Both the position numbers and the translations under genes were made by a program. Under the pieces are notes generated by a model that made no database searches, was not told the origin of the DNA, and saw only the letters and a program-made list of their open reading frames with translations. A stretch of 64,000 nt of DNA from Streptomyces carpinensis (GTDB lineage Bacteria > Actinomycetota > Actinomycetes > Streptomycetales > Streptomycetaceae), in the NCBI RefSeq assembly GCF_002154505.1, contig NZ_MUBM01000272.1, forward strand, positions 1 to 64,000. The letters are read 5' to 3'. Shown here piece after piece: positions 1 through 64,000 of this stretch; the stretch's first letter is position 1; each line of letters begins with the position of its first letter.

Positions 1-1228
1 CGCCGACCATGTGGACGCCGACCACGGCACCGTCCTTGACCTGGACGAGCTTGATCTCACCCGCGGTCTTCAGGATCTTGCTCTTGCCGTTGCCCGCCAG
101 GTTGTACTTGAGAGCGACGACCTTGTCCGCGCCGTAGATCTCCTTGGCCTTGGCCTCGGTGAGACCGACGGAGGCGACCTCCGGGTGGCAGTACGTCACC
201 CGCGGGACACCGTCGTAGTCGATCGGAACGGTCCGCAGACCGGCCAGACGCTCCGCCACCAGGATGCCCTCGGCGAAGCCGACGTGCGCGAGCTGGAGCG
301 TCGGGACCAGGTCACCGACGGCGGAGATGGTGGGAACGTTGGTACGCATGTACTCGTCGACGAGGACGTAGCCGCGGTCCATGGCGACCCCGGCCTCCTC
401 GTAGCCCAGGCCCTGGGAGACCGGGCCGCGGCCGACGGCGACGAGCAGGACCTCGGCCTCGAACACCTTGCCGTCCGCGAGGGTGACCTTCACGCCGTCC
501 TGGGTGTACTCGGCCTTCTCGAAGAAGGTGCCCAGGTTGAACTTGATGCCGCGCTTGCGGAACGCGCGCTCCAGCAGCTTGGAGGAGTTCTCGTCCTCCA
601 CCGGGACCAGGTGCTTCAGGCCCTCGATGACCGTGACGTCGGCGCCGAAGGACTTCCAGGCGGAGGCGAACTCGACACCGATGACGCCGCCGCCCAGGAT
701 GATCGCGGACTTCGGCACGCGGTCCAGGACCAGGGCGTGGTCGGAGGAGATGATGCGGTCGCCGTCGATCTGGAGACCCGGCAGGGACTTCGGCACGGAA
801 CCGGTCGCCAGGAGGACGTGGCGACCCTGGATCCGCTGACCGTTGACGTCGACGGAGGTCGGGGAGGACAGCCGGCCCTCACCCTCGATGTAGGTCACCT
901 TGCGGGAGGCGATGAGTCCCTGCAGGCCCTTGTAGAGGCCGGAGATCACGTCGTCCTTGTACTTGTGGACGGCCGGGACGTCGATGCCCTCGAAGGTGGC
1001 CTTGACGCCGAACTGCTCGCTCTCGCGGGCCTGGTCGGCGATCTCGCCCGCGTGGAGCAGGGCCTTGGTGGGGATGCAACCCCGGTGCAGGCAGGTACCG
1101 CCGACCTTGTCCTTCTCGATCAGGGCGACGTCCAGGCCCAGCTGCGCCCCGCGCAGGGCCGCGGCGTAACCACCGCTACCACCGCCGAGGATCACTAGGT
1201 CGAAAACGGTGCTGGCGTCGTTCGCCAC
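1..1228 (-). CDS. lpdA: Dihydrolipoyl dehydrogenase (E3), 3' end outside window
   Basis: Flavoprotein E3 component of 2-oxoacid dehydrogenase complexes; it reoxidises dihydrolipoamide with FAD and NAD+. The visible 409 residues begin MANDASTVFDLVILGGG, an N-terminal FAD-binding GxGxxG. The redox-active disulfide motif GGTCLHRGC follows, then a second nucleotide-binding fold (ILGGGVIGVEFA) and the start of the dimerisation domain. Family members have about 460 residues, so roughly 50, including the C-terminal catalytic His, lie off the left edge. The GTG start at 1228 is chosen because GGAGGA sits 6 nt upstream and no in-frame alternative gives a better N-terminus. It lies downstream of pepA on the same strand, but a strong terminator separates them, so it probably has its own promoter. 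Confidence 0.95.
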   Translation of the reverse strand, partial: MANDASTVFDLVILGGGSGGYAAALRGAQLGLDVALIEKDKVGGTCLHRGCIPTKALLHAGEIADQARESEQFGVKATFEGIDVPAVHKYKDDVISGLYKGLQGLIASRKVTYIEGEGRLSSPTSVDVNGQRIQGRHVLLATGSVPKSLPGLQIDGDRIISSDHALVLDRVPKSAIILGGGVIGVEFASAWKSFGADVTVIEGLKHLVPVEDENSSKLLERAFRKRGIKFNLGTFFEKAEYTQDGVKVTLADGKVFEAEVLLVAVGRGPVSQGLGYEEAGVAMDRGYVLVDEYMRTNVPTISAVGDLVPTLQLAHVGFAEGILVAERLAGLRTVPIDYDGVPRVTYCHPEVASVGLTEAKAKEIYGADKVVALKYNLAGNGKSKILKTAGEIKLVQVKDGAVVGVHMVG

Positions 1229-1398
1229 GTCACGTCCTCCATGCATGTGCGCCGTACGCCGGTCGTCGCTGACCGGCAGGCGGCTGGTGTCCGGCCGCTC
1301 GTTCTTCGGCCCTTGGGTGGGGCCCTGTCCTGCCGACGCCCATCTTCGCACTTGTCGGGAGCGGACGAGACGCGGGGCCGGGGTGTGAGACGTACCAC

Positions 1399-1415
1399 CC
1401 GGTTGCCGCAACCGG
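1399..1415. repeat. 17-bp perfect inverted repeat upstream of lpdA
   Basis: CCGGTTGC and GCAACCGG flank a single base. The repeat lies about 170 bp upstream of the lpdA start and just past the pepA terminator. It could be an operator or part of an extended terminator structure. No regulator is assigned. Confidence 0.4.
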
Positions 1416-1420
1416 ACAAA

Positions 1421-1453
1421 ACGGCCCCGAGTGCGGGACGCACCCGGGGCCGT
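1421..1453 (-). terminator. Rho-independent terminator of pepA
   Basis: A 9-bp perfect stem (ACGGCCCCG / CGGGGCCGT) is followed, read on the minus strand, by TTTTGTCC. It starts 13 bp beyond the pepA stop codon. Confidence 0.8.
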
Positions 1454-1466
1454 CGAGGGACGAACC

Positions 1467-3002
1467 TCAGCCGAGGTCGCCCGCGGCCGTGAGCTCCGCG
1501 AGCCGGACCAGCGTGCGCACCGCCGAGCCCGTACCGCCCTTGGGCGTGTAGCCGAAGGGACCCTGCTCGTTGAAGGCCGGGCCGGCGATGTCCAGGTGGG
1601 CCCAGGTGATGCCCTCGCCGACGAACTCGCGCAGGAACAGGCCGGCGACCAGCCCGCCGCCCATGCGCTCGCCCATGTTGGCGATGTCGGCGACCGGCGA
1701 GTCCATGCCCTTGCGCAGGTGCTCGGGCAGCGGCATCGGCCAGGCCTCCTCGCCGACCTCCTCGGCGGCCTCGTGCACCGCGGTGCGGAAGGCGTCGTCG
1801 TTCGCCATGATCCCGAAGGTCCGGCTGCCCAGCGCCAGCATCATCGCGCCGGTCAGGGTCGCGACGTCCACGATCGCGTCGGGCTTCTCCTGCGAGGCCG
1901 CCCACAGCGCGTCCGCGAGCACCAGCCGGCCCTCGGCGTCGGTGTTGAGGACCTCCACCGTCTTGCCGCTGAACATGCGCAGCACGTCACCGGGGCGGGT
2001 GGCGGAACCGGAGGGCATGTTCTCGGCCAGCGCCAGCCAGCCGGTGACGTTGACCTCCAGGCCCAGACGGGCGGCCGCGACGACGGCGGCGAACACCGCG
2101 GCGGCGCCGCTCATGTCGCACTTCATCGTCTCGTTGTGGCCGGCCGGCTTGAGCGAGATGCCGCCCGAGTCGTAGGTGATGCCCTTGCCGACCAGCGCCA
2201 GGTGCTTCTTCGCCTTCGGGCTGGTGTACGACACCTTCACCAGTCGCGGCGCCGACGCCGAGCCGGAGCCGACGCCCAGGATGCCGCCGTAGCCGCCCTT
2301 GGCGAGCGCCTTCTCGTCGAGCACCTGGACCTTCAGGCCGTGCGCCTTGGCCGCGTCCTGGGCGACGGCGGCGAACGCGGCCGGGTTGAGGTCGTTCGGC
2401 GGGGTGTTGATCAGGTCGCGGGCGCGGTTGAGCTCCTCGGAGACGGCCGTGGCGCGCTCGATCGCCGCCTTGTAGGCGCGGTCGCGGGGCTTGCCGCCGA
2501 GCAGCACGACGTCGGCGACGGGCGCCTTGCCGTTGCGCGACTTCGCGGCGCCGTTCGTCTGCGCGGTCTCCTTGTACGTGTCGAAGGAGTACGCGCCGAG
2601 CAGTGCGCCCTCACCGACCGCACCGGCGTCGGCGGCCTCCGCCAGCGGCAGCGCGAAGGCGGCCTTCTTCGTCCCGGCGAGGGCACGGGCGGCGACGCCG
2701 GCGGCCCGGCGCAGCGCCTCGGCGTCGTACCCGGCGTCCTTCTCGGGCTCCGCGCCGAGGCCCACGGCCAGCACGAGCGGGGCCTTGAAACCCGACGGCG
2801 CGGGCAGCTTGGTCACCTCGCCCTCGGCACCGGAGGCACCGAGGGTCTCCAGGACGTCGGCGAGCTTGCCGTCGTACGCCTTGTCGACGGCCTCGGCGCC
2901 CGGTGCGACGACCGGGCCCTGGGCGCCCTTGGCGACACCGACGACGATCGCGTCGGCCCGCAGGCCGGGCGCCGCGGCGGTGCTGAGAGTGAGAGCAGTC
3001 AC
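1467..3002 (-). CDS. pepA: Leucyl aminopeptidase (M17)
   Basis: Cytosolic two-metal aminopeptidase that removes N-terminal residues from peptides. The 511-residue product has the usual M17 layout: an N-terminal macro-like domain and a C-terminal catalytic domain with the signature NTDAEGRLVLADAL plus the metal/active-site stretch GKGITYDSGGISLK. Its length matches the family. The reading frame is open upstream to 3119, but the GTG at 3002 gives the family-like start MTALTLSTAAAPG; the extra 39 codons read as non-conserved arginine-rich sequence. The Shine-Dalgarno is weak (AGGGAAG about 15 nt upstream). The gene appears monocistronic, ending in a strong hairpin. Confidence 0.95.
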   Translation of the reverse strand: MTALTLSTAAAPGLRADAIVVGVAKGAQGPVVAPGAEAVDKAYDGKLADVLETLGASGAEGEVTKLPAPSGFKAPLVLAVGLGAEPEKDAGYDAEALRRAAGVAARALAGTKKAAFALPLAEAADAGAVGEGALLGAYSFDTYKETAQTNGAAKSRNGKAPVADVVLLGGKPRDRAYKAAIERATAVSEELNRARDLINTPPNDLNPAAFAAVAQDAAKAHGLKVQVLDEKALAKGGYGGILGVGSGSASAPRLVKVSYTSPKAKKHLALVGKGITYDSGGISLKPAGHNETMKCDMSGAAAVFAAVVAAARLGLEVNVTGWLALAENMPSGSATRPGDVLRMFSGKTVEVLNTDAEGRLVLADALWAASQEKPDAIVDVATLTGAMMLALGSRTFGIMANDDAFRTAVHEAAEEVGEEAWPMPLPEHLRKGMDSPVADIANMGERMGGGLVAGLFLREFVGEGITWAHLDIAGPAFNEQGPFGYTPKGGTGSAVRTLVRLAELTAAGDLG

Positions 3003-3280
3003 GGTGGTGAAATCTCGCTTCCCTGTGAAAGGTGGTGTGGCCGAACAAGGGTGGGTCGACCGGGCCCGACGACCGACCCTAGATCCCTCCTGCGGTGCGG
3101 TCTTCACCCGGGCAGGCAAACACCCGGCACGAGCCTACGCGCGTTGTTTCGCCGACCGGATGCCGCGGGGTTCACCTGGCGGCGGCGTCGCCGTCACCTT
3201 CCGATCCTCACACCGTCGGCCCGCGGACGCGGCGGGGGGCAACTCCCTTGGGTGCATGAGGAGTCGGCGATGATCGTCGG

Positions 3281-4150
3281 GTGTACGTTCCCGCGCATCG
3301 CCCCGCAGTCCGCACGACGAGACGTCCGGCCCTCGGCCGCGGACCCGCCCGCCCGTTCCTTCTCGTCGCCCTGCTCCTGCTGCTCGCCGGCTGCTCCGGC
3401 GACCGGGGCGAGGGCGGCGGCCCCAGGAAGGACGCCACGCCGCCGGCGGCGCGGCGCTGGCAGCCGCGGCCGGGAACCAGCTGGCAGTGGCAGCTCAGCG
3501 GCCGGCTCGACACCTCGGTGCGGGCGGCGGTCTACGACATCGACGGCTTCGACCACCCGAAGGCGACCGTCGCGGCACTGCACCGCCAGGGCCGCAGGGT
3601 CGTCTGCTACGTCTCCACGGGCGCCTGGGAGGACTTCCGCCCGGACGCGGGGAGGTTCCCGAAGTCGGTGCTCGGCAGGGGCAACGGCTGGAAGGGCGAG
3701 CGCTGGCTCGACATCCGCCGTACCGACGTGCTGAGGCCTTTGATGGCGGCCCGCCTCGACATGTGCCGGGAGAAGGGCTTCGACGCGGTGGAGCCGGACA
3801 ACATGGACGGATACCGAAACCGCACCGGATTCCCGCTGACGGCCGCGGACCAGCTCCGCTACAACCGTCTCGTCGCCGAGCTGGCCCACGACCGTGGCAT
3901 GGCGGTCGGACTGAAGAACGATCTGGACCAGATCCCGCAGCTGGCCGGGGACTTCGACTTCGCGGTCAACGAGCAGTGCGCCCAGTACGGCGAGTGCGCC
4001 GAGCTCGAGCCCTTCGTCGCGGCCGGCAAGGCGGTGTTCCACGTCGAGTACGAGCTGCCGGCCGGCCGCTTCTGCGCGCAGTCCCGCCGTCTGGGGCTCA
4101 GCTCACTGCTCAAGAGGTACGAGCTGGGGGCGTGGCGCCGGGCGTGCTGA
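3281..4150 (+). CDS. GH114-like (endo-alpha-1,4-polygalactosaminidase family) lipoprotein
   Basis: Predicted secreted lipoprotein of 289 residues. An N-terminal arginine-rich stretch and hydrophobic helix end in the lipobox LLAGC near residue 38. The mature part is a TIM-barrel-like domain of the GH114/DUF297 type: it opens with WQWQLSG and contains the acidic motif EPDNMDGY, followed by GLKNDL and VNEQC. Known members cleave galactosaminoglycan-type exopolysaccharides; the substrate here is unknown. The GTG start at 3281 gives a plausible signal peptide, with GAGGAG upstream. The 3' end overlaps the convergent RDD gene by 41 bp. Confidence 0.8.
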   Translation: MYVPAHRPAVRTTRRPALGRGPARPFLLVALLLLLAGCSGDRGEGGGPRKDATPPAARRWQPRPGTSWQWQLSGRLDTSVRAAVYDIDGFDHPKATVAALHRQGRRVVCYVSTGAWEDFRPDAGRFPKSVLGRGNGWKGERWLDIRRTDVLRPLMAARLDMCREKGFDAVEPDNMDGYRNRTGFPLTAADQLRYNRLVAELAHDRGMAVGLKNDLDQIPQLAGDFDFAVNEQCAQYGECAELEPFVAAGKAVFHVEYELPAGRFCAQSRRLGLSSLLKRYELGAWRRAC

Positions 4151-4772
4151 AGCCGGCCGCCGGCCCGGCGGGCGTCCGGGAGACGAGCCCGAGGCCGGTG
4201 ACCGCCGTGCCAGCCACCCGGTCGGCCAGCGACCGCCGGCCGGGGAAGAGCACCGGCAGGGCGTTGAACAGGAAGACCAGCACGGCCAGCGCCCACACCA
4301 GCACCGACAGCAGGAAGTGGCCCTCGATCAGCAGCACGCAGGCCACGGCGTAGACGGCGACGTCGGCCGCGGTGGTGACGGCGGCCCGCAGCGCGGCCGG
4401 GCGTGCGCGCCCGGAGGCCACCGGGCCGCCGGCCGGGACGACCTTCAGGCCGAGCAGGCCCTTGCCGACCGTGCGCCCGGCGAGGGCCAGGCACCCCCAC
4501 TGGTAGAGGAAGGCGGCCAGCACCAGCAGCCCGAACGCCTCCTCCACGTCCAGCACCACCTTGTTCCACAGGGACACCCCCAGGTGCTCCGAGGCGCCGA
4601 GGACGTCGCCGCGCGAGGAGAGCAGGTCCAGGCCGCTGCGCGTGGCGAGTTCGGGCACGTCGGTGACGAGGGCGGAGATCCGGTGGAAGGTCAGCACGGC
4701 GAGCGCCGAGGCGGCCGCGACCACCAGCGCGAAATCGATGAACCAGGCCACGGCACGGCGCAGCTTCGGCAC
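4110..4772 (-). CDS. RDD family membrane protein
   Basis: Integral membrane protein with the RDD signature: an early R-x-x-AW-x-I-D (LRRAVAWFIDF) at the start of the first helix, and later GRTVGKGLLGLKVV and a closing RSLADRVAG. Three to four hydrophobic segments are visible. RDD proteins are implicated in ion or small-solute transport, but this one has no assigned substrate. GTG at 4772 is preferred because GGGGGG precedes it by 6 nt; a longer form from GTG 4808 would add 12 residues without a clear ribosome-binding site. The tail is Pro/Ala/Thr-rich and overlaps the end of the convergent lipoprotein gene. Confidence 0.75.
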   Translation of the reverse strand: MPKLRRAVAWFIDFALVVAAASALAVLTFHRISALVTDVPELATRSGLDLLSSRGDVLGASEHLGVSLWNKVVLDVEEAFGLLVLAAFLYQWGCLALAGRTVGKGLLGLKVVPAGGPVASGRARPAALRAAVTTAADVAVYAVACVLLIEGHFLLSVLVWALAVLVFLFNALPVLFPGRRSLADRVAGTAVTGLGLVSRTPAGPAAGFSTPGATPPARTS

Positions 4773-4910
4773 AGACGTCCCCCCGATCACATCACTGTCT
4801 GTCTGCACTGCCTGTTCGACCGTCGGTCTGTCCGACCCGACTGTCCGTCTGCTCGGCGGCTCAGACTAGCGACGCGACGGGGACGGCCGAAGAAGACGGC
4901 ACGGATCGTT

Positions 4911-5774
4911 TCAGCCCAGTGACACAAGGACCAGGGCGGTGGTGGCCGCCGCCTCCGCGAGGCCGCCGAAGACATCGCCGGTCACGCCGCCGAAGCGGCG
5001 CGTGCAGTGGCGCAGGAGGAGCTCGGCGACGACGAGGGCGGCGACCACCGCACCCGCGGCGAGCAGGGCGACGTGCGGGCCGAGGCCCGCCCCCGCCGCG
5101 CCGGCCGCCCCCGTGACGACGAGGGCCGCTCCCAGCGCGCCGGGCACCGGGACCACCCCTGCGACGGCCGCCCCCAGTCCCTCCGGCCGGGCGGCCGGCA
5201 CCCCGCGGCGCGCGGCCAGGGTCAGCGCCAGCCGGGCGGCGCTCGCCGCGACGACGGCGGCGAGCGCGCCGTGGGCCCACGAGTCGCCGTAGGCCTGCGC
5301 CAGGGCGGCGACCTGGGCGAGCAGCACGAGGACGAGAGTGATCACTCCGAACGGGCCGATGTCCGACTGCTTCATGATCCGCAGCGCGTCCTCGGCCGGC
5401 TTGCCGCTGCCCAGTCCGTCCGCGGTGTCGGCGAGGCCGTCCAGGTGCAGGCCGCGGGTCAGTGCGGCGGGCACGGCGGCGGTGGCGACGGCGGCGAGGA
5501 GGGGGCCGGCGCCGAGGAACAGCAGCAACAGGCCCACCGCGGCGGCGCCCACGCCGACGACGAGCCCGGCGAGCGGCGCGCAGAGCATCCCGCCGCGCGC
5601 CGCCGCACGGTCCCAGCGGGTCACCCGGACCGGGAGGACGGTCAGCGTCCCGAAGGCGAACCGGAGCCCGTGCAGCGCGGGAATCCACGAGGTCGGCGAG
5701 GGCGGAGGGGCAGAGGAGGAAGGAGAGGAAGGAGAGGAAGGAGAAGGCGGCGAGGGGGAGGAGGGCGCGGACAC
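4911..5774 (-). CDS. cobS: Adenosylcobinamide-GDP ribazoletransferase (cobalamin synthase)
   Basis: Membrane enzyme that joins adenosylcobinamide-GDP to alpha-ribazole, the last assembly step of cobalamin. The 287-residue product has several hydrophobic helices and the CobS motifs HLDGLADTADG and GGVTGDVFGGLAE. The conserved region begins at LHGLRFAFGTLTVLPVRVTRW, near residue 33. It is preceded by a Ser/Pro low-complexity leader encoded by a short tandem repeat. The GTG at 5774 is the only convenient in-frame start upstream, so the real start could be a non-standard codon nearer the conserved part. It belongs with cobT and cobU on the same strand, separated from them by membrane-protein genes. 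Confidence 0.92.
   Translation of the reverse strand: MSAPSSPSPPSPSSPSSPSSSAPPPSPTSWIPALHGLRFAFGTLTVLPVRVTRWDRAAARGGMLCAPLAGLVVGVGAAAVGLLLLFLGAGPLLAAVATAAVPAALTRGLHLDGLADTADGLGSGKPAEDALRIMKQSDIGPFGVITLVLVLLAQVAALAQAYGDSWAHGALAAVVAASAARLALTLAARRGVPAARPEGLGAAVAGVVPVPGALGAALVVTGAAGAAGAGLGPHVALLAAGAVVAALVVAELLLRHCTRRFGGVTGDVFGGLAEAAATTALVLVSLG
5715..5746. repeat. Tandem GGAGAGGAA repeat in the 5' part of cobS
   Basis: About three copies of a 9-bp purine unit (GGAGAGGAA, first copy shortened) lie in frame at the 5' end of cobS, encoding Ser-Ser-Pro repeats. Because the unit is a multiple of three, slippage would change leader length without a frameshift. Confidence 0.7.
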
Positions 5775-5849
5775 GCGGGCAGAGTACGGGACCGGCGCGC
5801 ACCCGCCGGCAAGCGGGCGGGGTCCCGGCGGACGCGGCAGACTACCTAC

Positions 5850-6632
5850 ATGGGGCAATGGCTGTACCGCAACATCGTCGAGCCCGGGAAACTGCCCCTG
5901 CTCCTCGCCCTCGGCGCCTTCGTCGTGACTTTCCTCGTCACCCGCGTCATCACCCGTCTGATCCGGGCCGGGAAGGGGCCCTTCGGCAACGTCAAGGCCG
6001 GCGGGCTGCACATCCACCACGTCGTCCCCGGTGTCCTCCTGATCGTCTTCGGCGGCTTCGGCGCGGTGGCCAGCAGCCGGTACGGCTTCGGAGCGGCGGC
6101 CTTCGCGGTGGTCTTCGGCGTGGGCGCGGGTCTGGTCCTGGACGAGTTCGCGCTGATCCTGCACCTGGACGACGTCTACTGGACCGAGGCGGGCCGCAAG
6201 AGCGTCGAGGTGGTCGTCCTCACCGCCGCCCTGGTCGGTCTGGTGCTCGGCGGCTTCTCCCCGTTCGGCGTCAACGACCTGACTGCGGGTGAGCTGCAGA
6301 ACCGGGGGACGGTCATCGGCAGCGTGGTCGTGAACTTCGTGTTCTCCCTGGTGTCCCTCAGCAAGGGCAAGTTCCGGCTCGCCGTGTTCGGCGTGATCGT
6401 TCCCTTCCTCGCCCTGGTCGGCGCCGTCCGGCTGGCCCGCCCCGACTCCTACTGGGCCAGGCGCTTCTACCGCCGCCGCCCGCGCGCCCGCGCCCGGGCC
6501 GGTCTGCGCGCCTACCGCCACGACCGCCGCTGGGCCGGCCCCCGCCGCCTGGTTCAGGACTGGATCGGCGGCAGGCCCGACGCGCGGCCGGCCCGGCTGC
6601 CGGGCCCGGGCCCGGGCCCGGGCGGTGACTGA
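5850..6632 (+). CDS. Conserved integral membrane protein with HIHH motif
   Basis: Predicted membrane protein of 260 residues with about six hydrophobic helices. The motif KAGGLHIHHVVPG near residue 50 and the acidic stretch LDEFALILHLDDVYW near residue 95 are striking, and could form a metal or proton site. This is a conserved actinobacterial family whose function I do not know. The C-terminus is arginine-rich and ends in alternating Gly-Pro. The ATG at 5850 starts directly with a short amphipathic segment and a long helix; no good Shine-Dalgarno is visible. The last 79 bp overlap the convergent gene at 6554-7303. Confidence 0.75.
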   Translation: MGQWLYRNIVEPGKLPLLLALGAFVVTFLVTRVITRLIRAGKGPFGNVKAGGLHIHHVVPGVLLIVFGGFGAVASSRYGFGAAAFAVVFGVGAGLVLDEFALILHLDDVYWTEAGRKSVEVVVLTAALVGLVLGGFSPFGVNDLTAGELQNRGTVIGSVVVNFVFSLVSLSKGKFRLAVFGVIVPFLALVGAVRLARPDSYWARRFYRRRPRARARAGLRAYRHDRRWAGPRRLVQDWIGGRPDARPARLPGPGPGPGGD

Positions 6633-7303
6633 GGGACCCGGCGCCGCGCGCACGGCCACCGTCGACGTGCCGTCGACAGCGCGCACACCAGCGCCACGCC
6701 GGTGAGCGCCGCCACATGCTCCGTGCCGGCGAGGTTCTCCTTCAGAGCCACCTCGACCGCCATCGCAGCGCTCACCGCGCCCGCCGTGACGTACGCGCCG
6801 TAGCGCCAGCCGAGGTACACCGCGAGCCCCACCACGGCCGCGGACGGGCCGGTGTCCACCACGTGCGCGTCGCTGCGGGGCAGGCCCAGCAGACGTTCGG
6901 GGCCGAGGGCGACGCCCACGCGCGCGTACAGCGTGCCGGCGAGCGTGGCGACGTAGGCGACGGCGAGGGTGCGCCGCCGGCCCAGGCAGATCTCGGCGAC
7001 GCCGAACACGAACAGGATCTGCGCCAGCGCCCCGTACACCGGCAGGTCCAGGGCCGGCACGAACAGCGAGAGCGGGGTGCGCAGCAGGGACAGCCACAGC
7101 GGGTCCTCGGCCCGTACGGCGCCGGCGCGGTGCACGAGACCGTGGCCCCAGGGCTGGTTCTGCACGTACTGCAGCAGCGCCGTCAGGCACACCGCCGTGA
7201 GCGTCATCGGGATCGCCCGCAGACGGCGCCGGAGCAGCGGCTCGCGCACGGCGTCGTACACGGGCCCCCACTCGGCGCGGGCCCAGCGGGCGAGTGTCCT
7301 CAC
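6554..7303 (-). CDS. Rhomboid-like/integral membrane protein downstream of lysyltransferase
   Basis: Predicted membrane protein of 249 residues with about six helices. It resembles the rhomboid-like membrane proteins often found next to DUF2156 genes, but I see no rhomboid GxSG catalytic motif, so protease activity is not supported. The GTG at 7303 has GGGGAGAG about 7 nt upstream. It starts 19 bp after the stop of the lysyltransferase-like gene on the same strand, so the two are probably co-transcribed. The tail is Pro/Gly-rich where it overlaps the opposing gene. Confidence 0.65.
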   Translation of the reverse strand: MRTLARWARAEWGPVYDAVREPLLRRRLRAIPMTLTAVCLTALLQYVQNQPWGHGLVHRAGAVRAEDPLWLSLLRTPLSLFVPALDLPVYGALAQILFVFGVAEICLGRRRTLAVAYVATLAGTLYARVGVALGPERLLGLPRSDAHVVDTGPSAAVVGLAVYLGWRYGAYVTAGAVSAAMAVEVALKENLAGTEHVAALTGVALVCALSTARRRWPCARRRVPQSPPGPGPGPGSRAGRASGLPPIQS

Positions 7304-7322
7304 CAGGCTCTCCCCGTCGTCC

Positions 7323-9086
7323 TCATCGGTGCGTCTCCAGGTGCCTGCGGTGCAGCCACTTGGGAAGCCCCGGCGCTTCCAGGAACCCCTCGGCGCGCGC
7401 CGCCGCGAGGCCGATGCGCGGCAGGTCCGCGCTCTTCTCGAAGAGCAGGAACCGCGGTTCCCAGATGGGGCGGTACTTGGCGTTGGCGCGGTACAGGGAC
7501 TCGATCTGCCACCAGCGGGAGAAGAAGCTGAGCAGCGACCGCCACAGCCTCAGCACCGGTCCGGCGCCGAGGCGCGCGCCGCGTTCGAAGACCGACCGGA
7601 ACACGGCGAAGTTCAGTGAGACCTGGGTGATCCGGATCTCCCCGGCGCGGCGCAGCAGTTCGAGCACCATGAACTCCACGAGCCCGTTCTCGGCGTGCCG
7701 GTCGCGGCGCATGAGGTCCAGGGAGAGACCGCGCGGCCCCCACGGCACGAAGGAGAGCAGGGCCTTGAGCTCGCCGCGGGCGTCGTGGCACTCCAGCATC
7801 ACGCACCGGCCGTCCCGGGGGTCCCCGAGCCGGCCCAGCGCCATGCTGAACCCGCGCTCGGTGGCCCCGTCCCGCCAGTCGTCCGCCCGTTCCACCAGGT
7901 AGGCCATCTCGTCCGCGGGAATGTCCTCGTGCCGCCGGATGCGCACGGTGTACCCGGCTCGCAACACCCGGTTGCGGGCCTGCCGCACGGTGCGCATGGC
8001 CCGTCCCTCCAGGGTGAACTCGGCGACCTCCACCACGGCCTCGTCGCCGAGCTCCAGGGCGTCCAGCCCGTGCCGGGCGTAGACCGTGCCCGCCTCCTCG
8101 CCCGCGCCCATCACGGCCGGGATCCAGCCGTGCGCCCGCGCCTGGTCCAGCCACGGCTCGATGGCGCCGGGCCAGGCCTCGGGATCGCCGATGGGGTCAC
8201 CGGAGGCGAGGCTGACGCCGCCCACCACCCGGTAGGCGACGGCGGCCTTGCCGGTCGGAGACCAGATGACGCTCTTCTCCCGGCGCAGCGCGAAGTAGCC
8301 GAGCGAGTCCCGCTCGCCGTGCCGCTCCAGCAGCTCCCGCAGCCGCTTCTCGTCGTCCTCGGTGAGCGGGTCGACGGCGCGCCGGGAGCGGAAGGCGGCG
8401 TAGAGGACGGCGAGGAGAAGAGCCGTGGACAGTGCGTTGATGGCGACGTTCGCCCAGTTGGGGGTGGCGATGCCGGGGACGTGGGTCTTCGGGGCGGCGA
8501 CCGAGACGAGCCGCAGCGTGCCGTAGTGCCAGCGATGGAGGTACGTCGAACGGGCCGCGTCCGGGGCCTGGTTGGTGACGGTCACCAGCAGTGCGGCCAG
8601 TAGCGAGGCCACGAGCGCGCCGCCCACCGCGACGGCGGCGGCGAGGCGGGGGTTGGCGCGGTCGCCCTTGGCGTAGAACTCGCGGCGTCCGAGCAGCAGC
8701 GCGGCGACGAAGGAGGCGGTCAGCGCCAGGGAGCACCAGTTCTGGACGGAGTCGCGGACCTCGGGGAACGCCGTCTGGGCGAACGCGAACAGCACCAGGA
8801 ACGGCCCGCTCAGCCCGAGGTTCAGGATCCAGGCGGCCCGCTTGCGGCGGCGCATGGTGATGGCCAGGAACGCGGTGAACACACCGGACGCGAAGCCGGC
8901 GGTGAGCAGGTACGGCGTGAAGAGGTTCTCCTGGTTGTGCCGCCGCACGTCCTGGCCGAGGGACACCCAGACCGCGCTGAGGAAGTTGACGAACGCGACG
9001 GCCCGCAGGTACCAGACGGCGAACGCGGCGGCCCGCTGCGAGCTCACGCCGCCAGGACGTACAGGTGCGAGTCGGGCATCTCCCAT
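7323..9086 (-). CDS. MprF/LysX-type phosphatidylglycerol lysyltransferase (DUF2156)
   Basis: Membrane protein of 587 residues. The first ~230 residues carry about six hydrophobic helices; the remainder is a DUF2156 (GNAT-like) domain with recognisable stretches KSVIWSPTGKAAVAYRVV, LASGDPIGD and SLDLMRRDR. Family members move lysine or another amino acid from aminoacyl-tRNA onto phosphatidylglycerol and flip the product, lowering sensitivity to cationic peptides. The lysyl-tRNA synthetase domain fused in mycobacterial LysX is absent, so it would depend on cellular Lys-tRNA. ATG 9086 has only a weak ribosome-binding site; GTG 9048 is a possible alternative. A 14-bp tandem repeat lies about 70 bp upstream. 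Confidence 0.85.
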   Translation of the reverse strand: MGDARLAPVRPGGVSSQRAAAFAVWYLRAVAFVNFLSAVWVSLGQDVRRHNQENLFTPYLLTAGFASGVFTAFLAITMRRRKRAAWILNLGLSGPFLVLFAFAQTAFPEVRDSVQNWCSLALTASFVAALLLGRREFYAKGDRANPRLAAAVAVGGALVASLLAALLVTVTNQAPDAARSTYLHRWHYGTLRLVSVAAPKTHVPGIATPNWANVAINALSTALLLAVLYAAFRSRRAVDPLTEDDEKRLRELLERHGERDSLGYFALRREKSVIWSPTGKAAVAYRVVGGVSLASGDPIGDPEAWPGAIEPWLDQARAHGWIPAVMGAGEEAGTVYARHGLDALELGDEAVVEVAEFTLEGRAMRTVRQARNRVLRAGYTVRIRRHEDIPADEMAYLVERADDWRDGATERGFSMALGRLGDPRDGRCVMLECHDARGELKALLSFVPWGPRGLSLDLMRRDRHAENGLVEFMVLELLRRAGEIRITQVSLNFAVFRSVFERGARLGAGPVLRLWRSLLSFFSRWWQIESLYRANAKYRPIWEPRFLLFEKSADLPRIGLAAARAEGFLEAPGLPKWLHRRHLETHR

Positions 9087-9153
9087 GAAGATGGATCATA
9101 TGGGCGTCCTGTCGCCGAACGTCCCTTTTCGCCTCGCACACACCAAGAGTGCA

Positions 9154-9195
9154 CCGGCGCATCATCACAGGCGCATCGGCACAGGGGCATCGGCA
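9154..9195. repeat. Three imperfect 14-bp tandem repeats upstream of lysyltransferase gene
   Basis: Units 9154-9167, 9168-9181 and 9182-9195 (consensus CAGGCGCATCGGCA) follow without spacers; the last two differ at one base and a partial copy follows. They lie 68-109 bp upstream of the start of the minus-strand lysyltransferase gene, where a regulator-binding array would be expected. Confidence 0.7.
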
Positions 9196-9329
9196 CATCA
9201 GCATGACCGCACCGGCCCGCCCGCGGCTGCCCGCTCGAGGCAGCCCCGCCGAAGGCGGCTCGGCCGGAAGGGGCCCGGCCGGAGGGGGCGGGCTGCCGAC
9301 GGCCGGGCTGCCGGGCGGGTGCGCTCGCC

Positions 9330-10439
9330 TCAGTCCGCCGACTGGTGGTCGCCGGATCCGGATTCGGACCCGGATTCGGGCTCGTCCGGCTTCTCCGGGG
9401 CCTCGGGGAGTTCCGCCGCCAGTGCCGCCGCGGCCTGGACCAGGGGAAGCGCCAGCAGTGCGCCCGTGCCCTCGCCGACGGTCACCCCGTGGTCGAGCAG
9501 CGGCTCCAGCGCCATCCGGTCCAGGGCCTTCGCCTGGCCGGGCTCCCCGCTGCTGTTCCCCGCCAGCCACCAGTCCGGCGCGCGGAACGCCACCCGCTGT
9601 CCCACCAGGGCGCACGCGGCCGAGACCACGCCGTCCAGGATCACGGGCAGCTTGCGCACCGCGCACTGCAGCAGGAAGCCGGTCATCGCGGTCAGGTCGG
9701 CCCCGCCCACCGTCGCCAGCAGCTGCAACTGGTCCCCGAGCACGGGCCGGGCCCGCCGCAGCGCGTCCCGGATCGCGGCGCACTTGCGCATCCACGCCAG
9801 GTCGTCGATCGCCTCACCGCCGCGCCCGGTCACCACGGACGCGTCCGTTCCGCACAGCGCGGCGATCAGCACCGCCGCCGCGGTGGTGCCGCCCACACTG
9901 ACGTCGCCGAGCACCACCAGGTCCGTGCCGGAGTCGGCCTCCTCGTCGGCCACCGCGACCCCGGCCCGGAAGGCGGCCTCCGCCTCCTCGAGGGTCAGCG
10001 CGTCCTCGACGTCGATGCGTCCGCTGCCGCGCCGCACCCGGTGCCGTACGACGTCCTCGGGCAGCGCCTCCGGCGCGCAGTCCAGGGCCATGTCCACCAC
10101 CCGCACCGGGACCCCGAGCCGCCGGGCCAGCACCGACACCGGCCGGCCGCCCTCCAGGAGCGCCCGCACCAGCTGCTCGGCGCCACCGGCGGGCCGCGCC
10201 GAGACGCCGAGCTTCGCGACGCCGTGGTCACCGGCGAAAACGATCACCCGCGGCCGTTCCACCGGCCGTACCGGCACCGCGCCCTGCGCCGCGGCCAGCC
10301 ACTCACCCAGGTCGTCGAGGCGGCCCAGCGAACCGGGCGGCACGATCCGACGCTCCCGGCGCGCCTCGGCATCACGGCGCACACCGCCGTCCGGACGCTC
10401 GATCAGATCGGTGAAGTCGTCGAGATTCAGCGAGCTCAT
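9330..10439 (-). CDS. cobT: Nicotinate-nucleotide--dimethylbenzimidazole phosphoribosyltransferase
   Basis: Cytosolic enzyme of 369 residues that makes alpha-ribazole phosphate from dimethylbenzimidazole and nicotinate mononucleotide, activating the lower ligand of cobalamin. Diagnostic motifs are RIVPPGSLGRLDDLGEWLA near the N-terminus, VIVFAGDHGVAKLGVSA, and the C-terminal HGVTVGEGTGA with the catalytic glutamate. The last ~20 residues are a low-complexity Ser/Glu/Gly/Asp tail. The ATG at 10439 gives MSSLNLDDFTDLIERPDG. It is divergent from the methyltransferase gene; cobU lies 1.3 kb upstream and cobS 3.6 kb downstream on the same strand. Confidence 0.95.
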   Translation of the reverse strand: MSSLNLDDFTDLIERPDGGVRRDAEARRERRIVPPGSLGRLDDLGEWLAAAQGAVPVRPVERPRVIVFAGDHGVAKLGVSARPAGGAEQLVRALLEGGRPVSVLARRLGVPVRVVDMALDCAPEALPEDVVRHRVRRGSGRIDVEDALTLEEAEAAFRAGVAVADEEADSGTDLVVLGDVSVGGTTAAAVLIAALCGTDASVVTGRGGEAIDDLAWMRKCAAIRDALRRARPVLGDQLQLLATVGGADLTAMTGFLLQCAVRKLPVILDGVVSAACALVGQRVAFRAPDWWLAGNSSGEPGQAKALDRMALEPLLDHGVTVGEGTGALLALPLVQAAAALAAELPEAPEKPDEPESGSESGSGDHQSAD

Positions 10440-10616
10440 TCGCCGAACAGTACCGGCCCCGGTCGAACACGACCGACCCACATCGCCACCACACCCGTAC
10501 GGCGTCTTTCCGGCCAAGATCTTGATCACATACGTTCCCTTTGCGGTGAATTGCCGACAGTGGTCGCCGGTCGGCCGCTCACCGCCGTACGCCCTCTCGC
10601 CCCACCGGGAGCCGCC

Positions 10617-11699
10617 ATGCCGTCCCTGTCGTACGCCTCGCGGGTCTACGACCCGCGCCGGGTCGCGTACGCCGCCGAACTCGCCCAGGGCACCGACCGG
10701 TTCCACGAGCCGCGCCGCGAGGACTGCCCGTGGTGCGGCTCGGCCCGGCTGCGCACCCGGCTGCGCGCGCCGGACCTGATGCAGCACAAACCCGGCAGGT
10801 TCGCGGTCGACCAGTGCGCGGACTGCGGGCACCTCTTCCAGAACCCCCGGCTCACCTCGGCGGGGCTGGCCTTCTACCACCGGGACCACGACGAGACCGA
10901 CCGGGGCGGCCTGCCCGATCCGGTGCTCGCCGTCCGCCACGGCCACCGCCGGCACCGCTTCGACGCACGCCTGATGCGGAACGTGGGCGAACCGGAGAGC
11001 TGGCTGGACGTCGGCACGGGCCACGCCCACTTCCCGGCGGCGGCCCGGGAGGTGTTCCCGTACACCTCCTTCGACGGACTCGACCCGACGCCACGCGTGG
11101 TGCAGGCCCGCGCGGCCGGGCGGATCGAGGAGGCCCACGTCGGCCATCTGGCCGACCCGCACATCGCGAACCGCCTGCGCGGCCGTTACGACGTGGTCAG
11201 CGTGTTCCACCACCTGGCACACGCCCCCGACCCGCGCGCGGAACTGCGGGGCGCCCTCGGCGCGCTGCGGCCCGGCGGTCACCTCCTCGTCGAACTCCCC
11301 GACCCGCGCAGCCTGTTCGCCCTGCTGCTGGGCAAGTGGTGGCTGCCCCACGGCCAGCCGCGTCACCTGCACCTGCTGCCTCTGCGCAACCTCCGCGCGG
11401 AACTGGAGTCCGCCGGCTGCACGATCCTCGTCACCGACCGCCGCACCCCGCACACCCCCAACGACCTGTCGGCGGCCCTGGCCCTGGCCCTCACCCACGC
11501 CCTGCCCGCCGCCGACGCACCCTGGCGCACCACCCCGCCCGGCCGCCTCCGGCGCGCCCTGCGCGCGGTCCTCGCCACCCCGGTCGGCCCGCTGGTGGAC
11601 GCGGTGGCGGCCGTGGACGTCGTGCTGTCCCCGCTGCTGCGCCGCGTCCCCGGCCTCTCCAACGCCTACCGCGTCGTCGCCCGCCGGGACACCGCCTGA
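10617..11699 (+). CDS. Class I SAM-dependent methyltransferase with N-terminal zinc ribbon
   Basis: A 360-residue protein. Residues ~35-70 hold two cysteine pairs (CPWCG and CADCGH) forming a probable zinc ribbon. The following Rossmann domain shows a degenerate motif I (SWLDVGTGHAHFP), an acidic residue in FDGLDPT, and a post-motif ALRPGGHLLVELPDP. This architecture matches the methyltransferase families that modify sugars or small metabolites, but the substrate cannot be told. The ATG at 10617 has GGGAG 6 nt upstream. It is transcribed away from cobT and towards cobU, so it is probably a single-gene unit unrelated to the cob genes. Confidence 0.8.
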   Translation: MPSLSYASRVYDPRRVAYAAELAQGTDRFHEPRREDCPWCGSARLRTRLRAPDLMQHKPGRFAVDQCADCGHLFQNPRLTSAGLAFYHRDHDETDRGGLPDPVLAVRHGHRRHRFDARLMRNVGEPESWLDVGTGHAHFPAAAREVFPYTSFDGLDPTPRVVQARAAGRIEEAHVGHLADPHIANRLRGRYDVVSVFHHLAHAPDPRAELRGALGALRPGGHLLVELPDPRSLFALLLGKWWLPHGQPRHLHLLPLRNLRAELESAGCTILVTDRRTPHTPNDLSAALALALTHALPAADAPWRTTPPGRLRRALRAVLATPVGPLVDAVAAVDVVLSPLLRRVPGLSNAYRVVARRDTA

Positions 11700-11739
11700 G
11701 ACGGGCCGCTACGGCGGGGACGCCGCCGCCGGGCGCCGC

Positions 11740-12942
11740 TCAGCCGCGCAGCACCATCGCCTGGCCCGCCACCACCAGCAGGACCTGCTCGCACTCGGCG
11801 GCGAAGGCCGTGTTCAGACGGCCGAGTTCGTCGCGGTAGCGGCGGCCCGAGGCGGTGGCCGGGACGATGCCGGAACCGACCTCGTTGGAGACCGCGACCA
11901 CCGTGCGGCGACTCGCCCGGACGGCGGCCGTCAGGGCGGCCACCCGGTCCCGCAGGGCCCGTTCGCCGCCGCCCGCCCACTCGGCGTCGTCCCAGGCGCC
12001 CACGGAGTCCATCACGTCCGTCAGCCACAGCGACAGGCAGTCGATGAGCAGCGGCGGACCGGTCTCCCGCAGGAGCGGCACCAGGTCGCAGGTCTCGACG
12101 GTGCGCCAGGAGCCCGGCCGCCGCTCCCGGTGCGTGGCGACCCGGGCCGCCCATTCGGCGTCGCCGCTCCGGGTGCCGCCCGTGGCGACGTAGAGCACGC
12201 CGGGGAAGGCCTCCAGTCGCCGTTCGGCCTCCACCGACTTGCCCGACCGCGCCCCGCCCAGCACGAGTGTGCGCCGGGGCACGTCCGGTGCGCCCTGGTA
12301 CGCCCCGACCGTCAGCGTGGTGCCGTCCGGCACCGCCCGCGCCCCGGCCGCCGCGAGCCGGCGCCGCAGCTCCGCCCCCGGCGGCACGTCGTGGTCCAGG
12401 TGGACGCCGACGACGTCCGTGGCCGGGCCCACCGCGCCCACCGAGCGCAGCTTGGCGAGGGCGTCCGGCCGGCCCACGACATCCGCGAGGACCATGTCGT
12501 ACGTCTGGGCCGTGCCCTCCTCCAGACCGGCCGGCGCGCCGCCCGGCGGCAGGTACAGCAGCCGCTGCCCGTCCGGACCGGTCACCGCGTACCCCGTGCC
12601 CGGGGCGTCCAGCGCCACCGCCCGCACCCGATGCCCCGTCAGCAGCGCCAGCTCCCGCCCGTCCGGCACCCGGCCCGGCTGCGGCAGCCCGGCCGGCACC
12701 TCCACGGCCGGCCCGTCGTGCGGGTGCGACAGCAGGACCTGGCGCACACCGCCGAGCGATGTGCCCGCCCGCGCGGCCGCGAACGCCGCGCCGGGGGTCA
12801 GGTCCAGCAGCATCGTCCCGTCCACGAGCAGCGCGGTCGCCGCGCGCGCCTGCGCGCCGAGGGACGACGCGCAGACCGCGCAGGGGCATTGGGGGCGGGG
12901 AAGTCCGACGGGGGCACCGGTGCCGAGCAGAGTCACGTCCAC
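11740..12942 (-). CDS. cobU: Metallo-beta-lactamase-like domain fused to adenosylcobinamide kinase/guanylyltransferase
   Basis: A 400-residue two-domain protein. The C-terminal ~175 residues are CobU: Walker A LGGARSGKS, then YVATGG, DCLSLWLTD and VSNEVGSGIVP. CobU phosphorylates adenosylcobinamide and transfers GMP to it. The N-terminal ~220 residues are a PhnP-like metallo-beta-lactamase fold with a possible structural zinc cluster (CPCAVC), but the usual HxHxDH is degenerate (SHPHDGP), so hydrolase activity is doubtful. The same fusion occurs in other streptomycetes to my knowledge. The GTG at 12942 starts at the conserved MDVTLLGTGAPVG; its ribosome-binding site is weak. Cobalamin assembly role shared with cobT and cobS. 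Confidence 0.9.
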   Translation of the reverse strand: MDVTLLGTGAPVGLPRPQCPCAVCASSLGAQARAATALLVDGTMLLDLTPGAAFAAARAGTSLGGVRQVLLSHPHDGPAVEVPAGLPQPGRVPDGRELALLTGHRVRAVALDAPGTGYAVTGPDGQRLLYLPPGGAPAGLEEGTAQTYDMVLADVVGRPDALAKLRSVGAVGPATDVVGVHLDHDVPPGAELRRRLAAAGARAVPDGTTLTVGAYQGAPDVPRRTLVLGGARSGKSVEAERRLEAFPGVLYVATGGTRSGDAEWAARVATHRERRPGSWRTVETCDLVPLLRETGPPLLIDCLSLWLTDVMDSVGAWDDAEWAGGGERALRDRVAALTAAVRASRRTVVAVSNEVGSGIVPATASGRRYRDELGRLNTAFAAECEQVLLVVAGQAMVLRG

Positions 12943-13056
12943 GGACCCGATTTTCCTGGGTCGCCGCAGGTCTTGCGCATCCGGCTAGGCTGCGGGCAGG
13001 AGCCGGACCATGATCCGGCTTCCGCTGTGCAGTGTGCTCACATCAGGGAGGCGTAC

Positions 13057-13275
13057 ATGGCGGCATGGACGTGGCGGTTCGAGACGGCCGACGGGACGGA
13101 GGTCCAGCCCGCGGTGCAGCCCGAGGAGTTCACCACGCAGGGCGACGCCGAGTCCTGGATCGGGGAGAACTGGAAGGCCCTGCTCGACGGGGGCGCGGAC
13201 CAGGTGCGGCTGTTCGAGGACTCCGCGGAGATCTACGGCCCGATGAGCCTGCACGCCGACGGCCCCGAGGCCTAG
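13057..13275 (+). CDS. Conserved 72-residue protein of unknown function
   Basis: Small acidic protein starting MAAWTWRFETADGTEV and ending in LHADGPEA, with no signal peptide, helix or cysteine motif. I recognise it only as a conserved small streptomycete protein. The ATG at 13057 is supported by AGGGAGG 5 nt upstream. A TAGGCT -10-like box about 70 bp upstream and a small hairpin (AGCCGGA/TCCGGCT, 13001-13020) lie in its probable leader. It converges on the HtrA-like gene across a shared terminator. Confidence 0.7.
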   Translation: MAAWTWRFETADGTEVQPAVQPEEFTTQGDAESWIGENWKALLDGGADQVRLFEDSAEIYGPMSLHADGPEA

Positions 13276-13415
13276 GTCACGGCAACGCGGCCGGGCAGCG
13301 GTGTCAGGGTGCGCGAGAGCGGCGTGATCCGAACGGGGAGGTCCTGGGGCCGGTCCGACAGCCCGGGGGCACGTCCGGCACTTGCCTCGTCCGCCCGGTG
13401 AGCGGCCCCGTGGAA

Positions 13416-13440
13416 GGGGGCGGTCACGGTGACCGCCCCC
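13416..13440. terminator. Bidirectional terminator between 72-residue protein and HtrA-like gene
   Basis: Perfect inverted repeat of 12-bp arms (GGGGGCGGTCAC / GTGACCGCCCCC), extended by AA/TT pairs on the outside, so either strand yields a GC-rich hairpin followed by a short T run. It lies between convergent genes. Confidence 0.8.
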
Positions 13441-13452
13441 TTTCCGCACGGT

Positions 13453-14559
13453 TCACTGCTCGCCCAGCGTCACCTCCACCGTCGTCTCGGCGCCGTTGCG
13501 CGAGTACGTCACCTTCGTCTTCTGCCCCGGCTTGTCGGACGCCAGCGCCTCGGACAGCGAGGTGATCGTCGTGATGCCGGTGCCGCCGAGCCGGATGATC
13601 ACGTCCCCGGGCCGGATGCCCGCCCGGTCCGCCGCGCCGCCCGCCTTCACGTCCACCACGGCGACCCCCGCGGGCTGGTAGCCGGCGTTGACGACGGTGC
13701 GCCCGGTGATGCCCAGCGCCGCCCGGCCGGAGTCGACGACCCTGCCGTACTTCACGATCTGGCCGGCGATCGTCTTCACCATCGACGCCGGGATGGCGAA
13801 GCCGATGCCGGGCGCCGCGCTGCCCCCGAGCTGGGGATCGACCGCGGCGAGCGTCGGAATGCCGATGACCTGACTGCTCAGGTTCACCAGCGCGCCGCCG
13901 CTGTTGCCCGGATTGATAGAGGCCGAGGTCTGCACCATGTTGGCGATCGTGGCCCCGGTGCCGCCCTCGCTCTGCCCCTCGCTGACGGTCCGCCCGGTCG
14001 CCGACACGATCCCCTCGGTCACGCTCGAGGACAGCCCGAGCGGCGAACCCATGGCGAGGACGATCTGCCCGACCGCGACCTTCTGCGAATCACCGAAGGC
14101 GGCCGCCTTCAGCCCGCGGGGAACCTTGTCCAGCTTGACCACGGCGAGATCCTGGGCCGGGTAGGAGGAGACGAGGGTCGCGGTGAGCACCTCCTCGCTG
14201 CCCGCCGTGGTGACGTGGAACCTCTTCGCGCTCCCGACGACGTGCGCGTTGGTGACGACGTGCCCCTTGTCGTCGTACACGACCCCCGACCCCAGACTGT
14301 GGCCGGCCTGGATCTGCACCACCGACGGCAGTACGTTCCTGATCACCCGCTCGTAGTCGCTCTGCAGGTCGGTCGCGGCCGCGGGCTCGTCCACCCGGCG
14401 CCCGGAGGGGTCCTTCGTCCCGGAGGCCGCCGCCTCCTTTGGCGTCGAGGAGCCGTTGCATCCGGACAGCAGCGCGGCACAGCAGATCAGAGCGGCGAGC
14501 GGAGCGACCATCCGGAGAGCCGGCCGGAGGGTCCGGGCACGAGCACGGGAAACGTCCAT
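13453..14559 (-). CDS. HtrA/DegP-like serine protease, lipoprotein
   Basis: Extracytoplasmic trypsin-like protease with one PDZ domain, 368 residues. The signal sequence ends in LLSGC with Cys34 as lipidation site. The catalytic triad is visible as His106 (TNAHVV), Asp137 (AQDLAVV) and Ser220 (NPGNSGGAL). The C-terminal PDZ domain runs from about residue 270 and has GIRPGDVIIRLGG. Such enzymes degrade misfolded envelope proteins. ATG 14559 is the only sensible start. The methyltransferase gene lies 88 bp upstream on the same strand, with a GC-rich inverted repeat between them. Confidence 0.9.
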   Translation of the reverse strand: MDVSRARARTLRPALRMVAPLAALICCAALLSGCNGSSTPKEAAASGTKDPSGRRVDEPAAATDLQSDYERVIRNVLPSVVQIQAGHSLGSGVVYDDKGHVVTNAHVVGSAKRFHVTTAGSEEVLTATLVSSYPAQDLAVVKLDKVPRGLKAAAFGDSQKVAVGQIVLAMGSPLGLSSSVTEGIVSATGRTVSEGQSEGGTGATIANMVQTSASINPGNSGGALVNLSSQVIGIPTLAAVDPQLGGSAAPGIGFAIPASMVKTIAGQIVKYGRVVDSGRAALGITGRTVVNAGYQPAGVAVVDVKAGGAADRAGIRPGDVIIRLGGTGITTITSLSEALASDKPGQKTKVTYSRNGAETTVEVTLGEQ

Positions 14560-14647
14560 GTCCCGAGTCTCACGGCGGGGTGGGTACCCGGCTTGCCGGG
14601 TTCACCCGAACGAGCGGCCCGGGAGAGCCCGGGAGAGAACAGCGGCC

Positions 14648-15436
14648 TCAGCCGCGTACCCCGCACAGGTGCAGCAGCGCCGCGACCGCGCGGTACGGGT
14701 CGGTGCGCCCGGCCCGCTCCTCGGCGGCCAGCAGCATCTCCACGTCGGCCGGGAGCCGAGCGCCGTCCGCCGCCGTGTCCGTGAAGACCCGCACCCCGTA
14801 CCAGGCGTGCAGCGGAGCCCCGATCCCGGCGAGGGTGGCCGTCAGATCGGCGAGCCGGTCCGCCCGCACGTCCAGGCCCAGCCGGTTGCGGTACGCGGTC
14901 GTGTCGAACGCGGTCAGCGCCCCCGGCCAGTCACCGGACAGTCCCGGCCGCAGCGCCAGCGCGTCGCCGTTGCGCACCAGCAGCGAGAGCAGGCCGCCCG
15001 GCGCGAGCATCCGCGCCAGCCCCGCCAGCAGCGGATCGGGCTCCTCGACGTACATCAGCACGCCATGGCACAGCACCACGTCGAAGCTGCCCGGCAGGAA
15101 GTGCACCCCGGTGTCCTGACCGTCGCCCTCGACGATCCGCATCCGCGCCCGGATGCCCTCCGGCTCCGCGGCCAGCGCCGCACGCGCCACGGAGATCATC
15201 CTCTGGTCGCGTTCCAGGCCGGTCACCTGGTGCCCGGCCCGTGCCAGCCGCAGCGCCTGCGTGCCCTGGCCCATCCCCACGTCGAGCACCCTCAGCCGCT
15301 GCCCGACCGGGAACCGCCCGGCTATCTGCTCGTCGAGCTGCCGGGCAACCAGCTCCTGCCGGACGACGTCACGCAGCCCGCCCAGCTTGTCCAGCCAGGC
15401 ATCGGCCGCACCTCCGGAGAAAGGTTCCGCGCTCAG
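14648..15436 (-). CDS. SAM-dependent methyltransferase with apparent CTG start
   Basis: Class I methyltransferase of about 262 residues: motif I LRVLDVGMGQGTQAL, acidic end of strand 2 VTGLERD, then DVVLCHGVLMYVEEPD and MLAPGGLLSLLVRN. It resembles CmoA/SmtA-like small-molecule or tRNA-modifying methyltransferases; the substrate is unknown. Homology seems to begin at SAEPFSGGAADAWLDKLGG. No ATG, GTG or TTG is in frame between that point and a codon nearly 190 bp upstream inside the preceding gene. The CTG at 15436 has GGAGAG 5 nt upstream and overlaps the upstream TGA as CTGA, exactly where an ATGA/GTGA start would be, so it is proposed as the start. Confidence 0.75.
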   Translation of the reverse strand: MSAEPFSGGAADAWLDKLGGLRDVVRQELVARQLDEQIAGRFPVGQRLRVLDVGMGQGTQALRLARAGHQVTGLERDQRMISVARAALAAEPEGIRARMRIVEGDGQDTGVHFLPGSFDVVLCHGVLMYVEEPDPLLAGLARMLAPGGLLSLLVRNGDALALRPGLSGDWPGALTAFDTTAYRNRLGLDVRADRLADLTATLAGIGAPLHAWYGVRVFTDTAADGARLPADVEMLLAAEERAGRTDPYRAVAALLHLCGVRG

Positions 15437-16032
15437 GGCCGCTCTCCGCGCTTGACCTGCGGCTTCGGCAGCCGGAGCCGGCGCATCTGCAGGGAGCGCA
15501 TCAGGGCGTAGGCGACCGCGCCCCGCTTGTTCTCGTTCGGGAAGCGCTCGGCGATCCGCTTCTTCAGCCGGAAACCGCTGACGACCGAGTCGAGCACGAT
15601 CAGCACGATCACCACGAGCCACAACAGCAGAGCGATGTTCTGCAGGTAGCCCACGTGCACCATGCTCAGCACCAGGATGACCACGGCCATCGGCAGGAAG
15701 AACTCGGCGATGTTGAACCGCGAGTCGATGAAGTCGCGGGCGAGCTTGCGCACCGGACCCTTGTCACGGGCCGGGAGGTAACGCTCGTCGCCGCTGGCCA
15801 GCGCCTGGCGCTGCCGCTCCAGCTGGACACGGCGCTCCTCGCGCTGCCGCTTGGCGGCCTCCTTGCGCGTGGTCGGCGTGTTGGCGACGCTGCGGCGCTG
15901 GGACTGGGCCTCACTGCGCTTGGGCGTGGGGCGGCCCTTGGGAGCCTGGGGGTCACGGGGCTGCTTGGAGAAGTTCACCGGCGCCTTGTCGGCGGTCGGG
16001 GCCTTCTCTTCCTTGGCACGGCTACGGAACAC
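15433..16032 (-). CDS. DUF3043 membrane protein
   Basis: Conserved actinobacterial membrane protein. A basic, Lys/Arg/Gln-rich N-terminal half (coiled-coil-like KEAAKRQREERRVQLERQRQ) precedes two close transmembrane helices around residues 110-160. A basic C-terminus follows that includes RIAERFPNENKRGAVAYALMR. The function is unknown. The GTG at 16032 gives MFRSRAKEEKAP, the N-terminus usual in this family; ATG 16053 or 16062 would add 7 or 10 residues. Its stop overlaps the start of the methyltransferase gene by 4 bp, so the two are probably translationally coupled. Confidence 0.8.
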   Translation of the reverse strand: MFRSRAKEEKAPTADKAPVNFSKQPRDPQAPKGRPTPKRSEAQSQRRSVANTPTTRKEAAKRQREERRVQLERQRQALASGDERYLPARDKGPVRKLARDFIDSRFNIAEFFLPMAVVILVLSMVHVGYLQNIALLLWLVVIVLIVLDSVVSGFRLKKRIAERFPNENKRGAVAYALMRSLQMRRLRLPKPQVKRGERP

Positions 16033-16317
16033 AAAACCCAAGGGTAAGGGCATGACCCGCATGGACCCCAGCCCCGCGGGGAACGATCCGGCAACACCGG
16101 TCGTCTGTAGGGGGACAGAGCGGACGCTGCGGACGCGGCCGTCCGGCGGTGCCCGGGGGTCACCTACTCCCTACGCCGGAGCGGAAACGTACGCAGTCGT
16201 CCTTGGGGATGACCGCATCCGTTCCCGAACAGTGCGGTAATGGATGCAGGGCCCGTACTGTGGGTTCTGTCGCAGAGCTGTGAGCTGGAGTCCGTCAGAA
16301 GGGGGCGCGCGAAGCCC
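16033..16317. other. Intergenic region between DUF3043 gene and pspA
   Basis: Divergent promoter region of 285 bp without a supportable gene. An imperfect inverted repeat (GCATCC at 16215-16220 and GGATGC at 16242-16247, with partly matching flanks) lies about 75-100 bp upstream of pspA and could be a regulatory site. I cannot assign a sigma factor. Confidence 0.4.
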
Positions 16318-17115
16318 ATGAGCGGTGTCATGAAGCGTATGGGGATGATCTTCCGCGCGAAGGCGAACAAGGCCCTTGACCGGGCCGAGGACCCGCGCGA
16401 GACCCTCGACTACTCGTACCAGAAGCAGCTGGAGCTGCTGCAGAAGGTGCGGCGCGGTGTCGCCGACGTGGCGACCAGCCGCAAGCGCCTGGAGCTTCAG
16501 CTGAACCAGCTGCAGCAGCAGTCCACCAAGCTGGAGGACCAGGGCCGCAAGGCGCTCGCGCTGGGCCGAGAGGACCTGGCCCGCGAGGCGCTCTCCCGCC
16601 GGGCCGCGCTCCAGCAGCAGGTGACGGACCTCGAGACGCAGCACGCGACCCTCCAGGGCGAGGAGGAGAAGCTCACCCTGGCGGCCCAGCGCCTGCAGGC
16701 CAAGGTCGACGCCTTCCGCACCAGGAAGGAGACGATCAAGGCGACCTACACCGCGGCCCAGGCGCAGACCCGGATCGGCGAGGCGTTCTCCGGCATCTCC
16801 GAGGAGATGGGCGACGTCGGCCTGGCCATCCAGCGCGCCGAGGACAAGACCGCCCAGCTCCAGGCCCGCGCCGGCGCGATCGACGAACTGCTCGCCTCCG
16901 GTGCCCTGGACGACCCCACCGGCATGGCCAAGGACGACATCGCCGCCGAGCTGGACCGGATCTCCGGTGGTACGGATGTAGAGCTGGAGCTGCAGCGCAT
17001 GAAGGCGGAGCTGGCCGGCGGCTCGTCCGCGGACCGGCAGGCGATCGAGGGCGGCCAGGGTCAGGCGCAGCCCCAGCAGCAGCCGCAGGACACCCCCCGC
17101 TTCGACAAGCAGTAA
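16318..17115 (+). CDS. pspA: Phage-shock protein A (PspA/IM30)
   Basis: Peripheral membrane protein of the ESCRT-III-like PspA/Vipp1 family; it coats stressed membranes and limits proton leakage. The 265-residue sequence is almost wholly helical coiled coil. It begins MSGVMKRMGMIFRAKANKALD, with the diagnostic ALDRAEDPRETLDYSY, and ends in a Gln/Pro-rich tail. ATG 16318 is chosen over an upstream open frame; ATG 16330 is also possible, and the purine stretch GAAGGGGG lies ~13 nt upstream. The next gene encodes its usual partner PspAA, and a two-component pair follows, a common envelope-stress grouping. Confidence 0.92.
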   Translation: MSGVMKRMGMIFRAKANKALDRAEDPRETLDYSYQKQLELLQKVRRGVADVATSRKRLELQLNQLQQQSTKLEDQGRKALALGREDLAREALSRRAALQQQVTDLETQHATLQGEEEKLTLAAQRLQAKVDAFRTRKETIKATYTAAQAQTRIGEAFSGISEEMGDVGLAIQRAEDKTAQLQARAGAIDELLASGALDDPTGMAKDDIAAELDRISGGTDVELELQRMKAELAGGSSADRQAIEGGQGQAQPQQQPQDTPRFDKQ

Positions 17116-17160
17116 CCCACGTCACCGAATGCCGGGGCTCACGCCGCCGAGGAGGGCGAC

Positions 17161-17439
17161 ATGATCGTACGGATCATGGGGGAGGGACAGGTGAGGCTGG
17201 CCGACGGCCACCTCGCCGAGCTCGACAAGCTGGACGAGGAGCTCCTGGCCGAGATGGAGCACGGCGACGGCCCCGGCTTCCGCCGCACCCTGCACAGCCT
17301 GCTCTCCAGGGTCCGTGAACTGGGCGAGCCCGTGCCGGACGACTCCCTGGAACCGTCCGAACTGATCCTGCCGTCCCCGGACGCCACCCTGCAGGAGGTA
17401 CGGGACCTGCTCAGCGACGACGGCCTGATCCCCGGCTGA
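17161..17439 (+). CDS. pspAA: PspA-associated protein PspAA
   Basis: Small acidic protein of 92 residues starting MIVRIMGEGQVRLADGHLAEL and ending SDDGLIPG. This is the compact domain found beside actinobacterial pspA genes. It is thought to act with PspA in membrane stress, but its mechanism is unknown. The ATG at 17161 has GAGGAGGG 5 nt upstream and lies 45 bp after the pspA stop, so one transcript is likely. Confidence 0.85.
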   Translation: MIVRIMGEGQVRLADGHLAELDKLDEELLAEMEHGDGPGFRRTLHSLLSRVRELGEPVPDDSLEPSELILPSPDATLQEVRDLLSDDGLIPG

Positions 17440-17543
17440 CCACCCTGCCGGGGCGGCAGCCCCCGGGTCGCCCGCACCGGCACCGGCCCGGCTCCCACGT
17501 GGCGGGATCCGCCGTTCCCGCCCAAGCCCCCACATGGACCACA

Positions 17544-17561
17544 TAACCTAACCTCTCAGGC
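17544..17561 (+). promoter_or_regulatory. -10 element giving a probable leaderless histidine-kinase mRNA
   Basis: TAACCT occurs twice in a row; the second copy (17549-17554) is followed by 7 nt and then the GTG start at 17562. No Shine-Dalgarno lies between, so transcription probably starts at or within 1-2 nt of the GTG. Confidence 0.5.
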
Positions 17562-18791
17562 GTGACCACCTCACTCGACCGCGCCCGCTGCAGACTGAAG
17601 GCGCACCCTTTCGCGCTGGACGCGGCCCTCGCGGTCGGCGTCCTCGTGTGCATGGTGGTCGGGTCCTTCGTGGGCCCGCGCGGGCAGAGCGGTGTCAGCT
17701 GGGCCGTCCGCACGCCGGCCCTGCTCAGCCTGGTCCTGATCACGCTCGGCGCCGCCGCGCTCGTCCTGCGCCGCCGCGCGCCGCGCACGGTCCTCGCCGT
17801 CACCGGCACCGTCTCCCTCGTCGAGTGCGTCACCGCCGACCCGCGCGCCCCCGTCGCCATGTCGGCCGTCGTCGCCCTCTACACCGTCGCCGCCACCACC
17901 GACCGGCCCACCACCTGGCGCCTGGGCCTGACCACCATGACCGTGCTGACCGGTGCCGCCATGCTCGGCGGAACGGTGCCCTGGTACGCCCAGGAGAACC
18001 TCGCCATCTTCGCCTGGACCGGCATGGCCGCCGCCGGTGGCGACGCCGTGCGCAGCCGCCGCGCCTTCGTGCGCGCCATGAGGGAGCGCGCCGAACGCGC
18101 CGAGCGCACTCGCGAGGAGGAGGCCCGGCGCCGCGTCGCCGAGGAGCGGCTGCGCATCGCCCGCGACCTGCACGACGTGGTCGCCCACCACATCGCCCTG
18201 GTCAACGTGCAGGCCGGAGTCGCCGCCCACGTCATGGACAAACGCCCCGACCAGGCCAAGGAGGCGCTCGCCCACGTCCGCGAGGCCGGCCGGTCCGCGC
18301 TGAACGAACTGCGCGCCACCGTCGGACTGCTCCGGCAGTCCGACGACCCGGAGGCCCCCACCGAACCCGCCCCCGGCCTGCACCGCCTGGACGAACTGGT
18401 CGGCACCTTCCGCAGCGCCGGGCTGCACGTCGAGGTCGCCCGCGCCGACCACGGCACGACCCTGCCCGCCGCCGTCGACCTGGCCGCGTTCCGCATCGTC
18501 CAGGAGGCCCTCACCAACGTGCAGAAACACGCCGGCAGCGAGGCCCGGGCCGAGGTCAGCGTCGTACGGGTCGGGCCGAACGTCGAGATCACCGTCCTGG
18601 ACGACGGTGCCGGCGCGGACGAGGGCCCCACCACCGGCGGCGGCCACGGACTGCTCGGCATGCGGGAGCGGGTCACCGCACTCCGCGGCACCCTCACCAC
18701 CGGCCCCCGCTACGGCGGTGGCTTCCGCGTCCATGCGATCCTGCCGGTCCAGACCCGCACCAGCACCCGCGCCCCGGGGGACGCCGCATGA
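17562..18791 (+). CDS. NarL-type two-component sensor histidine kinase
   Basis: Membrane sensor kinase of 409 residues. About four to five hydrophobic helices occupy residues 15-165. A HisKA_3 dimerisation domain follows with phospho-accepting His204 in RIARDLHDVVAHH, then a HATPase domain with the N-box EALTNVQKHA and G-boxes LDDGAGA and GHGLLGMRER. The stop codon overlaps the start of the response-regulator gene (ATGA). The input signal is unknown; position beside pspA-pspAA upstream and an RND transporter downstream suggests envelope sensing, which is inference. Confidence 0.92.
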   Translation: MTTSLDRARCRLKAHPFALDAALAVGVLVCMVVGSFVGPRGQSGVSWAVRTPALLSLVLITLGAAALVLRRRAPRTVLAVTGTVSLVECVTADPRAPVAMSAVVALYTVAATTDRPTTWRLGLTTMTVLTGAAMLGGTVPWYAQENLAIFAWTGMAAAGGDAVRSRRAFVRAMRERAERAERTREEEARRRVAEERLRIARDLHDVVAHHIALVNVQAGVAAHVMDKRPDQAKEALAHVREAGRSALNELRATVGLLRQSDDPEAPTEPAPGLHRLDELVGTFRSAGLHVEVARADHGTTLPAAVDLAAFRIVQEALTNVQKHAGSEARAEVSVVRVGPNVEITVLDDGAGADEGPTTGGGHGLLGMRERVTALRGTLTTGPRYGGGFRVHAILPVQTRTSTRAPGDAA

Positions 18792-19471
18792 CGATCCGTG
18801 TCCTGCTCGCCGACGACCAGGCCCTGCTGCGCAGCGCCTTCCGCGTGCTCGTCGACTCCGAGCCCGACATGGAGGTGGTCGGCGAGGCCTCCGAGGGCAC
18901 CGAGGCCGTGCGCCTGGCGAGGGAGCAGCGGGCCGACGTCGTGCTGATGGACATCCGCATGCCGGGCACGGACGGCCTCGCCGCCACCCGTCTGATCAGC
19001 ACCGACCCCGCCCTCGCCCAGGTCCGCGTGGTCATCCTGACCACCTTCGAGGTCGACGACTACGTGGTTCAGGCGCTGCGCGCGGGCGCCTCCGGCTTCC
19101 TCGGCAAGGGCAGCGAGCCCGAGGAACTGCTGAGCGCCATCCGGATCGCCGCCGGGGGAGAGGCACTGCTGTCCCCGGCCGCCACCAAGGGCCTGATCGC
19201 CCGCTTCCTCGCGCAGGGCGACGCCGCGGACGACGGCCGCGACCCGGCCCGCTCCGAGCGGCTGGACGCGCTGACCGCGCGCGAGCGCGAGGTCCTCGTC
19301 CAGGTCGCCGGCGGACACTCCAACGACGAGATCGCCGAACGTCTCAAGGTCAGCCCGCTGACCGTGAAGACCCACGTCAACCGCGCCATGGCCAAGCTCG
19401 GCGCCCGCGACCGGGCGCAACTCGTCGTCATCGCCTACGAGTCGGGGCTGGTGCGTCCCAGGGCGGACTGA
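18788..19471 (+). CDS. NarL/LuxR-family response regulator
   Basis: DNA-binding partner of the overlapping kinase gene, 227 residues. The receiver domain has the acidic pair Asp9/Asp10 and phospho-acceptor Asp55 in VVLMDIRMPG. The C-terminal LuxR-type helix-turn-helix begins at LTAREREVLVQVAGGHSNDEI. The ATG at 18788 overlaps the kinase stop by 4 bp, which signals translational coupling. The nearest candidate target is the RND transporter gene 205 bp downstream, but no repeated operator was recognised there. Confidence 0.93.
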   Translation: MTIRVLLADDQALLRSAFRVLVDSEPDMEVVGEASEGTEAVRLAREQRADVVLMDIRMPGTDGLAATRLISTDPALAQVRVVILTTFEVDDYVVQALRAGASGFLGKGSEPEELLSAIRIAAGGEALLSPAATKGLIARFLAQGDAADDGRDPARSERLDALTAREREVLVQVAGGHSNDEIAERLKVSPLTVKTHVNRAMAKLGARDRAQLVVIAYESGLVRPRAD

Positions 19472-19676
19472 GGCCCGGCCGGCGCCGGTACGTCCACGGG
19501 TGGAGGGCGCTCTACCCGGGTGTACTGCGCCCGGAGTAGGCGCGCGGTAAGGAAATGGACCAGGGGGCTACGGAACGGCCCGGGCCGATACCGGAGGGTG
19601 TAGAGGTGGGCGCACCTGCGCGCCCGTGCCGCCTTCTGCCGCTCGCACACGTTCACAGAAGAGAGACCCCTGACCC

Positions 19677-22600
19677 ATGTCCTGGCTGTCCAGGTTCAGC
19701 CTCGCGCAACGGGCCCTGATCGGACTGATGTCGATCGTCGCGCTCGTCTTCGGGGCGATCGCCATCCCCCAGCTCAAACAGCAGCTGCTCCCCAGCATCG
19801 AGCTGCCCATCGTGTCCGTGCTGGCGCCCTACCAGGGCGCGTCCCCGGACGTGGTGGAGAAGCAGGTCGTCGAGCCGCTGGAGGACAACCTCAAGGCCGT
19901 CGACGGCATCACCGGTGTGACCTCCACGGCGAGCGAGGGCAACGCCGTGATCACGGCGTCCTTCGACTACGGCAACGACACCCAGCAGCTCGTCGCCGAC
20001 GTCCAGCAGGCCGTCAACCGGGCCCGCGCGGGGCTTCCTGACGACGTCGACCCGCAGGTGATCGCCGGTTCGACGGACGACATCCCGACCGTGGTCCTGG
20101 CCGTCACCTCCGGCAAGGACCAGCAGGCGCTCGCCGACCAGCTCGACAGGACGGTCGTACCGGCCCTGAAGAACATCGACGGCGTCAGCCAGGTCACCGT
20201 CGACGGCGTACGGGACCTCCAGGTCACCGTCACCCCCGACGACGCCGAGCTCGCGCGGGCCGGCCTCACCTCCGCCGCCCTGACGCAGGCCCTGCAGGCG
20301 GGCGGCGCCACCGTCCCGGCCGGCTCCTTCGACGAGGGCGGCGCCAACCGCACCGTCCAGGTCGGCGGCGGCTTCACCTCGCTGAAGCAGATCGAGGACC
20401 TGATGGTCACCGGGGAGGGCGCCGCCGCGAAGAAGCCGGTCCGCCTCGGCGACGTGGCCACGGTGAAGCAGGAGCCGGCCAAGGCCGACTCCATCACCCG
20501 TACCGACGGCCGGCCGAGCCTCGCGGTCGCCGTCACCATGGACCACGACGGCAGCGCGGTCGCGATCTCGAACGCGGTCAAGGACAAGCTGCCCGACCTG
20601 CGCAAGGACCTCGGCGCCGACGCGAGGATCACCACGGTCAGCGACCAGGGCCCGGCGGTCGCCAAGTCCATCGACGGGCTGACAACCGAGGGCGCGCTCG
20701 GCCTGGTCTTCGCGGTCCTGGTCATCCTGGTCTTCCTGGCCTCGGTCCGCTCCACGCTGGTCACGGCGGTGTCCATCCCGCTGTCCGTGGTGCTCGCCCT
20801 GATCGTGCTGTGGACCCGCGACCTGTCGCTGAACATGCTGACGCTGGGCGCGCTGACCATCGCCATCGGCCGCGTCGTCGACGACTCGATCGTGGTCCTG
20901 GAGAACATCAAGCGTCACCTCGGCTACGGCGAGGAGCGGCGCGAGGCCATCCTGAACGCGGTGCGCGAGGTGGCCGGCGCGGTGACCTCCTCCACGCTCA
21001 CCACGGTCGCCGTGTTCCTGCCGATCGGCCTGGTCGGCGGCATGGTGGGCGAGCTGTTCGGCCCGTTCAGCATCACGGTCACCGCGGCCCTGCTGGCCTC
21101 CCTGCTGGTGGCGCTGACGGTCGTCCCGGTGCTGTCGTACTGGTTCCTGCGCGCGCCCAAGGGCACGCCCGCCGAGGCCGACGAGGCCCGCCGCCGGGCC
21201 GAGGAGAAGGAGGCGGGCAGCCGTCTCCAGCGCTTCTACGTCCCGGTCCTGCGCTTCGCCACCCGCCGCCGCCTCACCAGTGTGCTGATCGCGGTGGTCG
21301 TGCTGGTCGGTACCTTCGGCATGGCGCCGCTGCTGAAGACGAACTTCTTCGACTCCGGCGACCAGAAGGTCCTCAGCGTCAAGCAGGAGCTCAAGCCCGG
21401 CACCAGCCTGGCCGCGACCGACGCCCAGGCGAAGAAGGTCGAGAAGCTGCTCGCCGGGACCAAGGGCGTCAAGGACTACCAGGTGACCGTCGGCTCCTCC
21501 GGCTTCATGGCGGCCTTCGGCGGCTCCACGGACACCAACCAGGCCTCGTACCAGGTCATGCTGGAGGACTCGGCGTCCGCCGACGACGTCCGCAAGGACA
21601 TCGAGGACGGCCTGCACAGGCTGTCCGGCATCGGCACCACCACGGTCAACGCCGGTGGCGGCTTCGGCGACCAGGACCTGAAGGTGGTCGTCAAGGCGTC
21701 CGACGCGGACGCCCTGCGCCGGGCCTCGGAGCAGGTCCGCAGGACGGTGGCCGGGCTGGACGACGTCACCGACGTCACCAGCGACCTGTCGCAGAGCGTG
21801 CCGCGCGTCTCGGTGCGGGCCAACTCCAAGGCGGCCCGGGCCGGCTTCACCGACCAGACCCTCGGCATGGCCGTCGCCCAGGCGGTCAAGGGCACCACGG
21901 CGGCCAAGGCGACCCTGGACGACACCGAGCGCAACGTCGTCATCAGGTCGGCCGAGCCGGCCCGGACCCTGGACCAGCTGAAGAAGCTGCGGCTCGGCCC
22001 GGTGAAGCTCGGTGACATCGCGACCGTGAAGCTGGTCGACGGCCCGGTCTCGATGACCCGCATCGACGGTCGGCGCGCGGCGACCGTCACCGCCAAGCCG
22101 GCCGGCGACAACACCGGCGCGGTGAGCACCGAGCTCCAGTCGAAGGTCAAGGCGCTCAAGCTCCCGGCGGGCGCGACGGCCGAGATCGGCGGCGTCACCT
22201 CCGACCAGAACGACGCGTTCAAGAACCTGGGCCTGGCGATGCTGGCGGCGATCGCGATCGTCTTCATGCTGCTGGTCGCGACGTTCCGCTCGCTGGCGCA
22301 GCCGCTGATCCTGCTGGTGTCCATCCCGTTCGCGGCCACCGGCGCGCTCGGCCTGCTGGTCGTCACCGGCACCCCGATGGGCGTGCCCGCGATGATCGGC
22401 ATGCTGATGCTGATCGGCATCGTGGTGACCAACGCGATCGTGCTGATCGACCTGATCAACCAGTACCGCAAGCGGGGGTACGGAGTCGTGGAGGCGGTCG
22501 TCGAGGGCGGCCGTCACCGGCTGCGTCCCATCCTGATGACGGCGCTGGCGACCATCTTCGCGCTGCTCCCGATGGCCCTGGGAGTCACCGGCGAGGGCGG

Positions 22601-22781
22601 CTTCATCGCCCAGCCGTTGGCGGTGGTCGTGATCGGCGGCCTGGTCACCTCCACCCTGCTGACCCTGCTGCTGGTCCCGACGCTCTACGCCATGCTGGAG
22701 CTCCGCAAGGAGCGCCGGGCGAAGAAGCGGGCGGCCAGGCGGGAGACGAACGTGGAGGAGCTGGAGCCCGCGGGGGTCTGA
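19677..22781 (+). CDS. RND-family efflux transporter (AcrB/SwrC type)
   Basis: Proton-driven inner-membrane exporter of 1034 residues, the full RND length. It has 12 predicted helices in two homologous halves, two large extracytoplasmic loops (about residues 40-335 and 560-860), and the conserved TM4 proton-relay acids in IAIGRVVDDSIVVLENI. The opening SWLSRFSLAQRALIGLMSIVALVFG and PxQ-type motifs are typical of Gram-positive SwrC-like members. No membrane-fusion partner is adjacent, as is usual in Gram-positives. The ATG at 19677 follows AGAAGAGAG about 10 nt upstream. Substrate unknown; regulation by the upstream two-component pair is plausible. Confidence 0.92.
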   Translation: MSWLSRFSLAQRALIGLMSIVALVFGAIAIPQLKQQLLPSIELPIVSVLAPYQGASPDVVEKQVVEPLEDNLKAVDGITGVTSTASEGNAVITASFDYGNDTQQLVADVQQAVNRARAGLPDDVDPQVIAGSTDDIPTVVLAVTSGKDQQALADQLDRTVVPALKNIDGVSQVTVDGVRDLQVTVTPDDAELARAGLTSAALTQALQAGGATVPAGSFDEGGANRTVQVGGGFTSLKQIEDLMVTGEGAAAKKPVRLGDVATVKQEPAKADSITRTDGRPSLAVAVTMDHDGSAVAISNAVKDKLPDLRKDLGADARITTVSDQGPAVAKSIDGLTTEGALGLVFAVLVILVFLASVRSTLVTAVSIPLSVVLALIVLWTRDLSLNMLTLGALTIAIGRVVDDSIVVLENIKRHLGYGEERREAILNAVREVAGAVTSSTLTTVAVFLPIGLVGGMVGELFGPFSITVTAALLASLLVALTVVPVLSYWFLRAPKGTPAEADEARRRAEEKEAGSRLQRFYVPVLRFATRRRLTSVLIAVVVLVGTFGMAPLLKTNFFDSGDQKVLSVKQELKPGTSLAATDAQAKKVEKLLAGTKGVKDYQVTVGSSGFMAAFGGSTDTNQASYQVMLEDSASADDVRKDIEDGLHRLSGIGTTTVNAGGGFGDQDLKVVVKASDADALRRASEQVRRTVAGLDDVTDVTSDLSQSVPRVSVRANSKAARAGFTDQTLGMAVAQAVKGTTAAKATLDDTERNVVIRSAEPARTLDQLKKLRLGPVKLGDIATVKLVDGPVSMTRIDGRRAATVTAKPAGDNTGAVSTELQSKVKALKLPAGATAEIGGVTSDQNDAFKNLGLAMLAAIAIVFMLLVATFRSLAQPLILLVSIPFAATGALGLLVVTGTPMGVPAMIGMLMLIGIVVTNAIVLIDLINQYRKRGYGVVEAVVEGGRHRLRPILMTALATIFALLPMALGVTGEGGFIAQPLAVVVIGGLVTSTLLTLLLVPTLYAMLELRKERRAKKRAARRETNVEELEPAGV

Positions 22782-22790
22782 CCGACGACG

Positions 22791-22832
22791 ACGGCGCCCC
22801 GAGCCACATCGCAGGTGGGCTCGGGGCGCCGT
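22791..22832. terminator. Bidirectional terminator between RND transporter and nadA
   Basis: A 15-bp perfect stem (22791-22805 with 22818-22832, ACGGCGCCCCGAGCC) with a 12-nt loop lies 10 bp past the transporter stop and also serves the convergent nadA. Confidence 0.85.
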
Positions 22833-22882
22833 CGCACAGTCACAGAAGGGGCGGGTGGGTGGTGGACCCACCCGAACGCAGG

Positions 22883-24067
22883 CTACGGCAGGGCGAGCAT
22901 CCGCTCCAGCGCCAGCTTCGCGAACGCCTCCGTCTCCTTGTCCACCTCGATGCGGTTGACCAGGTTGCCCTCGGCCAGGGACTCCAGGGCCCAGACCAGG
23001 TGGGGCAGGTCGATGCGGTTCATGGTGGAGCAGAAGCAGACCGTCTTGTCCAGGAAGACGATCTCCTTGCCCTCCGGCGCGAAACGGTTCGCCAGCCGGC
23101 GCACCAGGTTCAGCTCCGTGCCGATGGCCCACTTGGAGCCGGCCGGGGCCGCCTCCAGCGCCTTGATGATGTACTCCGTGGAGCCGACGTAGTCCGCGGC
23201 GGCGACCACCTCGTGCCTGCACTCGGGGTGCACCAGGACGTTGACGCCCGGGATCCGCTCGCGGACGTCGTTCACCGAGTCCAGGCTGAAGCGGCCGTGC
23301 ACCGAGCAGTGCCCCCGCCACAGGATCATCTTCGCCGCGCGCAGCTCCTCGGCGGTCAGCCCGCCGTTCGGCCGGTGCGGGTTGTAGACGACGCAGTCGT
23401 CCAGCGACATGCCCATGTCCCGTACCGCCGTGTTGCGGCCCAGGTGCTGGTCGGGCAGGAACAGGACCTTCTCGCCCTGCTCGAAGGCCCACTCCAGGGC
23501 GCGCTTGGCGTTCGACGACGTGCAGATGGTGCCGCCGTGCTTGCCGGTGAACGCCTTGATGTCGGCCGAGGAGTTCATGTACGACACCGGCACGACCTGC
23601 TCGGCGACGCCGGCCTCGGTCAGCACGTCCCAGCACTCGGCGACCTGCTCGGCCGTCGCCATGTCGGCCATGGAGCAGCCGGCCGCGAGGTCCGGCAGGA
23701 CCACCTTCTGCTCGTCGGACGTCAGGATGTCCGCGGACTCCGCCATGAAGTGCACACCGCAGAACACGATGTACTCGGCCTGCGGCCGGGCGGCCGCGTC
23801 CCGGGCCAGCTTGAAGGAGTCGCCCGTGACGTCGGCGAACTGGATGACCTCGTCGCGCTGGTAGTGGTGGCCCAGCACGAAGACCTTGTCCCCGAGCTTC
23901 TCCTTGGCCGCGCGGGCGCGCGCCACGAGGTCCGGGTCGGACGGGGCGGGCAGGTCGCCGGGACACTCCACACCGCGCTCGCTCTTCGGGTCGGCCTCGC
24001 GGCCGAGCAGCAGCAGGGCGAGGGGCGTCGGCTGTACGTCGAGCTCCTGGGTTTGGGCGGTGGTCAC
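22883..24067 (-). CDS. nadA: Quinolinate synthase A
   Basis: [4Fe-4S] enzyme that condenses iminoaspartate with dihydroxyacetone phosphate to quinolinate in de novo NAD synthesis. The 394-residue product has the long NadA form, with VFVLGHHYQRDEVIQFAD, the cysteine in FCGVHFMAES, the mid-protein CTSSNA, HPEC and the C-terminal CFCSTMNRIDLPHL. GTG 24067 is chosen over GTG 24076 because AAAGGG lies 7-8 nt upstream of it. nadB and nadC are not adjacent. A TATGAT -10-like box lies in the upstream region, near an unusual inverted repeat. Confidence 0.94.
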   Translation of the reverse strand: MTTAQTQELDVQPTPLALLLLGREADPKSERGVECPGDLPAPSDPDLVARARAAKEKLGDKVFVLGHHYQRDEVIQFADVTGDSFKLARDAAARPQAEYIVFCGVHFMAESADILTSDEQKVVLPDLAAGCSMADMATAEQVAECWDVLTEAGVAEQVVPVSYMNSSADIKAFTGKHGGTICTSSNAKRALEWAFEQGEKVLFLPDQHLGRNTAVRDMGMSLDDCVVYNPHRPNGGLTAEELRAAKMILWRGHCSVHGRFSLDSVNDVRERIPGVNVLVHPECRHEVVAAADYVGSTEYIIKALEAAPAGSKWAIGTELNLVRRLANRFAPEGKEIVFLDKTVCFCSTMNRIDLPHLVWALESLAEGNLVNRIEVDKETEAFAKLALERMLALP

Positions 24068-24119
24068 GACACGCACCCTTTCTACTTTTCGTCGAACTGA
24101 CGCTATCTATCATAACCGC

Positions 24120-24163
24120 TTCACGTCACTTTGACGATGTCCATTGCGTCGATGTGACGTGAA
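24120..24163. promoter_or_regulatory. Long-spaced perfect inverted repeat in the nadA-erpA divergent region
   Basis: TTCACGTCAC (24120-24129) and GTGACGTGAA (24154-24163) are perfect 10-bp arms separated by 24 bp, so the arm centres lie 34 bp apart, about three helical turns. The left arm abuts the likely nadA promoter (TATGAT on the minus strand, about 24108-24113). It is a candidate operator for an unidentified regulator. Confidence 0.55.
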
Positions 24164-24263
24164 TCCCGGCGCCGAAGGTCACCCGGCGTTGTCGCGTTCG
24201 TCGCTCGCGTCCACAGGTCGCTGTCGGCCGTTCGGAGCATGTGCGAGCATGAAGAGGACGAGC

Positions 24264-24365
24264 ATGGACAAGAGAAAAAGCATGTGCTCGGCCCGGAATG
24301 AATCCGCGGCCTTGCCGGTTGCACTCGTCGGCAAGCAGTCTCCGTACAACCCGGGAGAGATGTAG
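24264..24365 (+). CDS. Possible 33-codon upstream ORF ahead of erpA
   Basis: ATG 24264 begins MDKRKSMCSARNESAALPVA and the frame ends ...YNPGEM-stop immediately before the erpA ATG (TAG then ATG). AGAGGA lies 6 nt upstream. It could be a leader peptide translationally coupled to erpA, or chance. An inverted repeat (CTTGCCG/CGGCAAG, 24311-24335) lies inside it. Confidence 0.3.
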   Translation: MDKRKSMCSARNESAALPVALVGKQSPYNPGEM

Positions 24366-24722
24366 ATGTCCGTATCGGACGAGACCACCACCGTCACCGA
24401 CGGCATCATCCTGACCGACGCCGCCGCGTCCAAGGTCAAGGCCCTGCTCGACCAGGAAGGCCGCGACGACCTCGCCCTGCGCGTCGCCGTTCAGCCCGGC
24501 GGCTGCTCCGGCCTGCGCTACCAGCTGTTCTTCGACGAGCGCTCCCTCGACGGCGACGTGGAGAAGGACTTCGGCGGCGTCAAGGTCGTCACCGACCGGA
24601 TGAGCGCCCCGTACCTGGGCGGCGCCACCATCGACTTCGTGGACACGATCGAGAAGCAGGGCTTCACGATCGACAACCCGAACGCGACCGGTTCCTGCGC
24701 CTGCGGCGACTCCTTCAGCTGA
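24366..24722 (+). CDS. erpA: A-type iron-sulfur carrier (ErpA/HesB)
   Basis: Iron-sulfur cluster carrier of 118 residues that delivers clusters to apoproteins. The three ligand cysteines are in place: Cys47 (PGGCSGLRY) and Cys111/Cys113 (GSCACGDSFS). Its length matches the family. The ATG at 24366 has GGGAGAG 6 nt upstream. It diverges from nadA, whose product is itself an Fe-S enzyme; the pairing makes functional sense, but the link is inferred. A strong hairpin follows the gene. Confidence 0.93.
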   Translation: MSVSDETTTVTDGIILTDAAASKVKALLDQEGRDDLALRVAVQPGGCSGLRYQLFFDERSLDGDVEKDFGGVKVVTDRMSAPYLGGATIDFVDTIEKQGFTIDNPNATGSCACGDSFS

Positions 24723-24768
24723 GCCGGCCACGGCCGGTCCGTCCCGGACGGCACGGCCATGTGACGGA

Positions 24769-24806
24769 GAAGGCGGCGGCCCCCTTTCGTGGGGGCCGCC
24801 GCCTTC
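24769..24806. terminator. Bidirectional terminator after erpA
   Basis: About 15 bp of perfect stem (GAAGGCGGCGGCCCC / GGGGCCGCCGCCTTC) with a TTTCGTG loop lies between erpA and the convergent large membrane protein gene. Confidence 0.85.
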
Positions 24807-24830
24807 CGTCTGCGCCGGGCGTCCGTCTGC

Positions 24831-26522
24831 TCACCTGACCGGCCGGCCGGAGGCCCGCGGTGCCCCGGGCAGCCGGGCTCCCGGCTTCTCCCGCGGGATC
24901 GGGCCGCCGTCCGACCCGACCACCTCGCGGTCACCGAGCGGCCGGTCCAGGTGGATCGTCCGCTGGTACTCCTTGGCGATCAGGATGCAGACCTTGTCCG
25001 GCCACCGGGTCTCGGTCACCGTGACGGTCACCCGGTCGGAGCTCTCCTCGGCCGACGCCTTGTAGTCGGCGCACACCCCGCCCTCGAAACGCACCGTCAG
25101 GTCGTCGCCGGCGGTGCTGTAGCCCGACACACGCACGTCCTGGGTCGTCGGGGCGGCGGCCGAACCGCTGGGCCGCGGCTCGGGCCGCCCGGACGGCGTG
25201 TCGGGCGAGGACAGGTACTTCGGGTCGACGGCCGGGTACGTCACCGTGAAACCGTCCTGCCCGGCCGTCGGCCGCACCTGGAACAGCCACGACGGCACCA
25301 GCGTCTGCCGCCCCTGCGAGGAGTGCGACGCCAGACCGAACACCGCCCGGTCGACGGTGAAGGCGTCCTGCCCGGTGGTCTTCCCGGAGGTCCCGCACGG
25401 CGCCTCCAGACGGTCCTTCAGCGGCACGGGACTGGCGCAGCCGCCGATGCCCATGCGGTGGTCGGTGCGCGGGGCCGCGTTCATCAGCTCCAGCGTCCTG
25501 CGCGCGCTCAGCACGGGATACGTCTCGCCCTTGTCCGGCGCCTTCAGCTGTCCGCTGCCGCCGACCACCTCGCCCTGCGGGCCGACGGTCAGCCCCGTCG
25601 TCCAGCCGTACGTCGGCAGCCCGCCGAACCCCGGATCGGCGTTGACGACCCGCTGGGCGCCCATGACCTGGCCCGCGTCCACCTTCGCGTCGTCCTGCCC
25701 CAGCGCCTTGAGCACCGGCGCCGCCGCCTTCTCGGCCGCCGCCACGCTCACCGGGTGGACGGTGGGGGCGGCCGGCTCGTGCGTGCACCGCAGTACGCCC
25801 TTGCAGTCGTCGGTGCCCGGCGCGTACCGGCTGAACGTCCAGGTCCCCGGCGCCTGCCGGTTCACCCGCAGCATCGGACCGGCCCCGTCCTTCCCGGTCC
25901 CCACCCGCCACGCCTGTGCGTCGGCCACCGGAGTGCCCTCGACGCCGAGCGCCTTGGCCAGGCGGGCCACCTCGTCCCGGGTGACCTCGCCCCGCGGCGC
26001 GTACACCGGCGCCGAGGCGGGTCCGTCGGGCAGCCGTCCGGCGCTGCGGTACGTGGCGCCGTAGGGGTTGGGCTCGCCGGGGGCGATCCCGTTGGTACCA
26101 CCGGTGCCGCCGGTATCACCCGTACGGCCGGAGGCGTAGTCGTCGAGGACGAGGGGCGGGGGAGTGCCGTGGCCGCGGGGGGCCGCCGAACCCGTACCTT
26201 CGCCGGAGCCGTCGTACGCGCTCGTGGCGAAATACGCTCCGCCACCGCCCACCAGCAGCACGGCCGCGGCGACCGACGCGGCCACCAGCGGCGACCGGCC
26301 CCGGCCGAACCGGCCGCCGCTGCCGCCGTCGTCGCCCTGGCCCCCGTCACCGCCCTCACCGCGGTCGTCGCTGCCGCCGCCGTCGCCACCGTCGCCGCCG
26401 GCGGCGCTCACCCGCACCTCGGGCTCCGGAGCCTGCCGCCGCCCGGTCGCCTCCTTCGCGGCACCCGCGGCCTCGGCCTCGGCGGCGGCCGCGTCGTCGT
26501 GGTCGGGTCGCTCGGTGTTCAC
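24831..26522 (-). CDS. Large single-pass membrane protein with extracytoplasmic domain
   Basis: A 563-residue protein of unknown function. The first ~75 residues are cytoplasmic, acidic and Gly/Asp/Ala-rich with repetitive GDGG runs. One transmembrane helix follows (SPLVAASVAAAVLLVGGG, about residues 77-95), and then an extracytoplasmic region of about 460 residues with four cysteines that could form disulfides (TDDCKGVLRC, GGCASP, APCGTS). The topology resembles membrane-anchored sensors and anti-sigma factors, but I see no anti-sigma zinc motif. The GTG at 26522 has AAGGAG about 9 nt upstream. Conserved in streptomycetes as far as I recall. Confidence 0.75.
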   Translation of the reverse strand: MNTERPDHDDAAAAEAEAAGAAKEATGRRQAPEPEVRVSAAGGDGGDGGGSDDRGEGGDGGQGDDGGSGGRFGRGRSPLVAASVAAAVLLVGGGGAYFATSAYDGSGEGTGSAAPRGHGTPPPLVLDDYASGRTGDTGGTGGTNGIAPGEPNPYGATYRSAGRLPDGPASAPVYAPRGEVTRDEVARLAKALGVEGTPVADAQAWRVGTGKDGAGPMLRVNRQAPGTWTFSRYAPGTDDCKGVLRCTHEPAAPTVHPVSVAAAEKAAAPVLKALGQDDAKVDAGQVMGAQRVVNADPGFGGLPTYGWTTGLTVGPQGEVVGGSGQLKAPDKGETYPVLSARRTLELMNAAPRTDHRMGIGGCASPVPLKDRLEAPCGTSGKTTGQDAFTVDRAVFGLASHSSQGRQTLVPSWLFQVRPTAGQDGFTVTYPAVDPKYLSSPDTPSGRPEPRPSGSAAAPTTQDVRVSGYSTAGDDLTVRFEGGVCADYKASAEESSDRVTVTVTETRWPDKVCILIAKEYQRTIHLDRPLGDREVVGSDGGPIPREKPGARLPGAPRASGRPVR

Positions 26523-26703
26523 CGCATCGCTCCTTCGGCCGCACACATGTCCCTGTGATCCTGACCCGGCCCTGACAAAGTGATCGGCCGGGAGGGTCGT
26601 ATCCCGCATCCCCTGTACGGGGGACAGCGATGGGACGCAGCGGGGGAGCGCACGGTTCCCCTCGGTTTTCTCCGGTGCCCTCGGTTCCCTCCGCGCGCCG
26701 GCT

Positions 26704-26916
26704 TCAGTCCCCGTAGTCCGACATCGCCTCCAGCAGGCGGGCGGAGGAGGCCGGCACATCCACCCCGTGGATACGGGACGGCGGCACCGGCCGCCGCGAG
26801 CCCCGGTCGGGAACCGCCCAGTGGGGGGCCATCCGGGCGCAGTCACCGCGCAGCGACGCCAGATCGCCCTCGGAGTCGGCCGCGACAGGGGCAGCATGGA
26901 GGTTGTGGTTCGTCAT
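26704..26916 (-). CDS. Conserved hypothetical 70-residue protein
   Basis: Small protein MTNHNLHAAPVAADSEGDLA... ending EAMSDYGD, without signal peptide or helices. No ribosome-binding site precedes ATG 26916, but TACGGT lies 6 nt upstream, so the mRNA may be leaderless. It diverges from the PfkB-type kinase gene and sits 180 bp upstream of the large membrane protein gene on the same strand. The interval between them holds no other gene, only a short CCCC-TGTAC-GGGG hairpin. Confidence 0.55.
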   Translation of the reverse strand: MTNHNLHAAPVAADSEGDLASLRGDCARMAPHWAVPDRGSRRPVPPSRIHGVDVPASSARLLEAMSDYGD

Positions 26917-27050
26917 GGCCGCACCGTAAGCACGGACGGGCCCGTCGAGACAGATCTACCATCGGGTAGTTTTGTCCGCTTCAGCGTCACCCGCCGATTG
27001 GGTAGCGTGAACTGTCAATCCCCCTCCTCGCTCCCAGGAGAGTCCACGCC

Positions 27051-28022
27051 GTGCGCATCGCAGTCACCGGCTCCATCGCCACCGACCACCTCATGACCTT
27101 CCCCGGCCGCTTCGCCGACCAGCTCGTCGCGGACCAGCTGCACACGGTCTCGCTCTCCTTCCTGGTCGACCAGCTGGACGTACGGCGCGGTGGGGTGGGC
27201 GCCAACATCGCCTTCGGCATGGGCCAGCTCGGCACCCGGCCGATCCTGGTGGGCGCCGCCGGCGCCGACTTCGGCGAGTACCGCGCCTGGCTGGACCGGC
27301 ACGGCGTCGACACCGCCTCCGTCCGCATCGCCGAGACGCTGCACACCGCCCGCTTCGTGTGCACCACCGACGCCGACCACAACCAGATCGGCTCCTTCTA
27401 CACCGGCGCGATGAGCGAGGCCCGGCTCATCGAGCTGAAGACGGTCGCCGACCGCGTCGGCGGCCTGGACCTGGTGCTCATCGGCGCCGACGACCCGGAG
27501 GCGATGCTCCGGCACACCGAGGAGTGCCGTACGCGGTCCATCCCGTTCGCCGCCGACTTCTCCCAGCAGATCGCCCGGATGGACGGTGACGAGATCCGGA
27601 TACTGCTGGACGGCGCGACGTACCTGTTCTCCAACGAGTACGAGAAGGGCCTCATCGAGACCAAGACCGGCTGGAGCGACGCCGAGATCCTCGGCCGGGT
27701 CGGCCACCGGGTGACCACCCTCGGCTCACGCGGCGTGCGCATCGAACGCGCCGGCGAGGACCCGATCGAGGTCGGCTGCCCGGACGAGGAGCGCAAGGCC
27801 GACCCGACCGGCGTGGGCGACGCCTTCCGCGCCGGCTTCCTCTCCGGCCTGGCCTGGGGCGTCTCCCTCGAGCGCGCCGCCCAGGTCGGCTGCATGCTGG
27901 CCACCCTGGTCATCGAGACCGTCGGCACCCAGGAGTACCAGCTGCGCCGCGCCCACTTCATGGAGCGCTTCACCAAGGCGTACGGGGACGACGCCGCGCA
28001 GGAGGTCCGCGCGCACGTCTGA
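27051..28022 (+). CDS. PfkB-family sugar/nucleoside kinase
   Basis: Ribokinase-fold kinase of 323 residues that phosphorylates a sugar or nucleoside (adenosine-kinase-like members are common in actinobacteria). The N-terminal signature RGGVGANIAFGMGQLG and the C-terminal catalytic signature DPTGVGDAFRAGF are present. The start MRIAVTGSIATDHLMTFPGRF resembles actinobacterial adenosine kinases. Substrate cannot be decided from sequence alone. GTG 27051 has CAGGAGAG 8 nt upstream. The 134-bp divergent region upstream contains a CTACC-ATCG-GGTAG hairpin/palindrome. Confidence 0.88.
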   Translation: MRIAVTGSIATDHLMTFPGRFADQLVADQLHTVSLSFLVDQLDVRRGGVGANIAFGMGQLGTRPILVGAAGADFGEYRAWLDRHGVDTASVRIAETLHTARFVCTTDADHNQIGSFYTGAMSEARLIELKTVADRVGGLDLVLIGADDPEAMLRHTEECRTRSIPFAADFSQQIARMDGDEIRILLDGATYLFSNEYEKGLIETKTGWSDAEILGRVGHRVTTLGSRGVRIERAGEDPIEVGCPDEERKADPTGVGDAFRAGFLSGLAWGVSLERAAQVGCMLATLVIETVGTQEYQLRRAHFMERFTKAYGDDAAQEVRAHV

Positions 28023-28168
28023 TCGTTCGTTGGACCACGGGGCGCGCCCCCTCGGCTCTCCCGCGGCCGGTGCGTGAGGATGCGCGTCCCGGGGTGGCCC
28101 TTGCCCGGACAGTGAGCCCTTCACCGGGCCGGGGAGCAAGGGCGCCCCGGCCGCCTGCGCGGGACGCC

Positions 28169-29545
28169 TCAGGAGATCCGGCGGACGACGTACGCCGTAC
28201 CGGTCTCCGCCGGCTCCTCGCCGACGTACTCCTGCTCCCGCATCGCGCACCAGGCCGGGATGTCCAGGCGGGCCGCCTCGTCGTCCGACAGCACGCGGAC
28301 CGTGCCGCCGACGGGCACGTCCCCGATGACCTTCGCCAGCTCGATCACCGGGATCGGGCAGCGCTTGCCCAGCGCGTCCAGGAGCAGTTCCTCGGTGCGC
28401 GCGGCCGTCCGCGGAGCCGGGGCGCCCAGCTTCTCCCGCACTCCGGCCACCGCGCCCGGCAGCACCGCCAGGAACCGCTCCACGTCCTCCTCCGCCGTCC
28501 CGGGCGGCAGCGACACCCGCACATTGCCCTCGCTCAGCACCCCCATCGCCTTCAGCACATGACTCGGGGTCAGCGTGCTGCTCGTGCAGGAGGAGCCGGA
28601 CGAGACCGAGAAGCCCTCGCGGTCCAGCTCGTGCAGCAGTGTCTCCCCGTCGACATAGAGACAGGAGAAGGTGACGATCCCCGGCAGCCGGTGGACCGGA
28701 TCACCGACCACCTCCACGTCCGGCACCAGCCGCGGCACCCGGGCCCGGATCCGCTCCGTCAGCTCCCGCAGCCGCACGGCCTCCGCCGCCGCCTCGGCCC
28801 GCACCGCCCGCAGCGAGGCGGCGGCGGCCACGATCGCCGGGATGTTCTCGAACCCGGCCGCCCGGCCCGACTCCCTCTCGTCCACCGGCCCCCGGACCGC
28901 GAACCGCACCCCCTTGCGCACCACGAGCAGCCCGGCCCCCGACGGACCGCCCCACTTGTGGGCGCTCGCCGCCAACAGCGACCAGTCCCCGTCCACCGGG
29001 CCCCAGCCCAGCGACTGCGCCGCGTCCACCAGCAGCGGCACACCCGCCGCCCGGCACACCTCGGCCACCTCGGCCACCGGCTGCTCGGTGCCCACCTCGT
29101 GGTTGGCCGACTGCAGACAGGCCAGGGCCGTGTCCGGGCGCAGCGCCTGCCCGAACGACGCCGCGGCCACCCTGCCCGCCCGGTCGACCGGGACCTGGGT
29201 GACCGTCCCGCCCTCCGCCTCGTGCGCCTCGGCCGAGTGGAGCACCGAGGAGTGTTCGACCGCTGACACGATCAGGTGGCGTCCGGCGCGCCTGCGGCCC
29301 GCCAGCGCCCCCGCGATGCCGGTGTGCACGGCACGGGTGCCGGAGGAGGTGAAGCTCAGCTCGTCGGGCCGGCACCCCACCGCCTCCGCGGCCGCCTCCC
29401 GCGCCGCGTCCAGCAGCAACCGCGCCCGCCTGCCCTCCTTGTAAAGACGTGCGGGATCGGCCCACCCCTCGCTGAGGGAGGCCTGGAGGGCCTGCTGGGC
29501 CACGGGGTGAAGGGGAGCCGCGGAAGCGGCGTCGAAGTAAGCCAC
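28169..29545 (-). CDS. Cysteine desulfurase fused to a C-terminal TusA (SirA) domain
   Basis: A 458-residue fusion. Residues 1-375 are a class-V PLP enzyme with substrate/cofactor motifs SANHEVGTEQP, LLVDAAQS and Schiff-base Lys197 (SAHKWGG), and the mobile-loop catalytic cysteine in SSGSSCTSS. Residues ~385-458 are a TusA-like sulfur carrier with its acceptor cysteine in the CPxP motif GKRCPIPVIELAK. The fusion joins sulfur abstraction to the first relay acceptor, as in tRNA thiolation or other sulfur-transfer routes. GTG 29545 begins MAYFDAASAAPLHP, typical of the family. It is convergent with the kinase gene, with an imperfect hairpin at 28090-28149 between them. Confidence 0.92.
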   Translation of the reverse strand: MAYFDAASAAPLHPVAQQALQASLSEGWADPARLYKEGRRARLLLDAAREAAAEAVGCRPDELSFTSSGTRAVHTGIAGALAGRRRAGRHLIVSAVEHSSVLHSAEAHEAEGGTVTQVPVDRAGRVAAASFGQALRPDTALACLQSANHEVGTEQPVAEVAEVCRAAGVPLLVDAAQSLGWGPVDGDWSLLAASAHKWGGPSGAGLLVVRKGVRFAVRGPVDERESGRAAGFENIPAIVAAAASLRAVRAEAAAEAVRLRELTERIRARVPRLVPDVEVVGDPVHRLPGIVTFSCLYVDGETLLHELDREGFSVSSGSSCTSSTLTPSHVLKAMGVLSEGNVRVSLPPGTAEEDVERFLAVLPGAVAGVREKLGAPAPRTAARTEELLLDALGKRCPIPVIELAKVIGDVPVGGTVRVLSDDEAARLDIPAWCAMREQEYVGEEPAETGTAYVVRRIS

Positions 29546-29908
29546 GCCTCAACGCTAAGCGCCCGCAGGTGCGGGGGACAGTTCTGATGTGCGGCTTCGC
29601 CGCGTGCGCGGGGGAGGCCACGGCACACCCGTACCCGTCACAGGGCACACCGGCACCCGTCATAAAAGGTGCAATCCCGAGCTACTGGGCGCCTCGACTC
29701 CCACTCACATACCAGGCGAGCAGGGGGCTTCCCACCCCTTCGGGGTGACCCGCGGCGCGTATGCCACCCTCCCCGTGAACCGCCGGAAGGCGTCCAGTAG
29801 GGTTTGGTCCGCATAAACATCCAAACCCCTGCCCGACGCAGGGCGGCGACCGACCAGCGAGAAGGCCGCAGCCGAACAGCGCGGGCGAGACTCTCGGGAA
29901 GGCGCTAC
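29546..29908. other. Promoter/leader region of the cytochrome oxidase operon
   Basis: 363 bp without a supportable gene. It separates the cysteine desulfurase gene from ctaC. A CACCCC-TTC-GGGGTG hairpin lies at 29733-29747 and a TAGGGT -10-like box at about 29799, roughly 105 bp upstream of ctaC. I searched by eye for the Rex operator pattern (TGTGA-N8-TCACA) and did not find it. Confidence 0.5.
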
Positions 29909-30868
29909 GTGAGTCCCAACGGCTCCGACCGCTCGCCGCGGCGCCCGATGCGGCGGAAGCTGCTGCAGGCACTGACTGCGGGCCTGGTCCTGGCGACCGC
30001 AACCGGTTGCACATACAAGGACTTCCCCCGACTGGGTATGCCCACCCCGGCCTCGGAAGAGGCTCCGCGGATCCTCTCCCTGTGGCAGGGCTCCTGGGCG
30101 GCCGCGTTGGTCGTCGGCTGCCTGGTGTGGGGTCTGATCCTGTGGAGCGCCATGTTCCACCGGCGCAGCCGTACCAAGGTCGAGGTACCTCCGCAGACCC
30201 GGTACAACATGCCCATCGAGGCCCTGTACACGGTGGTCCCGCTCCTCATCGTCTCGGTGCTCTTCTACTTCACGGCCCGCGACGAGTCGAAGCTCCTCGA
30301 CGAGTCCAAGAAGCCTGACATCACGGTCAACGTGGTCGGCTTCCAGTGGAGCTGGGCCTTCAACTACGTCCAGCCGGTCGCCGGTTCCACGGGTGACGCG
30401 AAGACGGACAAGAACCTGGCGGCCATTCCGGACCGGTTCAAGAACGACTTCCCGGCGAACGCCGGCGGCGTCTACGACTTCGGCACGCCGGGCACGCGGA
30501 ACCCGCAGAACGGCAACCCGGGTCCGACCCTGTGGCTGCCCAAGGGCAAGACCGTCCGCTTCATCCTCACCTCGCGCGACGTCATCCACTCCTTCTGGGT
30601 GCTGCCGTTCCTGATGAAGCAGGACGTCATCCCGGGCCACACCAACTCCTTCCAGGTGACCCCCAACATGGAGGGCACCTTCCGGGGCAAGTGCGCCGAG
30701 CTCTGCGGCCAGGACCACTCCCGGATGCTGTTCAACGTGAAGGTCGTCTCTCCCGACCGCTACGAGCAGCACCTCAAGGACCTCGCTAAGAAGGGGCAGA
30801 CCGGTTACGTTCCCGCCGGCATCGCGCAGACGAGCCACGAGAAGAACCGGGAGACGAACAACCTGTGA
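29909..30868 (+). CDS. ctaC: Cytochrome c oxidase subunit II
   Basis: CuA-bearing subunit of the aa3 oxidase; it accepts electrons from the cytochrome bcc complex. The 319-residue product has a lipoprotein-like signal (TATGC), two transmembrane helices (about residues 55-80 and 95-120), and the cupredoxin domain with the CuA ligand set in [12 protein letters not shown] plus the upstream HSFW. GTG 29909 is preferred because GGAAGG lies 6 nt upstream; the frame stays open further 5'. Its stop overlaps the ctaD start (GTGA). First gene of the ctaC-ctaD-ctaF operon. Confidence 0.95.
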
Positions 30869-32610
30869 GCATCCTCAACGAACCTCAGGGTGCCGCGGCG
30901 GCTGAGGGCTCTTACGAGAGCGAGCTGCCGGTCCGGCGCAAGCAACCCGGTAACGTCGTGGTGAAGTGGATGACGACCACTGACCACAAGACCATCGGCA
31001 CGCTGTATCTGGCGACGTCGTTCGCGTTCTTCTGCATCGGCGGCGTGATGGCGCTCTTCATGCGCGCCGAGCTGGCCCGTCCGGGCCTGCAGATCATGTC
31101 GAACGAGCAGTTCAACCAGGCGTTCACGATGCACGGCACGATCATGCTCCTGATGTTCGCGACGCCGCTGTTCGCGGGCTTCACGAACTGGATCATGCCG
31201 CTGCAGATCGGCGCTCCGGACGTGGCCTTCCCGCGGCTGAACATGTTCGCCTACTGGCTGTACCTGTTCGGCTCGCTCGTCGCGGTGGCCGGCTTCCTCA
31301 CCCCGCAGGGTGCGGCCGACTTCGGCTGGTTCGCCTACGCCCCGCTGTCCGACGCGGTGCACTCGCCGGGTGTCGGCGGCGACATGTGGATCATGGGTCT
31401 GGCCTTCTCCGGCTTCGGCACGATCCTCGGCTCGGTCAACTTCATCACCACGATCATCTGCATGCGCGCGCCGGGCATGACCATGTTCCGGATGCCGATC
31501 TTCACCTGGAACGTGCTGCTGACCGCGGTGCTGGTCCTGCTCGCCTTCCCGGTGCTGGCCGCGGCCCTGTTCGCGCTGGAGGCCGACCGCAAGTTCGGCG
31601 CCCACGTCTTCGACGCCACCAACGGCGGAGCCCTGTTGTGGCAACACCTCTTCTGGTTCTTCGGCCATCCCGAGGTGTACATCATCGCGCTGCCGTTCTT
31701 CGGCATCATCAGTGAGGTCATCCCGGTCTTCTCCCGCAAGCCGATGTTCGGCTACATGGGTCTGATCGGCGCGACCATCGCCATCGCGGGTCTGTCCGTG
31801 ACCGTGTGGGCCCACCACATGTACGTCACCGGTGGTGTGCTGCTGCCGTTCTTCTCCTTCATGACCTTCCTGATCGCGGTCCCGACCGGTGTGAAGTTCT
31901 TCAACTGGATCGGCACCATGTGGAAGGGCTCGCTGTCCTTCGAGACGCCGATGCTGTGGGCGACCGGCTTCCTGATCACCTTCACCTTCGGTGGTCTGAC
32001 CGGCGTCATCCTGGCCTCGCCGCCGCTGGACTTCCACATCTCCGACAGCTACTTCGTGGTGGCGCACTTCCACTACGTCGTCTTCGGCACCGTCGTCTTC
32101 GCGATGTTCTCCGGCTTCCACTTCTGGTGGCCGAAGTTCACCGGCAAGATGCTCGACGAGCGTCTGGGCAAGATGACCTTCTGGATGCTGTTCATCGGCT
32201 TCCACGGCACCTTCCTCATCCAGCACTGGCTGGGCGTGGAAGGCATGCCGCGCCGGTACGCCGACTACCTGGCGGCCGACGGCTTCACCGCCCTGAACAC
32301 GATCTCGACGATCTTCTCCTTCCTGCTCGGCCTGTCGATCCTGCCGTTCTTCTACAACGTCTGGAAGACGGCCAAGTACGGCAAGCCGGTCGGCGTCGAC
32401 GACCCCTGGGGGTACGGCCGTTCGCTGGAGTGGGCGACCTCCTGCCCGCCGCCGCGGCACAACTTCCTCACCCTGCCGCGGATCCGCAGCGAATCCCCGG
32501 CGTTCGACCTGCACCACCCGGAGATCGCCGCGCTCGACCAGCTCGAGAACGCAGGGCACGGGGCCTCCGCGAACGCAGCCCTCGCTGGCGGCAAGGAGGC
32601 CGGCAAGTGA
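30865..32610 (+). CDS. ctaD: Cytochrome c oxidase subunit I
   Basis: Catalytic heme-copper subunit of 581 residues with 12 predicted helices. The ligands are visible: heme a His in TMHGTIMLL, CuB His and cross-linked Tyr in [10 protein letters not shown], the HH pair in VWAHHMY, and heme a3/a His in AHFHYVVFG. It reduces O2 to water and pumps protons. The GTG start overlaps the ctaC stop, and its own stop overlaps the ctaF start, so all three are tightly coupled. Confidence 0.97.
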
Positions 32611-33005
32611 AGATCCAGGGCAAGATGTTCATGTGGCTGAGCATCTTCTTCCTCATCATGGCGATCGTCTATGGTGTGTGGTCGAAGGAGCCGGCCGGTA
32701 CCACAGCCCTCTTCCTGGCCTTCGGCCTGAGCATCATGGTCGGCTTCTACCTCGGCTTCACGGCCAGGCGGGTCGACGCGGGCGCCCAGGACAACAAGGA
32801 GGCGGACGTCGCGGACGACGCCGGCGAGCTGGGCTTCTTCAGCCCGCACAGCTGGCAGCCGCTCGCCCTCGGCGCCGGTGGCGCACTGGCCTTCCTGGGC
32901 GTCGCCCTCGGCTGGTGGCTGCTGTACTTCGGCTTGCCGCTCATCCTCATCGGCCTCTGGGGCTGGGTCTTCGAGTACTACCGCGGTGAGAACCGCACCC
33001 AGTAA
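32607..33005 (+). CDS. ctaF: Cytochrome c oxidase subunit IV (actinobacterial)
   Basis: Small four-helix membrane subunit of 132 residues specific to actinobacterial aa3 oxidases. It begins [19 protein letters not shown], has an acidic cytoplasmic-type loop ([15 protein letters not shown]) and ends with [16 protein letters not shown] 32607 overlaps the ctaD stop. A strong terminator follows 19 bp after its stop. Confidence 0.93.
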
Positions 33006-33024
33006 CACACGCTGAACCAACCGG

Positions 33025-33060
33025 GGAACCCGGACCCTCCTGACGGAGGGTCCGGGTTCC
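33025..33060 (+). terminator. Rho-independent terminator of ctaCDF
   Basis: Perfect 16-bp stem (GGAACCCGGACCCTCC) with a TGAC loop, followed by TTCTTTT: the clearest intrinsic terminator in the window. Confidence 0.95.
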
Positions 33061-33147
33061 TTCTTTTGCCCGAACGACGCCCTCGTACATTCCCCCGTAC
33101 GGACTACCCACCGTGCCGGAGTTGACGGAGCTACTTAGCGTGAGGTC

Positions 33148-34413
33148 ATGAGCACCACCACTCCGCGCACCCGCGCCGTCTTCAGCTTCACCCTTCTGGT
33201 GGCCGCCCTCGGCTCGGGCGTCACCGCCTGTTCCTCGGGCGGCAACCCACTGGCCGCCGATCCCTACGACGCGGCGGACCAGATCTCCTTCAGCGCCCCC
33301 ACGGACCCCGGGAAGAAGGCCGACCCGGACAAGCCTCTGGTGGTCACGGCAGAGGGCTCCGACGGGCGCATCACGGACGTCACGGCGGTGGACAGCAAGG
33401 GCCGCCACGTCTCAGGGGAACTGGCCGCCGACGGCAGCCGCTGGCACAGCACCTCACCGCTGGCCGCGGACGCCCACTACACGGTCTCGGTGAGCACGGA
33501 GGACGACGACGGCGCACCCGGCCGCAAGGTCCTCACCTTCGACACCAGCAAGCCCACCTCCCAGAAGCGCCTGAACGTCACTTTCGGGCCGCAGGCGGGC
33601 ACCTACGGCGTCGGTCAGCCCATCACCGCCGACCTGGACCAGCCCGTCCACGACAAGGCCCAGCGCGTCATCGTCGAGCGGGGCCTCCAGGTGAACTCCA
33701 CGCCCTCCGTGCAGGGCTCCTGGTACTGGGTGGACGACAAGCACCTGCACTACCGGCCCAAGGACTACTGGCCGGCCCACACCACCATCGAGGTGCACAG
33801 CAACCTGGAGAACATCCGCATCAGCGACCGGATGTACGGGGGCGCCACCAAACCCCTGACCCTCACCATCGGCGACCGCATCGTCGCCGTCACGGACGCC
33901 GCCGCGCACCAGCTGACGTACTACAAGAACGACGAGAAGGTCAAGCAGATGCCGGTCACCACCGGCAAGCCGGGCTTCGACACCCGCAACGGCATCAAGG
34001 TCGTGCTGGCAAAGCAGTCCAGCGTGCGGATGAAGAGCTCCACCGTCGGCATCGCCGCGGGCTCCAGCGACTCCTACGACCTGACCGTCTACTGGGCCAC
34101 CCGGGTGACCTGGAGCGGCGAATACGTCCACGCCGCCCCCTGGTCCGTGGGCTCACAGGGCGTCGCGAACGTCAGCCACGGCTGCACCGGTATGAGCAAC
34201 GCCAACGCCCAGTGGTTCTTCAACAACGTCCACGAGGGTGACATCGTCCAGGTCGTCAACTCCAAGGGCGACCCGATGGAAGTCTTCAACAACGGCTTCG
34301 GCGACTGGAACATGCCCTGGACGAAGTGGGTCCTGGGCAGCGCGCTCAGCTCCGGCAACGGGGGCACGAGCCCCCAGACGGACACGACGAGGCTGCGCCC
34401 GCAGACCCTGTGA
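33148..34413 (+). CDS. L,D-transpeptidase lipoprotein (YkuD) with Ig-like domains
   Basis: Secreted peptidoglycan cross-linking enzyme of 421 residues that makes 3-3 links between meso- or LL-diaminopimelate stems. A signal peptide ends in VTACSS (lipobox cysteine near residue 28). Two bacterial Ig-like domains follow, then the YkuD catalytic domain from about residue 245, with the active-site motif Ser343-His-Gly-Cys346 and the upstream catalytic His in YVHAAPWS. TAGCGT at 33136-33141 lies only 6 nt before ATG 33148, so the message may be leaderless. It separates ctaCDF from ctaE-qcrCAB. Confidence 0.93.
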   Translation: MSTTTPRTRAVFSFTLLVAALGSGVTACSSGGNPLAADPYDAADQISFSAPTDPGKKADPDKPLVVTAEGSDGRITDVTAVDSKGRHVSGELAADGSRWHSTSPLAADAHYTVSVSTEDDDGAPGRKVLTFDTSKPTSQKRLNVTFGPQAGTYGVGQPITADLDQPVHDKAQRVIVERGLQVNSTPSVQGSWYWVDDKHLHYRPKDYWPAHTTIEVHSNLENIRISDRMYGGATKPLTLTIGDRIVAVTDAAAHQLTYYKNDEKVKQMPVTTGKPGFDTRNGIKVVLAKQSSVRMKSSTVGIAAGSSDSYDLTVYWATRVTWSGEYVHAAPWSVGSQGVANVSHGCTGMSNANAQWFFNNVHEGDIVQVVNSKGDPMEVFNNGFGDWNMPWTKWVLGSALSSGNGGTSPQTDTTRLRPQTL

Positions 34414-34458
34414 GGCACGTGAGCGAAGCGGAGCGCGGCGAACGGCGCGCCCTGCCAC

Positions 34459-34492
34459 GGACGGCCCGCAGGCTCAGCAGCACGGGCCGTCC
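34459..34492 (+). terminator. Terminator of the L,D-transpeptidase gene
   Basis: A 10-bp perfect stem (GGACGGCCCG / CGGGCCGTCC) with a 14-nt loop lies 46 bp after the stop codon, before the convergent receiver-only gene. No T-run follows. Confidence 0.6.
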
Positions 34493-34529
34493 GACTCCCC
34501 TGGGGCCTTCCTGACCCGAACGAGAGGCC

Positions 34530-34928
34530 CTAGGCCGCCAGGGCCTTCCTGCGCAGCAGAGAGGCCAGCGCGGCGGCGAACTCCACCGGCTCCACCGGCA
34601 GGGTCACGGCCGCGTCCGCGCGGCTCCACGTCGCCAGCCACGCGTCCTGAGGCCGCCCGATGAGCAGCAGCACCGGAGGGCAGTGGAAGATCTCGTCCTT
34701 GATCTGCCGGCACACCCCCATGCCACCCATGGGCACGGCCTCGCCGTCCAGGACGCAGACGTCGATCCCGCCCCGGTCGAGCTCCCGGAGTACGGCCGCG
34801 GGGGTGGCGCACTCCACGAACTCCACGACCGGCGCGTCCTGTGCCGGCCTCCGGCCGGTGGCCAACCGCACCTGCTCCCTGGTGTTGGCGTCGTCGCTGT
34901 AGACCAGCACCGTGGCGGTCGCCTGCAT
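34530..34928 (-). CDS. Stand-alone degenerate receiver-domain protein
   Basis: A 132-residue protein with only a response-regulator receiver fold. It retains the acidic pair (YSDDANTREQ, Asp12/Asp13) and a candidate phospho-acceptor Asp61 (VCVLDGEAV). The conserved lysine before the late proline is replaced (VTLPVEP), so normal phosphorylation chemistry is doubtful. No output domain is present. ATG 34928 has the ideal site GGAGGAACA directly upstream. It lies on the opposite strand inside the oxidase/bcc gene group, between the L,D-transpeptidase and ctaE. Role unknown. Confidence 0.82.
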   Translation of the reverse strand: MQATATVLVYSDDANTREQVRLATGRRPAQDAPVVEFVECATPAAVLRELDRGGIDVCVLDGEAVPMGGMGVCRQIKDEIFHCPPVLLLIGRPQDAWLATWSRADAAVTLPVEPVEFAAALASLLRRKALAA

Positions 34929-35113
34929 TGTTCCTCCACGCATCTTGAGAAGGCTCAGCATTGGTCGGGAACTTCCGGGTACCGATGGCGCGGATGCTAC
35001 TCCCTTCAACTCCTGGTCAACACCGCCTGGAACACCTCTTCGATGGGCCATACGGGCTGGGCACACCCCACAGACACTCCGAACGGCACCCCCCGGAGTG
35101 AGGGCGGGATAAG

Positions 35114-35134
35114 CGACCGACATAATGTCGGTCG
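35114..35134 (+). promoter_or_regulatory. Palindrome over the ctaE start with possible -10 box
   Basis: CGACCGACAT and ATGTCGGTCG are perfect 10-bp arms flanking one base; the right arm includes the annotated ATG (35125). CATAAT within it (35121-35126) could be a -10 box placing the transcript start at about GTG 35134. Confidence 0.45.
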
Positions 35135-35745
35135 TGGCGACAGCAACGACAGTAGAAACCGGGCACGCGCACCCGTCGGTCAACCGGCCGAACCTCACCA
35201 GCGTCGGAACCATCATCTGGCTGAGTTCCGAGCTGATGTTCTTCGCGGCCCTCTTCGCGATGTACTTCACCCTGCGATCGGTGACGGGACCCGATCACTG
35301 GAAGACGATGGCGGACCATCTCAACGTCCCCTTCTCTTCGGCGAACACCACGATCCTGGTGCTCTCCTCGCTCACCTGCCAGCTCGGCGTGTTCGCCGCC
35401 GAGCGCGGTGACGTGAAGAAGCTCAGGGGCTGGTTCATCGTCACCTTCATCATGGGTGCGATCTTCATCGGCGGTCAGATCTACGAGTACACGAGCCTGG
35501 TGAAGGAGGACGGGATCTCCCTGTCCTCCGACCCGTACGGCTCGGTGTTCTACCTGACCACCGGCTTCCACGGCCTGCACGTGACGGGCGGTCTCATCGC
35601 CTTCCTGCTGGTCCTCGGCCGCACCTACGCGGCCCGGAGGTTCACCCACGAGCAGGCGACCGCGGCCATCGTCGTGTCCTACTACTGGCACTTCGTCGAT
35701 GTCGTCTGGATCGGCCTCTTCGCCACGATCTACCTGATCAAGTAG
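35125..35745 (+). CDS. ctaE: Cytochrome c oxidase subunit III
   Basis: Membrane subunit of the aa3 oxidase, 206 residues with five predicted helices. It shows family features [23 protein letters not shown] and the C-terminal [14 protein letters not shown]. It stabilises the oxidase and joins it to the bcc complex. No Shine-Dalgarno precedes ATG 35125, and GTG 35134 (giving [15 protein letters not shown]) is a good alternative if the message is leaderless. It heads a run with qcrC 61 bp downstream, then qcrA and qcrB. Confidence 0.95.
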
Positions 35746-35806
35746 CCGACGAACCGATCCAAGTCCGCAAGCATCGACGCAGAAGATCCTGACACCGGGG
35801 TAATCC

Positions 35807-36616
35807 GTGAAAAAGCTCTCCGCACGACGACGCCATCCGCTGGCGGCGGTCGTCGTCCTACTTCTCGCGCTGGCGGCCACGGGGGGGCTGTACACCGCGT
35901 TCGCGCCCGCGAGCAAGGCGAAGGCCGACGACTCCGCCCAGTCCCTCACCATCGAGGAGGGCAAGAAGCTCTACGAGGTCGGCTGCGCCAGCTGCCACGG
36001 CACCGGTGGTCAGGGCACCACTGACGGTCCCTCCCTGGTGGGCGTGGGCGCCGCGGCAGTCGACTTCCAGGTCGGTACGGGCCGCATGCCGGCCCAGCAG
36101 CCGGGCGCGCAGATCCCGCGCAAGAAGGTCATCTACAGCCAGGCCGAGATCGACCAGCTGGCGGCCTACATCGCCTCCCTGGGCGCCGGCCCGAACGTGC
36201 CGACGAAGAACCAGTACAGCCCGGAGGGCGCGGACATCGCCAAGGGCGGCGAGCTGTTCCGCACCAACTGCGCGCAGTGCCACAACTTCACCGGTAAGGG
36301 TGGTGCCCTCACGCACGGCAAGTTCGCCCCGGACCTCGAGGGCGTCGCGCCGAAGCACATCTACGAGGCCATGCAGACCGGCCCGCAGAACATGCCCTCC
36401 TTCCCCGACACCACGCTGTCGTCGAAGAACAAGAAGGACATCATCGCGTACCTGAACGCGGTCAACAGCGACGAGACGCAGAACCCCGGCGGTCTGGAGC
36501 TGGGCGGCCTCGGGCCGGTCAGTGAGGGTCTGTTCGCGTGGATCTTCGGGCTCGGCGCGCTGATCGCCGTCGCCGTGTGGGTCGCCGCCCGGACCGCAAA
36601 GGCCAAGAAGTCATGA
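35807..36616 (+). CDS. qcrC: Cytochrome bcc complex, diheme cytochrome c subunit
   Basis: Membrane-anchored diheme c-type cytochrome of 269 residues that wires the bc complex directly to the oxidase, replacing soluble cytochrome c. An N-terminal signal anchor (about residues 10-32) precedes two heme sites, CASCH near residue 60 and CAQCH near residue 155, with distal methionines in GRMPA and NMPSFP. A C-terminal anchor helix ends in a basic tail. GTG 35807 gives MKKLSARRRHPLAA. Its stop overlaps the qcrA ATG. Confidence 0.96.
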   Translation: MKKLSARRRHPLAAVVVLLLALAATGGLYTAFAPASKAKADDSAQSLTIEEGKKLYEVGCASCHGTGGQGTTDGPSLVGVGAAAVDFQVGTGRMPAQQPGAQIPRKKVIYSQAEIDQLAAYIASLGAGPNVPTKNQYSPEGADIAKGGELFRTNCAQCHNFTGKGGALTHGKFAPDLEGVAPKHIYEAMQTGPQNMPSFPDTTLSSKNKKDIIAYLNAVNSDETQNPGGLELGGLGPVSEGLFAWIFGLGALIAVAVWVAARTAKAKKS

Positions 36617-37671
36617 GTAGCCAAGACATTCCAGAAGAGAACCTGCCCGCAGAGCAGGACGCGGCGCACGGCGCCGTAGGCGTGGCGGACGAGAAGAACC
36701 CGTTCGCCGACCCGGGCCTGCCGCCCCACGAGCACCGGATCCAGGACATCGACGAGCGGGCCGCCAAGCGGTCCGAGCGCGCCGTCGCCCTGCTGTTCAC
36801 GGTGTCGATGCTGGCCACCATCGGCTTCATCGCCTCCTACGTGGCGATCCCGAACGACAAGTCGATCTACGTCTTCCCGATCGGGCACCTCAGCGCGATG
36901 AACTTCGCGCTGGGCCTGACCCTCGGCGTGGCGCTGTTCTGCATCGGCGCGGGCGCGGTCCACTGGGCCCGCACCCTGATGTCCGACGCGGAGATCGCCG
37001 ACGAGCGTCACCCGATCGAGGCGTCCCCCGAGGTCCGCGCCAAGGTCCACGCCGACTTCAAGCAGGGCGCCAAGGAGTCCGCGATCGGCCGCCGTCCGCT
37101 GATCCGCAACACCATGCTGGGTGCGCTGACGCTGGTGCCGCTGTCCGGCCTGTTCCTGCTGCGCGACCTGGGCCCGCTGCCCAAGGAGACGCTCCGCCAC
37201 ACGCTGTGGGCCAAGGGCAAGCGCCTGGTCAACATGAACACCAACCTGCCGCTGCGTCCCGAGGATGTCGCCGTCGGTTCGCTCACCTTCGCCAAGCCCG
37301 ACGGCCTGGAGGAGACGAACGAGGACTTCCAGACCGAGATCGCCAAGGCGGCCCTGATGATCGTCCGGCTGCAGCCGGACAACATCAAGGACAAGCGCGA
37401 GCTGGAGTGGTCGCACCAGGGCATCGTGGCGTACTCCAAGATCTGCACCCACGTCGGCTGCCCGATCTCCCTGTACGAGCAGCAGACGCACCACGTGCTG
37501 TGCCCGTGCCACCAGTCCACCTTCGACCTCTCCGACGGTGCCCGAGTGATCTTCGGCCCCGCCGGTCACGCCCTGCCGCAGCTGCGCATCGGCGTGGACA
37601 GCGAGGGTTACCTCCAGGCGCTCGGCGACTTCGAGGAGCCCGTCGGTCCTGCATTCTGGGAGCGCGGATGA
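36613..37671 (+). CDS. qcrA: Cytochrome bcc complex, Rieske iron-sulfur subunit
   Basis: Rieske subunit of the menaquinol:cytochrome c reductase, 352 residues. It has an extended N-terminal region with three predicted helices (about residues 60-80, 95-120 and 160-180), the actinobacterial form. The [2Fe-2S] ligand motifs are CTHVGC near residue 278 and CPCHQS near residue 297. ATG 36613 overlaps the qcrC stop and its stop overlaps the qcrB ATG, so all three are translationally coupled. Confidence 0.96.
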   Translation: MSSQDIPEENLPAEQDAAHGAVGVADEKNPFADPGLPPHEHRIQDIDERAAKRSERAVALLFTVSMLATIGFIASYVAIPNDKSIYVFPIGHLSAMNFALGLTLGVALFCIGAGAVHWARTLMSDAEIADERHPIEASPEVRAKVHADFKQGAKESAIGRRPLIRNTMLGALTLVPLSGLFLLRDLGPLPKETLRHTLWAKGKRLVNMNTNLPLRPEDVAVGSLTFAKPDGLEETNEDFQTEIAKAALMIVRLQPDNIKDKRELEWSHQGIVAYSKICTHVGCPISLYEQQTHHVLCPCHQSTFDLSDGARVIFGPAGHALPQLRIGVDSEGYLQALGDFEEPVGPAFWERG

Positions 37672-39305
37672 GTACTACAGCGAGCAACACGACCCGCTCG
37701 CGCGGGAAGGAACCGGCCGGCGAGAAGGTCGCCGACTGGGTCGACGGCCGGCTGGGCATCTACAGCCTGGCCAAGGCGAACATGCGCAAGATCTTCCCCG
37801 ACCACTGGTCGTTCATGTTGGGTGAGGTCTGCCTCTACAGCTTCCTGATCATCATCCTCACGGGTGTGTATCTGACGCTGTTCTTCCACCCGTCGATGAA
37901 CGAGGTGGTGTACCACGGCAGCTACGTCCCGCTCCAGGGACAGCTGATGAGCGAGGCGTTCAACTCGACCCTGCACATCTCCTTCGAGGTGCGCGGTGGT
38001 CTGCTCATCCGGCAGATCCACCACTGGGCCGCGCTGATCTTCCTGGCCGGCATGTTCGTGCACATGATGCGTGTGTTCTTCACCGGCGCGTTCCGCAAGC
38101 CGCGTGAGATCAACTGGATGTTCGGCTTCCTGCTGTTCGTCCTGGGCATGTTCACCGGCTTCACCGGCTACTCGCTCCCGGACGACCTGCTCTCCGGCAC
38201 CGGTGTCCGCTTCATGGAGGGCGCGATCCTGTCCGTGCCGATCATCGGCACGTACATCTCGTACTTCCTCTTCGGCGGCGAGTTCCCCGGTCACGACTTC
38301 GTGGCCCGGTTCTACTCGATCCACATCCTGCTGCTGCCGGGCATCATGCTCGGCCTGGTGGTCGGCCACCTGATCCTGGTCTTCTACCACAAGCACACGC
38401 AGTTCGCGGGTCCCGGAAAGACCAACAACAACGTCGTCGGCATGCCGTTGCTGCCGGTCTACATGGCCAAGGCCGGAGGCTTCTTCTTCCTGGTCTTCGG
38501 TGCCATCACGGCCGTCGCGGCGATCGCGCAGATCAACCCGATCTGGGCGATCGGCCCCTACCGTCCGGACCAGGTGTCCACCGGCGCCCAGCCGGACTGG
38601 TACATGGGCTTCTCCGAGGGCCTGATCCGTACGATGCCGGGCTGGGAGATCAACTTCGCGGGCCACACGCTCGTGCTGGGTGTGTTCATCCCTCTGATGA
38701 TCTTCCCGCTGGTGCTGGTCGCGATCGCGGTCTACCCGTTCCTCGAGGCCTGGGTCACCGGGGACCGGCGCGAGCACCACATCCTGGACCGCCCGCGCAA
38801 CGTCCCGACCCGTACCGCCTTCGGTGCCGCCTGGATCGCCTGGTACTTCGTACTGCTGGTCGGCGGTGGAAACGACCTGTGGGCCACCCACTTCCACCTG
38901 TCGATCAACGCCATCACCTGGTTCGTCCGTATCGGGTTCTTCGTGGTGCCGGTGCTCACGTTCGTCGTCACCAAGAGGATCTGCCTCGGCCTGCAGCGCC
39001 GGGACAAGGACAAGGTGCTGCACGGCCGTGAGTCGGGCATCATCAAGCGCCTGCCGCACGGTGAGTTCATCGAGGTGCACGAGCCGCTCAGCCAGGAGCA
39101 GCTGTACACGCTCACGGCCCACCACCAGTACGAGCCGGTCGAGATCGGCCCGACGGTCGACGAGAACGGCGTCGAGCGCAAGGTCGGGGGCACGCAGAAG
39201 CTGCGCGCCAAGCTCAGCAGCGCGTACTACGGCGAGGACGGCCAGATCTCGAAGCCGACCGTCGAGGAGTACAAGGAGATCACGAGCGGCCACGGCCACC
39301 ACTGA
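37668..39305 (+). CDS. qcrB: Cytochrome bcc complex, cytochrome b subunit
   Basis: Diheme b-type subunit that holds the quinol sites, 545 residues with eight to nine helices. The heme ligand histidines appear in IRQIHHWAALIF/FVHMMRVF and in FYSIHILLLPG/VVGHLILVFYHKH; the Qo-site PDWY motif is present as PDWYMGF. A long hydrophilic C-terminal tail (about 120 residues) is typical of actinobacteria. It is the last gene of the coupled qcrCAB group and is followed by a strong terminator. Confidence 0.96.
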   Translation: MSTTASNTTRSRGKEPAGEKVADWVDGRLGIYSLAKANMRKIFPDHWSFMLGEVCLYSFLIIILTGVYLTLFFHPSMNEVVYHGSYVPLQGQLMSEAFNSTLHISFEVRGGLLIRQIHHWAALIFLAGMFVHMMRVFFTGAFRKPREINWMFGFLLFVLGMFTGFTGYSLPDDLLSGTGVRFMEGAILSVPIIGTYISYFLFGGEFPGHDFVARFYSIHILLLPGIMLGLVVGHLILVFYHKHTQFAGPGKTNNNVVGMPLLPVYMAKAGGFFFLVFGAITAVAAIAQINPIWAIGPYRPDQVSTGAQPDWYMGFSEGLIRTMPGWEINFAGHTLVLGVFIPLMIFPLVLVAIAVYPFLEAWVTGDRREHHILDRPRNVPTRTAFGAAWIAWYFVLLVGGGNDLWATHFHLSINAITWFVRIGFFVVPVLTFVVTKRICLGLQRRDKDKVLHGRESGIIKRLPHGEFIEVHEPLSQEQLYTLTAHHQYEPVEIGPTVDENGVERKVGGTQKLRAKLSSAYYGEDGQISKPTVEEYKEITSGHGHH

Positions 39306-39335
39306 TCACTGATTCGAGCGTCGCCACGCCACGGT

Positions 39336-39372
39336 CGAAGGGCCCCGTCCGAACCCCGGACGGGGCCCTTCG
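39336..39372 (+). terminator. Terminator of the ctaE-qcrCAB transcript
   Basis: A 16-bp perfect stem (39336-39351 with 39357-39372; CGAAGGGCCCCGTCCG) with a 5-nt loop, 30 bp beyond the qcrB stop. Confidence 0.88.
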
Positions 39373-39459
39373 CCGTGCCCGTGGGCTGGATAGGGTGGAG
39401 GCGTTCGAGACCTGAAGTCCCGCAGTCCGGGACACCCGACCCACACCCAGGAGCGGCAT

Positions 39460-40524
39460 ATGAGCGCTGTGAACCCCGCTGGAGGCGACACCGCGGCGGG
39501 CCGTTCCTGGCCCCGGGTGCTGAACGGACTGCTGGAGGGCCGGAACCTGGCCGCCGACGACACCGCCTGGGCCATGGACCGGATCATGGCCGGTGAGGCG
39601 ACGGACGCGCAGATCGCCGGCTTCGCGGTGGCACTGCGGGCCAAGGGCGCGACCGTCGAGGAGATCACCGGGCTCGTCCGCACGATGTACGAGCACGCGA
39701 ACGTGATCGAGGTGCCGGGCGCCACCGTCGACATCGTCGGCACGGGTGGCGACGGCGCGAAGACGGTGAACATCTCCACCATGTCGTCGATCGTCGTCGC
39801 CGGCACCGGCGCGAAGGTCGTCAAGCACGGCAACCGGGCCGCGTCCTCCGCCTCCGGGGCGTCGGACGTGCTGGAGAAGCTGGGCGTCAACCTCGATCTG
39901 AGCCCGCAACGGGTGGTGGAAGTCGCCGAGGAGGCCGGGATCACCTTCTGCTTTGCGGTGAAGTTCCACCCGGCACTGCGCCATGTGGGCGCCGCCCGCG
40001 GGCAGTTGGGGATCCGCACGGTGTTCAACCTGCTCGGTCCGCTGACCAACCCGGCGAAGGTGAGGGCGCAGGCGGTCGGTGTCGCCGTGGCGCACGAGGC
40101 GCCGATCGTGGCGGGCGTCTTCGCCGAGCGCGGCAACTCCTCCCTGGTCTTCCGGGGCGACGACGGCCTCGACGAGCTGACCACCACCGCGACCTCGCGG
40201 GTGTGGGTGGTCCGGGACGGCAAGGTCACCGAGGAGGCCTTCGACCCGCGGGAGGTGGGCATCGACCTGGTGCCGGTGGAGGCACTGCGCGGCGCCGACG
40301 CCTCGTACAACGCGGAGGTCGCCCGGCGCCTGCTGGATGGCGAGCAGGGCCCCGTACGGGACGCCGTCCTGCTGAACTCGGCGGCGGCCCTGGTGGCCCT
40401 CGAACCGGGTCCGGGGACGCTGGTGGAGCAGATCGGCGCCGGCATGGAGCAGGCGGCGGAGTCGATCGACTCCGGTGCGGCCAGGCGCACGCTGGAGCGC
40501 TGGGTGGCGGCCAGCAACGCCTGA
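39460..40524 (+). CDS. trpD: Anthranilate phosphoribosyltransferase
   Basis: Second step of tryptophan synthesis: transfers phosphoribose from PRPP to anthranilate. The 354-residue product has the PRPP-binding motif [17 protein letters not shown], the [18 protein letters not shown] stretch and the late LLGPLTNPA. No other trp genes are adjacent, as is usual for one of the trpD loci in Streptomyces. ATG 39460 has CAGGAG 6 nt upstream. Upstream it is insulated by the qcrB terminator; downstream lies the riboswitch promoter. Confidence 0.95.
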
Positions 40525-40571
40525 ATCCCATGGGGCGAGAGGCGGAGCGCGGTCCACGATCCGGACCGCGC

Positions 40572-40602
40572 TTGCGCGCCGAAGATCGTATGGCAAGATA
40601 CT
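40572..40602 (+). promoter_or_regulatory. Candidate promoter of the riboswitch transcript
   Basis: TTGCGC (40572-40577) and GATACT (40597-40602) are separated by 19 bp. The predicted start, near 40609, coincides with the first base of the riboswitch core. Confidence 0.4.
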
Positions 40603-40608
40603 GAACCA

Positions 40609-40750
40609 GGTCATGAGTGACAGCCATGTGGCCCCGGCCGGCTGTCCGGCAACCCTCCGTCCGTGGCGGGGTGCCCCGGGTGAGGACCAGGCCGTAGGCA
40701 GCGAGGTCTACGGCAAGCGCGGACCCCTCGCGAAACCAGGGGTCCTGGTC
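40609..40750 (+). promoter_or_regulatory. SAM-IV riboswitch
   Basis: The leader begins GGTCATGAGTGACAGCC. It contains CCGGCAACCCTCC and GGCGGGGTGCCCCGGGTGA, closes with GGACC (40684-40688) pairing back to GGTC, and then has a GCCGTAG/CTACGGC hairpin (40691-40714). This matches the SAM-IV (SAM-I-like) aptamer known from Actinomycetales, as I recall it. A GGACCCC/GGGGTCC hairpin (40721-40745) follows and could be the expression platform. S-adenosylmethionine binding would be expected to repress the class-V aminotransferase gene. Confidence 0.85.
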
Positions 40751-40767
40751 GTACGAGGGAGCCTTCC

Positions 40768-40788
40768 GTGAGCAAGCGAATGCGCTAG
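40768..40788 (+). CDS. Six-codon ORF behind the SAM-IV aptamer
   Basis: GTG AGC AAG CGA ATG CGC TAG encodes MSKRMR. GAGGGAG lies 6-7 nt upstream, a better ribosome-binding site than most genes here have. It sits between the aptamer and the aminotransferase start 100 bp downstream. It may be a leader peptide through which the riboswitch acts. Confidence 0.4.
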   Translation: MSKRMR

Positions 40789-40889
40789 GGCCGCAGAGCC
40801 CCGCCTCCGCATCCCCTTTTCACCTTCACCCACGCTCGAGCCGTGTCCGCTCGCGTGGTGATTCCGCCTGCTTTCACGGGAGTTCACCC

Positions 40890-42251
40890 ATGTCCGTCTC
40901 CACCATCGCCGCCGACCAGTCCGTCTGTGCCCCGCTGCCCGTTCTGGGCCGAGATGTCACCGTGCCGCTCGTGACCGGTGGCGAGGTCGCCTACGCCGCC
41001 CTCGACTACGCGGCCAGCGCTCCCGCGCTGCAGCGCGTCTGGGACGACGTGGCGGCGTACGCGCCGTACTACGGCAGCGTCCACCGGGGCGCCGGCTACC
41101 TCTCGCAGCTGTCCACGGACCTGTTCGAGAACGCGCGCCGGACGGTCGCCGAGTTCCTCGGCTGCCGGGCGGGGGACCAGGTGGTGTTCACCCGGTCCAC
41201 CACCGACTCCCTGAACCTGCTGGCCCGCGCGATCCCCGCCGACTGCCGGGTGTTCGTCTTCGAGACCGAGCACCACGCCTCGCTGCTGCCCTGGCGGGAC
41301 GCGCAGGTGACGTACCTCGACGCCCCGCGCACCCCGGAGCAGGCCGTGGCGATCCTGGAGCGGGCCCTCGCGGACCGTGAGCCGCACGGCCCGGCCCTGG
41401 TCTGCGTCACCGGCGCCTCCAACGTCACCGGCGAGCTGTGGCCCGTACGGGAGCTGGCCGCCGCCGCCCACGCCCACGGTGCCCGGATCGTCCTGGACGC
41501 CGCCCAGCTCGCCCCGCACCACCCGGTGTCGGTCACGGACCTCGACGTCGACTGGGTCGCCTTCTCCGGCCACAAGCTCTACGCTCCGTTCGGCTCCGGG
41601 GTACTGGCGGGCCGTGCCGACTGGCTGCGCCGGGCCGAGCCGTACCTGGCGGGCGGCGGCGCGAGCCGCCGGGTCACGCGGCGCACCGACGGGGGAGTGG
41701 ACGTGGAGTGGCACGACAGCGCCGCCCGCCACGAGGCCGGCTCCCCGAACGTCATCGGCGCCTACTCGATCGCCTCGGCCTGCAAGGCGCTGACCGAGGC
41801 CGGCTTCGACACGCTGGTGGCCCGCGAGCGGTACCTGATCCGCAAGGTGAGGGAGGGGCTGGCCGGCGTCCCCGAGGTGAAGATCCTCTCCCTGTTCGGG
41901 GACGACGCCCCGCGCGTCGGCGTGATCTCCTTCGTCGTGGAGGGCTGGAACAGCTCCCACTTCGCCGCCGCGCTGTCCGCGGAGTACGGCATCGGCGTGC
42001 GCGACGGGCTGTTCTGTGCTCACCCGCTGGTTCGCACCCTGCTCGGCAGCGACGCGCAGACCCAGGGCGAGTGCGGCGCCCCCGAGGCCGCACCCGGCGA
42101 GAAGTCCCTCAACGCCATCCGGGTCAGCTTCGGCGCGGGCACGCCCGACGAGCACGTGGAGCGGTTCGTGACGGCGGTGCGGGAACTGGTGCGGGACGGC
42201 GCGAAGTGGCAGTACCGCACGGAGGACGGCCGCTGCGTACCGGCGGTGTGA
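40890..42251 (+). CDS. SAM-riboswitch-controlled class-V aminotransferase / cysteine desulfurase-like protein
   Basis: PLP enzyme of 453 residues in the cysteine desulfurase/selenocysteine lyase group. Motifs are FTRSTTDSLNLLARAIP, ETEHHASLLPW, CVTGASNVTGE, VLDAAQLAPH and the Schiff-base lysine in FSGHKLYAPFGSG. The late segment RDGLFCAHPLV places a cysteine where desulfurases have their catalytic one. Control by a SAM aptamer points to a role in sulfur amino acid metabolism; the exact substrate is not known. ATG 40890 has GGGAG 7 nt upstream. Confidence 0.88.
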   Translation: MSVSTIAADQSVCAPLPVLGRDVTVPLVTGGEVAYAALDYAASAPALQRVWDDVAAYAPYYGSVHRGAGYLSQLSTDLFENARRTVAEFLGCRAGDQVVFTRSTTDSLNLLARAIPADCRVFVFETEHHASLLPWRDAQVTYLDAPRTPEQAVAILERALADREPHGPALVCVTGASNVTGELWPVRELAAAAHAHGARIVLDAAQLAPHHPVSVTDLDVDWVAFSGHKLYAPFGSGVLAGRADWLRRAEPYLAGGGASRRVTRRTDGGVDVEWHDSAARHEAGSPNVIGAYSIASACKALTEAGFDTLVARERYLIRKVREGLAGVPEVKILSLFGDDAPRVGVISFVVEGWNSSHFAAALSAEYGIGVRDGLFCAHPLVRTLLGSDAQTQGECGAPEAAPGEKSLNAIRVSFGAGTPDEHVERFVTAVRELVRDGAKWQYRTEDGRCVPAV

Positions 42252-42293
42252 CCCCGGGGGAATCCCTTGGGAGGCGGTGTTCGAGCGATCGGG

Positions 42294-42575
42294 TCAGGAG
42301 TCCAGCCCGATGGCGAACGCCGCCTCCAGGTCGTGCTGCGAATACGTGCGGAAGGCGACGTGCGTGTCCGTGGCCTCCACCCCGGGGATCTTGCTGATCC
42401 GCCCGGGGATGATCTCCGCCAGGTCCTCGTGCTGCCGCACCCGGACCATGGCGATCAGGTCGTACGTCCCCGTGACGGAGAAGACCTCGCTCACGCTCTC
42501 CAGCGAGGCGATCCGCTCGGCGATCTCGGGGATCCGGTCCACGCTGGTCTTGATGAGGACGATCGCGGTGATCAC
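42294..42575 (-). CDS. Lrp/AsnC ligand-binding domain protein lacking a DNA-binding domain
   Basis: A 93-residue protein that is only the AsnC_trans_reg (RAM) domain: MITAIVLIKTSVDRIPEIAE with SVTGTYDLIAMVRVR and KIPGVEATDTHVAF. The helix-turn-helix of full Lrp proteins is absent. Such stand-alone RAM proteins bind amino acids and may modulate other Lrp regulators or enzymes. GTG 42575 overlaps the rhomboid stop (GTGA), indicating translational coupling; GAGGGAGAG lies upstream. It converges on the riboswitch-controlled aminotransferase gene. Confidence 0.88.
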   Translation of the reverse strand: MITAIVLIKTSVDRIPEIAERIASLESVSEVFSVTGTYDLIAMVRVRQHEDLAEIIPGRISKIPGVEATDTHVAFRTYSQHDLEAAFAIGLDS

Positions 42576-43324
42576 GGCTGGTTCTCTCCCTCGGGGGCCG
42601 GAGCAGGGGTGACCTTCACTCTAGTCTCCCGGCCGAACCGGACCCACGCGTAGGCGAAGCCGAGCGCGAAGCCGACGACGTGGGCCAGGTAGGCCACCCC
42701 CGGCCCCTGGCCCGCCTGCCCGGCGGCCAGCCACTGCAGGGCCGCCCAGAACGGCAGCACGACCCAGGCGGGCAGGCGCAGCGGCAGGAAGAACAGGAAC
42801 GGGAAGAGACTGGTCACCCGCGCCCGCGGGAACAGGTAGAGAAACGCGCCGAGGACCGCCGAGATCGCGCCCGAGGCCCCCACCAGCGTCTGCCCGGAGC
42901 CGGCGTGGGCGCCTGCGTAGCCCAGCAGGGCCAGGTAGCCGCAGCCGACGTAGAACAGCGTGAACTGGACCCGGCCCATCCGTTCCTCGGTCATCGCTCC
43001 GAAGACATGGAGGAAGAGCATGTTGCCGAGCAGATGGACCCAGCTGCCGTGCACGAACAGGGCCGTCGCGGGGGTCAGGGCGGCCCTCGGGTCCCCGGAG
43101 AACAGATCGGCGGGAACCACCCCCCAGCGCCGGAAGTAGGACCGCTGGGCGACCAGCAGCGCGTCCCCGGTGCCGTAGGAGGGGATGAGGCCCGAGGCGG
43201 GGCTGATCACGAAGACGAGGCAGCACAGGACGATCAGGGCGCGCGTCACCGGCGCCGGCATGGTCCGTACCGCCCTGAGGGCCCTGACCGTCCGGGCGGC
43301 CACCGCGTTCCTGTACCTGATCAT
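42572..43324 (-). CDS. Rhomboid-family intramembrane serine protease
   Basis: About 250 residues with six to seven helices. The catalytic serine lies in GASGAIS and the histidine in LAHVVGFALG; the helix-2 motif HLLGNMLFLHVFG is also present. It cleaves membrane-protein substrates within the bilayer; targets unknown. ATG 43324 gives MIRYRNAVAARTVRAL; no Shine-Dalgarno is visible there, and GTG 43330 is an alternative. The frame stays open further upstream to 43384. It is coupled to the small Lrp-domain gene. Confidence 0.88.
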   Translation of the reverse strand: MIRYRNAVAARTVRALRAVRTMPAPVTRALIVLCCLVFVISPASGLIPSYGTGDALLVAQRSYFRRWGVVPADLFSGDPRAALTPATALFVHGSWVHLLGNMLFLHVFGAMTEERMGRVQFTLFYVGCGYLALLGYAGAHAGSGQTLVGASGAISAVLGAFLYLFPRARVTSLFPFLFFLPLRLPAWVVLPFWAALQWLAAGQAGQGPGVAYLAHVVGFALGFAYAWVRFGRETRVKVTPAPAPEGENQP

Positions 43325-43481
43325 GTGCACAGAGCATGGCGTAACGGGACGCAACAACGCAGACCGCCTCGCCGCCGTGGACACCCGGGCGGCGAGTGGC
43401 CCCCAGGCCGTAGGGTTACGAGCCGGCGCGCCGGGGAAGCCGGCGCGTCACGGAAACTAGAAGGAAGGCGAACAGTTCACG

Positions 43482-43721
43482 ATGACCGTTCCCCTGCCGA
43501 CCGCCACGACACGGTGGCGCTGCACCCTCTGCGGCAACCTCACCCGCTTCGACGTGACGCGCTCGTCGAAGGTCGTCGAGTACGTCCACCTGGACCTGGC
43601 CGGAGAGCCCACGGTCGAGGAGCGCGAGGTGGTCAGTGAGACCATCGAGTCGGTGCGCTGCCGCTGGTGCAACGCCGTGGACAAGGTGGAACTCGTGGAC
43701 AGGCCGGGCGCCGGCTCCTGA
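43482..43721 (+). CDS. Small zinc-ribbon protein
   Basis: A 79-residue protein with two CxxC pairs (WRCTLCGN and VRCRWCN) spaced to bind one zinc, and an acidic middle. It resembles rubredoxin-like/zinc-ribbon domains; a role in RNA or protein binding is possible but unproven. ATG 43482 has AGAAGGAAGG about 13 nt upstream. It precedes the NYN-domain gene by 60 bp on the same strand. Confidence 0.75.
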   Translation: MTVPLPTATTRWRCTLCGNLTRFDVTRSSKVVEYVHLDLAGEPTVEEREVVSETIESVRCRWCNAVDKVELVDRPGAGS

Positions 43722-43781
43722 GCGGAGCGGGCCCGTACAGGTGATCCCTCACGGGGGATCCCGCAAGCATTGGGGTGACGG

Positions 43782-45131
43782 ATGGTGGAGACACGAGGCG
43801 GGGAGCCGGCCGACGGCGCCGCTGAGGTGCTCGACCGTCCGCTGCCCGACGGCGTGCGCCGGCGGGTCGTGCAGATCGTGGCCGACGCCTTCGGCCGGCT
43901 GACGGTCGCCGAGCTGCCCGTGCAGCTGCGGCAGTACGCCCGCTTCGCCCCCAATCGCCGGGCCAAGTTCGCGGGCAACGCCATGGCGGCGGCGCTGGAG
44001 ACCGACACACTGTTCCGGCAGCGCGTCGGGGAGAAGTTCAGAGAGGACCAGCCGGAACTGTCCGGCGCCCTCGACTCCGGCTCGCCGCCCCCGGCCGCGG
44101 ACCCGCTCGACGTGGCGGCCGCGGCCTACGTACTGCGCCCGGCGGGCTGGGTGAAGCTGGTGACCGCCGCCGGCGAGGAGGCCCAGCGGGCGCACGCCGA
44201 GCGCGCCGACGAGGAGAGCCGGGCCGAGCTGGAGCGGCTGCGCGCGGAACTCGCCGCGGCCCGTGAGCAGACCCGCGGGGAGACCGAACGGCTGCGCGTC
44301 GAACTGGACTCGGCCAGGAAGGAGTCCGAGTCGCTGCACCGCAAGCTGCGTGCCGCGCTCAGCGACGTCAAGCGTGGCGAGGCCGCGCTGCGCAAGGCGC
44401 GCGGCGAGATCGAGGCGGTGCGCGCCGAGACACAGGCGCAGGTGTCGGCCGCCGAGAGCGAGACCCGGCGGCTCAAGGCGCGCCTGGGCGAGGCGGAGGC
44501 CGCCCTGGAGGCCACCCGCAGGGCGGCCCGCGAGGGACGCAGCGTCGAGGACATGCGGGTGCGGCTGCTGCTGGACACCCTGCTGGACGCGGCCCAGGGG
44601 CTGCGCCGCGAACTGGCGCTGCCGCCGGTGTCCGTACGGCCCGCGGAGACCGTGGACGCGGTGGAGCCGGGCCGGATGACCCCCAAGGACATCGCCGCCC
44701 GCGCCCTGTCCGAGCACGACCCCGCGATCCTCGACCAGTTGCTGGCGCTGCCGCAGGCCCACCTGGTCGTGGACGGCTACAACGTCACCAAGACCGGCTA
44801 TCCCCAGATGCCCCTGGAGAAGCAGCGGCTGAGGCTGCTCGGGCAGCTCTCGCAGCTCGCCGCGCAGACCGGCGCCGAGGTCACCTGCGTCTTCGACGGG
44901 GCCGAGCTGGCCGCGCCGGTGCTGCTGGCGCCGCCGCGCGGAGTGCGGGTGCTGTTCTCCAAGCCGGGCGTCACCGCGGACGAGTTGATCCGCCAGCTGG
45001 TGCGCGCCGAGCCGCCCGGCCGGCCGGTCATCGTCGCCTCCACCGATCGTGAGGTGGCCGACGGGGTCGCCCGGGCGGGAGCGCGTCCGGTGGCGTCGCT
45101 GGTTCTGCTGAAGCGCCTCTCGCGCGGCTGA
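43782..45131 (+). CDS. NYN (YacP-like PIN) domain RNA-binding/nuclease protein
   Basis: A 449-residue protein. The N-terminal ~125 residues are a conserved domain of unknown role. Residues ~130-255 form a long charged coiled coil. Residues ~320-449 are a NYN/YacP domain with HLVVDGYNVTKTGYP, TCVFDGAEL, and VIVASTDREVADG, the acidic residues expected for a PIN-like RNase. RNA processing or turnover is the likely role. The adjacent zinc-ribbon gene may encode a partner. ATG 43782 is the first in-frame start and lies in a weak ribosome-binding context. Confidence 0.85.
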   Translation: MVETRGGEPADGAAEVLDRPLPDGVRRRVVQIVADAFGRLTVAELPVQLRQYARFAPNRRAKFAGNAMAAALETDTLFRQRVGEKFREDQPELSGALDSGSPPPAADPLDVAAAAYVLRPAGWVKLVTAAGEEAQRAHAERADEESRAELERLRAELAAAREQTRGETERLRVELDSARKESESLHRKLRAALSDVKRGEAALRKARGEIEAVRAETQAQVSAAESETRRLKARLGEAEAALEATRRAAREGRSVEDMRVRLLLDTLLDAAQGLRRELALPPVSVRPAETVDAVEPGRMTPKDIAARALSEHDPAILDQLLALPQAHLVVDGYNVTKTGYPQMPLEKQRLRLLGQLSQLAAQTGAEVTCVFDGAELAAPVLLAPPRGVRVLFSKPGVTADELIRQLVRAEPPGRPVIVASTDREVADGVARAGARPVASLVLLKRLSRG

Positions 45132-45162
45132 AACCGGACATAAAGCATTCTACGTATCAATC

Positions 45163-45215
45163 GCAACGTACTGGCCTAATGCCCGAATTGGCGGGACCGT
45201 CACGCAACGTTGCGT
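45163..45215. promoter_or_regulatory. Repeated CGCAACGT motif with a perfect palindrome upstream of NlpC/P60 gene
   Basis: CGCAACGT occurs at 45163-45170 and at 45203-45210, 40 bp apart. The second copy is half of the perfect palindrome ACGCAACGTTGCGT (45202-45215). A further pair TCACACC/GGTGTGA lies at 45226-45232 and 45259-45265. All lie upstream of the predicted promoter. Confidence 0.5.
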
Positions 45216-45287
45216 CAACCCCGCCTCACACCTGGTGAGTTGTGTGCAAAGAATGCATGGTGTGACGGGATTTTTTGCTGTGAGGAT

Positions 45288-45317
45288 TTGAATTCATCAC
45301 GACTAGGTCACTAGGGT
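45288..45317 (+). promoter_or_regulatory. Promoter of the first NlpC/P60 gene
   Basis: TTGAAT (45288-45293) and TAGGGT (45312-45317) are spaced by 18 bp, a good housekeeping-type promoter about 45 bp upstream of GTG 45369. The surrounding sequence is unusually A/T-rich for this window. Confidence 0.6.
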
Positions 45318-45368
45318 CTGGCTCGAACCTCCAAGCGGGTGATCACTCAGAAGAAGGAGCTCGCTTCC

Positions 45369-46403
45369 GTGGCGTCCCACCGTCGACCCAAACAGCCGAG
45401 CCGCGCACGTGTGACCGTGCTCACCACCGCCGCAGCCGCAGCCGTCGCCATCAGTGCGCAGGCGGCCAACGCGGCGCCCAGCGCGAAGCCCAGCAAGGAC
45501 GAGGTCAAGTCCAAGGTCGACAAGCTCTACCAGGAGGCGGAGCAGGCCACCGAGAAGTACAACGGGGCCAAGGAGAAGCAGGAGAAGCTCCAGAAGGAGA
45601 TCTCCACCATCCAGGACAACGTCGCCCGAGGCCAGCAGGACCTCAACAAGCTGCGTGACAGCCTGGGTTCGCTCGCGGCCGGCCAGTACCGCTCCGGCGG
45701 CATAGACCCGTCCGTTCAGCTCTTCCTCTCCTCCAACCCGGACGACTACCTCGACAAGGCCTCCACGCTCGACCAGTTGAGCGGCCAGCAGGTCGACGCG
45801 CTGAAGAAGATCCAGGACAAGCAGCGCGAACTCGCCCAGGAGCGCGCCGAGGCCACCGAGAAGCTCAAGGACCTCGCCTCCACCCGCACCGAGCTGGGCA
45901 AGAAGAAGAAGGAAGTCCAGGGCAAGCTCGCCGAGGCGCAGAAGCTGCTCAACTCCCTCACGGCGAAGGAGAAGGCGGCCCTCGCCGCCGCCGACCAGGA
46001 GCGCGCCACCCGCGCCAGCGAGCGCGCCGCGATGGGCAAGAGCGCCCCCGCCTCCGGCCGGGCCGGAGCGGCCTTCTCCGCCGCCCAGAGCAGGATGGGC
46101 TCCCCGTACGTCTACGGCGCCTCCGGCCCGTCCTCCTTCGACTGCTCGGGCCTGACCTCCTGGGCGTACGCCCAGGCCGGCGTCTCCATACCGCGCACCT
46201 CCGAGGCCCAGGCCAACATCGGCACGCGCATCTACTCGCAGAGCCAGCTGCAGGTCGGCGACCTGGTCTTCTTCTACGGCGACCTGCACCACGTCGGTCT
46301 CTACGCGGGCAACGGCCAGGTGCTGCACGCCCCGCACACCGGAGCCGTCGTGCGCTACGAGGCGATCGGCAACATGCCCTTCCAGTTCGGCGTGCGCGTC
46401 TGA
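45369..46403 (+). CDS. Secreted NlpC/P60 peptidoglycan endopeptidase
   Basis: Cell-wall hydrolase of 344 residues. A twin-basic signal peptide ends near AQAANAAPS. A long charged coiled coil covers about residues 45-215. The NlpC/P60 domain at the C-terminus has catalytic Cys259 (SSFDCSGL), His in DLHHVGLYAG and a third polar residue in LHAPHTG. It cleaves peptide stems of peptidoglycan; the coiled coil probably regulates activity, as in RipA-like enzymes. GTG 45369 has AAGGAG 9 nt upstream and is preferred over an upstream ATG at 45339. A close paralogue follows 246 bp downstream. Confidence 0.93.
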   Translation: MASHRRPKQPSRARVTVLTTAAAAAVAISAQAANAAPSAKPSKDEVKSKVDKLYQEAEQATEKYNGAKEKQEKLQKEISTIQDNVARGQQDLNKLRDSLGSLAAGQYRSGGIDPSVQLFLSSNPDDYLDKASTLDQLSGQQVDALKKIQDKQRELAQERAEATEKLKDLASTRTELGKKKKEVQGKLAEAQKLLNSLTAKEKAALAAADQERATRASERAAMGKSAPASGRAGAAFSAAQSRMGSPYVYGASGPSSFDCSGLTSWAYAQAGVSIPRTSEAQANIGTRIYSQSQLQVGDLVFFYGDLHHVGLYAGNGQVLHAPHTGAVVRYEAIGNMPFQFGVRV

Positions 46404-46468
46404 CGGCCTCTTCGATCACGTGGAAGCGCCGCCCGAAAGGGCGAATCGCATCAACCCCCGCTGACCCC

Positions 46469-46504
46469 GCGCCCCGCCCCTGACCTGTGTCGGAGGCGGG
46501 GCGC
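46469..46504 (+). terminator. Terminator between the two NlpC/P60 genes
   Basis: A 10-bp perfect stem (GCGCCCCGCC / GGCGGGGCGC) with a 16-nt loop, 65 bp past the first gene's stop codon. Confidence 0.65.
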
Positions 46505-46649
46505 CGCGTTGTGCACCCCTCGACGTCTTTGGCCGGTGCGTGTCCGCGCGGCTACTGTCTGCCACGTTTCCCCCAACCGCCGGGACGCACCGCGTCCCGG
46601 CACCCGGGGAGGCAGTCCGTGTTGGCCAGTGGAGGGAGTTCGGCTTCCC

Positions 46650-47693
46650 GTGGGGTCCCATCGCCGCCTTGCACCGTCCGGGTTCGACCGGGGCGCCGGT
46701 GCCGCCTGCGCCGCCTTCACCGTGGTCTCCGCCGCGGCCGCCGTCCTCGGCACCCTCCCGGCCGCCCCGGCTCTCGCCGCCCCGCATGGCGGCACCCCTG
46801 CCGAGGTCGACCGCCTCTACCAGGAGGCCGAGAACGCGACCGAGGCCTACGACAAGGCCGGTGAGCGCGCCGGCCTGCTGCGCCGGCAGGTCCGTGACTC
46901 CCAGGACCGCATCGCCCGGCAGCAGCAGCGGGTCAACACCCTCCGGGAATCGCTCGGTTCCCTCGCCGGTGCCCAGTACCGCTCCAGCGGCCTCGACCCG
47001 ACCGTCGCGCTGCTGTTCTCACACGACCCGGCCGACTACCTCGACAAGGCCGCCACGCTCGACCGGATCGGCGCGCACCAGGCCCGTGAACTGCGGGACC
47101 TGCGACAGACCCTGCGGGAACTCGCCCAGGAGCGCGCCGAGGCCACCCGCGCCCTCACCGAACTGGAGAAGGCCCGCACAGCCGTCGTCAGCCACAAGCG
47201 AACCGTCGAGCAGAAGCTGGCCCGTGCCCGGACACTGCTCAACTCCCTTTCCCCGACCGAGCGCGAGGCCTACGACCGTGCCTCCCGCTCCGGCCGCGAC
47301 GACCTCCTGCCCGGCCTCTCCGGCCTCGACGACGGCCCGGCCGCCTCCGCCCGCGCGGCCGCCGCCGTGGCCGCCGTCCGCTCCGCGCTCGGCCGCCCCT
47401 ACATCTGGGGCGCCGACGGTCCCTCCGGGTTCGACTGTTCGGGCCTGATGCAGTGGGCGTACGCGCAGGCGGGGGTGCACCTGCCGCGCACCTCGCAGGA
47501 GCAGCGCCACGCCGGACGGCAGATCCCGCTGTCCGAGGCCCGGCCCGGCGACCTCGTCGTCTACCGGTCCGACGCGAGCCATGTCGCGATGTACGTCGGC
47601 CACGGCCGGGTCATCCACGCCCCCCACCCGGGCGCACCCGTGCGCTACGACCCGGTCGGCATGATGCCGATCTCGTCGGTCACCAGGGTCTGA
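46650..47693 (+). CDS. Secreted NlpC/P60 endopeptidase, paralogue of the preceding gene
   Basis: A 347-residue protein that aligns throughout with its upstream neighbour: the start context (VGSHRR versus VASHRR), EVDRLYQEAENATEAYD, SLGSLAGAQYRSSGLDP, ADYLDKAATLDRIG, LAQERAEATRAL and the NlpC/P60 domain with Cys263 (SGFDCSGL) and His in SHVAMYVG. The catalytic set is intact. GTG 46650 is chosen because it aligns with the neighbour's start and is preceded by GGAGGGAG. A tandem duplication with substantial divergence is the simplest reading. Confidence 0.92.
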   Translation: MGSHRRLAPSGFDRGAGAACAAFTVVSAAAAVLGTLPAAPALAAPHGGTPAEVDRLYQEAENATEAYDKAGERAGLLRRQVRDSQDRIARQQQRVNTLRESLGSLAGAQYRSSGLDPTVALLFSHDPADYLDKAATLDRIGAHQARELRDLRQTLRELAQERAEATRALTELEKARTAVVSHKRTVEQKLARARTLLNSLSPTEREAYDRASRSGRDDLLPGLSGLDDGPAASARAAAAVAAVRSALGRPYIWGADGPSGFDCSGLMQWAYAQAGVHLPRTSQEQRHAGRQIPLSEARPGDLVVYRSDASHVAMYVGHGRVIHAPHPGAPVRYDPVGMMPISSVTRV

Positions 47694-47711
47694 CGTGCGA
47701 ACGGCGTCCTG

Positions 47712-47732
47712 ACGGCGGCCTGAAGCCGCCGT
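47712..47732 (+). terminator. Short hairpin after the second NlpC/P60 gene
   Basis: An ACGGCGGC / GCCGCCGT 8-bp stem with a 5-nt loop, 18 bp past the stop codon and immediately before the next gene. It also lies in that gene's leader. Confidence 0.55.
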
Positions 47733-47743
47733 ACGATCGGGAA

Positions 47744-48934
47744 ATGGCTGGTCGAACGCGGGTGTCGAGATCCTCGATGGTGGCGGTGTGCCTGCTGCTG
47801 GCGTCGCTGACGGCCTGCGGCGGCCAGTCCGCCGCCGGCACGGCCAGGGATCAGGTGCAGCGGCTGCTCGACCGGCGGGCGGCCGCCGTCCTGCACCACG
47901 ACCCGGCCGCCTTCGCCGCCACCGGCACCCGGGCGCCGTACCCCAACCTGCAGGCCGTCCCCTTCGCGGCCTGGTCCTACCGTGTGACCGAGGTGCGCCG
48001 CAGCGGCGATCGGGCCACCGCCGACGCCGTGCTGCGCTACCGGGTGACCGGCTACGACAGGGCCCCCGTCACCGCCGGCCGCACGCTGACCCTGTCCACG
48101 ACAGCCGACGGGAAGTGGTACGTCGTCTCCGACCGGCCCGCCCGGAAGTCCGGCCAGCAGCTGTGGGACCAGGGCCCGGTGTCGGTGGTCCGGGGACACA
48201 GCGGCATCGTCCTCGGGGTCGGCCAGAGCGACGGCACCCTGCACGGCTACGCCGACCTGGCCGACCACGCGGTGCCCGCGGTCTCGGACGCCTGGGGCAC
48301 CGACTGGAGCCGCCACGTCGTCGTCCTGGTCCCCAAGTCCGTCGGCGGCATGGCCGCGCTGCTCGGCTCGCCCGCCTCCAACTACCGGGGGATCGCCGCC
48401 GTCACCACCGGCGAGGCGGGAGGCACCGGGCAGGCCCCGGCGGACCGGATCATCGTCAACCCCGACGCGTACGGCATGCTCGGCACGCTCGGCCGGCAGG
48501 TCGTCCTCACCCACGAGACCACCCACGTCGCCACCCGCGCCCACACCAACCCGGCCACCCCGCTGTGGCTCTCCGAGGGCTACGCCGACTGGGTCGGCTA
48601 CCGGCGCTCCGGGCGCACCCCGGCACAGGCCGCGCCGGAACTCCAGCACGCCGTGTCCGAGGGGAAGGTGCCGACCGCCCTCCCGGCCGACCGCGACTTC
48701 GGGTTCGCGGGGAACGCCACCCACCTCGCCCAGGCCTATGAGGGAGGCTGGCTGGCCTGCCGGATGATCGCCGCCCACTGGGGCGAGGGCAGGCTGGACG
48801 ACTTCTACCGGGCCGTCGGCGAACACGACCGGCGCGCGGGCGCGGTCGAGGACGCCCTGAGGACGGTGCTGGGCACGACCCTGGAGGCGTTCACCGAGCA
48901 GTGGCGCGCGTATCTGCGCGGGCAACTGAGGTGA
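47744..48934 (+). CDS. Secreted lipoprotein with HExxH metallopeptidase-like domain
   Basis: Lipoprotein of 396 residues: the signal ends in SLTACGG with the lipidated cysteine near residue 27. The N-terminal half (about residues 30-140) resembles an NTF2-like/ARC6-type accessory fold (QRLLDRRAAAVLHHD). The C-terminal half has the zinc motif LTHETTHVATRAH (HETTH) followed ~20 residues later by WLSEGYADW, the glutamate ligand pattern of gluzincin (M1/M61-type) peptidases. Substrate unknown. ATG 47744 follows a hairpin; GGGAAATG context gives only a weak ribosome-binding site. Confidence 0.8.
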   Translation: MAGRTRVSRSSMVAVCLLLASLTACGGQSAAGTARDQVQRLLDRRAAAVLHHDPAAFAATGTRAPYPNLQAVPFAAWSYRVTEVRRSGDRATADAVLRYRVTGYDRAPVTAGRTLTLSTTADGKWYVVSDRPARKSGQQLWDQGPVSVVRGHSGIVLGVGQSDGTLHGYADLADHAVPAVSDAWGTDWSRHVVVLVPKSVGGMAALLGSPASNYRGIAAVTTGEAGGTGQAPADRIIVNPDAYGMLGTLGRQVVLTHETTHVATRAHTNPATPLWLSEGYADWVGYRRSGRTPAQAAPELQHAVSEGKVPTALPADRDFGFAGNATHLAQAYEGGWLACRMIAAHWGEGRLDDFYRAVGEHDRRAGAVEDALRTVLGTTLEAFTEQWRAYLRGQLR

Positions 48935-49400
48935 CGCCGTCGGTGGCGTGTCCGCGAGCCCGGGGACCGTGGTGCCACAGCGCCCGGCCCGCCGTCGCGC
49001 AGGCGGCCACCAGCGGGCCGTCGCGGCGGAACAGCAGGGTCACGCCGAGCGGTCCGCCCGCCACGAGAAGGGCAGTGCGGCGGGGGAGAGGATCGCGAGC
49101 GCCGCGCCGGGCGGGTACTGCCAGGCGGCGTCGCCGGCCGGGAAGGTGCCCTGCCGCAGCACCTCGCCAGTCCCGGTAGACCACCGACACGTCCACGGTC
49201 ACGTCCGGGCCGGGGAAGTCGAGCACCCCGAGGACGAAGAGCAGCAGCGCCGGCCGGGTCGGGCCCCAGGTGGCCAGGAGTCCCGCCAGGCGCCGTCCCG
49301 TGCCCGCCTCGTCCGCCGCACTCCCTGTCCGTCCGCCGTCCGTGCGCCCGCCCGGTCCGAGCCCCTGGCGGAACCCACATGATCTCCCGGCGGGTCCGCG
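48935..49400 (-). pseudogene. Remnant of a GT87/DUF2029-type membrane mannosyltransferase
   Basis: No intact gene spans this gap, but the minus strand keeps pieces of one across frames. The first piece reads ADEAGTGRRLAGLLATWGP and then LDFPGPDVTVDVSVVYRDW. The frame then shifts at about 49170 to read EVLRQGTFPAGDAAWQYPPG, continuing into AALAILSPAALPF. It shifts again at about 49050 to LVAGGPLGVTLLFRRDG and VAACATAGRALW. The WQYPPGAAL motif after an extracytoplasmic DVSVVY loop is typical of DUF2029 transferases. Intact members have roughly 400 residues, so the middle of the gene is also deleted. It lies divergent from the PimB-like gene. Confidence 0.65.
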
Positions 49401-49460
49401 CGGGCCGGCCAGGCACGGCCGACCGGGGCGTCGGGACCGGATTGGATAGGGTCGGCGGCG

Positions 49461-50603
49461 ATGCACAAGACCCTCATCGTGACCAACGACTTCCCGCCCC
49501 GCCCGGGGGGCATCCAGGCGTTCCTGCACAACATGGCGCTGCGGCTGGACCCGGCGCGGCTGGTCGTCTACGCCTCCACCTGGAAGCGGACCCGGGAGGG
49601 CGTCGAGGCGACGGCCGCGTTCGACGCCGAGCAGCCCTTCACCGTCGTACGCGACCGTACGACGATGCTGCTGCCCACTCCGGCGGCGACCCGCCGCGCG
49701 ACCGGGCTGCTGCGAGAGCACGGGTGCACGTCGGTGTGGTTCGGGGCGGCGGCGCCGCTCGGGCTGATGGCGCCCGCGCTGCGCAGGGCGGGCGGCGAAC
49801 GGCTGGTGGCCACCACGCACGGGCACGAGGCCGGATGGGCGCAGCTGCCCGCCGCCCGCCGGCTGCTGCGCCGCATCGGGGAGTCGACGGACACGATCAC
49901 CTACCTCGGTGAGTACACCCGCTCCCGGATCGCCACCGCGCTGACCCCCGAGGCAGCCGCCCGGATGGTGCAGCTGCCCCCGGGCGTGGACGAGAAGACC
50001 TTCCACCCGGCATCGGGCGGCGACGAGGTGCGGGCCCGGCTCGGGCTCACCGACCGGCCGGTGGTCGTGTGCGTCTCACGGCTGGTCAGGCGCAAGGGCC
50101 AGGACACCCTGGTCCGGGCCATGCCCCGGATCCTGGCCGCCGAGCCGGAGACGGTGCTGCTGATCGTCGGCGGCGGGCCGTACGAGAAGGACCTGCGCAG
50201 GCTGGCCCGCGAGACGGGGGTGGCGGGTTCGGTGCGCTTCACGGGCCCCGTGCCCTGGGCCGAGCTGCCCGCGCACTACGGCGCCGGCGACGTCTTCGCC
50301 ATGCCCTGCCGCACCCGGCGCGGCGGGCTCGACGTCGAGGGCCTGGGCATCGTCTACCTGGAGGCGTCCGCGACCGGGCTGCCCGTCGTCGCCGGGGACT
50401 CCGGGGGCGCGCCCGACGCGGTGCTCGACGGCGAGACCGGCTGGGTCGTGCGCGGCGGCTCCCCCGAGCAGGCCGCCGACCGGATCGTCACCCTCCTCGG
50501 GGACGCCGGGCTGCGCCGCCGCATGGGGGAGCGGGGCCGGCGGTGGGTCGAGGAGAAGTGGCGCTGGGACCTGCTGGCGGAACGGCTCGAGGAGCTGCTG
50601 TAG
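49461..50603 (+). CDS. GT4 glycosyltransferase, PimB-like phosphatidylinositol mannosyltransferase
   Basis: GT-B glycosyltransferase of 380 residues. The N-terminal domain starts MHKTLIVTNDFPPRPGGIQAFL, matching the PimB' group that adds mannose to phosphatidylinositol mannoside with GDP-mannose. The C-terminal domain has VVVCVSRLVRRKGQDTLVRA, the donor-binding GGGPYEKDLRR and the ExxGIVYLEA nucleotide-sugar motif (EGLGIVYLEASATGLP). The opening TNDFPPRPGGIQ and the remains of a polyprenyl-mannose-type transferase beside it support a mannolipid role, but other GT4 roles are possible. ATG 49461 is preceded by GGTCGGCGGCG. Confidence 0.85.
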   Translation: MHKTLIVTNDFPPRPGGIQAFLHNMALRLDPARLVVYASTWKRTREGVEATAAFDAEQPFTVVRDRTTMLLPTPAATRRATGLLREHGCTSVWFGAAAPLGLMAPALRRAGGERLVATTHGHEAGWAQLPAARRLLRRIGESTDTITYLGEYTRSRIATALTPEAAARMVQLPPGVDEKTFHPASGGDEVRARLGLTDRPVVVCVSRLVRRKGQDTLVRAMPRILAAEPETVLLIVGGGPYEKDLRRLARETGVAGSVRFTGPVPWAELPAHYGAGDVFAMPCRTRRGGLDVEGLGIVYLEASATGLPVVAGDSGGAPDAVLDGETGWVVRGGSPEQAADRIVTLLGDAGLRRRMGERGRRWVEEKWRWDLLAERLEELL

Positions 50604-50614
50604 CGGCCAGGGGA

Positions 50615-50685
50615 GGCTGTGCGGCGGCCGCCGGCGGGGAGCCGGTGGCCCGAGGAGCTGTGAGGCAGCGGGCCGCCTCGCAGCC
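50615..50685. terminator. Large imperfect hairpin between convergent glycosyltransferase and acyl-CoA ligase genes
   Basis: Arms 50615-50629 and 50671-50685 pair at 13 of 15 positions (GGCTGTGCGGCGGCC / GGCCGCCTCGCAGCC), with additional internal complementarity (GCCGCCGGC...GCCGGTGGC). It is a probable bidirectional terminator. Confidence 0.65.
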
Positions 50686-52482
50686 CTACTTCGCGTAGAT
50701 CGCCTCGATCTCGTCGGCGTAGTCCTTCGCCACCACGTTGCGCTTGAGCTTCAGCGACGGGGTGAGGTGGCCCGAGTCCTCCGTGAACTGGGTGGGCAGC
50801 ACGCGGAACTTGCGCACCGACTCCGCCTTCGACACCGCCGCGTTGCCGTCGTCGACCGCCGCCTGGATCGCCGCGAGCAGGTCCGGGTCCTCGCGCAGCG
50901 TCGCCGGGGTGGAACCCGCCGGCTTGCCGTGCTCGGCGGCCCAGCGGCCGAGGAACTCCTCGTCGAGGGTGACCAGCGCGCCCACGAACGGCCGCCCGTC
51001 GCCCACCACCATGCACTCCGCGACCAGCGCGTGCGCCCGGATGCGGTCCTCGATCACGGCCGGGGCGACGTTCTTGCCGCCCGCGGTGACGATGATCTCC
51101 TTCTTCCGGCCGGTGATCCTGAGGTAGCCGTCCTCGTCGAGGGTGCCGATGTCCCCGGTGTGGAACCAGCCGTCGGCCAGCGCCTCCTGTGTGGCGCTCG
51201 GGTTGTTCCAGTACTCCTTGAACAGGTGCTCGCCGTGCAGCAGCACCTCGCCGTCGTCGGCGATACGGACCACCGAGCCGGGCAGCGGCTGCCCGACCGT
51301 GCCGATCTTCTGCCGGTCCCAGGGGTTGAACGCGGTCGCCGCGCAGGACTCGGTCAGGCCGTAGCCCTCCAGCACCGTGAAGCCGATGCCGCGGAAGAAG
51401 TGGCCGAGCCGCTCGCCGAGCGGGGCGCCGCCGGAGATGGCGTACTCGCCGCGCCCGCCGAGCACCGCGCGCAGCTTGCTGTAGACCAGTTTGTCGAAGG
51501 TCTTGTGCTTGATCCGCAGGCCGAGCGACGGGCCCGACGGGGTGTCCAGCGCCTTGCTGTACGCGATCGCCGTGTCGGCGGCCTTGTCGAAGATCTTCCC
51601 CTTGCCGTCCGCCTGCGCCTTGGCGCGCGCCGAGTTGTACACCTTCTCGAACACGCGCGGGACGCCCAGTATCAGCGTCGGGCGGAACGCGGCCAGCTCG
51701 TCGGTGAGGTTCTTGATGTCCGGGACGCAGCCCAGCTTGATCGGGGCCATCATCGGGGCCACCTGGACCAACCGCCCGAAGACGTGCGCGAGCGGCAGGA
51801 ACAGCAGCACCGAGCACTCACCGGTGCGGAACAGCGGCCGCAGCCGCTCCACCACGTTCCCGCACTCGGCGAAGAAGCTGCGGTGGGAGAGTACACAGCC
51901 CTTGGGACGGCCGGTGGTTCCGCTGGTGTACACGATGGTCGCCGGGTCGTCGGCCTTCGCCAGCGAGCTGCGCTCCTCGACCATGGCGTCGCTGATGCCA
52001 TGCCCGGCGCGACCCAGCTCCTCGACGGCGCCGGCGTCGATCTGCCAGACGTTCTTCACGGCGGGCAGGGTCTGGCGCACCGACTCGACGGCCGCGGCGT
52101 GCGCGCCCGTCTCCACGATGCAGGCGGTCGCGCCCGAGTCGCTGAGGATCCACTGCACCTGCTCCGGCGAGCTGGTCTCGTACACCGGCACGGTGATCGC
52201 GCCCGCGCTCCAGATCGCGAAGTCCAGCAGCGTCCACTCGTAACGCGTGCGGGACATCAGGCCCACCCGGTCGCCGGGCTGGATGCCGGAGGCGATCAGC
52301 CCCTTGGCGGCGGCGTGCACCTCGGTGAGGAAGTCCCGCGCGGTGACGTCCTGCCAGGCGCCGCCCACCTTGCGCGCGATCACGGCGACGTCGGGATACT
52401 GCGCGGCGTTTCTGCGGACGATGTCGGTCAAGTTCCCGTCCGCAGGGACCTCGTACAAAGCCGGAAGGCTGAACTCGCGCAA
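50686..52482 (-). CDS. Long-chain fatty acid--CoA ligase (AMP-binding)
   Basis: Acyl-adenylate-forming enzyme of 598 residues that activates fatty acids with ATP and CoA. Core motifs are IVYTSGTTGRPKGCVLSH (P-loop), EGYGLTESCAATAFNPW, GWFHTGDIGTLDEDGYL and the hinge ITGRKKEIIVTAGGKNV. It begins MREFSLPALYEVPADGN from a TTG codon at 52482, with GAGGAG 9 nt upstream; homologues start at the same residue. Fatty-acid degradation or lipid remodelling is likely. A palindromic ACTGGCCAGT lies about 250 bp upstream. Confidence 0.93.
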   Translation of the reverse strand: MREFSLPALYEVPADGNLTDIVRRNAAQYPDVAVIARKVGGAWQDVTARDFLTEVHAAAKGLIASGIQPGDRVGLMSRTRYEWTLLDFAIWSAGAITVPVYETSSPEQVQWILSDSGATACIVETGAHAAAVESVRQTLPAVKNVWQIDAGAVEELGRAGHGISDAMVEERSSLAKADDPATIVYTSGTTGRPKGCVLSHRSFFAECGNVVERLRPLFRTGECSVLLFLPLAHVFGRLVQVAPMMAPIKLGCVPDIKNLTDELAAFRPTLILGVPRVFEKVYNSARAKAQADGKGKIFDKAADTAIAYSKALDTPSGPSLGLRIKHKTFDKLVYSKLRAVLGGRGEYAISGGAPLGERLGHFFRGIGFTVLEGYGLTESCAATAFNPWDRQKIGTVGQPLPGSVVRIADDGEVLLHGEHLFKEYWNNPSATQEALADGWFHTGDIGTLDEDGYLRITGRKKEIIVTAGGKNVAPAVIEDRIRAHALVAECMVVGDGRPFVGALVTLDEEFLGRWAAEHGKPAGSTPATLREDPDLLAAIQAAVDDGNAAVSKAESVRKFRVLPTQFTEDSGHLTPSLKLKRNVVAKDYADEIEAIYAK

Positions 52483-52799
52483 GACTGCTGCTCCTCATAG
52501 GGCGCCGGCGCCACGACGTTGTGTGATGCGACGGTGCGGTCCAAGGCTCGAATCTGCTGCCCAGGGCTTCGCCAGGAGCCGTTTCGGGCTCATGGTTGAA
52601 ATCCAGAGCACGACTGGACTGCCCGGAGGTTACCCGCCGGTATGGCTTTTTCGACAGGGGGTCCCGGCGAGATGTTCGCTGCGTCACACGATGGGTGTTT
52701 CTTCGCGCACAGTAGTAGAACCACTGAACAACTGGCCAGTAACACGGGCTCCGGCCGTCACTGTTCACAAGTGCGCCGCTCCGCCTACGCTTGATCACC
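52483..52799. other. Divergent region between acyl-CoA ligase and phosphoesterase genes
   Basis: 317 bp without a supportable gene. It holds the ligase leader and promoter and the phosphoesterase promoter. A perfect 10-bp palindrome ACTGGCCAGT (52731-52740) lies within a wider ACTG...CAGT arrangement and may be an operator. The stretch 52680-52760 is relatively A/T-rich, as promoters here tend to be. Confidence 0.4.
52786..52791 (+). promoter_or_regulatory. -10 box placing the phosphoesterase start at the mRNA 5' end
   Basis: TACGCT is followed by 8 nt and then ATG 52800, with no Shine-Dalgarno between them. This is the spacing expected for a leaderless transcript. Confidence 0.5.
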
Positions 52800-53597
52800 A
52801 TGCCACCCACACCAGACCCTGACGGCAGGACGCGCATCCATGTGGTCAGCGACGTGCACGGCAACGCCCGCGACCTGGCCCGGGCCGGTGAGGGTGCCGA
52901 CGCCCTGGTCTGCCTCGGCGACCTGATCCTCTTCATCGACTACGCCGACCACTCGCGCGGCATCTTCCCGGACCTCTTCGGCTCGGAGAACGCCGGCCGC
53001 ATCGTCGAACTGCGCACCGCCCGCCGTTTCGCCGAGGCACGCGAACTGGGCGCCCGGCTGTGGGCGGGCATAGACGGCGACCGCGCCAAGGTGATCGAAC
53101 GGGCGGTGCGCAGGCAGTACGCGGAACTCTTCGCCGCCTTCCCCACTCCGACGTACGCCACCTACGGCAATGTCGACATGCCGCCGTTGTGGAAGGAGTA
53201 CGCCCGCGAGGGCACCACCGTCCTCGACGGGGAGCGGGTGGAGATCGCCGGCCGGGTCTTCGGCTTCGTCGGCGGCGGCCTGCGCACCCCGATGCGCACG
53301 CCCTACGAGATCGGAGACGAGGAGTACGCGGCGAAGATCGAGGCCGTCGGCGAGGTCGACGTGCTGTGCACCCACATCCCCCCTGACGTGCCCGAACTCG
53401 TCTACGACACCGTGGCCCGCCGCTTCGAGCGCGGCAGCCGCGCGCTGCTGGACGCCATCCGCCGCACCCGCCCCCGCTACGCGCTCTTCGGCCACGTCCA
53501 CCAGCCGCTGGTGCGGCGCATGCGGATCGGCTCCACCGAATGCGTGAACGTAGGACACTTCGCGGGCACGGGCAGGCCCTGGGTCCTCGAATGGTGA
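52800..53597 (+). CDS. Metallophosphoesterase
   Basis: Calcineurin-like phosphoesterase of 265 residues with the five metal motifs in order: SDVHGN, LGDLI, YGNVD, CTHI and GHVHQP. It could hydrolyse a phosphodiester or phosphomonoester; cyclic nucleotides and nucleotidyl substrates are common in this family, but the target is unknown. ATG 52800 is preferred over an in-frame TTG at 52791, which lies inside the probable -10 box. It diverges from the acyl-CoA ligase gene. Confidence 0.9.
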   Translation: MPPTPDPDGRTRIHVVSDVHGNARDLARAGEGADALVCLGDLILFIDYADHSRGIFPDLFGSENAGRIVELRTARRFAEARELGARLWAGIDGDRAKVIERAVRRQYAELFAAFPTPTYATYGNVDMPPLWKEYAREGTTVLDGERVEIAGRVFGFVGGGLRTPMRTPYEIGDEEYAAKIEAVGEVDVLCTHIPPDVPELVYDTVARRFERGSRALLDAIRRTRPRYALFGHVHQPLVRRMRIGSTECVNVGHFAGTGRPWVLEW

Positions 53598-53748
53598 CCG
53601 CGTCGACCGGGTGATCGCTTCGCGCCACCTTCCCGTCATGTCCGCAGGTGGGGGTGGAGTCCGCCGCCCGCCCGCGCGGTAGCCTTCACGCTGCACACAC
53701 GTGCGCACACGACCCGACTTCCGGCCCGCATCTGGAGGAGCCACGGCG

Positions 53749-54192
53749 ATGGCGGAACACACCAGCTCGAGCATCACGATCGAGGCGGCACCGGCCGACG
53801 TCATGGGGGTGATCGCCGACTTCGCGCGCTACCCCGACTGGACCGGTGAGGTGAAGGAGGCCGAGGTCCTCAAGGCCGACGAGTACGGCCGCGCCGAGCA
53901 GGTCCGCCTCGTCATGGACGCGGGCGCCATCAAGGACGACCAGACCCTCGCCTACACCTGGACCGGCGACAACGAGGTCTCCTGGACGCTGGTCAAGTCC
54001 CAGATGCTGCGCTCCCTGGACGGCTCCTACCTCCTCAAGCCGGCCGGCGCGGGCGCGACCGAGGTGACCTACCGCCTCACCGTCGACGTCAAGATCCCCA
54101 TGCTGGGCATGATCAAGCGCAAGGCGGAGAAGGTCATCATCGACCGGGCCCTGGCAGGCCTGAAGAAGCGGGTGGAGTCGGGCGAGAAGTAG
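53749..54192 (+). CDS. SRPBCC (START-like) polyketide cyclase/lipid-binding family protein
   Basis: A 147-residue helix-grip protein starting MAEHTSSSITIEAAPADVMGV, with FARYPDWTGEVKEAEVL and a C-terminal amphipathic helix rich in Lys. The family binds hydrophobic ligands such as lipids, sterols or polyketides; in this chromosomal setting a housekeeping lipid role is more likely than polyketide cyclisation. ATG 53749 has GGAGGAG 8 nt upstream. A TAGCCT -10-like box lies about 70 bp upstream. Confidence 0.82.
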   Translation: MAEHTSSSITIEAAPADVMGVIADFARYPDWTGEVKEAEVLKADEYGRAEQVRLVMDAGAIKDDQTLAYTWTGDNEVSWTLVKSQMLRSLDGSYLLKPAGAGATEVTYRLTVDVKIPMLGMIKRKAEKVIIDRALAGLKKRVESGEK

Positions 54193-54309
54193 CGGGGCGG
54201 CACGCCGCTCCCCACCCGGCCTCAAGGGCCCACTGCCTGCCGGGCAAGGGCCGCTCCAGGTCGCGTCTCCTCACGCGCCGGCCGCGAGAGAGCCGAAGGG
54301 GCGCGCCGG

Positions 54310-54367
54310 TCCCGAGACGGCGAACGCGCGAAGGCGCGGAGCGTTGAGCACGTTCGTCGTCTCGGGA
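54310..54367. repeat. 17-bp inverted repeat (one mismatch) upstream of the ATPase gene
   Basis: Arms 54310-54326 and 54351-54367 (TCCCGAGACGGCGAACG against CGTTCGTCGTCTCGGGA) match at 16 of 17 positions around a 24-nt loop. The outer flanks also repeat GGGGCG/CGCCCC. It lies 58-115 bp upstream of the ATPase start and 118 bp after the preceding gene, so it may be a terminator, an operator or a structured leader. Confidence 0.7.
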
Positions 54368-54410
54368 TCGGCTCGGGCGCCCCGTAGGCGAGCGAGCCGT
54401 CAAACACAGC

Positions 54411-54416
54411 TAGCGT
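54411..54416 (+). promoter_or_regulatory. -10 box for a probable leaderless ATPase mRNA
   Basis: TAGCGT is followed by 8 nt and then ATG 54425. There is no Shine-Dalgarno in the interval. Confidence 0.5.
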
Positions 54417-54424
54417 TCACCCCT

Positions 54425-55594
54425 ATGCGCACCCTCCTGATCACCGGCCCGGGCGGTTCCGGCCGTACCACGGTCGCCGCGGCCACCGCGCTGACCGCCG
54501 CCCGCGAGGGCACCCGCACCCTCGTCCTCAGCGCCGACCGCACCGACACCCTGGGTGCGGCGCTCGGCGTGGCGACGGGGGCGGAGCCGGTGCGGGTCGC
54601 GCCGGACCTCACCGCGTGGCGCCCGGACGCCGCCGCCGGCTTCCGCGCCGACCTCGCCGCCTTCCAGGACCGCGCGGCGAACGTCCTGGACCTCCTCGGG
54701 GCCGCCCGGCTCGACGCCGAGGAGGTCACCCCGCTGCCGGGTGCCGAGGAGCTGGCCCTGCTGCGGGCACTGCGCGACGCGGCCCTCTCGGAGCGCTTCG
54801 AGCTGCTGGTCGTCGACCTGCCGCCCGCCCCGCAGGCCCTCGCGCTGCTCGCCCTCCCCGCGGAGCTGCGCCGCTATCTGCGCCGGCTGCTCCCGGCCGA
54901 GCGGCAGGCGGCCCGCGCGCTGCGCCCGGTCCTCGGCCGGCTGGCCGGTGTGCCCATGCCGGCCGAGTGGCTGTACGAGACCGCCGCCCGCTGGGACGTG
55001 GAGCTGGCCGCCGTCGAGGCGGTCGTCGCCGACCCGGGCACCGCCGTACGCCTGGTCGCCGAGCCCGGCCCGGCCGGCCTCGACGCCGTGCGCGGCGCCA
55101 CGCTCGGCCTGGCCGTGTGCGGTCTGCCCGTGGAGTCGCTGGTCGCCGCCCGGGTCCTGCCCGACGCCCCCGCGGACTCCTGGCTGGCGGGCCCGGTGGC
55201 CCAGCAGCGCAAGACCCTGGAGGAGTGGCGGGAGACCCACGCCGTCCATCCGGTCGTCCACCTGGGCCGGGATCCGCGCGGCCGGGACGACCTCGCCGCC
55301 CTCTCCGTGCCCGCTGCCACCGCGGCGCCCGGCCCCCTCCGGTGGCCGGTCACCGACCGGCTCGCCGAGGACGGCGTGCTGGTGTGGCACATCCCGCTGC
55401 CCGGCGCCGTACGCGACGAGCTGGACCTCGTCCGGCGCGGGGACGAACTCCTGCTCACCGCCGGCCCCTTCCGCCGGATCGTCCCGCTGCCCTCGGCCCT
55501 GTGCCGGTGCACGGTCGACGGCGCCGCGCTGCGCGACGGTGAGCTGCGGATCCGGTTCGCCCCGGACCCCACGCTGTGGCCCCGCGAGAGATGA
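54425..55594 (+). CDS. ArsA/Get3-like (SIMIBI) ATPase
   Basis: A 389-residue P-loop protein beginning MRTLLITGPGGSGRTTVAAA. This is a modified Walker A (deviant P-loop GPGGSGRTT) as in ArsA/Get3/MinD relatives, with VLSADRTDTLGAALG (switch I-like) and LLVVDLPPAP (Walker B/switch II). The C-terminal ~110 residues include a beta-rich segment (LCRCTVDGAALRDGELRIRF) resembling the ArsA HSP20-like domain. Actinobacteria carry paired ArsA-like ATPases of unknown cargo; arsenite transport genes are absent here. It is followed after 57 bp by the DUF5304 gene and glkA. Confidence 0.82.
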   Translation: MRTLLITGPGGSGRTTVAAATALTAAREGTRTLVLSADRTDTLGAALGVATGAEPVRVAPDLTAWRPDAAAGFRADLAAFQDRAANVLDLLGAARLDAEEVTPLPGAEELALLRALRDAALSERFELLVVDLPPAPQALALLALPAELRRYLRRLLPAERQAARALRPVLGRLAGVPMPAEWLYETAARWDVELAAVEAVVADPGTAVRLVAEPGPAGLDAVRGATLGLAVCGLPVESLVAARVLPDAPADSWLAGPVAQQRKTLEEWRETHAVHPVVHLGRDPRGRDDLAALSVPAATAAPGPLRWPVTDRLAEDGVLVWHIPLPGAVRDELDLVRRGDELLLTAGPFRRIVPLPSALCRCTVDGAALRDGELRIRFAPDPTLWPRER

Positions 55595-55651
55595 AGGCGG
55601 TCCGCCCGTTCGGGTAACGTCGGAAGGACGAACCGTAGTCAGGAGTCCGCC

Positions 55652-56179
55652 ATGAGCGAAGAGCGCCCACCGTCCGACGCCGCTCGGGACGACGTCGCTC
55701 AGGAGCAGACCGTCGACGAGGTGCCGCACACCGGCGACGCCGACGCGTGGGCCACGGCCTGCGCCGAGGACCTCGCGGCGGAGAAGGCCCGGCGCAGTGC
55801 GCAGTACGGACCGCCGCCGGGTTCGGCCGCCGAGGAGCTGCGCAGGTTCGTCGACACCGTCGCCGACAAGCTCTCCTCGTTGCAGGCGCCGCTGCTCGGC
55901 GCGGTCGCCGGACCCGCCGCCCAGCAGGTGGTGCGGCAGGTCGTGCAGCAGGCCAAGGCGGCCGTGGAGCCCGTCATAGAGCGCAACCCGGACGTCTTCG
56001 ACCACCTCGCCGCGGCCGGCGGCGAACTCCTCGCCGCCTACCGCTCGGCCGTGCAGGCCCAGGAACGCCGCTGGACGTCCGGCTCGAGCGACCTCGCGGA
56101 CGATCTGAAGGACGGCTTGCGCAAACCCGGTGATCGGGGCGAGGGCACCGGCAGCGGGGAACGCATCGACTTGGACTGA
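55652..56179 (+). CDS. DUF5304 / SCO2127-like protein upstream of glucokinase
   Basis: Acidic protein of 175 residues with no signal or membrane helix; helical middle (AAQQVVRQVVQQAKAAVEPVIE) and a disordered charged C-terminus. By position and sequence it corresponds to the gene immediately upstream of glkA in S. coelicolor (SCO2127), reported to affect glucose uptake and glucokinase levels in carbon catabolite repression; I rely on memory for that. ATG 55652 has AGGAG 8 nt upstream. glkA follows 110 bp downstream. Confidence 0.8.
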   Translation: MSEERPPSDAARDDVAQEQTVDEVPHTGDADAWATACAEDLAAEKARRSAQYGPPPGSAAEELRRFVDTVADKLSSLQAPLLGAVAGPAAQQVVRQVVQQAKAAVEPVIERNPDVFDHLAAAGGELLAAYRSAVQAQERRWTSGSSDLADDLKDGLRKPGDRGEGTGSGERIDLD

Positions 56180-56289
56180 CGGTCCCACCGTCGGCGCCTC
56201 GCCTGACCGGCGGGTGGACGACGCGGATCCGACGGCAGGGCCTCGGGTACGGTTGGCCGTAGCGGGGCTCGACCGAAACTGAGGGATTC

Positions 56290-57243
56290 ATGGGACTCAC
56301 CATCGGCGTCGACATCGGCGGCACGAAGATCGCGGCCGGCGTGGTCGACGAGGAAGGCAACATCCTCTCGACCTTCAAGGTGCCGACCCCCACCACGCCC
56401 GAGGCCATCGTGGACGCCATCGCCTCGGCGGTGGAGGGCGCACGCGCGGGGCACGAGATCGTCGGCGTGGGCATCGGTGCCGCCGGGTACGTCAACCGGC
56501 AGCGCGCCACGGTCTACTTCGCGCCCAACATCGACTGGCGCCAGGAGCCGCTGAAGGAGAAGGTCGAGGCCCGCGTCGGCCTCCCGGTCGTCGTGGAGAA
56601 CGACGCGAACGCCGCGGCCTGGGGCGAGTACAAGTTCGGCGCCGGCAAGGGCCACCGCAACGTCATCTGCATCACGCTCGGCACCGGCCTGGGCGGCGGC
56701 ATCATCATCGGCAACAAGCTGCGCCGCGGCCACTTCGGCGTGGCCGCCGAGTTCGGGCACATCCGGATGGTCCCGGACGGCCTGCTGTGCGGCTGCGGCT
56801 CGCAGGGCTGCTGGGAGCAGTACGCCTCCGGCCGCGCGCTGGTGCGGTACGCCAAGCAGCGTGCCAACGCCACCCCCGAGACCGCCCAGGTGCTGCTGGC
56901 CCTCGGAAACGGCACCCCCGACGGCATCGAGGGCAAGCACATCTCGATGGCCGCCCGGCAGGGCTGTCCCGTCGCCGTCGACTCCTACCGCGAGCTGGCC
57001 CGCTGGGTCGGCGCCGGCCTGGCCGACCTGGCCTCCCTCTTCGACCCGTCCGCCTTCATCGTCGGCGGCGGCCTGTCCGACGAGGGCGAGCTGGTCCTGG
57101 ACCCGATCCGCAAGTCCTACAAGCGCTGGCTGGTCGGTGGCAACTGGCGTCCGGTCGCCGACGTCCTCGCCGCTCAGCTCGGCAACAAGGCCGGACTGGT
57201 GGGCGCGGCGGACCTCGCCCGGGAGCCCGACCCGATCATGTAG
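56290..57243 (+). CDS. glkA: ROK-family glucokinase
   Basis: ATP-dependent glucose kinase of 317 residues and, in Streptomyces, a central player in glucose repression. The ROK features are complete: DIGGTK at residues 9-14, the ENDANAAAWGEY substrate site, TLGTGLGGGII, and the structural zinc motif CGCGSQGCWEQYASG preceded by GHIR. ATG 56290 has GAGGGATTC upstream. The nearby pfkA means two early glycolytic genes lie within 7 kb, although with unrelated genes between. Confidence 0.96.
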   Translation: MGLTIGVDIGGTKIAAGVVDEEGNILSTFKVPTPTTPEAIVDAIASAVEGARAGHEIVGVGIGAAGYVNRQRATVYFAPNIDWRQEPLKEKVEARVGLPVVVENDANAAAWGEYKFGAGKGHRNVICITLGTGLGGGIIIGNKLRRGHFGVAAEFGHIRMVPDGLLCGCGSQGCWEQYASGRALVRYAKQRANATPETAQVLLALGNGTPDGIEGKHISMAARQGCPVAVDSYRELARWVGAGLADLASLFDPSAFIVGGGLSDEGELVLDPIRKSYKRWLVGGNWRPVADVLAAQLGNKAGLVGAADLAREPDPIM

Positions 57244-57335
57244 GGCGCCCGTGCGGTACAGGGGGCGCGGGGAGCCGGGCGGTCGGCCGCCTCGAACGGC
57301 GGTCGCCCGCCGACCTCGCGCCCCGATCATGGGCG

Positions 57336-57341
57336 TACATT
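57336..57341 (+). promoter_or_regulatory. -10 box for a probable leaderless exonuclease/phosphatase mRNA
   Basis: TACATT is followed by 7 nt and then ATG 57349. It has the same arrangement as the promoters at 52786 and 54411. Confidence 0.5.
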
Positions 57342-57348
57342 GATCCAC

Positions 57349-58092
57349 ATGGCGCTGCTTCCCAACTCCCGCACGGAACCGGACGGTTCCGCCGTCATCC
57401 GCGTCCTGACCTACAACATCCGGTCCATGCGGGACGACACCGGCGCCCTCGCCCGGGTGATCAGGGCCTGCGCGCCCGATCTCGTCCTCCTCCAGGAGGC
57501 GCCCCGGTTCTTCCGCTGGCGCAAGAAGCTGGCGCGGCTGGCGGCGGCGTCGGACCTGGTGATGCTCAGCGGGGGCGCCACGGCCGCGGGTCCGGCGCTG
57601 CTGTGCTCGTTGCGGGCCACGGTCGAGCGGACCGAGGACGTGCTGCTGCCGCTCACCCCGGGGATGCACCGCAGGGGTTTCACCACGGCGGTCGTCCGCT
57701 TCGGGGGCGCCCGGCTCGGCGTGCTCGGCTGCCACCTCTCGCTCGACCGGAACGAGCGCTACGAGCAGGGCGGCATGCTCCTGGACCGGCTGGCCGGGCT
57801 GGACGTGGAGCATGCGATCGCCGGCGGCGACGTCAACGAGGCGCCGGACGGGCCGACCTTCCGGCGCCTGGCCGACGCGCTCCAGGACGGCTGGGCCACG
57901 GCCCCGCAGGGCGGGGAGCACACCTGGAAGGCCACCGAGCCGCACCGGCGCATCGACGCAGTCTTCGCCACCCGCGGCATCGAGGTCCTCGGCTGCGGAG
58001 TCCCCCACGACCATCCCGGAGTGACCGAACAGGACCTGCGATCGGCCACGGACCACCTCCCGGTCCTGGCCGCCCTCAGAATCCCGGCGTAG
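57349..58092 (+). CDS. Endonuclease/exonuclease/phosphatase family protein
   Basis: A 247-residue DNase I-like fold protein. The metal and catalytic motifs are VLTYNIRSM, VLLQEAP, GCHLSL, GGDVNEAPDGPT, RIDAVF and the C-terminal SDH-equivalent ATDHLPVLA. Substrates of this superfamily range from DNA to phospholipids and inositol phosphates, so the specific role is open. No signal peptide is seen. ATG 57349 is chosen because an in-frame TTG 9 nt upstream lies partly in the -10 box. Confidence 0.88.
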   Translation: MALLPNSRTEPDGSAVIRVLTYNIRSMRDDTGALARVIRACAPDLVLLQEAPRFFRWRKKLARLAAASDLVMLSGGATAAGPALLCSLRATVERTEDVLLPLTPGMHRRGFTTAVVRFGGARLGVLGCHLSLDRNERYEQGGMLLDRLAGLDVEHAIAGGDVNEAPDGPTFRRLADALQDGWATAPQGGEHTWKATEPHRRIDAVFATRGIEVLGCGVPHDHPGVTEQDLRSATDHLPVLAALRIPA

Positions 58093-58120
58093 CCCGCCAC
58101 CGGCACCGGCCGCCCGCCAC

Positions 58121-58151
58121 CGGCAGCAGCGGTCGGCAGCCCCTGCTGCCG
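58121..58151. terminator. Hairpin between convergent phosphatase-family and membrane-protein genes
   Basis: CGGCAGCAG (58121-58129) and CTGCTGCCG (58143-58151) form a perfect 9-bp stem. A larger GGCACCGGC/GCCGGTGCC pairing encloses it. A bidirectional terminator is likely. Confidence 0.6.
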
Positions 58152-58225
58152 ACGGTCCCGGCGGTCCGCCTTCCCCGGCAGCCCGGCCTTCGGCGATCCG
58201 GGCCGCCGGGACCGGCCGCCGGTGC

Positions 58226-58933
58226 CTACACCACCGCGCCGCGGCCCGGGTCGTCGTCCTCGTCGTCGCCCGGCTTCATGCGGGCCACCAGGGTCACGAC
58301 GCCGCCGAGGAAGCCGCCGATGCAGAGGGTGGTCAGCCACCAGGTCATGTCCCAGCCCAGCAGCACGGCCAGCAGGAGCAGCACGGGGCCGCCGATCACT
58401 CCCAGCCACGCGAACTTGGCGGCCGCGTCCGCCTCGGGCAGCGGCGGCGGCTCCGGCGGCACGAAGTGGCCCTCGTCGCCCTCGTCGAAGTCCTCGTCGG
58501 ACGGCTCGCGCAGCGCGTAGTCGCGCGGTCCCGCGCCGGGATTCGCCACGCCCGGCGCGAAGGAGACCGAGCCGCCGAGCGGCGGCTTGGTCGCGGTCGG
58601 CTTCCCCTCCTCCTTCGGCCGCTCCGTCCGGGGCCGCTCGTCGTCCCCGTCCGGCGCATCCGGCAGCATCAGGTCCTCGATCGGCCGGTACGGCCGCGCG
58701 CCGGGCGGGTCCGCCGGCTCCTCGCCGTACCCGGCGACGATCGCCGCCCAGGCGGCCTCCTCGTCGAAGGGGGCGCCGCCCTCGTCCGCGCCCGGCCCGT
58801 CGGAGCCGGCCGGGTCGACCGGACCCACGGACCCGTCCGGGTCGGCCGGCGGGTTCGGGTCGGCCGCCGGCCTCGCGGGCTCGACCGGCTCGCGGTTCTC
58901 GCGGCCCTCGCGGTCGGAGTCGTGCTCAGCCAC
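58226..58933 (-). CDS. Conserved membrane protein with long disordered N-terminus
   Basis: A 235-residue protein. The first ~165 residues are acidic, Pro/Asp/Glu-rich and probably disordered. Two adjacent transmembrane helices follow near residues 170-215 (FAWLGVIGGPVLLLLAVLLGW and WLTTLCIGGFLGGVVTLVA), with a short acidic tail. Function unknown. GTG 58933 (MAEHDSDREGRENRE) overlaps the end of the upstream esterase gene by 8 bp, so the two are probably co-translated. Longer versions from 58960 are less likely because they run further into the esterase gene. Confidence 0.75.
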   Translation of the reverse strand: MAEHDSDREGRENREPVEPARPAADPNPPADPDGSVGPVDPAGSDGPGADEGGAPFDEEAAWAAIVAGYGEEPADPPGARPYRPIEDLMLPDAPDGDDERPRTERPKEEGKPTATKPPLGGSVSFAPGVANPGAGPRDYALREPSDEDFDEGDEGHFVPPEPPPLPEADAAAKFAWLGVIGGPVLLLLAVLLGWDMTWWLTTLCIGGFLGGVVTLVARMKPGDDEDDDPGRGAVV

Positions 58934-59705
58934 CTGCCGCCGTCCCTTCCTTGCCGACACTGGGTGCGATCCGGCCGATGAAGTCGAAACTCTCCCCGAA
59001 GATCCGGTCCGCGTCGTTGTCCAACGTCGCGACGTGGTAGCTGTGTTCCAGCAGGACCTCGGTCACGTCCACCGAGGAGACCCGGCTGAGGATGCGGGCC
59101 GAGTCGGCCGCCGGCACCACGTGGTCCTGGGGGCTGCGCAGGAGCAGCAGAGGCTGCGTGACCTGCGGAAGCTCGCCGTCGACCAGCCGGAAGAAGGTCC
59201 GGAGCGAGTGCGCGCAGTGCAGCGGCACCCGGTCGTAGCCCAGCTCCGCGCTGCCCTCCTTGGAGATGTCGCTGGCGATGCCCTTCGTGGTGCGCACCAG
59301 GTGCCGGGCGACGGGCAGGACGTACGCGGACAGGCCGTGCACCTTGTTCGCCGGGTTGACCACCACGACCCCGGCGATCGCGTCGCCGTGCTTGGCCGCC
59401 AGCCCGAGCGCCAGGGCACCGCCCATGGACAGCCCGGCCACGAACACCTGCGCGCACCGCTCGCGCAGGGCGCGCAGCTCGCCGTCCACCTCCGCGTACC
59501 AGTCCTGCCAGCCGGTGATCGCCATGTCCTCCCAGCGCGTCCCGTGCCCGGGCAGCAGCGGGAGCGAGACCGTCAGGCCACGCTCGGCGAGATACTCGGC
59601 CCAGGGGCGCAGCGACTGGGGGGAACCGGTGAAGCCGTGGCAGAGGAGGACGCCGACCTCCCCGCCCTCGTGGCGGAACGGCTCGGCTCCGGGGAGGACC
59701 GGCAC
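58926..59705 (-). CDS. Alpha/beta-hydrolase, carboxylesterase/monoacylglycerol lipase type
   Basis: A 259-residue serine hydrolase. Oxyanion region LLCHGFTGSPQSLR, nucleophile elbow GLSMGGALALG, and late acid and histidine in RSPQDHVVPA and LEHSYHVATLDND give the full triad. The compact form resembles Est30-like carboxylesterases and monoacylglycerol lipases. GTG 59705 has AGGAG 7 nt upstream. It is divergent from the acyltransferase gene plsC across a repeat-rich region; both point to glycerolipid metabolism. Confidence 0.9.
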   Translation of the reverse strand: MPVLPGAEPFRHEGGEVGVLLCHGFTGSPQSLRPWAEYLAERGLTVSLPLLPGHGTRWEDMAITGWQDWYAEVDGELRALRERCAQVFVAGLSMGGALALGLAAKHGDAIAGVVVVNPANKVHGLSAYVLPVARHLVRTTKGIASDISKEGSAELGYDRVPLHCAHSLRTFFRLVDGELPQVTQPLLLLRSPQDHVVPAADSARILSRVSSVDVTEVLLEHSYHVATLDNDADRIFGESFDFIGRIAPSVGKEGTAAGG

Positions 59706-59758
59706 GTCGGTCTCCTGTTCGTGAAGTGGGCTCGGCACGTCGATGACAGCGGTCGTCC

Positions 59759-59823
59759 GAGACGGTGTTCGTCCAGGACGGTGCGTGTCCGGGACGGTGG
59801 ACGTCGAAGACGGGTGTTCGTCG
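59759..59823. repeat. Four tandem 16-17-bp degenerate repeats upstream of the esterase gene
   Basis: Units at 59759-59774, 59775-59790, 59791-59806 and 59807-59823 share the pattern RRGACGGTGnnCGTCC. They lie 54-118 bp upstream of the esterase start in the esterase-plsC divergent region. Confidence 0.7.
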
Positions 59824-59852
59824 GGGCAGGGGGGCGTCGGCGGCACGCGGCC

Positions 59853-59888
59853 GTCGATCGCGGGTACTTCGTCGATTGCAGGTACTTC
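59853..59888. repeat. 18-bp tandem duplication in the esterase-plsC intergenic region
   Basis: GTCGATCGCGGGTACTTC (59853-59870) is followed immediately by GTCGATTGCAGGTACTTC (59871-59888), a two-mismatch copy. It lies about 100-130 bp upstream of the plsC start. Confidence 0.85.
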
Positions 59889-59984
59889 ACCGTACGCGAC
59901 GGCACTGCCACCGACCAGGGCCGTCGGCTCCTTCGGCGCCACTTCCGGGTTATGGTCTGATCGACACGCACAGGAGGCACTCGG

Positions 59985-60761
59985 TTGTTCTACGGCACGA
60001 TGAAGGTCGCCATCGGGGGGCCGCTGAAGCTCGCCTTCAGACCCTGGGTGGAGGGCATGGAGAACATCCCGGCCGAGGGCCCCGCCATTCTGGCGAGCAA
60101 TCACCTGTCGTTCTCGGACTCGTTCTTCCTGCCCGCGGTGCTCGACCGCAAGGTCACGTTCATCGCCAAGGCCGAGTACTTCACCACGCCGGGGGTGAAG
60201 GGCCGGCTCACCGCCGCGTTCTTCAAGGGCGTCGGCCAGCTCCCCGTGGACCGCTCCGGCGCGCGTGGCGCGGGCGAGGCGGCGGTGAAGAGCGGCATCG
60301 AGGTGCTGGAGCGCGGCGAGCTGTTCGGCATCTATCCCGAGGGCACCCGCTCGCCCGACGGCCGCCTCTACCGCGGCAAGCCGGGCGGTCTGGCCCGCGT
60401 GGCGCTGGCCACCGGGGCTCCCGTCATCCCGGTCGCCATGATCGACACGGAGAAGATCCAGCCGCCGGGGCAGGTCGTCCCCAAGCTGATGCGTCCGGGC
60501 ATCCGGATCGGCAGGGCGCTCGACTTCAGCCGCTACCAGGGCATGGAACAGGACCGTTTCGTGCTGCGCGCGGTGACCGACGAGGTCATGTACGAGATCA
60601 TGAAGCTCTCCGGCCAGGAGTACGTCGACATCTACGCGACCGCCGCCAAGCGGCAGATCGCGGAGGCGGCGAAGGCCGGGAAGGAGGCGGAGAAGGCGGC
60701 GAAGGCCGCGCTCGCCCAGGCCGCGAAGGATCAGGCCGAGAAGGAGAAGAACGCGCAGTAG
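59985..60761 (+). CDS. plsC: 1-acyl-sn-glycerol-3-phosphate acyltransferase
   Basis: Membrane-associated acyltransferase of 258 residues that makes phosphatidic acid from lysophosphatidate. Motif I NHLSFSDS (NHx4D form), the GQLPVDRSG region, and motif III YPEGTRS are intact. The C-terminal ~35 residues are an Ala/Lys/Glu-rich helix. The start is TTG 59985 (MFYGTMKVAIGGP), with the full consensus AGGAGG 8 nt upstream and no ATG nearby. The neighbouring esterase and macS genes are transcribed separately. Confidence 0.92.
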   Translation: MFYGTMKVAIGGPLKLAFRPWVEGMENIPAEGPAILASNHLSFSDSFFLPAVLDRKVTFIAKAEYFTTPGVKGRLTAAFFKGVGQLPVDRSGARGAGEAAVKSGIEVLERGELFGIYPEGTRSPDGRLYRGKPGGLARVALATGAPVIPVAMIDTEKIQPPGQVVPKLMRPGIRIGRALDFSRYQGMEQDRFVLRAVTDEVMYEIMKLSGQEYVDIYATAAKRQIAEAAKAGKEAEKAAKAALAQAAKDQAEKEKNAQ

Positions 60762-60767
60762 GCGGGA

Positions 60768-60802
60768 AGGGGACCGCACAGCGAGGAGGGGACCGCACAG
60801 CG
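60768..60802. repeat. 16-bp direct repeat upstream of macS
   Basis: AGGGGACCGCACAGCG occurs at 60768-60783 and 60787-60802, two identical copies with a 19-bp period. They fill the 66-bp gap between plsC and macS, which must also contain the macS ribosome-binding site and any promoter. Confidence 0.85.
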
Positions 60803-60827
60803 GGCGGGACAGCAACAAAGGGGGGGC

Positions 60828-62066
60828 ATGCCCAGGCGTGAGCGTGTCATGAGGATGTCGGTGGAGCAGCCGCTGTGGCGTGCGCTCGCCGGCTACCGGG
60901 TGCTGACCGTTCTCTACGCGGTCGGCCTGTTCGCCACGGCCTACGACCGCTTCCCCCGCCCCTGGATCGCCGTCGCCTACTACTGCGTGCTCTTCCTGTG
61001 GACCCTCGCCACCCTGCCCAGGGTCGCGAACGCCGCGAGCTGCACCAGGGCGTTCCTCGCCGTGGACCTCGCGCTGGCGGTGACCGGCATCCTCCTCACC
61101 CCCCTCGCCGACACGCACGCGCGGATCGTGGACGGCGGCCCGACCCTGCCGTCGATATGGACCGCCGGTTCCGTCCTCGCCTTCGCCGTCAAGGGCGGCT
61201 GGCGCTGGGCGGCCGTCGCCTCCACCGCGGTCGCCGCCGCCAACCTGGTCGAGCGCGGCGGCCCGGCCCGCGACACCGTGCACAACGTGATCCTGGTCTG
61301 GGTCGCCTCGATCGCCATCGGCTACGTCGTAGAGGTCGCCCGTGCCTCCGAGCGCACCCTCGCCCGCGCCCTGGAGATCGAGGCCGCCACCCGTGAACGG
61401 GAGCGCCTGGCCCGGGACATCCACGACGGCGTGCTGCAGGTGCTGGCCATGGTGCAGCGGCGCGGCGCGGTCATCGGCGGCGAGGCGGCGGAGCTGGGCC
61501 GGCTGGCGGGGGAGCAGGAGGTGGCCCTGCGCACTCTGGTCTCCGGTGGGCTCGTGCCCGTCTCCCGGGTCTCGCAGGACACGGCCCAGGGAGCGGTCGT
61601 ACGGATGGTGGACGACGAGGCGGACGGGGAGCGCGAGGAGAGCGGCCCCGTCGATCTGCGCTCCCTGCTGGCCCACTGGGCCGGCTCCCGGGTCAGCCTC
61701 GCCGAACCGGGCGCGCCGGTCCTGTTGCCGGCCGCCGTCGCCCGGGAGGTGGCCGCGGCCGTCGGAGCCGCGCTGGACAACGTCCGCAAGCACGTGGGCG
61801 AGGACGCGCGGGCCTGGATCCTCGTCGAGGAGGAGCCGGAGTCGGTGCTCGTGACCGTGCGGGACGAGGGGCCCGGCATCCCGGAGGGGCGGCTCGCCCA
61901 GGCCGAGGGCGAGGGACGGCTCGGCGTCGCCCAGTCGATCCGGGGCCGGCTGCGCGACATCGGCGGCACCGCCGAACTGATCTCGGTGCCCGGCCAGGGC
62001 ACGGAGGTCGAACTGAACGTACCGAAGCAGGCCGAGCGGGCGCGGGGGAAGGCGGAGAGCCGATGA
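60828..62066 (+). CDS. macS: Two-component sensor histidine kinase MacS
   Basis: Sensor kinase of about 412 residues. Five to six hydrophobic helices (about residues 18-175) form the DUF5931-type sensor. The dimerisation H-box RLARDIHDGVLQVLAM has its His near residue 199. The HATPase domain has ALDNVRKHV (N-box), VRDEGPGIPEG and GLxS-type turns. Position before macR and pfkA and the architecture match MacS of S. coelicolor (SCO2121), whose pair MacRS controls morphogenesis-related membrane-protein genes. ATG 60828 follows AAAGGGGGGGC; ATG 60849 or 60855 remain possible. The stop overlaps macR. Confidence 0.85.
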   Translation: MPRRERVMRMSVEQPLWRALAGYRVLTVLYAVGLFATAYDRFPRPWIAVAYYCVLFLWTLATLPRVANAASCTRAFLAVDLALAVTGILLTPLADTHARIVDGGPTLPSIWTAGSVLAFAVKGGWRWAAVASTAVAAANLVERGGPARDTVHNVILVWVASIAIGYVVEVARASERTLARALEIEAATRERERLARDIHDGVLQVLAMVQRRGAVIGGEAAELGRLAGEQEVALRTLVSGGLVPVSRVSQDTAQGAVVRMVDDEADGEREESGPVDLRSLLAHWAGSRVSLAEPGAPVLLPAAVAREVAAAVGAALDNVRKHVGEDARAWILVEEEPESVLVTVRDEGPGIPEGRLAQAEGEGRLGVAQSIRGRLRDIGGTAELISVPGQGTEVELNVPKQAERARGKAESR

Positions 62067-62824
62067 CGCCGATGGGCGGGCAACCGGAGACGAGCGGACA
62101 GCGGGAGACCGGCGCGCACCGGGAAGCGGCCGCGCAGCGGGACCAGGGCGGGCCGGTCAAGGTCATGGTGGTCGACGACCACCCGATGTGGCGGGACGCC
62201 GTCGCCCGCGACCTGACCGAGTCCGGGTTCGAGGTGGTCGCCACCGCGGGCGACGGCGAGCAGGCGGTGCGCCGCGCCAGGGCCGCCGCGCCCGACGTGC
62301 TCGTCCTCGACCTCAACCTGCCCGCCAAGCCCGGTGTCCAGGTCTGCAAGGAGCTCGTCGCCGCCGACCCGGCCCTGCGCGTCCTCGTGCTGTCCGCGAG
62401 CGGGGAGCACGCCGATGTGCTGGAGGCCGTGAAGTCGGGTGCCACGGGCTATCTGCTGAAGTCGGCCTCCACCGAGGAACTGCTGGACGCGGTGCGCCGT
62501 ACCGCCGTCGGCGATCCGGTGTTCACCCCCGGTCTGGCCGGACTGGTCCTCGGCGAGTACCGCCGTCTGGCCGCCGAACCCGCCCCCGCCCCCGGGAGCG
62601 GCGCCGGGTCCGACGAGCCGAAGGCGCCCCGGCTCACCGAGCGCGAGACCGAGGTGCTGCGCCTGGTCGCCAAGGGCCTGAGCTACAAGCAGATCGCCGA
62701 GCGCCTGGTCATCTCCCACCGCACGGTCCAGAACCACGTCCAGAACACCCTCGGCAAGCTCCAGCTGCACAACCGCGTCGAGCTGGTCCGCTACGCCATC
62801 GAACGGGGGCTCGACGGCGACTGA
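62063..62824 (+). CDS. macR: Response regulator MacR
   Basis: NarL-family regulator of 253 residues. After a ~30-residue hydrophilic N-terminal extension rich in Gln/Arg/Glu, the receiver domain has Asp38/Asp39 and phospho-acceptor Asp83 (VLVLDLNLPAKPG), with the late Lys in YLLKSAS. A LuxR-type helix-turn-helix follows (LTERETEVLRLVAKGLSYKQI, SHRTVQNHVQNTLGKL). ATG 62063 overlaps the macS stop by 4 bp. The extension is longer than in most NarL proteins; an internal start near GTC-AAG-GTC (VKVMVVDD) cannot be excluded. Confidence 0.88.
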   Translation: MTPMGGQPETSGQRETGAHREAAAQRDQGGPVKVMVVDDHPMWRDAVARDLTESGFEVVATAGDGEQAVRRARAAAPDVLVLDLNLPAKPGVQVCKELVAADPALRVLVLSASGEHADVLEAVKSGATGYLLKSASTEELLDAVRRTAVGDPVFTPGLAGLVLGEYRRLAAEPAPAPGSGAGSDEPKAPRLTERETEVLRLVAKGLSYKQIAERLVISHRTVQNHVQNTLGKLQLHNRVELVRYAIERGLDGD

Positions 62825-62935
62825 GAGCAGCGCCCTCGTTAACTTTCCTACGCGGCGAAGGCACTCTTTCGGGTGGATTCACCGTGATCAACTACCGGGC
62901 ATTTCACCGGAATTGACTTTCCCGCCCATGCCGAA

Positions 62936-62958
62936 GTGACGTGCGTCACCGTTAGCGT
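62936..62958 (+). promoter_or_regulatory. Candidate Crp operator and -10 box of pfkA
   Basis: GTGACGTGCGTCAC (62936-62949) is a perfect inverted repeat with the GTGA-N6-TCAC layout of CRP-family sites and fits the S. coelicolor Crp consensus GTG-N6-GNCAC as I recall it. TAGCGT (62953-62958) follows 3 bp later as a -10 box, so the site would cover the -35 region. ATG 62996 lies 37 bp further on. Confidence 0.55.
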
Positions 62959-62995
62959 GACCTTCACCAGGCAACCGCGGCGAAGGGACATTTCC

Positions 62996-64000
62996 ATGCG
63001 GGTCGGAGTACTGACCGGAGGCGGCGACTGCCCCGGACTCAACGCCGTCATCCGGGGCGTCGTCCGCAAGGGCGTGCAGGAGTACGGCTACGACTTCGTC
63101 GGCTTCCGGGACGGCTGGCGGGGGCCCCTGGAGAACGACACCGTCCGCCTCGACATCCCCGCGGTACGCGGCATCCTGCCCCGCGGCGGCACCATCCTCG
63201 GCTCCTCGCGCACCAACCCCCTCAAGCAGGAGGACGGCATCCGGCGCATCAAGGACAACCTCGCCAAGCAGGACGTGGAGGCGCTCATCGCGATCGGCGG
63301 CGAGGACACCCTCGGTGTGGCCGCCCGGCTGAGCGACGAGTACGGCGTGCCCTGCGTCGGCGTGCCCAAGACCATCGACAACGACCTGTCGGCCACCGAC
63401 TACACCTTCGGCTTCGACACCGCGGTCGGCATCGCCACCGAGGCCATCGACCGGCTGCACACCACCGCCGAGTCGCACATGCGGGTGCTGGTGTGCGAGG
63501 TGATGGGCCGGCACGCCGGCTGGATCGCCCTGCACTCCGGTCTCGCCGGCGGCGCCAACGTCATCCTCATCCCCGAGCAGCGCTTCGACCTCGACCAGGT
63601 GTGCGCCTGGATCACCTCCCGCTTCAAGGCCTCCTACGCCCCGATCGTGGTCGTCGCGGAGGGCGCCATGCCCAAGGACGGCCAGATGGTCCTCAAGGAC
63701 TCCTCGCTGGACTCCTTCGGGCACGTCCGCCTCTCCGGCGTCGGCGAGTGGCTGGCCAAGGAGATCGAGAAGCGCACCGGCAAGGAGGCGCGGACCACCG
63801 TCCTCGGGCACATCCAGCGCGGCGGCACTCCCAGCGCCTTCGACCGCTGGCTCGCCACCCGCTTCGGGTTGCACGCCGTCGACTGCGTCCACGACGGCGA
63901 CTTCGGCAGGATGGTCGCCCTGCGCGGCACCGACATCGTCCGCGTCCCGATCGGCGAGGCCACCGCGAAGCTGAAGACGGTGGACCCGAAGCTGTACGAG
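62996..64000 (+). CDS. pfkA: 6-phosphofructokinase, 3' end outside window
   Basis: Glycolytic enzyme that phosphorylates fructose 6-phosphate; 335 residues are visible and only a few (about 6-10) are missing. It starts MRVGVLTGGGDCPGLNAVIRG with the phosphate-binding loop, then GGEDT at residues 101-105, VPKTIDND with Lys125, MGRHAGWIA and GHIQRGGTPSAFDR. Asp104 and the Lys in PKTIDND are the residues associated with pyrophosphate-type PFKs, but the S. coelicolor enzyme is, as I recall, ATP-dependent. ATG 62996 has AAGGGA 8 nt upstream. Confidence 0.94.
   Translation, partial: MRVGVLTGGGDCPGLNAVIRGVVRKGVQEYGYDFVGFRDGWRGPLENDTVRLDIPAVRGILPRGGTILGSSRTNPLKQEDGIRRIKDNLAKQDVEALIAIGGEDTLGVAARLSDEYGVPCVGVPKTIDNDLSATDYTFGFDTAVGIATEAIDRLHTTAESHMRVLVCEVMGRHAGWIALHSGLAGGANVILIPEQRFDLDQVCAWITSRFKASYAPIVVVAEGAMPKDGQMVLKDSSLDSFGHVRLSGVGEWLAKEIEKRTGKEARTTVLGHIQRGGTPSAFDRWLATRFGLHAVDCVHDGDFGRMVALRGTDIVRVPIGEATAKLKTVDPKLYE

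Follow-up and report, generated by a model that had tools for sequence, protein, structure and literature searches.

A six-codon ORF lies between a SAM-IV riboswitch and an aminotransferase gene in Streptomyces carpinensis and may relay riboswitch control

The leader described here lies on a contig of Streptomyces carpinensis (NZ_MUBM01000272.1), of which the window, that is the whole stretch of DNA that was analysed, covers the first 64,000 nucleotides. We found a SAM-IV riboswitch aptamer that matches RF00634 over its full length (model positions 1-116 of 116; gathering score 38), and this is the sole RNA family match in the window at the gathering score. The ligand of the element, SAM, is assigned by its membership of RF00634. 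An earlier note, made from the letters of the sequence, had described this aptamer followed by a GGACCCC/GGGGTCC hairpin, GAGGGAG and an ORF for MSKRMR, and each of these was confirmed. The features of the locus are as follows (SD, Shine-Dalgarno sequence).

40609..40725, + strand: SAM-IV riboswitch aptamer (RF00634), by a covariance-model match of 110.6 bits
40685..40691, + strand: GACCAGG, the 3' strand of P1 plus AGG, complementary in sequence to CCTGGTC at 40744-40750
40721..40745, + strand: platform hairpin, GGACCCC (40721-40727) with GGGGTCC (40739-40745), from the sequence
40755..40761, + strand: SD of the mini-ORF, GAGGGAG, from the sequence
40768..40788, + strand: mini-ORF, GTG AGC AAG CGA ATG CGC TAG (MSKRMR and stop), from the sequence and comparison
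40777..40782, + strand: CGA-ATG (Arg-Met) codon pair, constant across mini-ORFs
40788..40801, + strand: hairpin GGGC-CGCAGA-GCCC, starting on the last base of the stop codon, from folding and stem counts
40789..40889, + strand: C-rich spacer from the mini-ORF to the gene, a candidate premature-termination region by base composition
40878..40882, + strand: SD of the main gene, GGGAG, from the sequence
40890..42251, + strand: class-V aminotransferase / cysteine-desulfurase-like gene, 453 aa (Aminotran_5)

The main gene starts with the ATG at 40890 and is separated from the mini-ORF stop by 101 nt, in keeping with the roughly 100 bp that had been given before, and it has its own SD. Its product belongs to Aminotran_5 (PF00266, 246.1 bits), and its best NCBIfam models are SufS-type cysteine desulfurases, at 245.7 and so below the cut-off of 475.1. 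The gene upstream of the aptamer (39460-40524) is one which we take to be trpD-like from its appearance. Directly past it is a GC-rich inverted repeat (GCGCGGTCC...GGACCGCGC, window 40547-40571), probably the terminator of this upstream gene, which was missed by our terminator scan because it has no run of T.

The riboswitch is nearly universal in the genus, with SAM-IV present in 118 of 121 genomes (that of the window counted). The exact 21-mer of the mini-ORF occurs once in its own 10.4 Mb genome, where four further sites need 3 mismatches. Hence, as the exact 21-mer is unique, the mini-ORF is not a chance occurrence. With up to 2 mismatches, among 197 genomes of the class, the 21-mer was found in 15 of the 16 Streptomyces-genus genomes and in 1 of 181 others. 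We then read 73 Streptomyces SAM-IV loci (L001, L003-L032, L044, L050 and L114-L153; L002 and L154-L173 were excluded), which are the best-scoring ones plus others hand-picked down the score list and not a random sample, and found NTG-N3-N3-CGA-ATG-N3-TAG behind the riboswitch in 72. All 72 have six codons and TAG, and they encode 14 different peptides: 52 are MSKRMR, and 20 carry one of 13 others (MMQRMR, MIQRMR, MSQRMR, MNQRMR, MVQRMR, MRKRMR, MRQRMR, MRMRMR, MSNRMR, MNTRMR, MSKRMC, MSKRMP and MSKRMS). In the lone exception, L147, the start of the aminotransferase gene occupies the position of the mini-ORF. By this comparison, the mini-ORF is real and strongly conserved.

The start codon was assessed with a pattern that does not include one, CAG/AAG-CGA-ATG-CGN-TAG-GGC, which was scanned over named genomes and gave at least 119 loci, all 119 of which were checked; the genus name Streptomyces for these comes from the 80 of 119 with records listed. 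Among the matches listed, 104 of 119 are preceded by a SAM-IV signature, and each of these 104 has a start codon at the position exactly two codons ahead of the pattern (98 GTG, 5 ATG and 1 TTG). In four of the remaining 15 (L256, L300, L314 and L317), GTG and a sequence resembling the platform are present, and these four probably represent the same element; L300 has a variant aptamer end, and the other three are truncated upstream. Among the matches listed, none of the 11 unrelated ones has ATG, GTG or TTG at the start position.

Codon usage was compared in 89 aligned six-codon copies (72 from Streptomyces and 17 from sister genera), which show a purine block at about -12 to -8 before the start. 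Codons 2 and 3 vary in amino acid, and codon 6 is Arg in 85 of 89 with its third base free. CGA is constant at codon 4 and TAG is constant as the stop, both in copies selected by a pattern that requires NTG, CGAATG and a stop codon; CGA also occurs at codon 6 in 48 of 89. In comparison, CGA makes up 3.5% of Arg codons in the 43 gene-like ORFs of the window, and TAG accounts for 10 of their 43 stops. Hence, because CGA at codon 4 and TAG are constant, the mini-ORF appears to be held to more than coding. TAG is the only stop codon with a final G, and that G opens the stop-overlapping hairpin. In E. coli, CGA is decoded slowly, as are rare Arg codons that precede a stop.

Beyond Streptomyces, we classed by eye 40 sister-genus loci from 15 genera of the family, hand-picked to span genera and not random. 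The same mini-ORF pattern is present in 17, and near variants are present in 2 (L178, MSKRM with TGA, and L192, MKRMR). Hence, the short ORF that the earlier note proposed to look for in other SAM-IV leaders is found in 19 of 40 sister-genus loci, these two variants included, besides the 72 of 73 in Streptomyces. In 12 of the 40, as in L147, the SD of the platform directly starts the same type of aminotransferase. The other sister-genus loci have GTG ATG GCG TGA (3 loci), an ORF for MQMMR (1 locus) or longer leader ORFs (5 loci). In genus g118 (L205, L208 and L209), the ORF behind the SAM-IV platform is thereby reduced to three codons.

Both the mini-ORF and the direct gene start were found within a single genus, g120. 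Moreover, 10 of 91 mini-ORF loci have a linker from aptamer to start that is too short for a platform hairpin, and here the aptamer lies directly next to the SD of the mini-ORF. Since the aminotransferase can start there directly and the aptamer can abut the mini-ORF SD, the output of the riboswitch appears to be the SD behind it, and comparison of the loci indicates that the mini-ORF stands where the regulated gene would otherwise be, behind the platform. Judged by the loci read, the SAM riboswitch of Streptomyces and its close relatives usually precedes a six-codon ORF, not an enzyme gene. Hence, the enzyme is probably controlled indirectly, via translation of a leader peptide. If so, a riboswitch class would be wired to a leader peptide, in place of a gene, throughout a genus of antibiotic producers, and the exchange of mini-ORF and direct start among close relatives (g120 and L147) would offer a ready comparison of direct and relayed output.

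That the riboswitch gates the mini-ORF, as had been suggested from the window, is likely and well supported by the comparison of loci; the folding model gave no clean switch. With an equilibrium two-state model (with and without P1) of 90 loci, the SD opened further in the absence of SAM in 21 and in its presence in 4, and the two states differed by no more than 0.1 in 65; the start codon had an average opening of 0.54 with SAM and 0.37 without, which is opposite to the expected direction. In the window, GACCAGG and CCTGGTC form a candidate switch between the SAM-bound P1 and an alternative helix, and CCCTCG of the platform hairpin has an alternative pairing, by sequence, with CGAGGG of the mini-ORF SD. 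By analogy, SAM would block translation of the mini-ORF; this direction is the one in which SAM riboswitches usually act.

Directly at the end of the mini-ORF, a stem of at least 4 Watson-Crick pairs is present in 87 of 91 mini-ORF loci, and all 87 stems begin on the last base of the stop codon. Four pairs are reached in 96% of loci and in 19% of dinucleotide shuffles, the mean folding z-score is -1.47 at the hairpin compared with -0.15 and -0.36 at two sites further downstream, and the arms covary (GGGC/GCCC, GAGGCC/GGCCTC, GGAGCC/GGCTCC, GAGCG/CGCTC, GGCGC/GCGCC and GGCCG/CGGCC). A MAFFT alignment of post-stop sequences (34 distinct 22-nt sequences of 73) came out ungapped with loop lengths misaligned and was excluded from the pair counts. 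A ribosome at the stop must melt this hairpin, and in these 87 of 91 loci its position is such that a ribosome on the ORF would disrupt it. With 4 bp in the window, the hairpin is a weak one, and it has no true U-tract of an intrinsic terminator, as its tail in the window is CGCCTCCG. Across the loci, the tails are pyrimidine-rich and often not U-rich, with at least 3 U in 8 nt in 41 of 87. The terminator scan of the window found no terminator at the leader or elsewhere.

The start of the main gene could be assigned in 86 of the 91 mini-ORF loci. In these 86, the gene has its own SD and lies 53-292 nt from the mini-ORF stop (median 110.5 nt), and the spacer has a mean composition of 0.44 C and 0.26 G, with C above 1.5 times G in 81%.

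Control of the aminotransferase by the mini-ORF is plausible, and the reading we prefer, with a probability of about 0.55, is a two-stage leader in which the riboswitch gates the mini-ORF and the mini-ORF relays the signal by transcription attenuation through the stop-overlapping hairpin. The riboswitch, the conserved in-frame ORF, the hairpin and the replacement of mini-ORF by main gene, or the reverse, after the platform come from sequence comparison; from these we infer that the mini-ORF is translated and responds to SAM in the stated direction, that the hairpin is the relay and that termination is the output. In the first stage, the SAM-IV riboswitch would set ribosome access to the SD and GTG, with the mini-ORF off when SAM is bound. 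In the second, translation of the mini-ORF would keep the downstream gene on. At low SAM, a ribosome that pauses on CGA-AUG or finishes at UAG would cover the 5' arm of the hairpin, and transcription would continue; at high SAM, no ribosome would load, the hairpin would form and transcription would stop within the C-rich leader, through either weak intrinsic or Rho-type termination. A premature transcript in the SAM-IV leader, as reported for S. clavuligerus, would agree with this reading; the mini-ORF is assumed to be present there, and the terms 'uORF' and 'leader peptide' are absent from the main text of the study on that species. Against attenuation, translation of six codons is brief and gives a ribosome hardly any chance to influence RNA polymerase. 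Both the invariant CGA-AUG pair and the hairpin at the stop are concrete targets that are easily mutated.

A possible but rather doubtful alternative keeps the same gating and assigns the relay to Rho, which would load on the C-rich, G-poor spacer when the mini-ORF is untranslated and end transcription there, so that the hairpin would merely trim or protect the 3' end or block ribosome run-through. The spacer composition given above agrees with it, as do, in the accessible parts of the papers, the enrichment of stem-loops at Rho-type 3' ends in E. coli (PMC8269248) and the Mbox uORF of Mycobacterium tuberculosis, which joins a translational platform with Rho-dependent termination (PMC12810186). 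However, ribosomes on the mini-ORF would leave the candidate region, which lies further downstream, uncovered, and C-richness may be common to Streptomyces leaders.

The mini-ORF could also act as a sensor, although we consider this unlikely. The CGA-AUG pair would then be a programmed pause whose length reports charged Met-tRNA, and the leader would be a gate with two inputs, SAM being read by the riboswitch and methionine by the ribosome that it licenses, or cysteine in the versions of other genera that have Cys codons. If true, the six-codon peptide would be one of the smallest attenuators.

A relay confined to translation is improbable. Here, ribosomes would stay after the mini-ORF and reinitiate at the aminotransferase, or would open structure over its SD, much as ppe2 of M. 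tuberculosis works primarily by termination-reinitiation according to the accessible text of PMC11260477. By the same text, ppe2 needs a tight overlap of stop and start, and such an overlap is absent in all 86 loci. Because the gene is 53-292 nt away and has its own SD, simple stop-start coupling or reinitiation is unlikely, and the premature transcript of S. clavuligerus also argues against a purely translational relay.

Conservation of the 21 nt as RNA (part of the platform, or a binding site for a protein or sRNA), with an incidental frame, is very improbable: it would agree with CGAATG and TAG being invariant, down to the synonymous third position of CGA, but among the matches listed the start is present in all 104 SAM-IV loci found without requiring one, always as G, A or T then TG, the frame is kept with 6 (L192), 9 or 12 nt between the start and CGAATG and ends in an in-frame stop, and related loci have clearly different peptides at the same place (MMA, MQMMR and MCIRRMCCR).

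Returning to the two-stage leader, riboswitch-controlled uORFs are known as a type, and the SAM-IV variant with a six-codon ORF appears, from the literature searched, to be new. The earlier note's remark that it knew of no described case was too strong, since such uORFs are published in M. tuberculosis, for B12 (metE and ppe2; PMC11260477) and for the Mbox (PMC12810186), as the available portions of these papers describe. The B12 riboswitch-uPPE2-ppe2 system is similar in that an actinobacterial riboswitch has a short uORF as its first controlled ORF, whose translation is required for the downstream ppe2 (PMC11260477, in the part available). It differs in its aptamer and in its relay by tight stop/start overlap and reinitiation, whereas the window has a 101-nt gap, a six-codon ORF and a stop-overlapping hairpin. 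As far as the accessible text of PMC12810186 goes, the Mbox-uORF2/Rv1805A-pe20 system likewise places a translational platform directly on a conserved small uORF and combines uORF control with premature transcription termination, but its aptamer binds Mg2+, its uORF has a homologue outside the Mbox context and its main 3' end is upstream of the uORF.

The trp, ilv and leu attenuators of Streptomyces resemble the window in that a short ORF comes before a hairpin open to disruption by a ribosome (PMC8079986, in the portion available, which also includes a published metL leader). Unlike in these classical attenuators, the riboswitch would gate initiation on the ORF itself, there is one invariant internal Met codon and no run of control codons, and the mini-ORF leader has no clear antiterminator or U-tract. 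Compared with SAM-IV as defined by RF00634, the element is a member by covariance model, and its output would be a mini-ORF and not a metabolic gene. No paper with 'MSKRMR', and no case of SAM-IV with a uORF or leader peptide, was found in the literature searched, which covers part of what is in print; no ORF of this sort following SAM-IV is mentioned in the accessible parts of PMC9971707, PMC8079986 and PMC2965389.

For Actinobacteria, candidate Cys leader peptides were already described in 2005 (PMC1262725, in the part available). The mini-ORF resembles the actinobacterial Cys-rich leader peptides (NF042934, NF042933 and NF042936) as a short leader ORF of sulfur metabolism, and several SAM-IV loci open onto leader ORFs of the Cys-rich type; unlike these, the mini-ORF of the window lacks Cys codons, and its length is below what the profiles can score. 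Cys-rich leader peptides of Actinobacteria are reportedly also the subject of work by Canestrari in 2020.

Stacking of SAM-IV and a leader ORF was looked for in 65 loci from other families of the class, whose classification was corrected by eye. The automatic leader/main classes (52 'LEADER', 51 'MAIN' and 2 'NONE') had mislabelled some loci: the 'LEADER' label of L041, L042, L049, L087, L099, L100, L110 and L203 came from a spurious NTG before the true gene start, and the 'MAIN' label of L113 and L214 was wrong on reading by eye. By eye, a short ORF lies directly behind the platform in 17 of the 65 (L113, with 57 codons, is the least sure), and 16 of these 17 have Cys codons (for example MCIRRMCCR, MSCQRMPRR, MTCRMRR, MCCCRMN and MRCCPLTRSH). 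Seven of them contain CGAATG, 9 or 12 nt past the start and in frame in 7 of 7. The stop-adjacent hairpin is not general in these loci outside the family (mean z of -0.45, with 4 of 17 below -1). Hence, SAM-IV opening onto a sulfur-type leader ORF is recurring, yet it is not the commoner arrangement outside the family.

A second, lower-scoring SAM-IV type in Streptomyces (L154-L173) comprises 20 loci and has longer leader ORFs in the 14 of these that were read, with ends like HIDLxR..SxLC- or VDLLRVNSALC. These ORFs are of the known Cys-rich leader peptide type, so that riboswitch and leader peptide are stacked. Seven SAM-IV leader peptides (three from Streptomyces, three from sister genera and one from another family) were compared with NCBIfam NF042934 'putative leader peptide', and 5 of 7 were above the cut-off. 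Together with the mini-ORF, this would show repeated stacking of SAM riboswitches and sulfur-amino-acid leader peptides in Actinobacteria.

The second SAM-IV of the genome of the window (L002, G000:C820:43102-43207, minus strand) precedes a 49-codon ORF ending in ...AVDLLRVNSALCTAPGCSRLQG, which scores 18.3 bits against NF042934, below the cut-off of 27. Downstream of this ORF is a gene that by eye resembles an amino-acid ABC transporter permease. A search of the same genome for further Cys-x-Arg-Met leaders gave three matches (L335, L336 and L337), none of which is a sulfur-gene leader by eye.

In genus g4 of family f4, short ORFs with Cys codons lie in the SAM-IV leaders of L037, L046, L053, L079 and L089, and their peptides are MARSPMRCCCQ, MRASLHPLTRCCCR, MCARFAHSLLIVCRC, MRSCR and MCIHQAHSRRFVCRR. 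In L055, L076 and L077 of the same genus, a gene starts directly there that is presumably metY-like, as named from its N-terminus.

Back-to-back SAM-IV pairs on opposite strands, 128-215 bases apart, were seen at four places (G040:C1:8784920-8785304, G436:C1:1096541-1096906, G426:C2:180862-181262 and G446:C169:14065-14498), which suggests divergent SAM-controlled operons.
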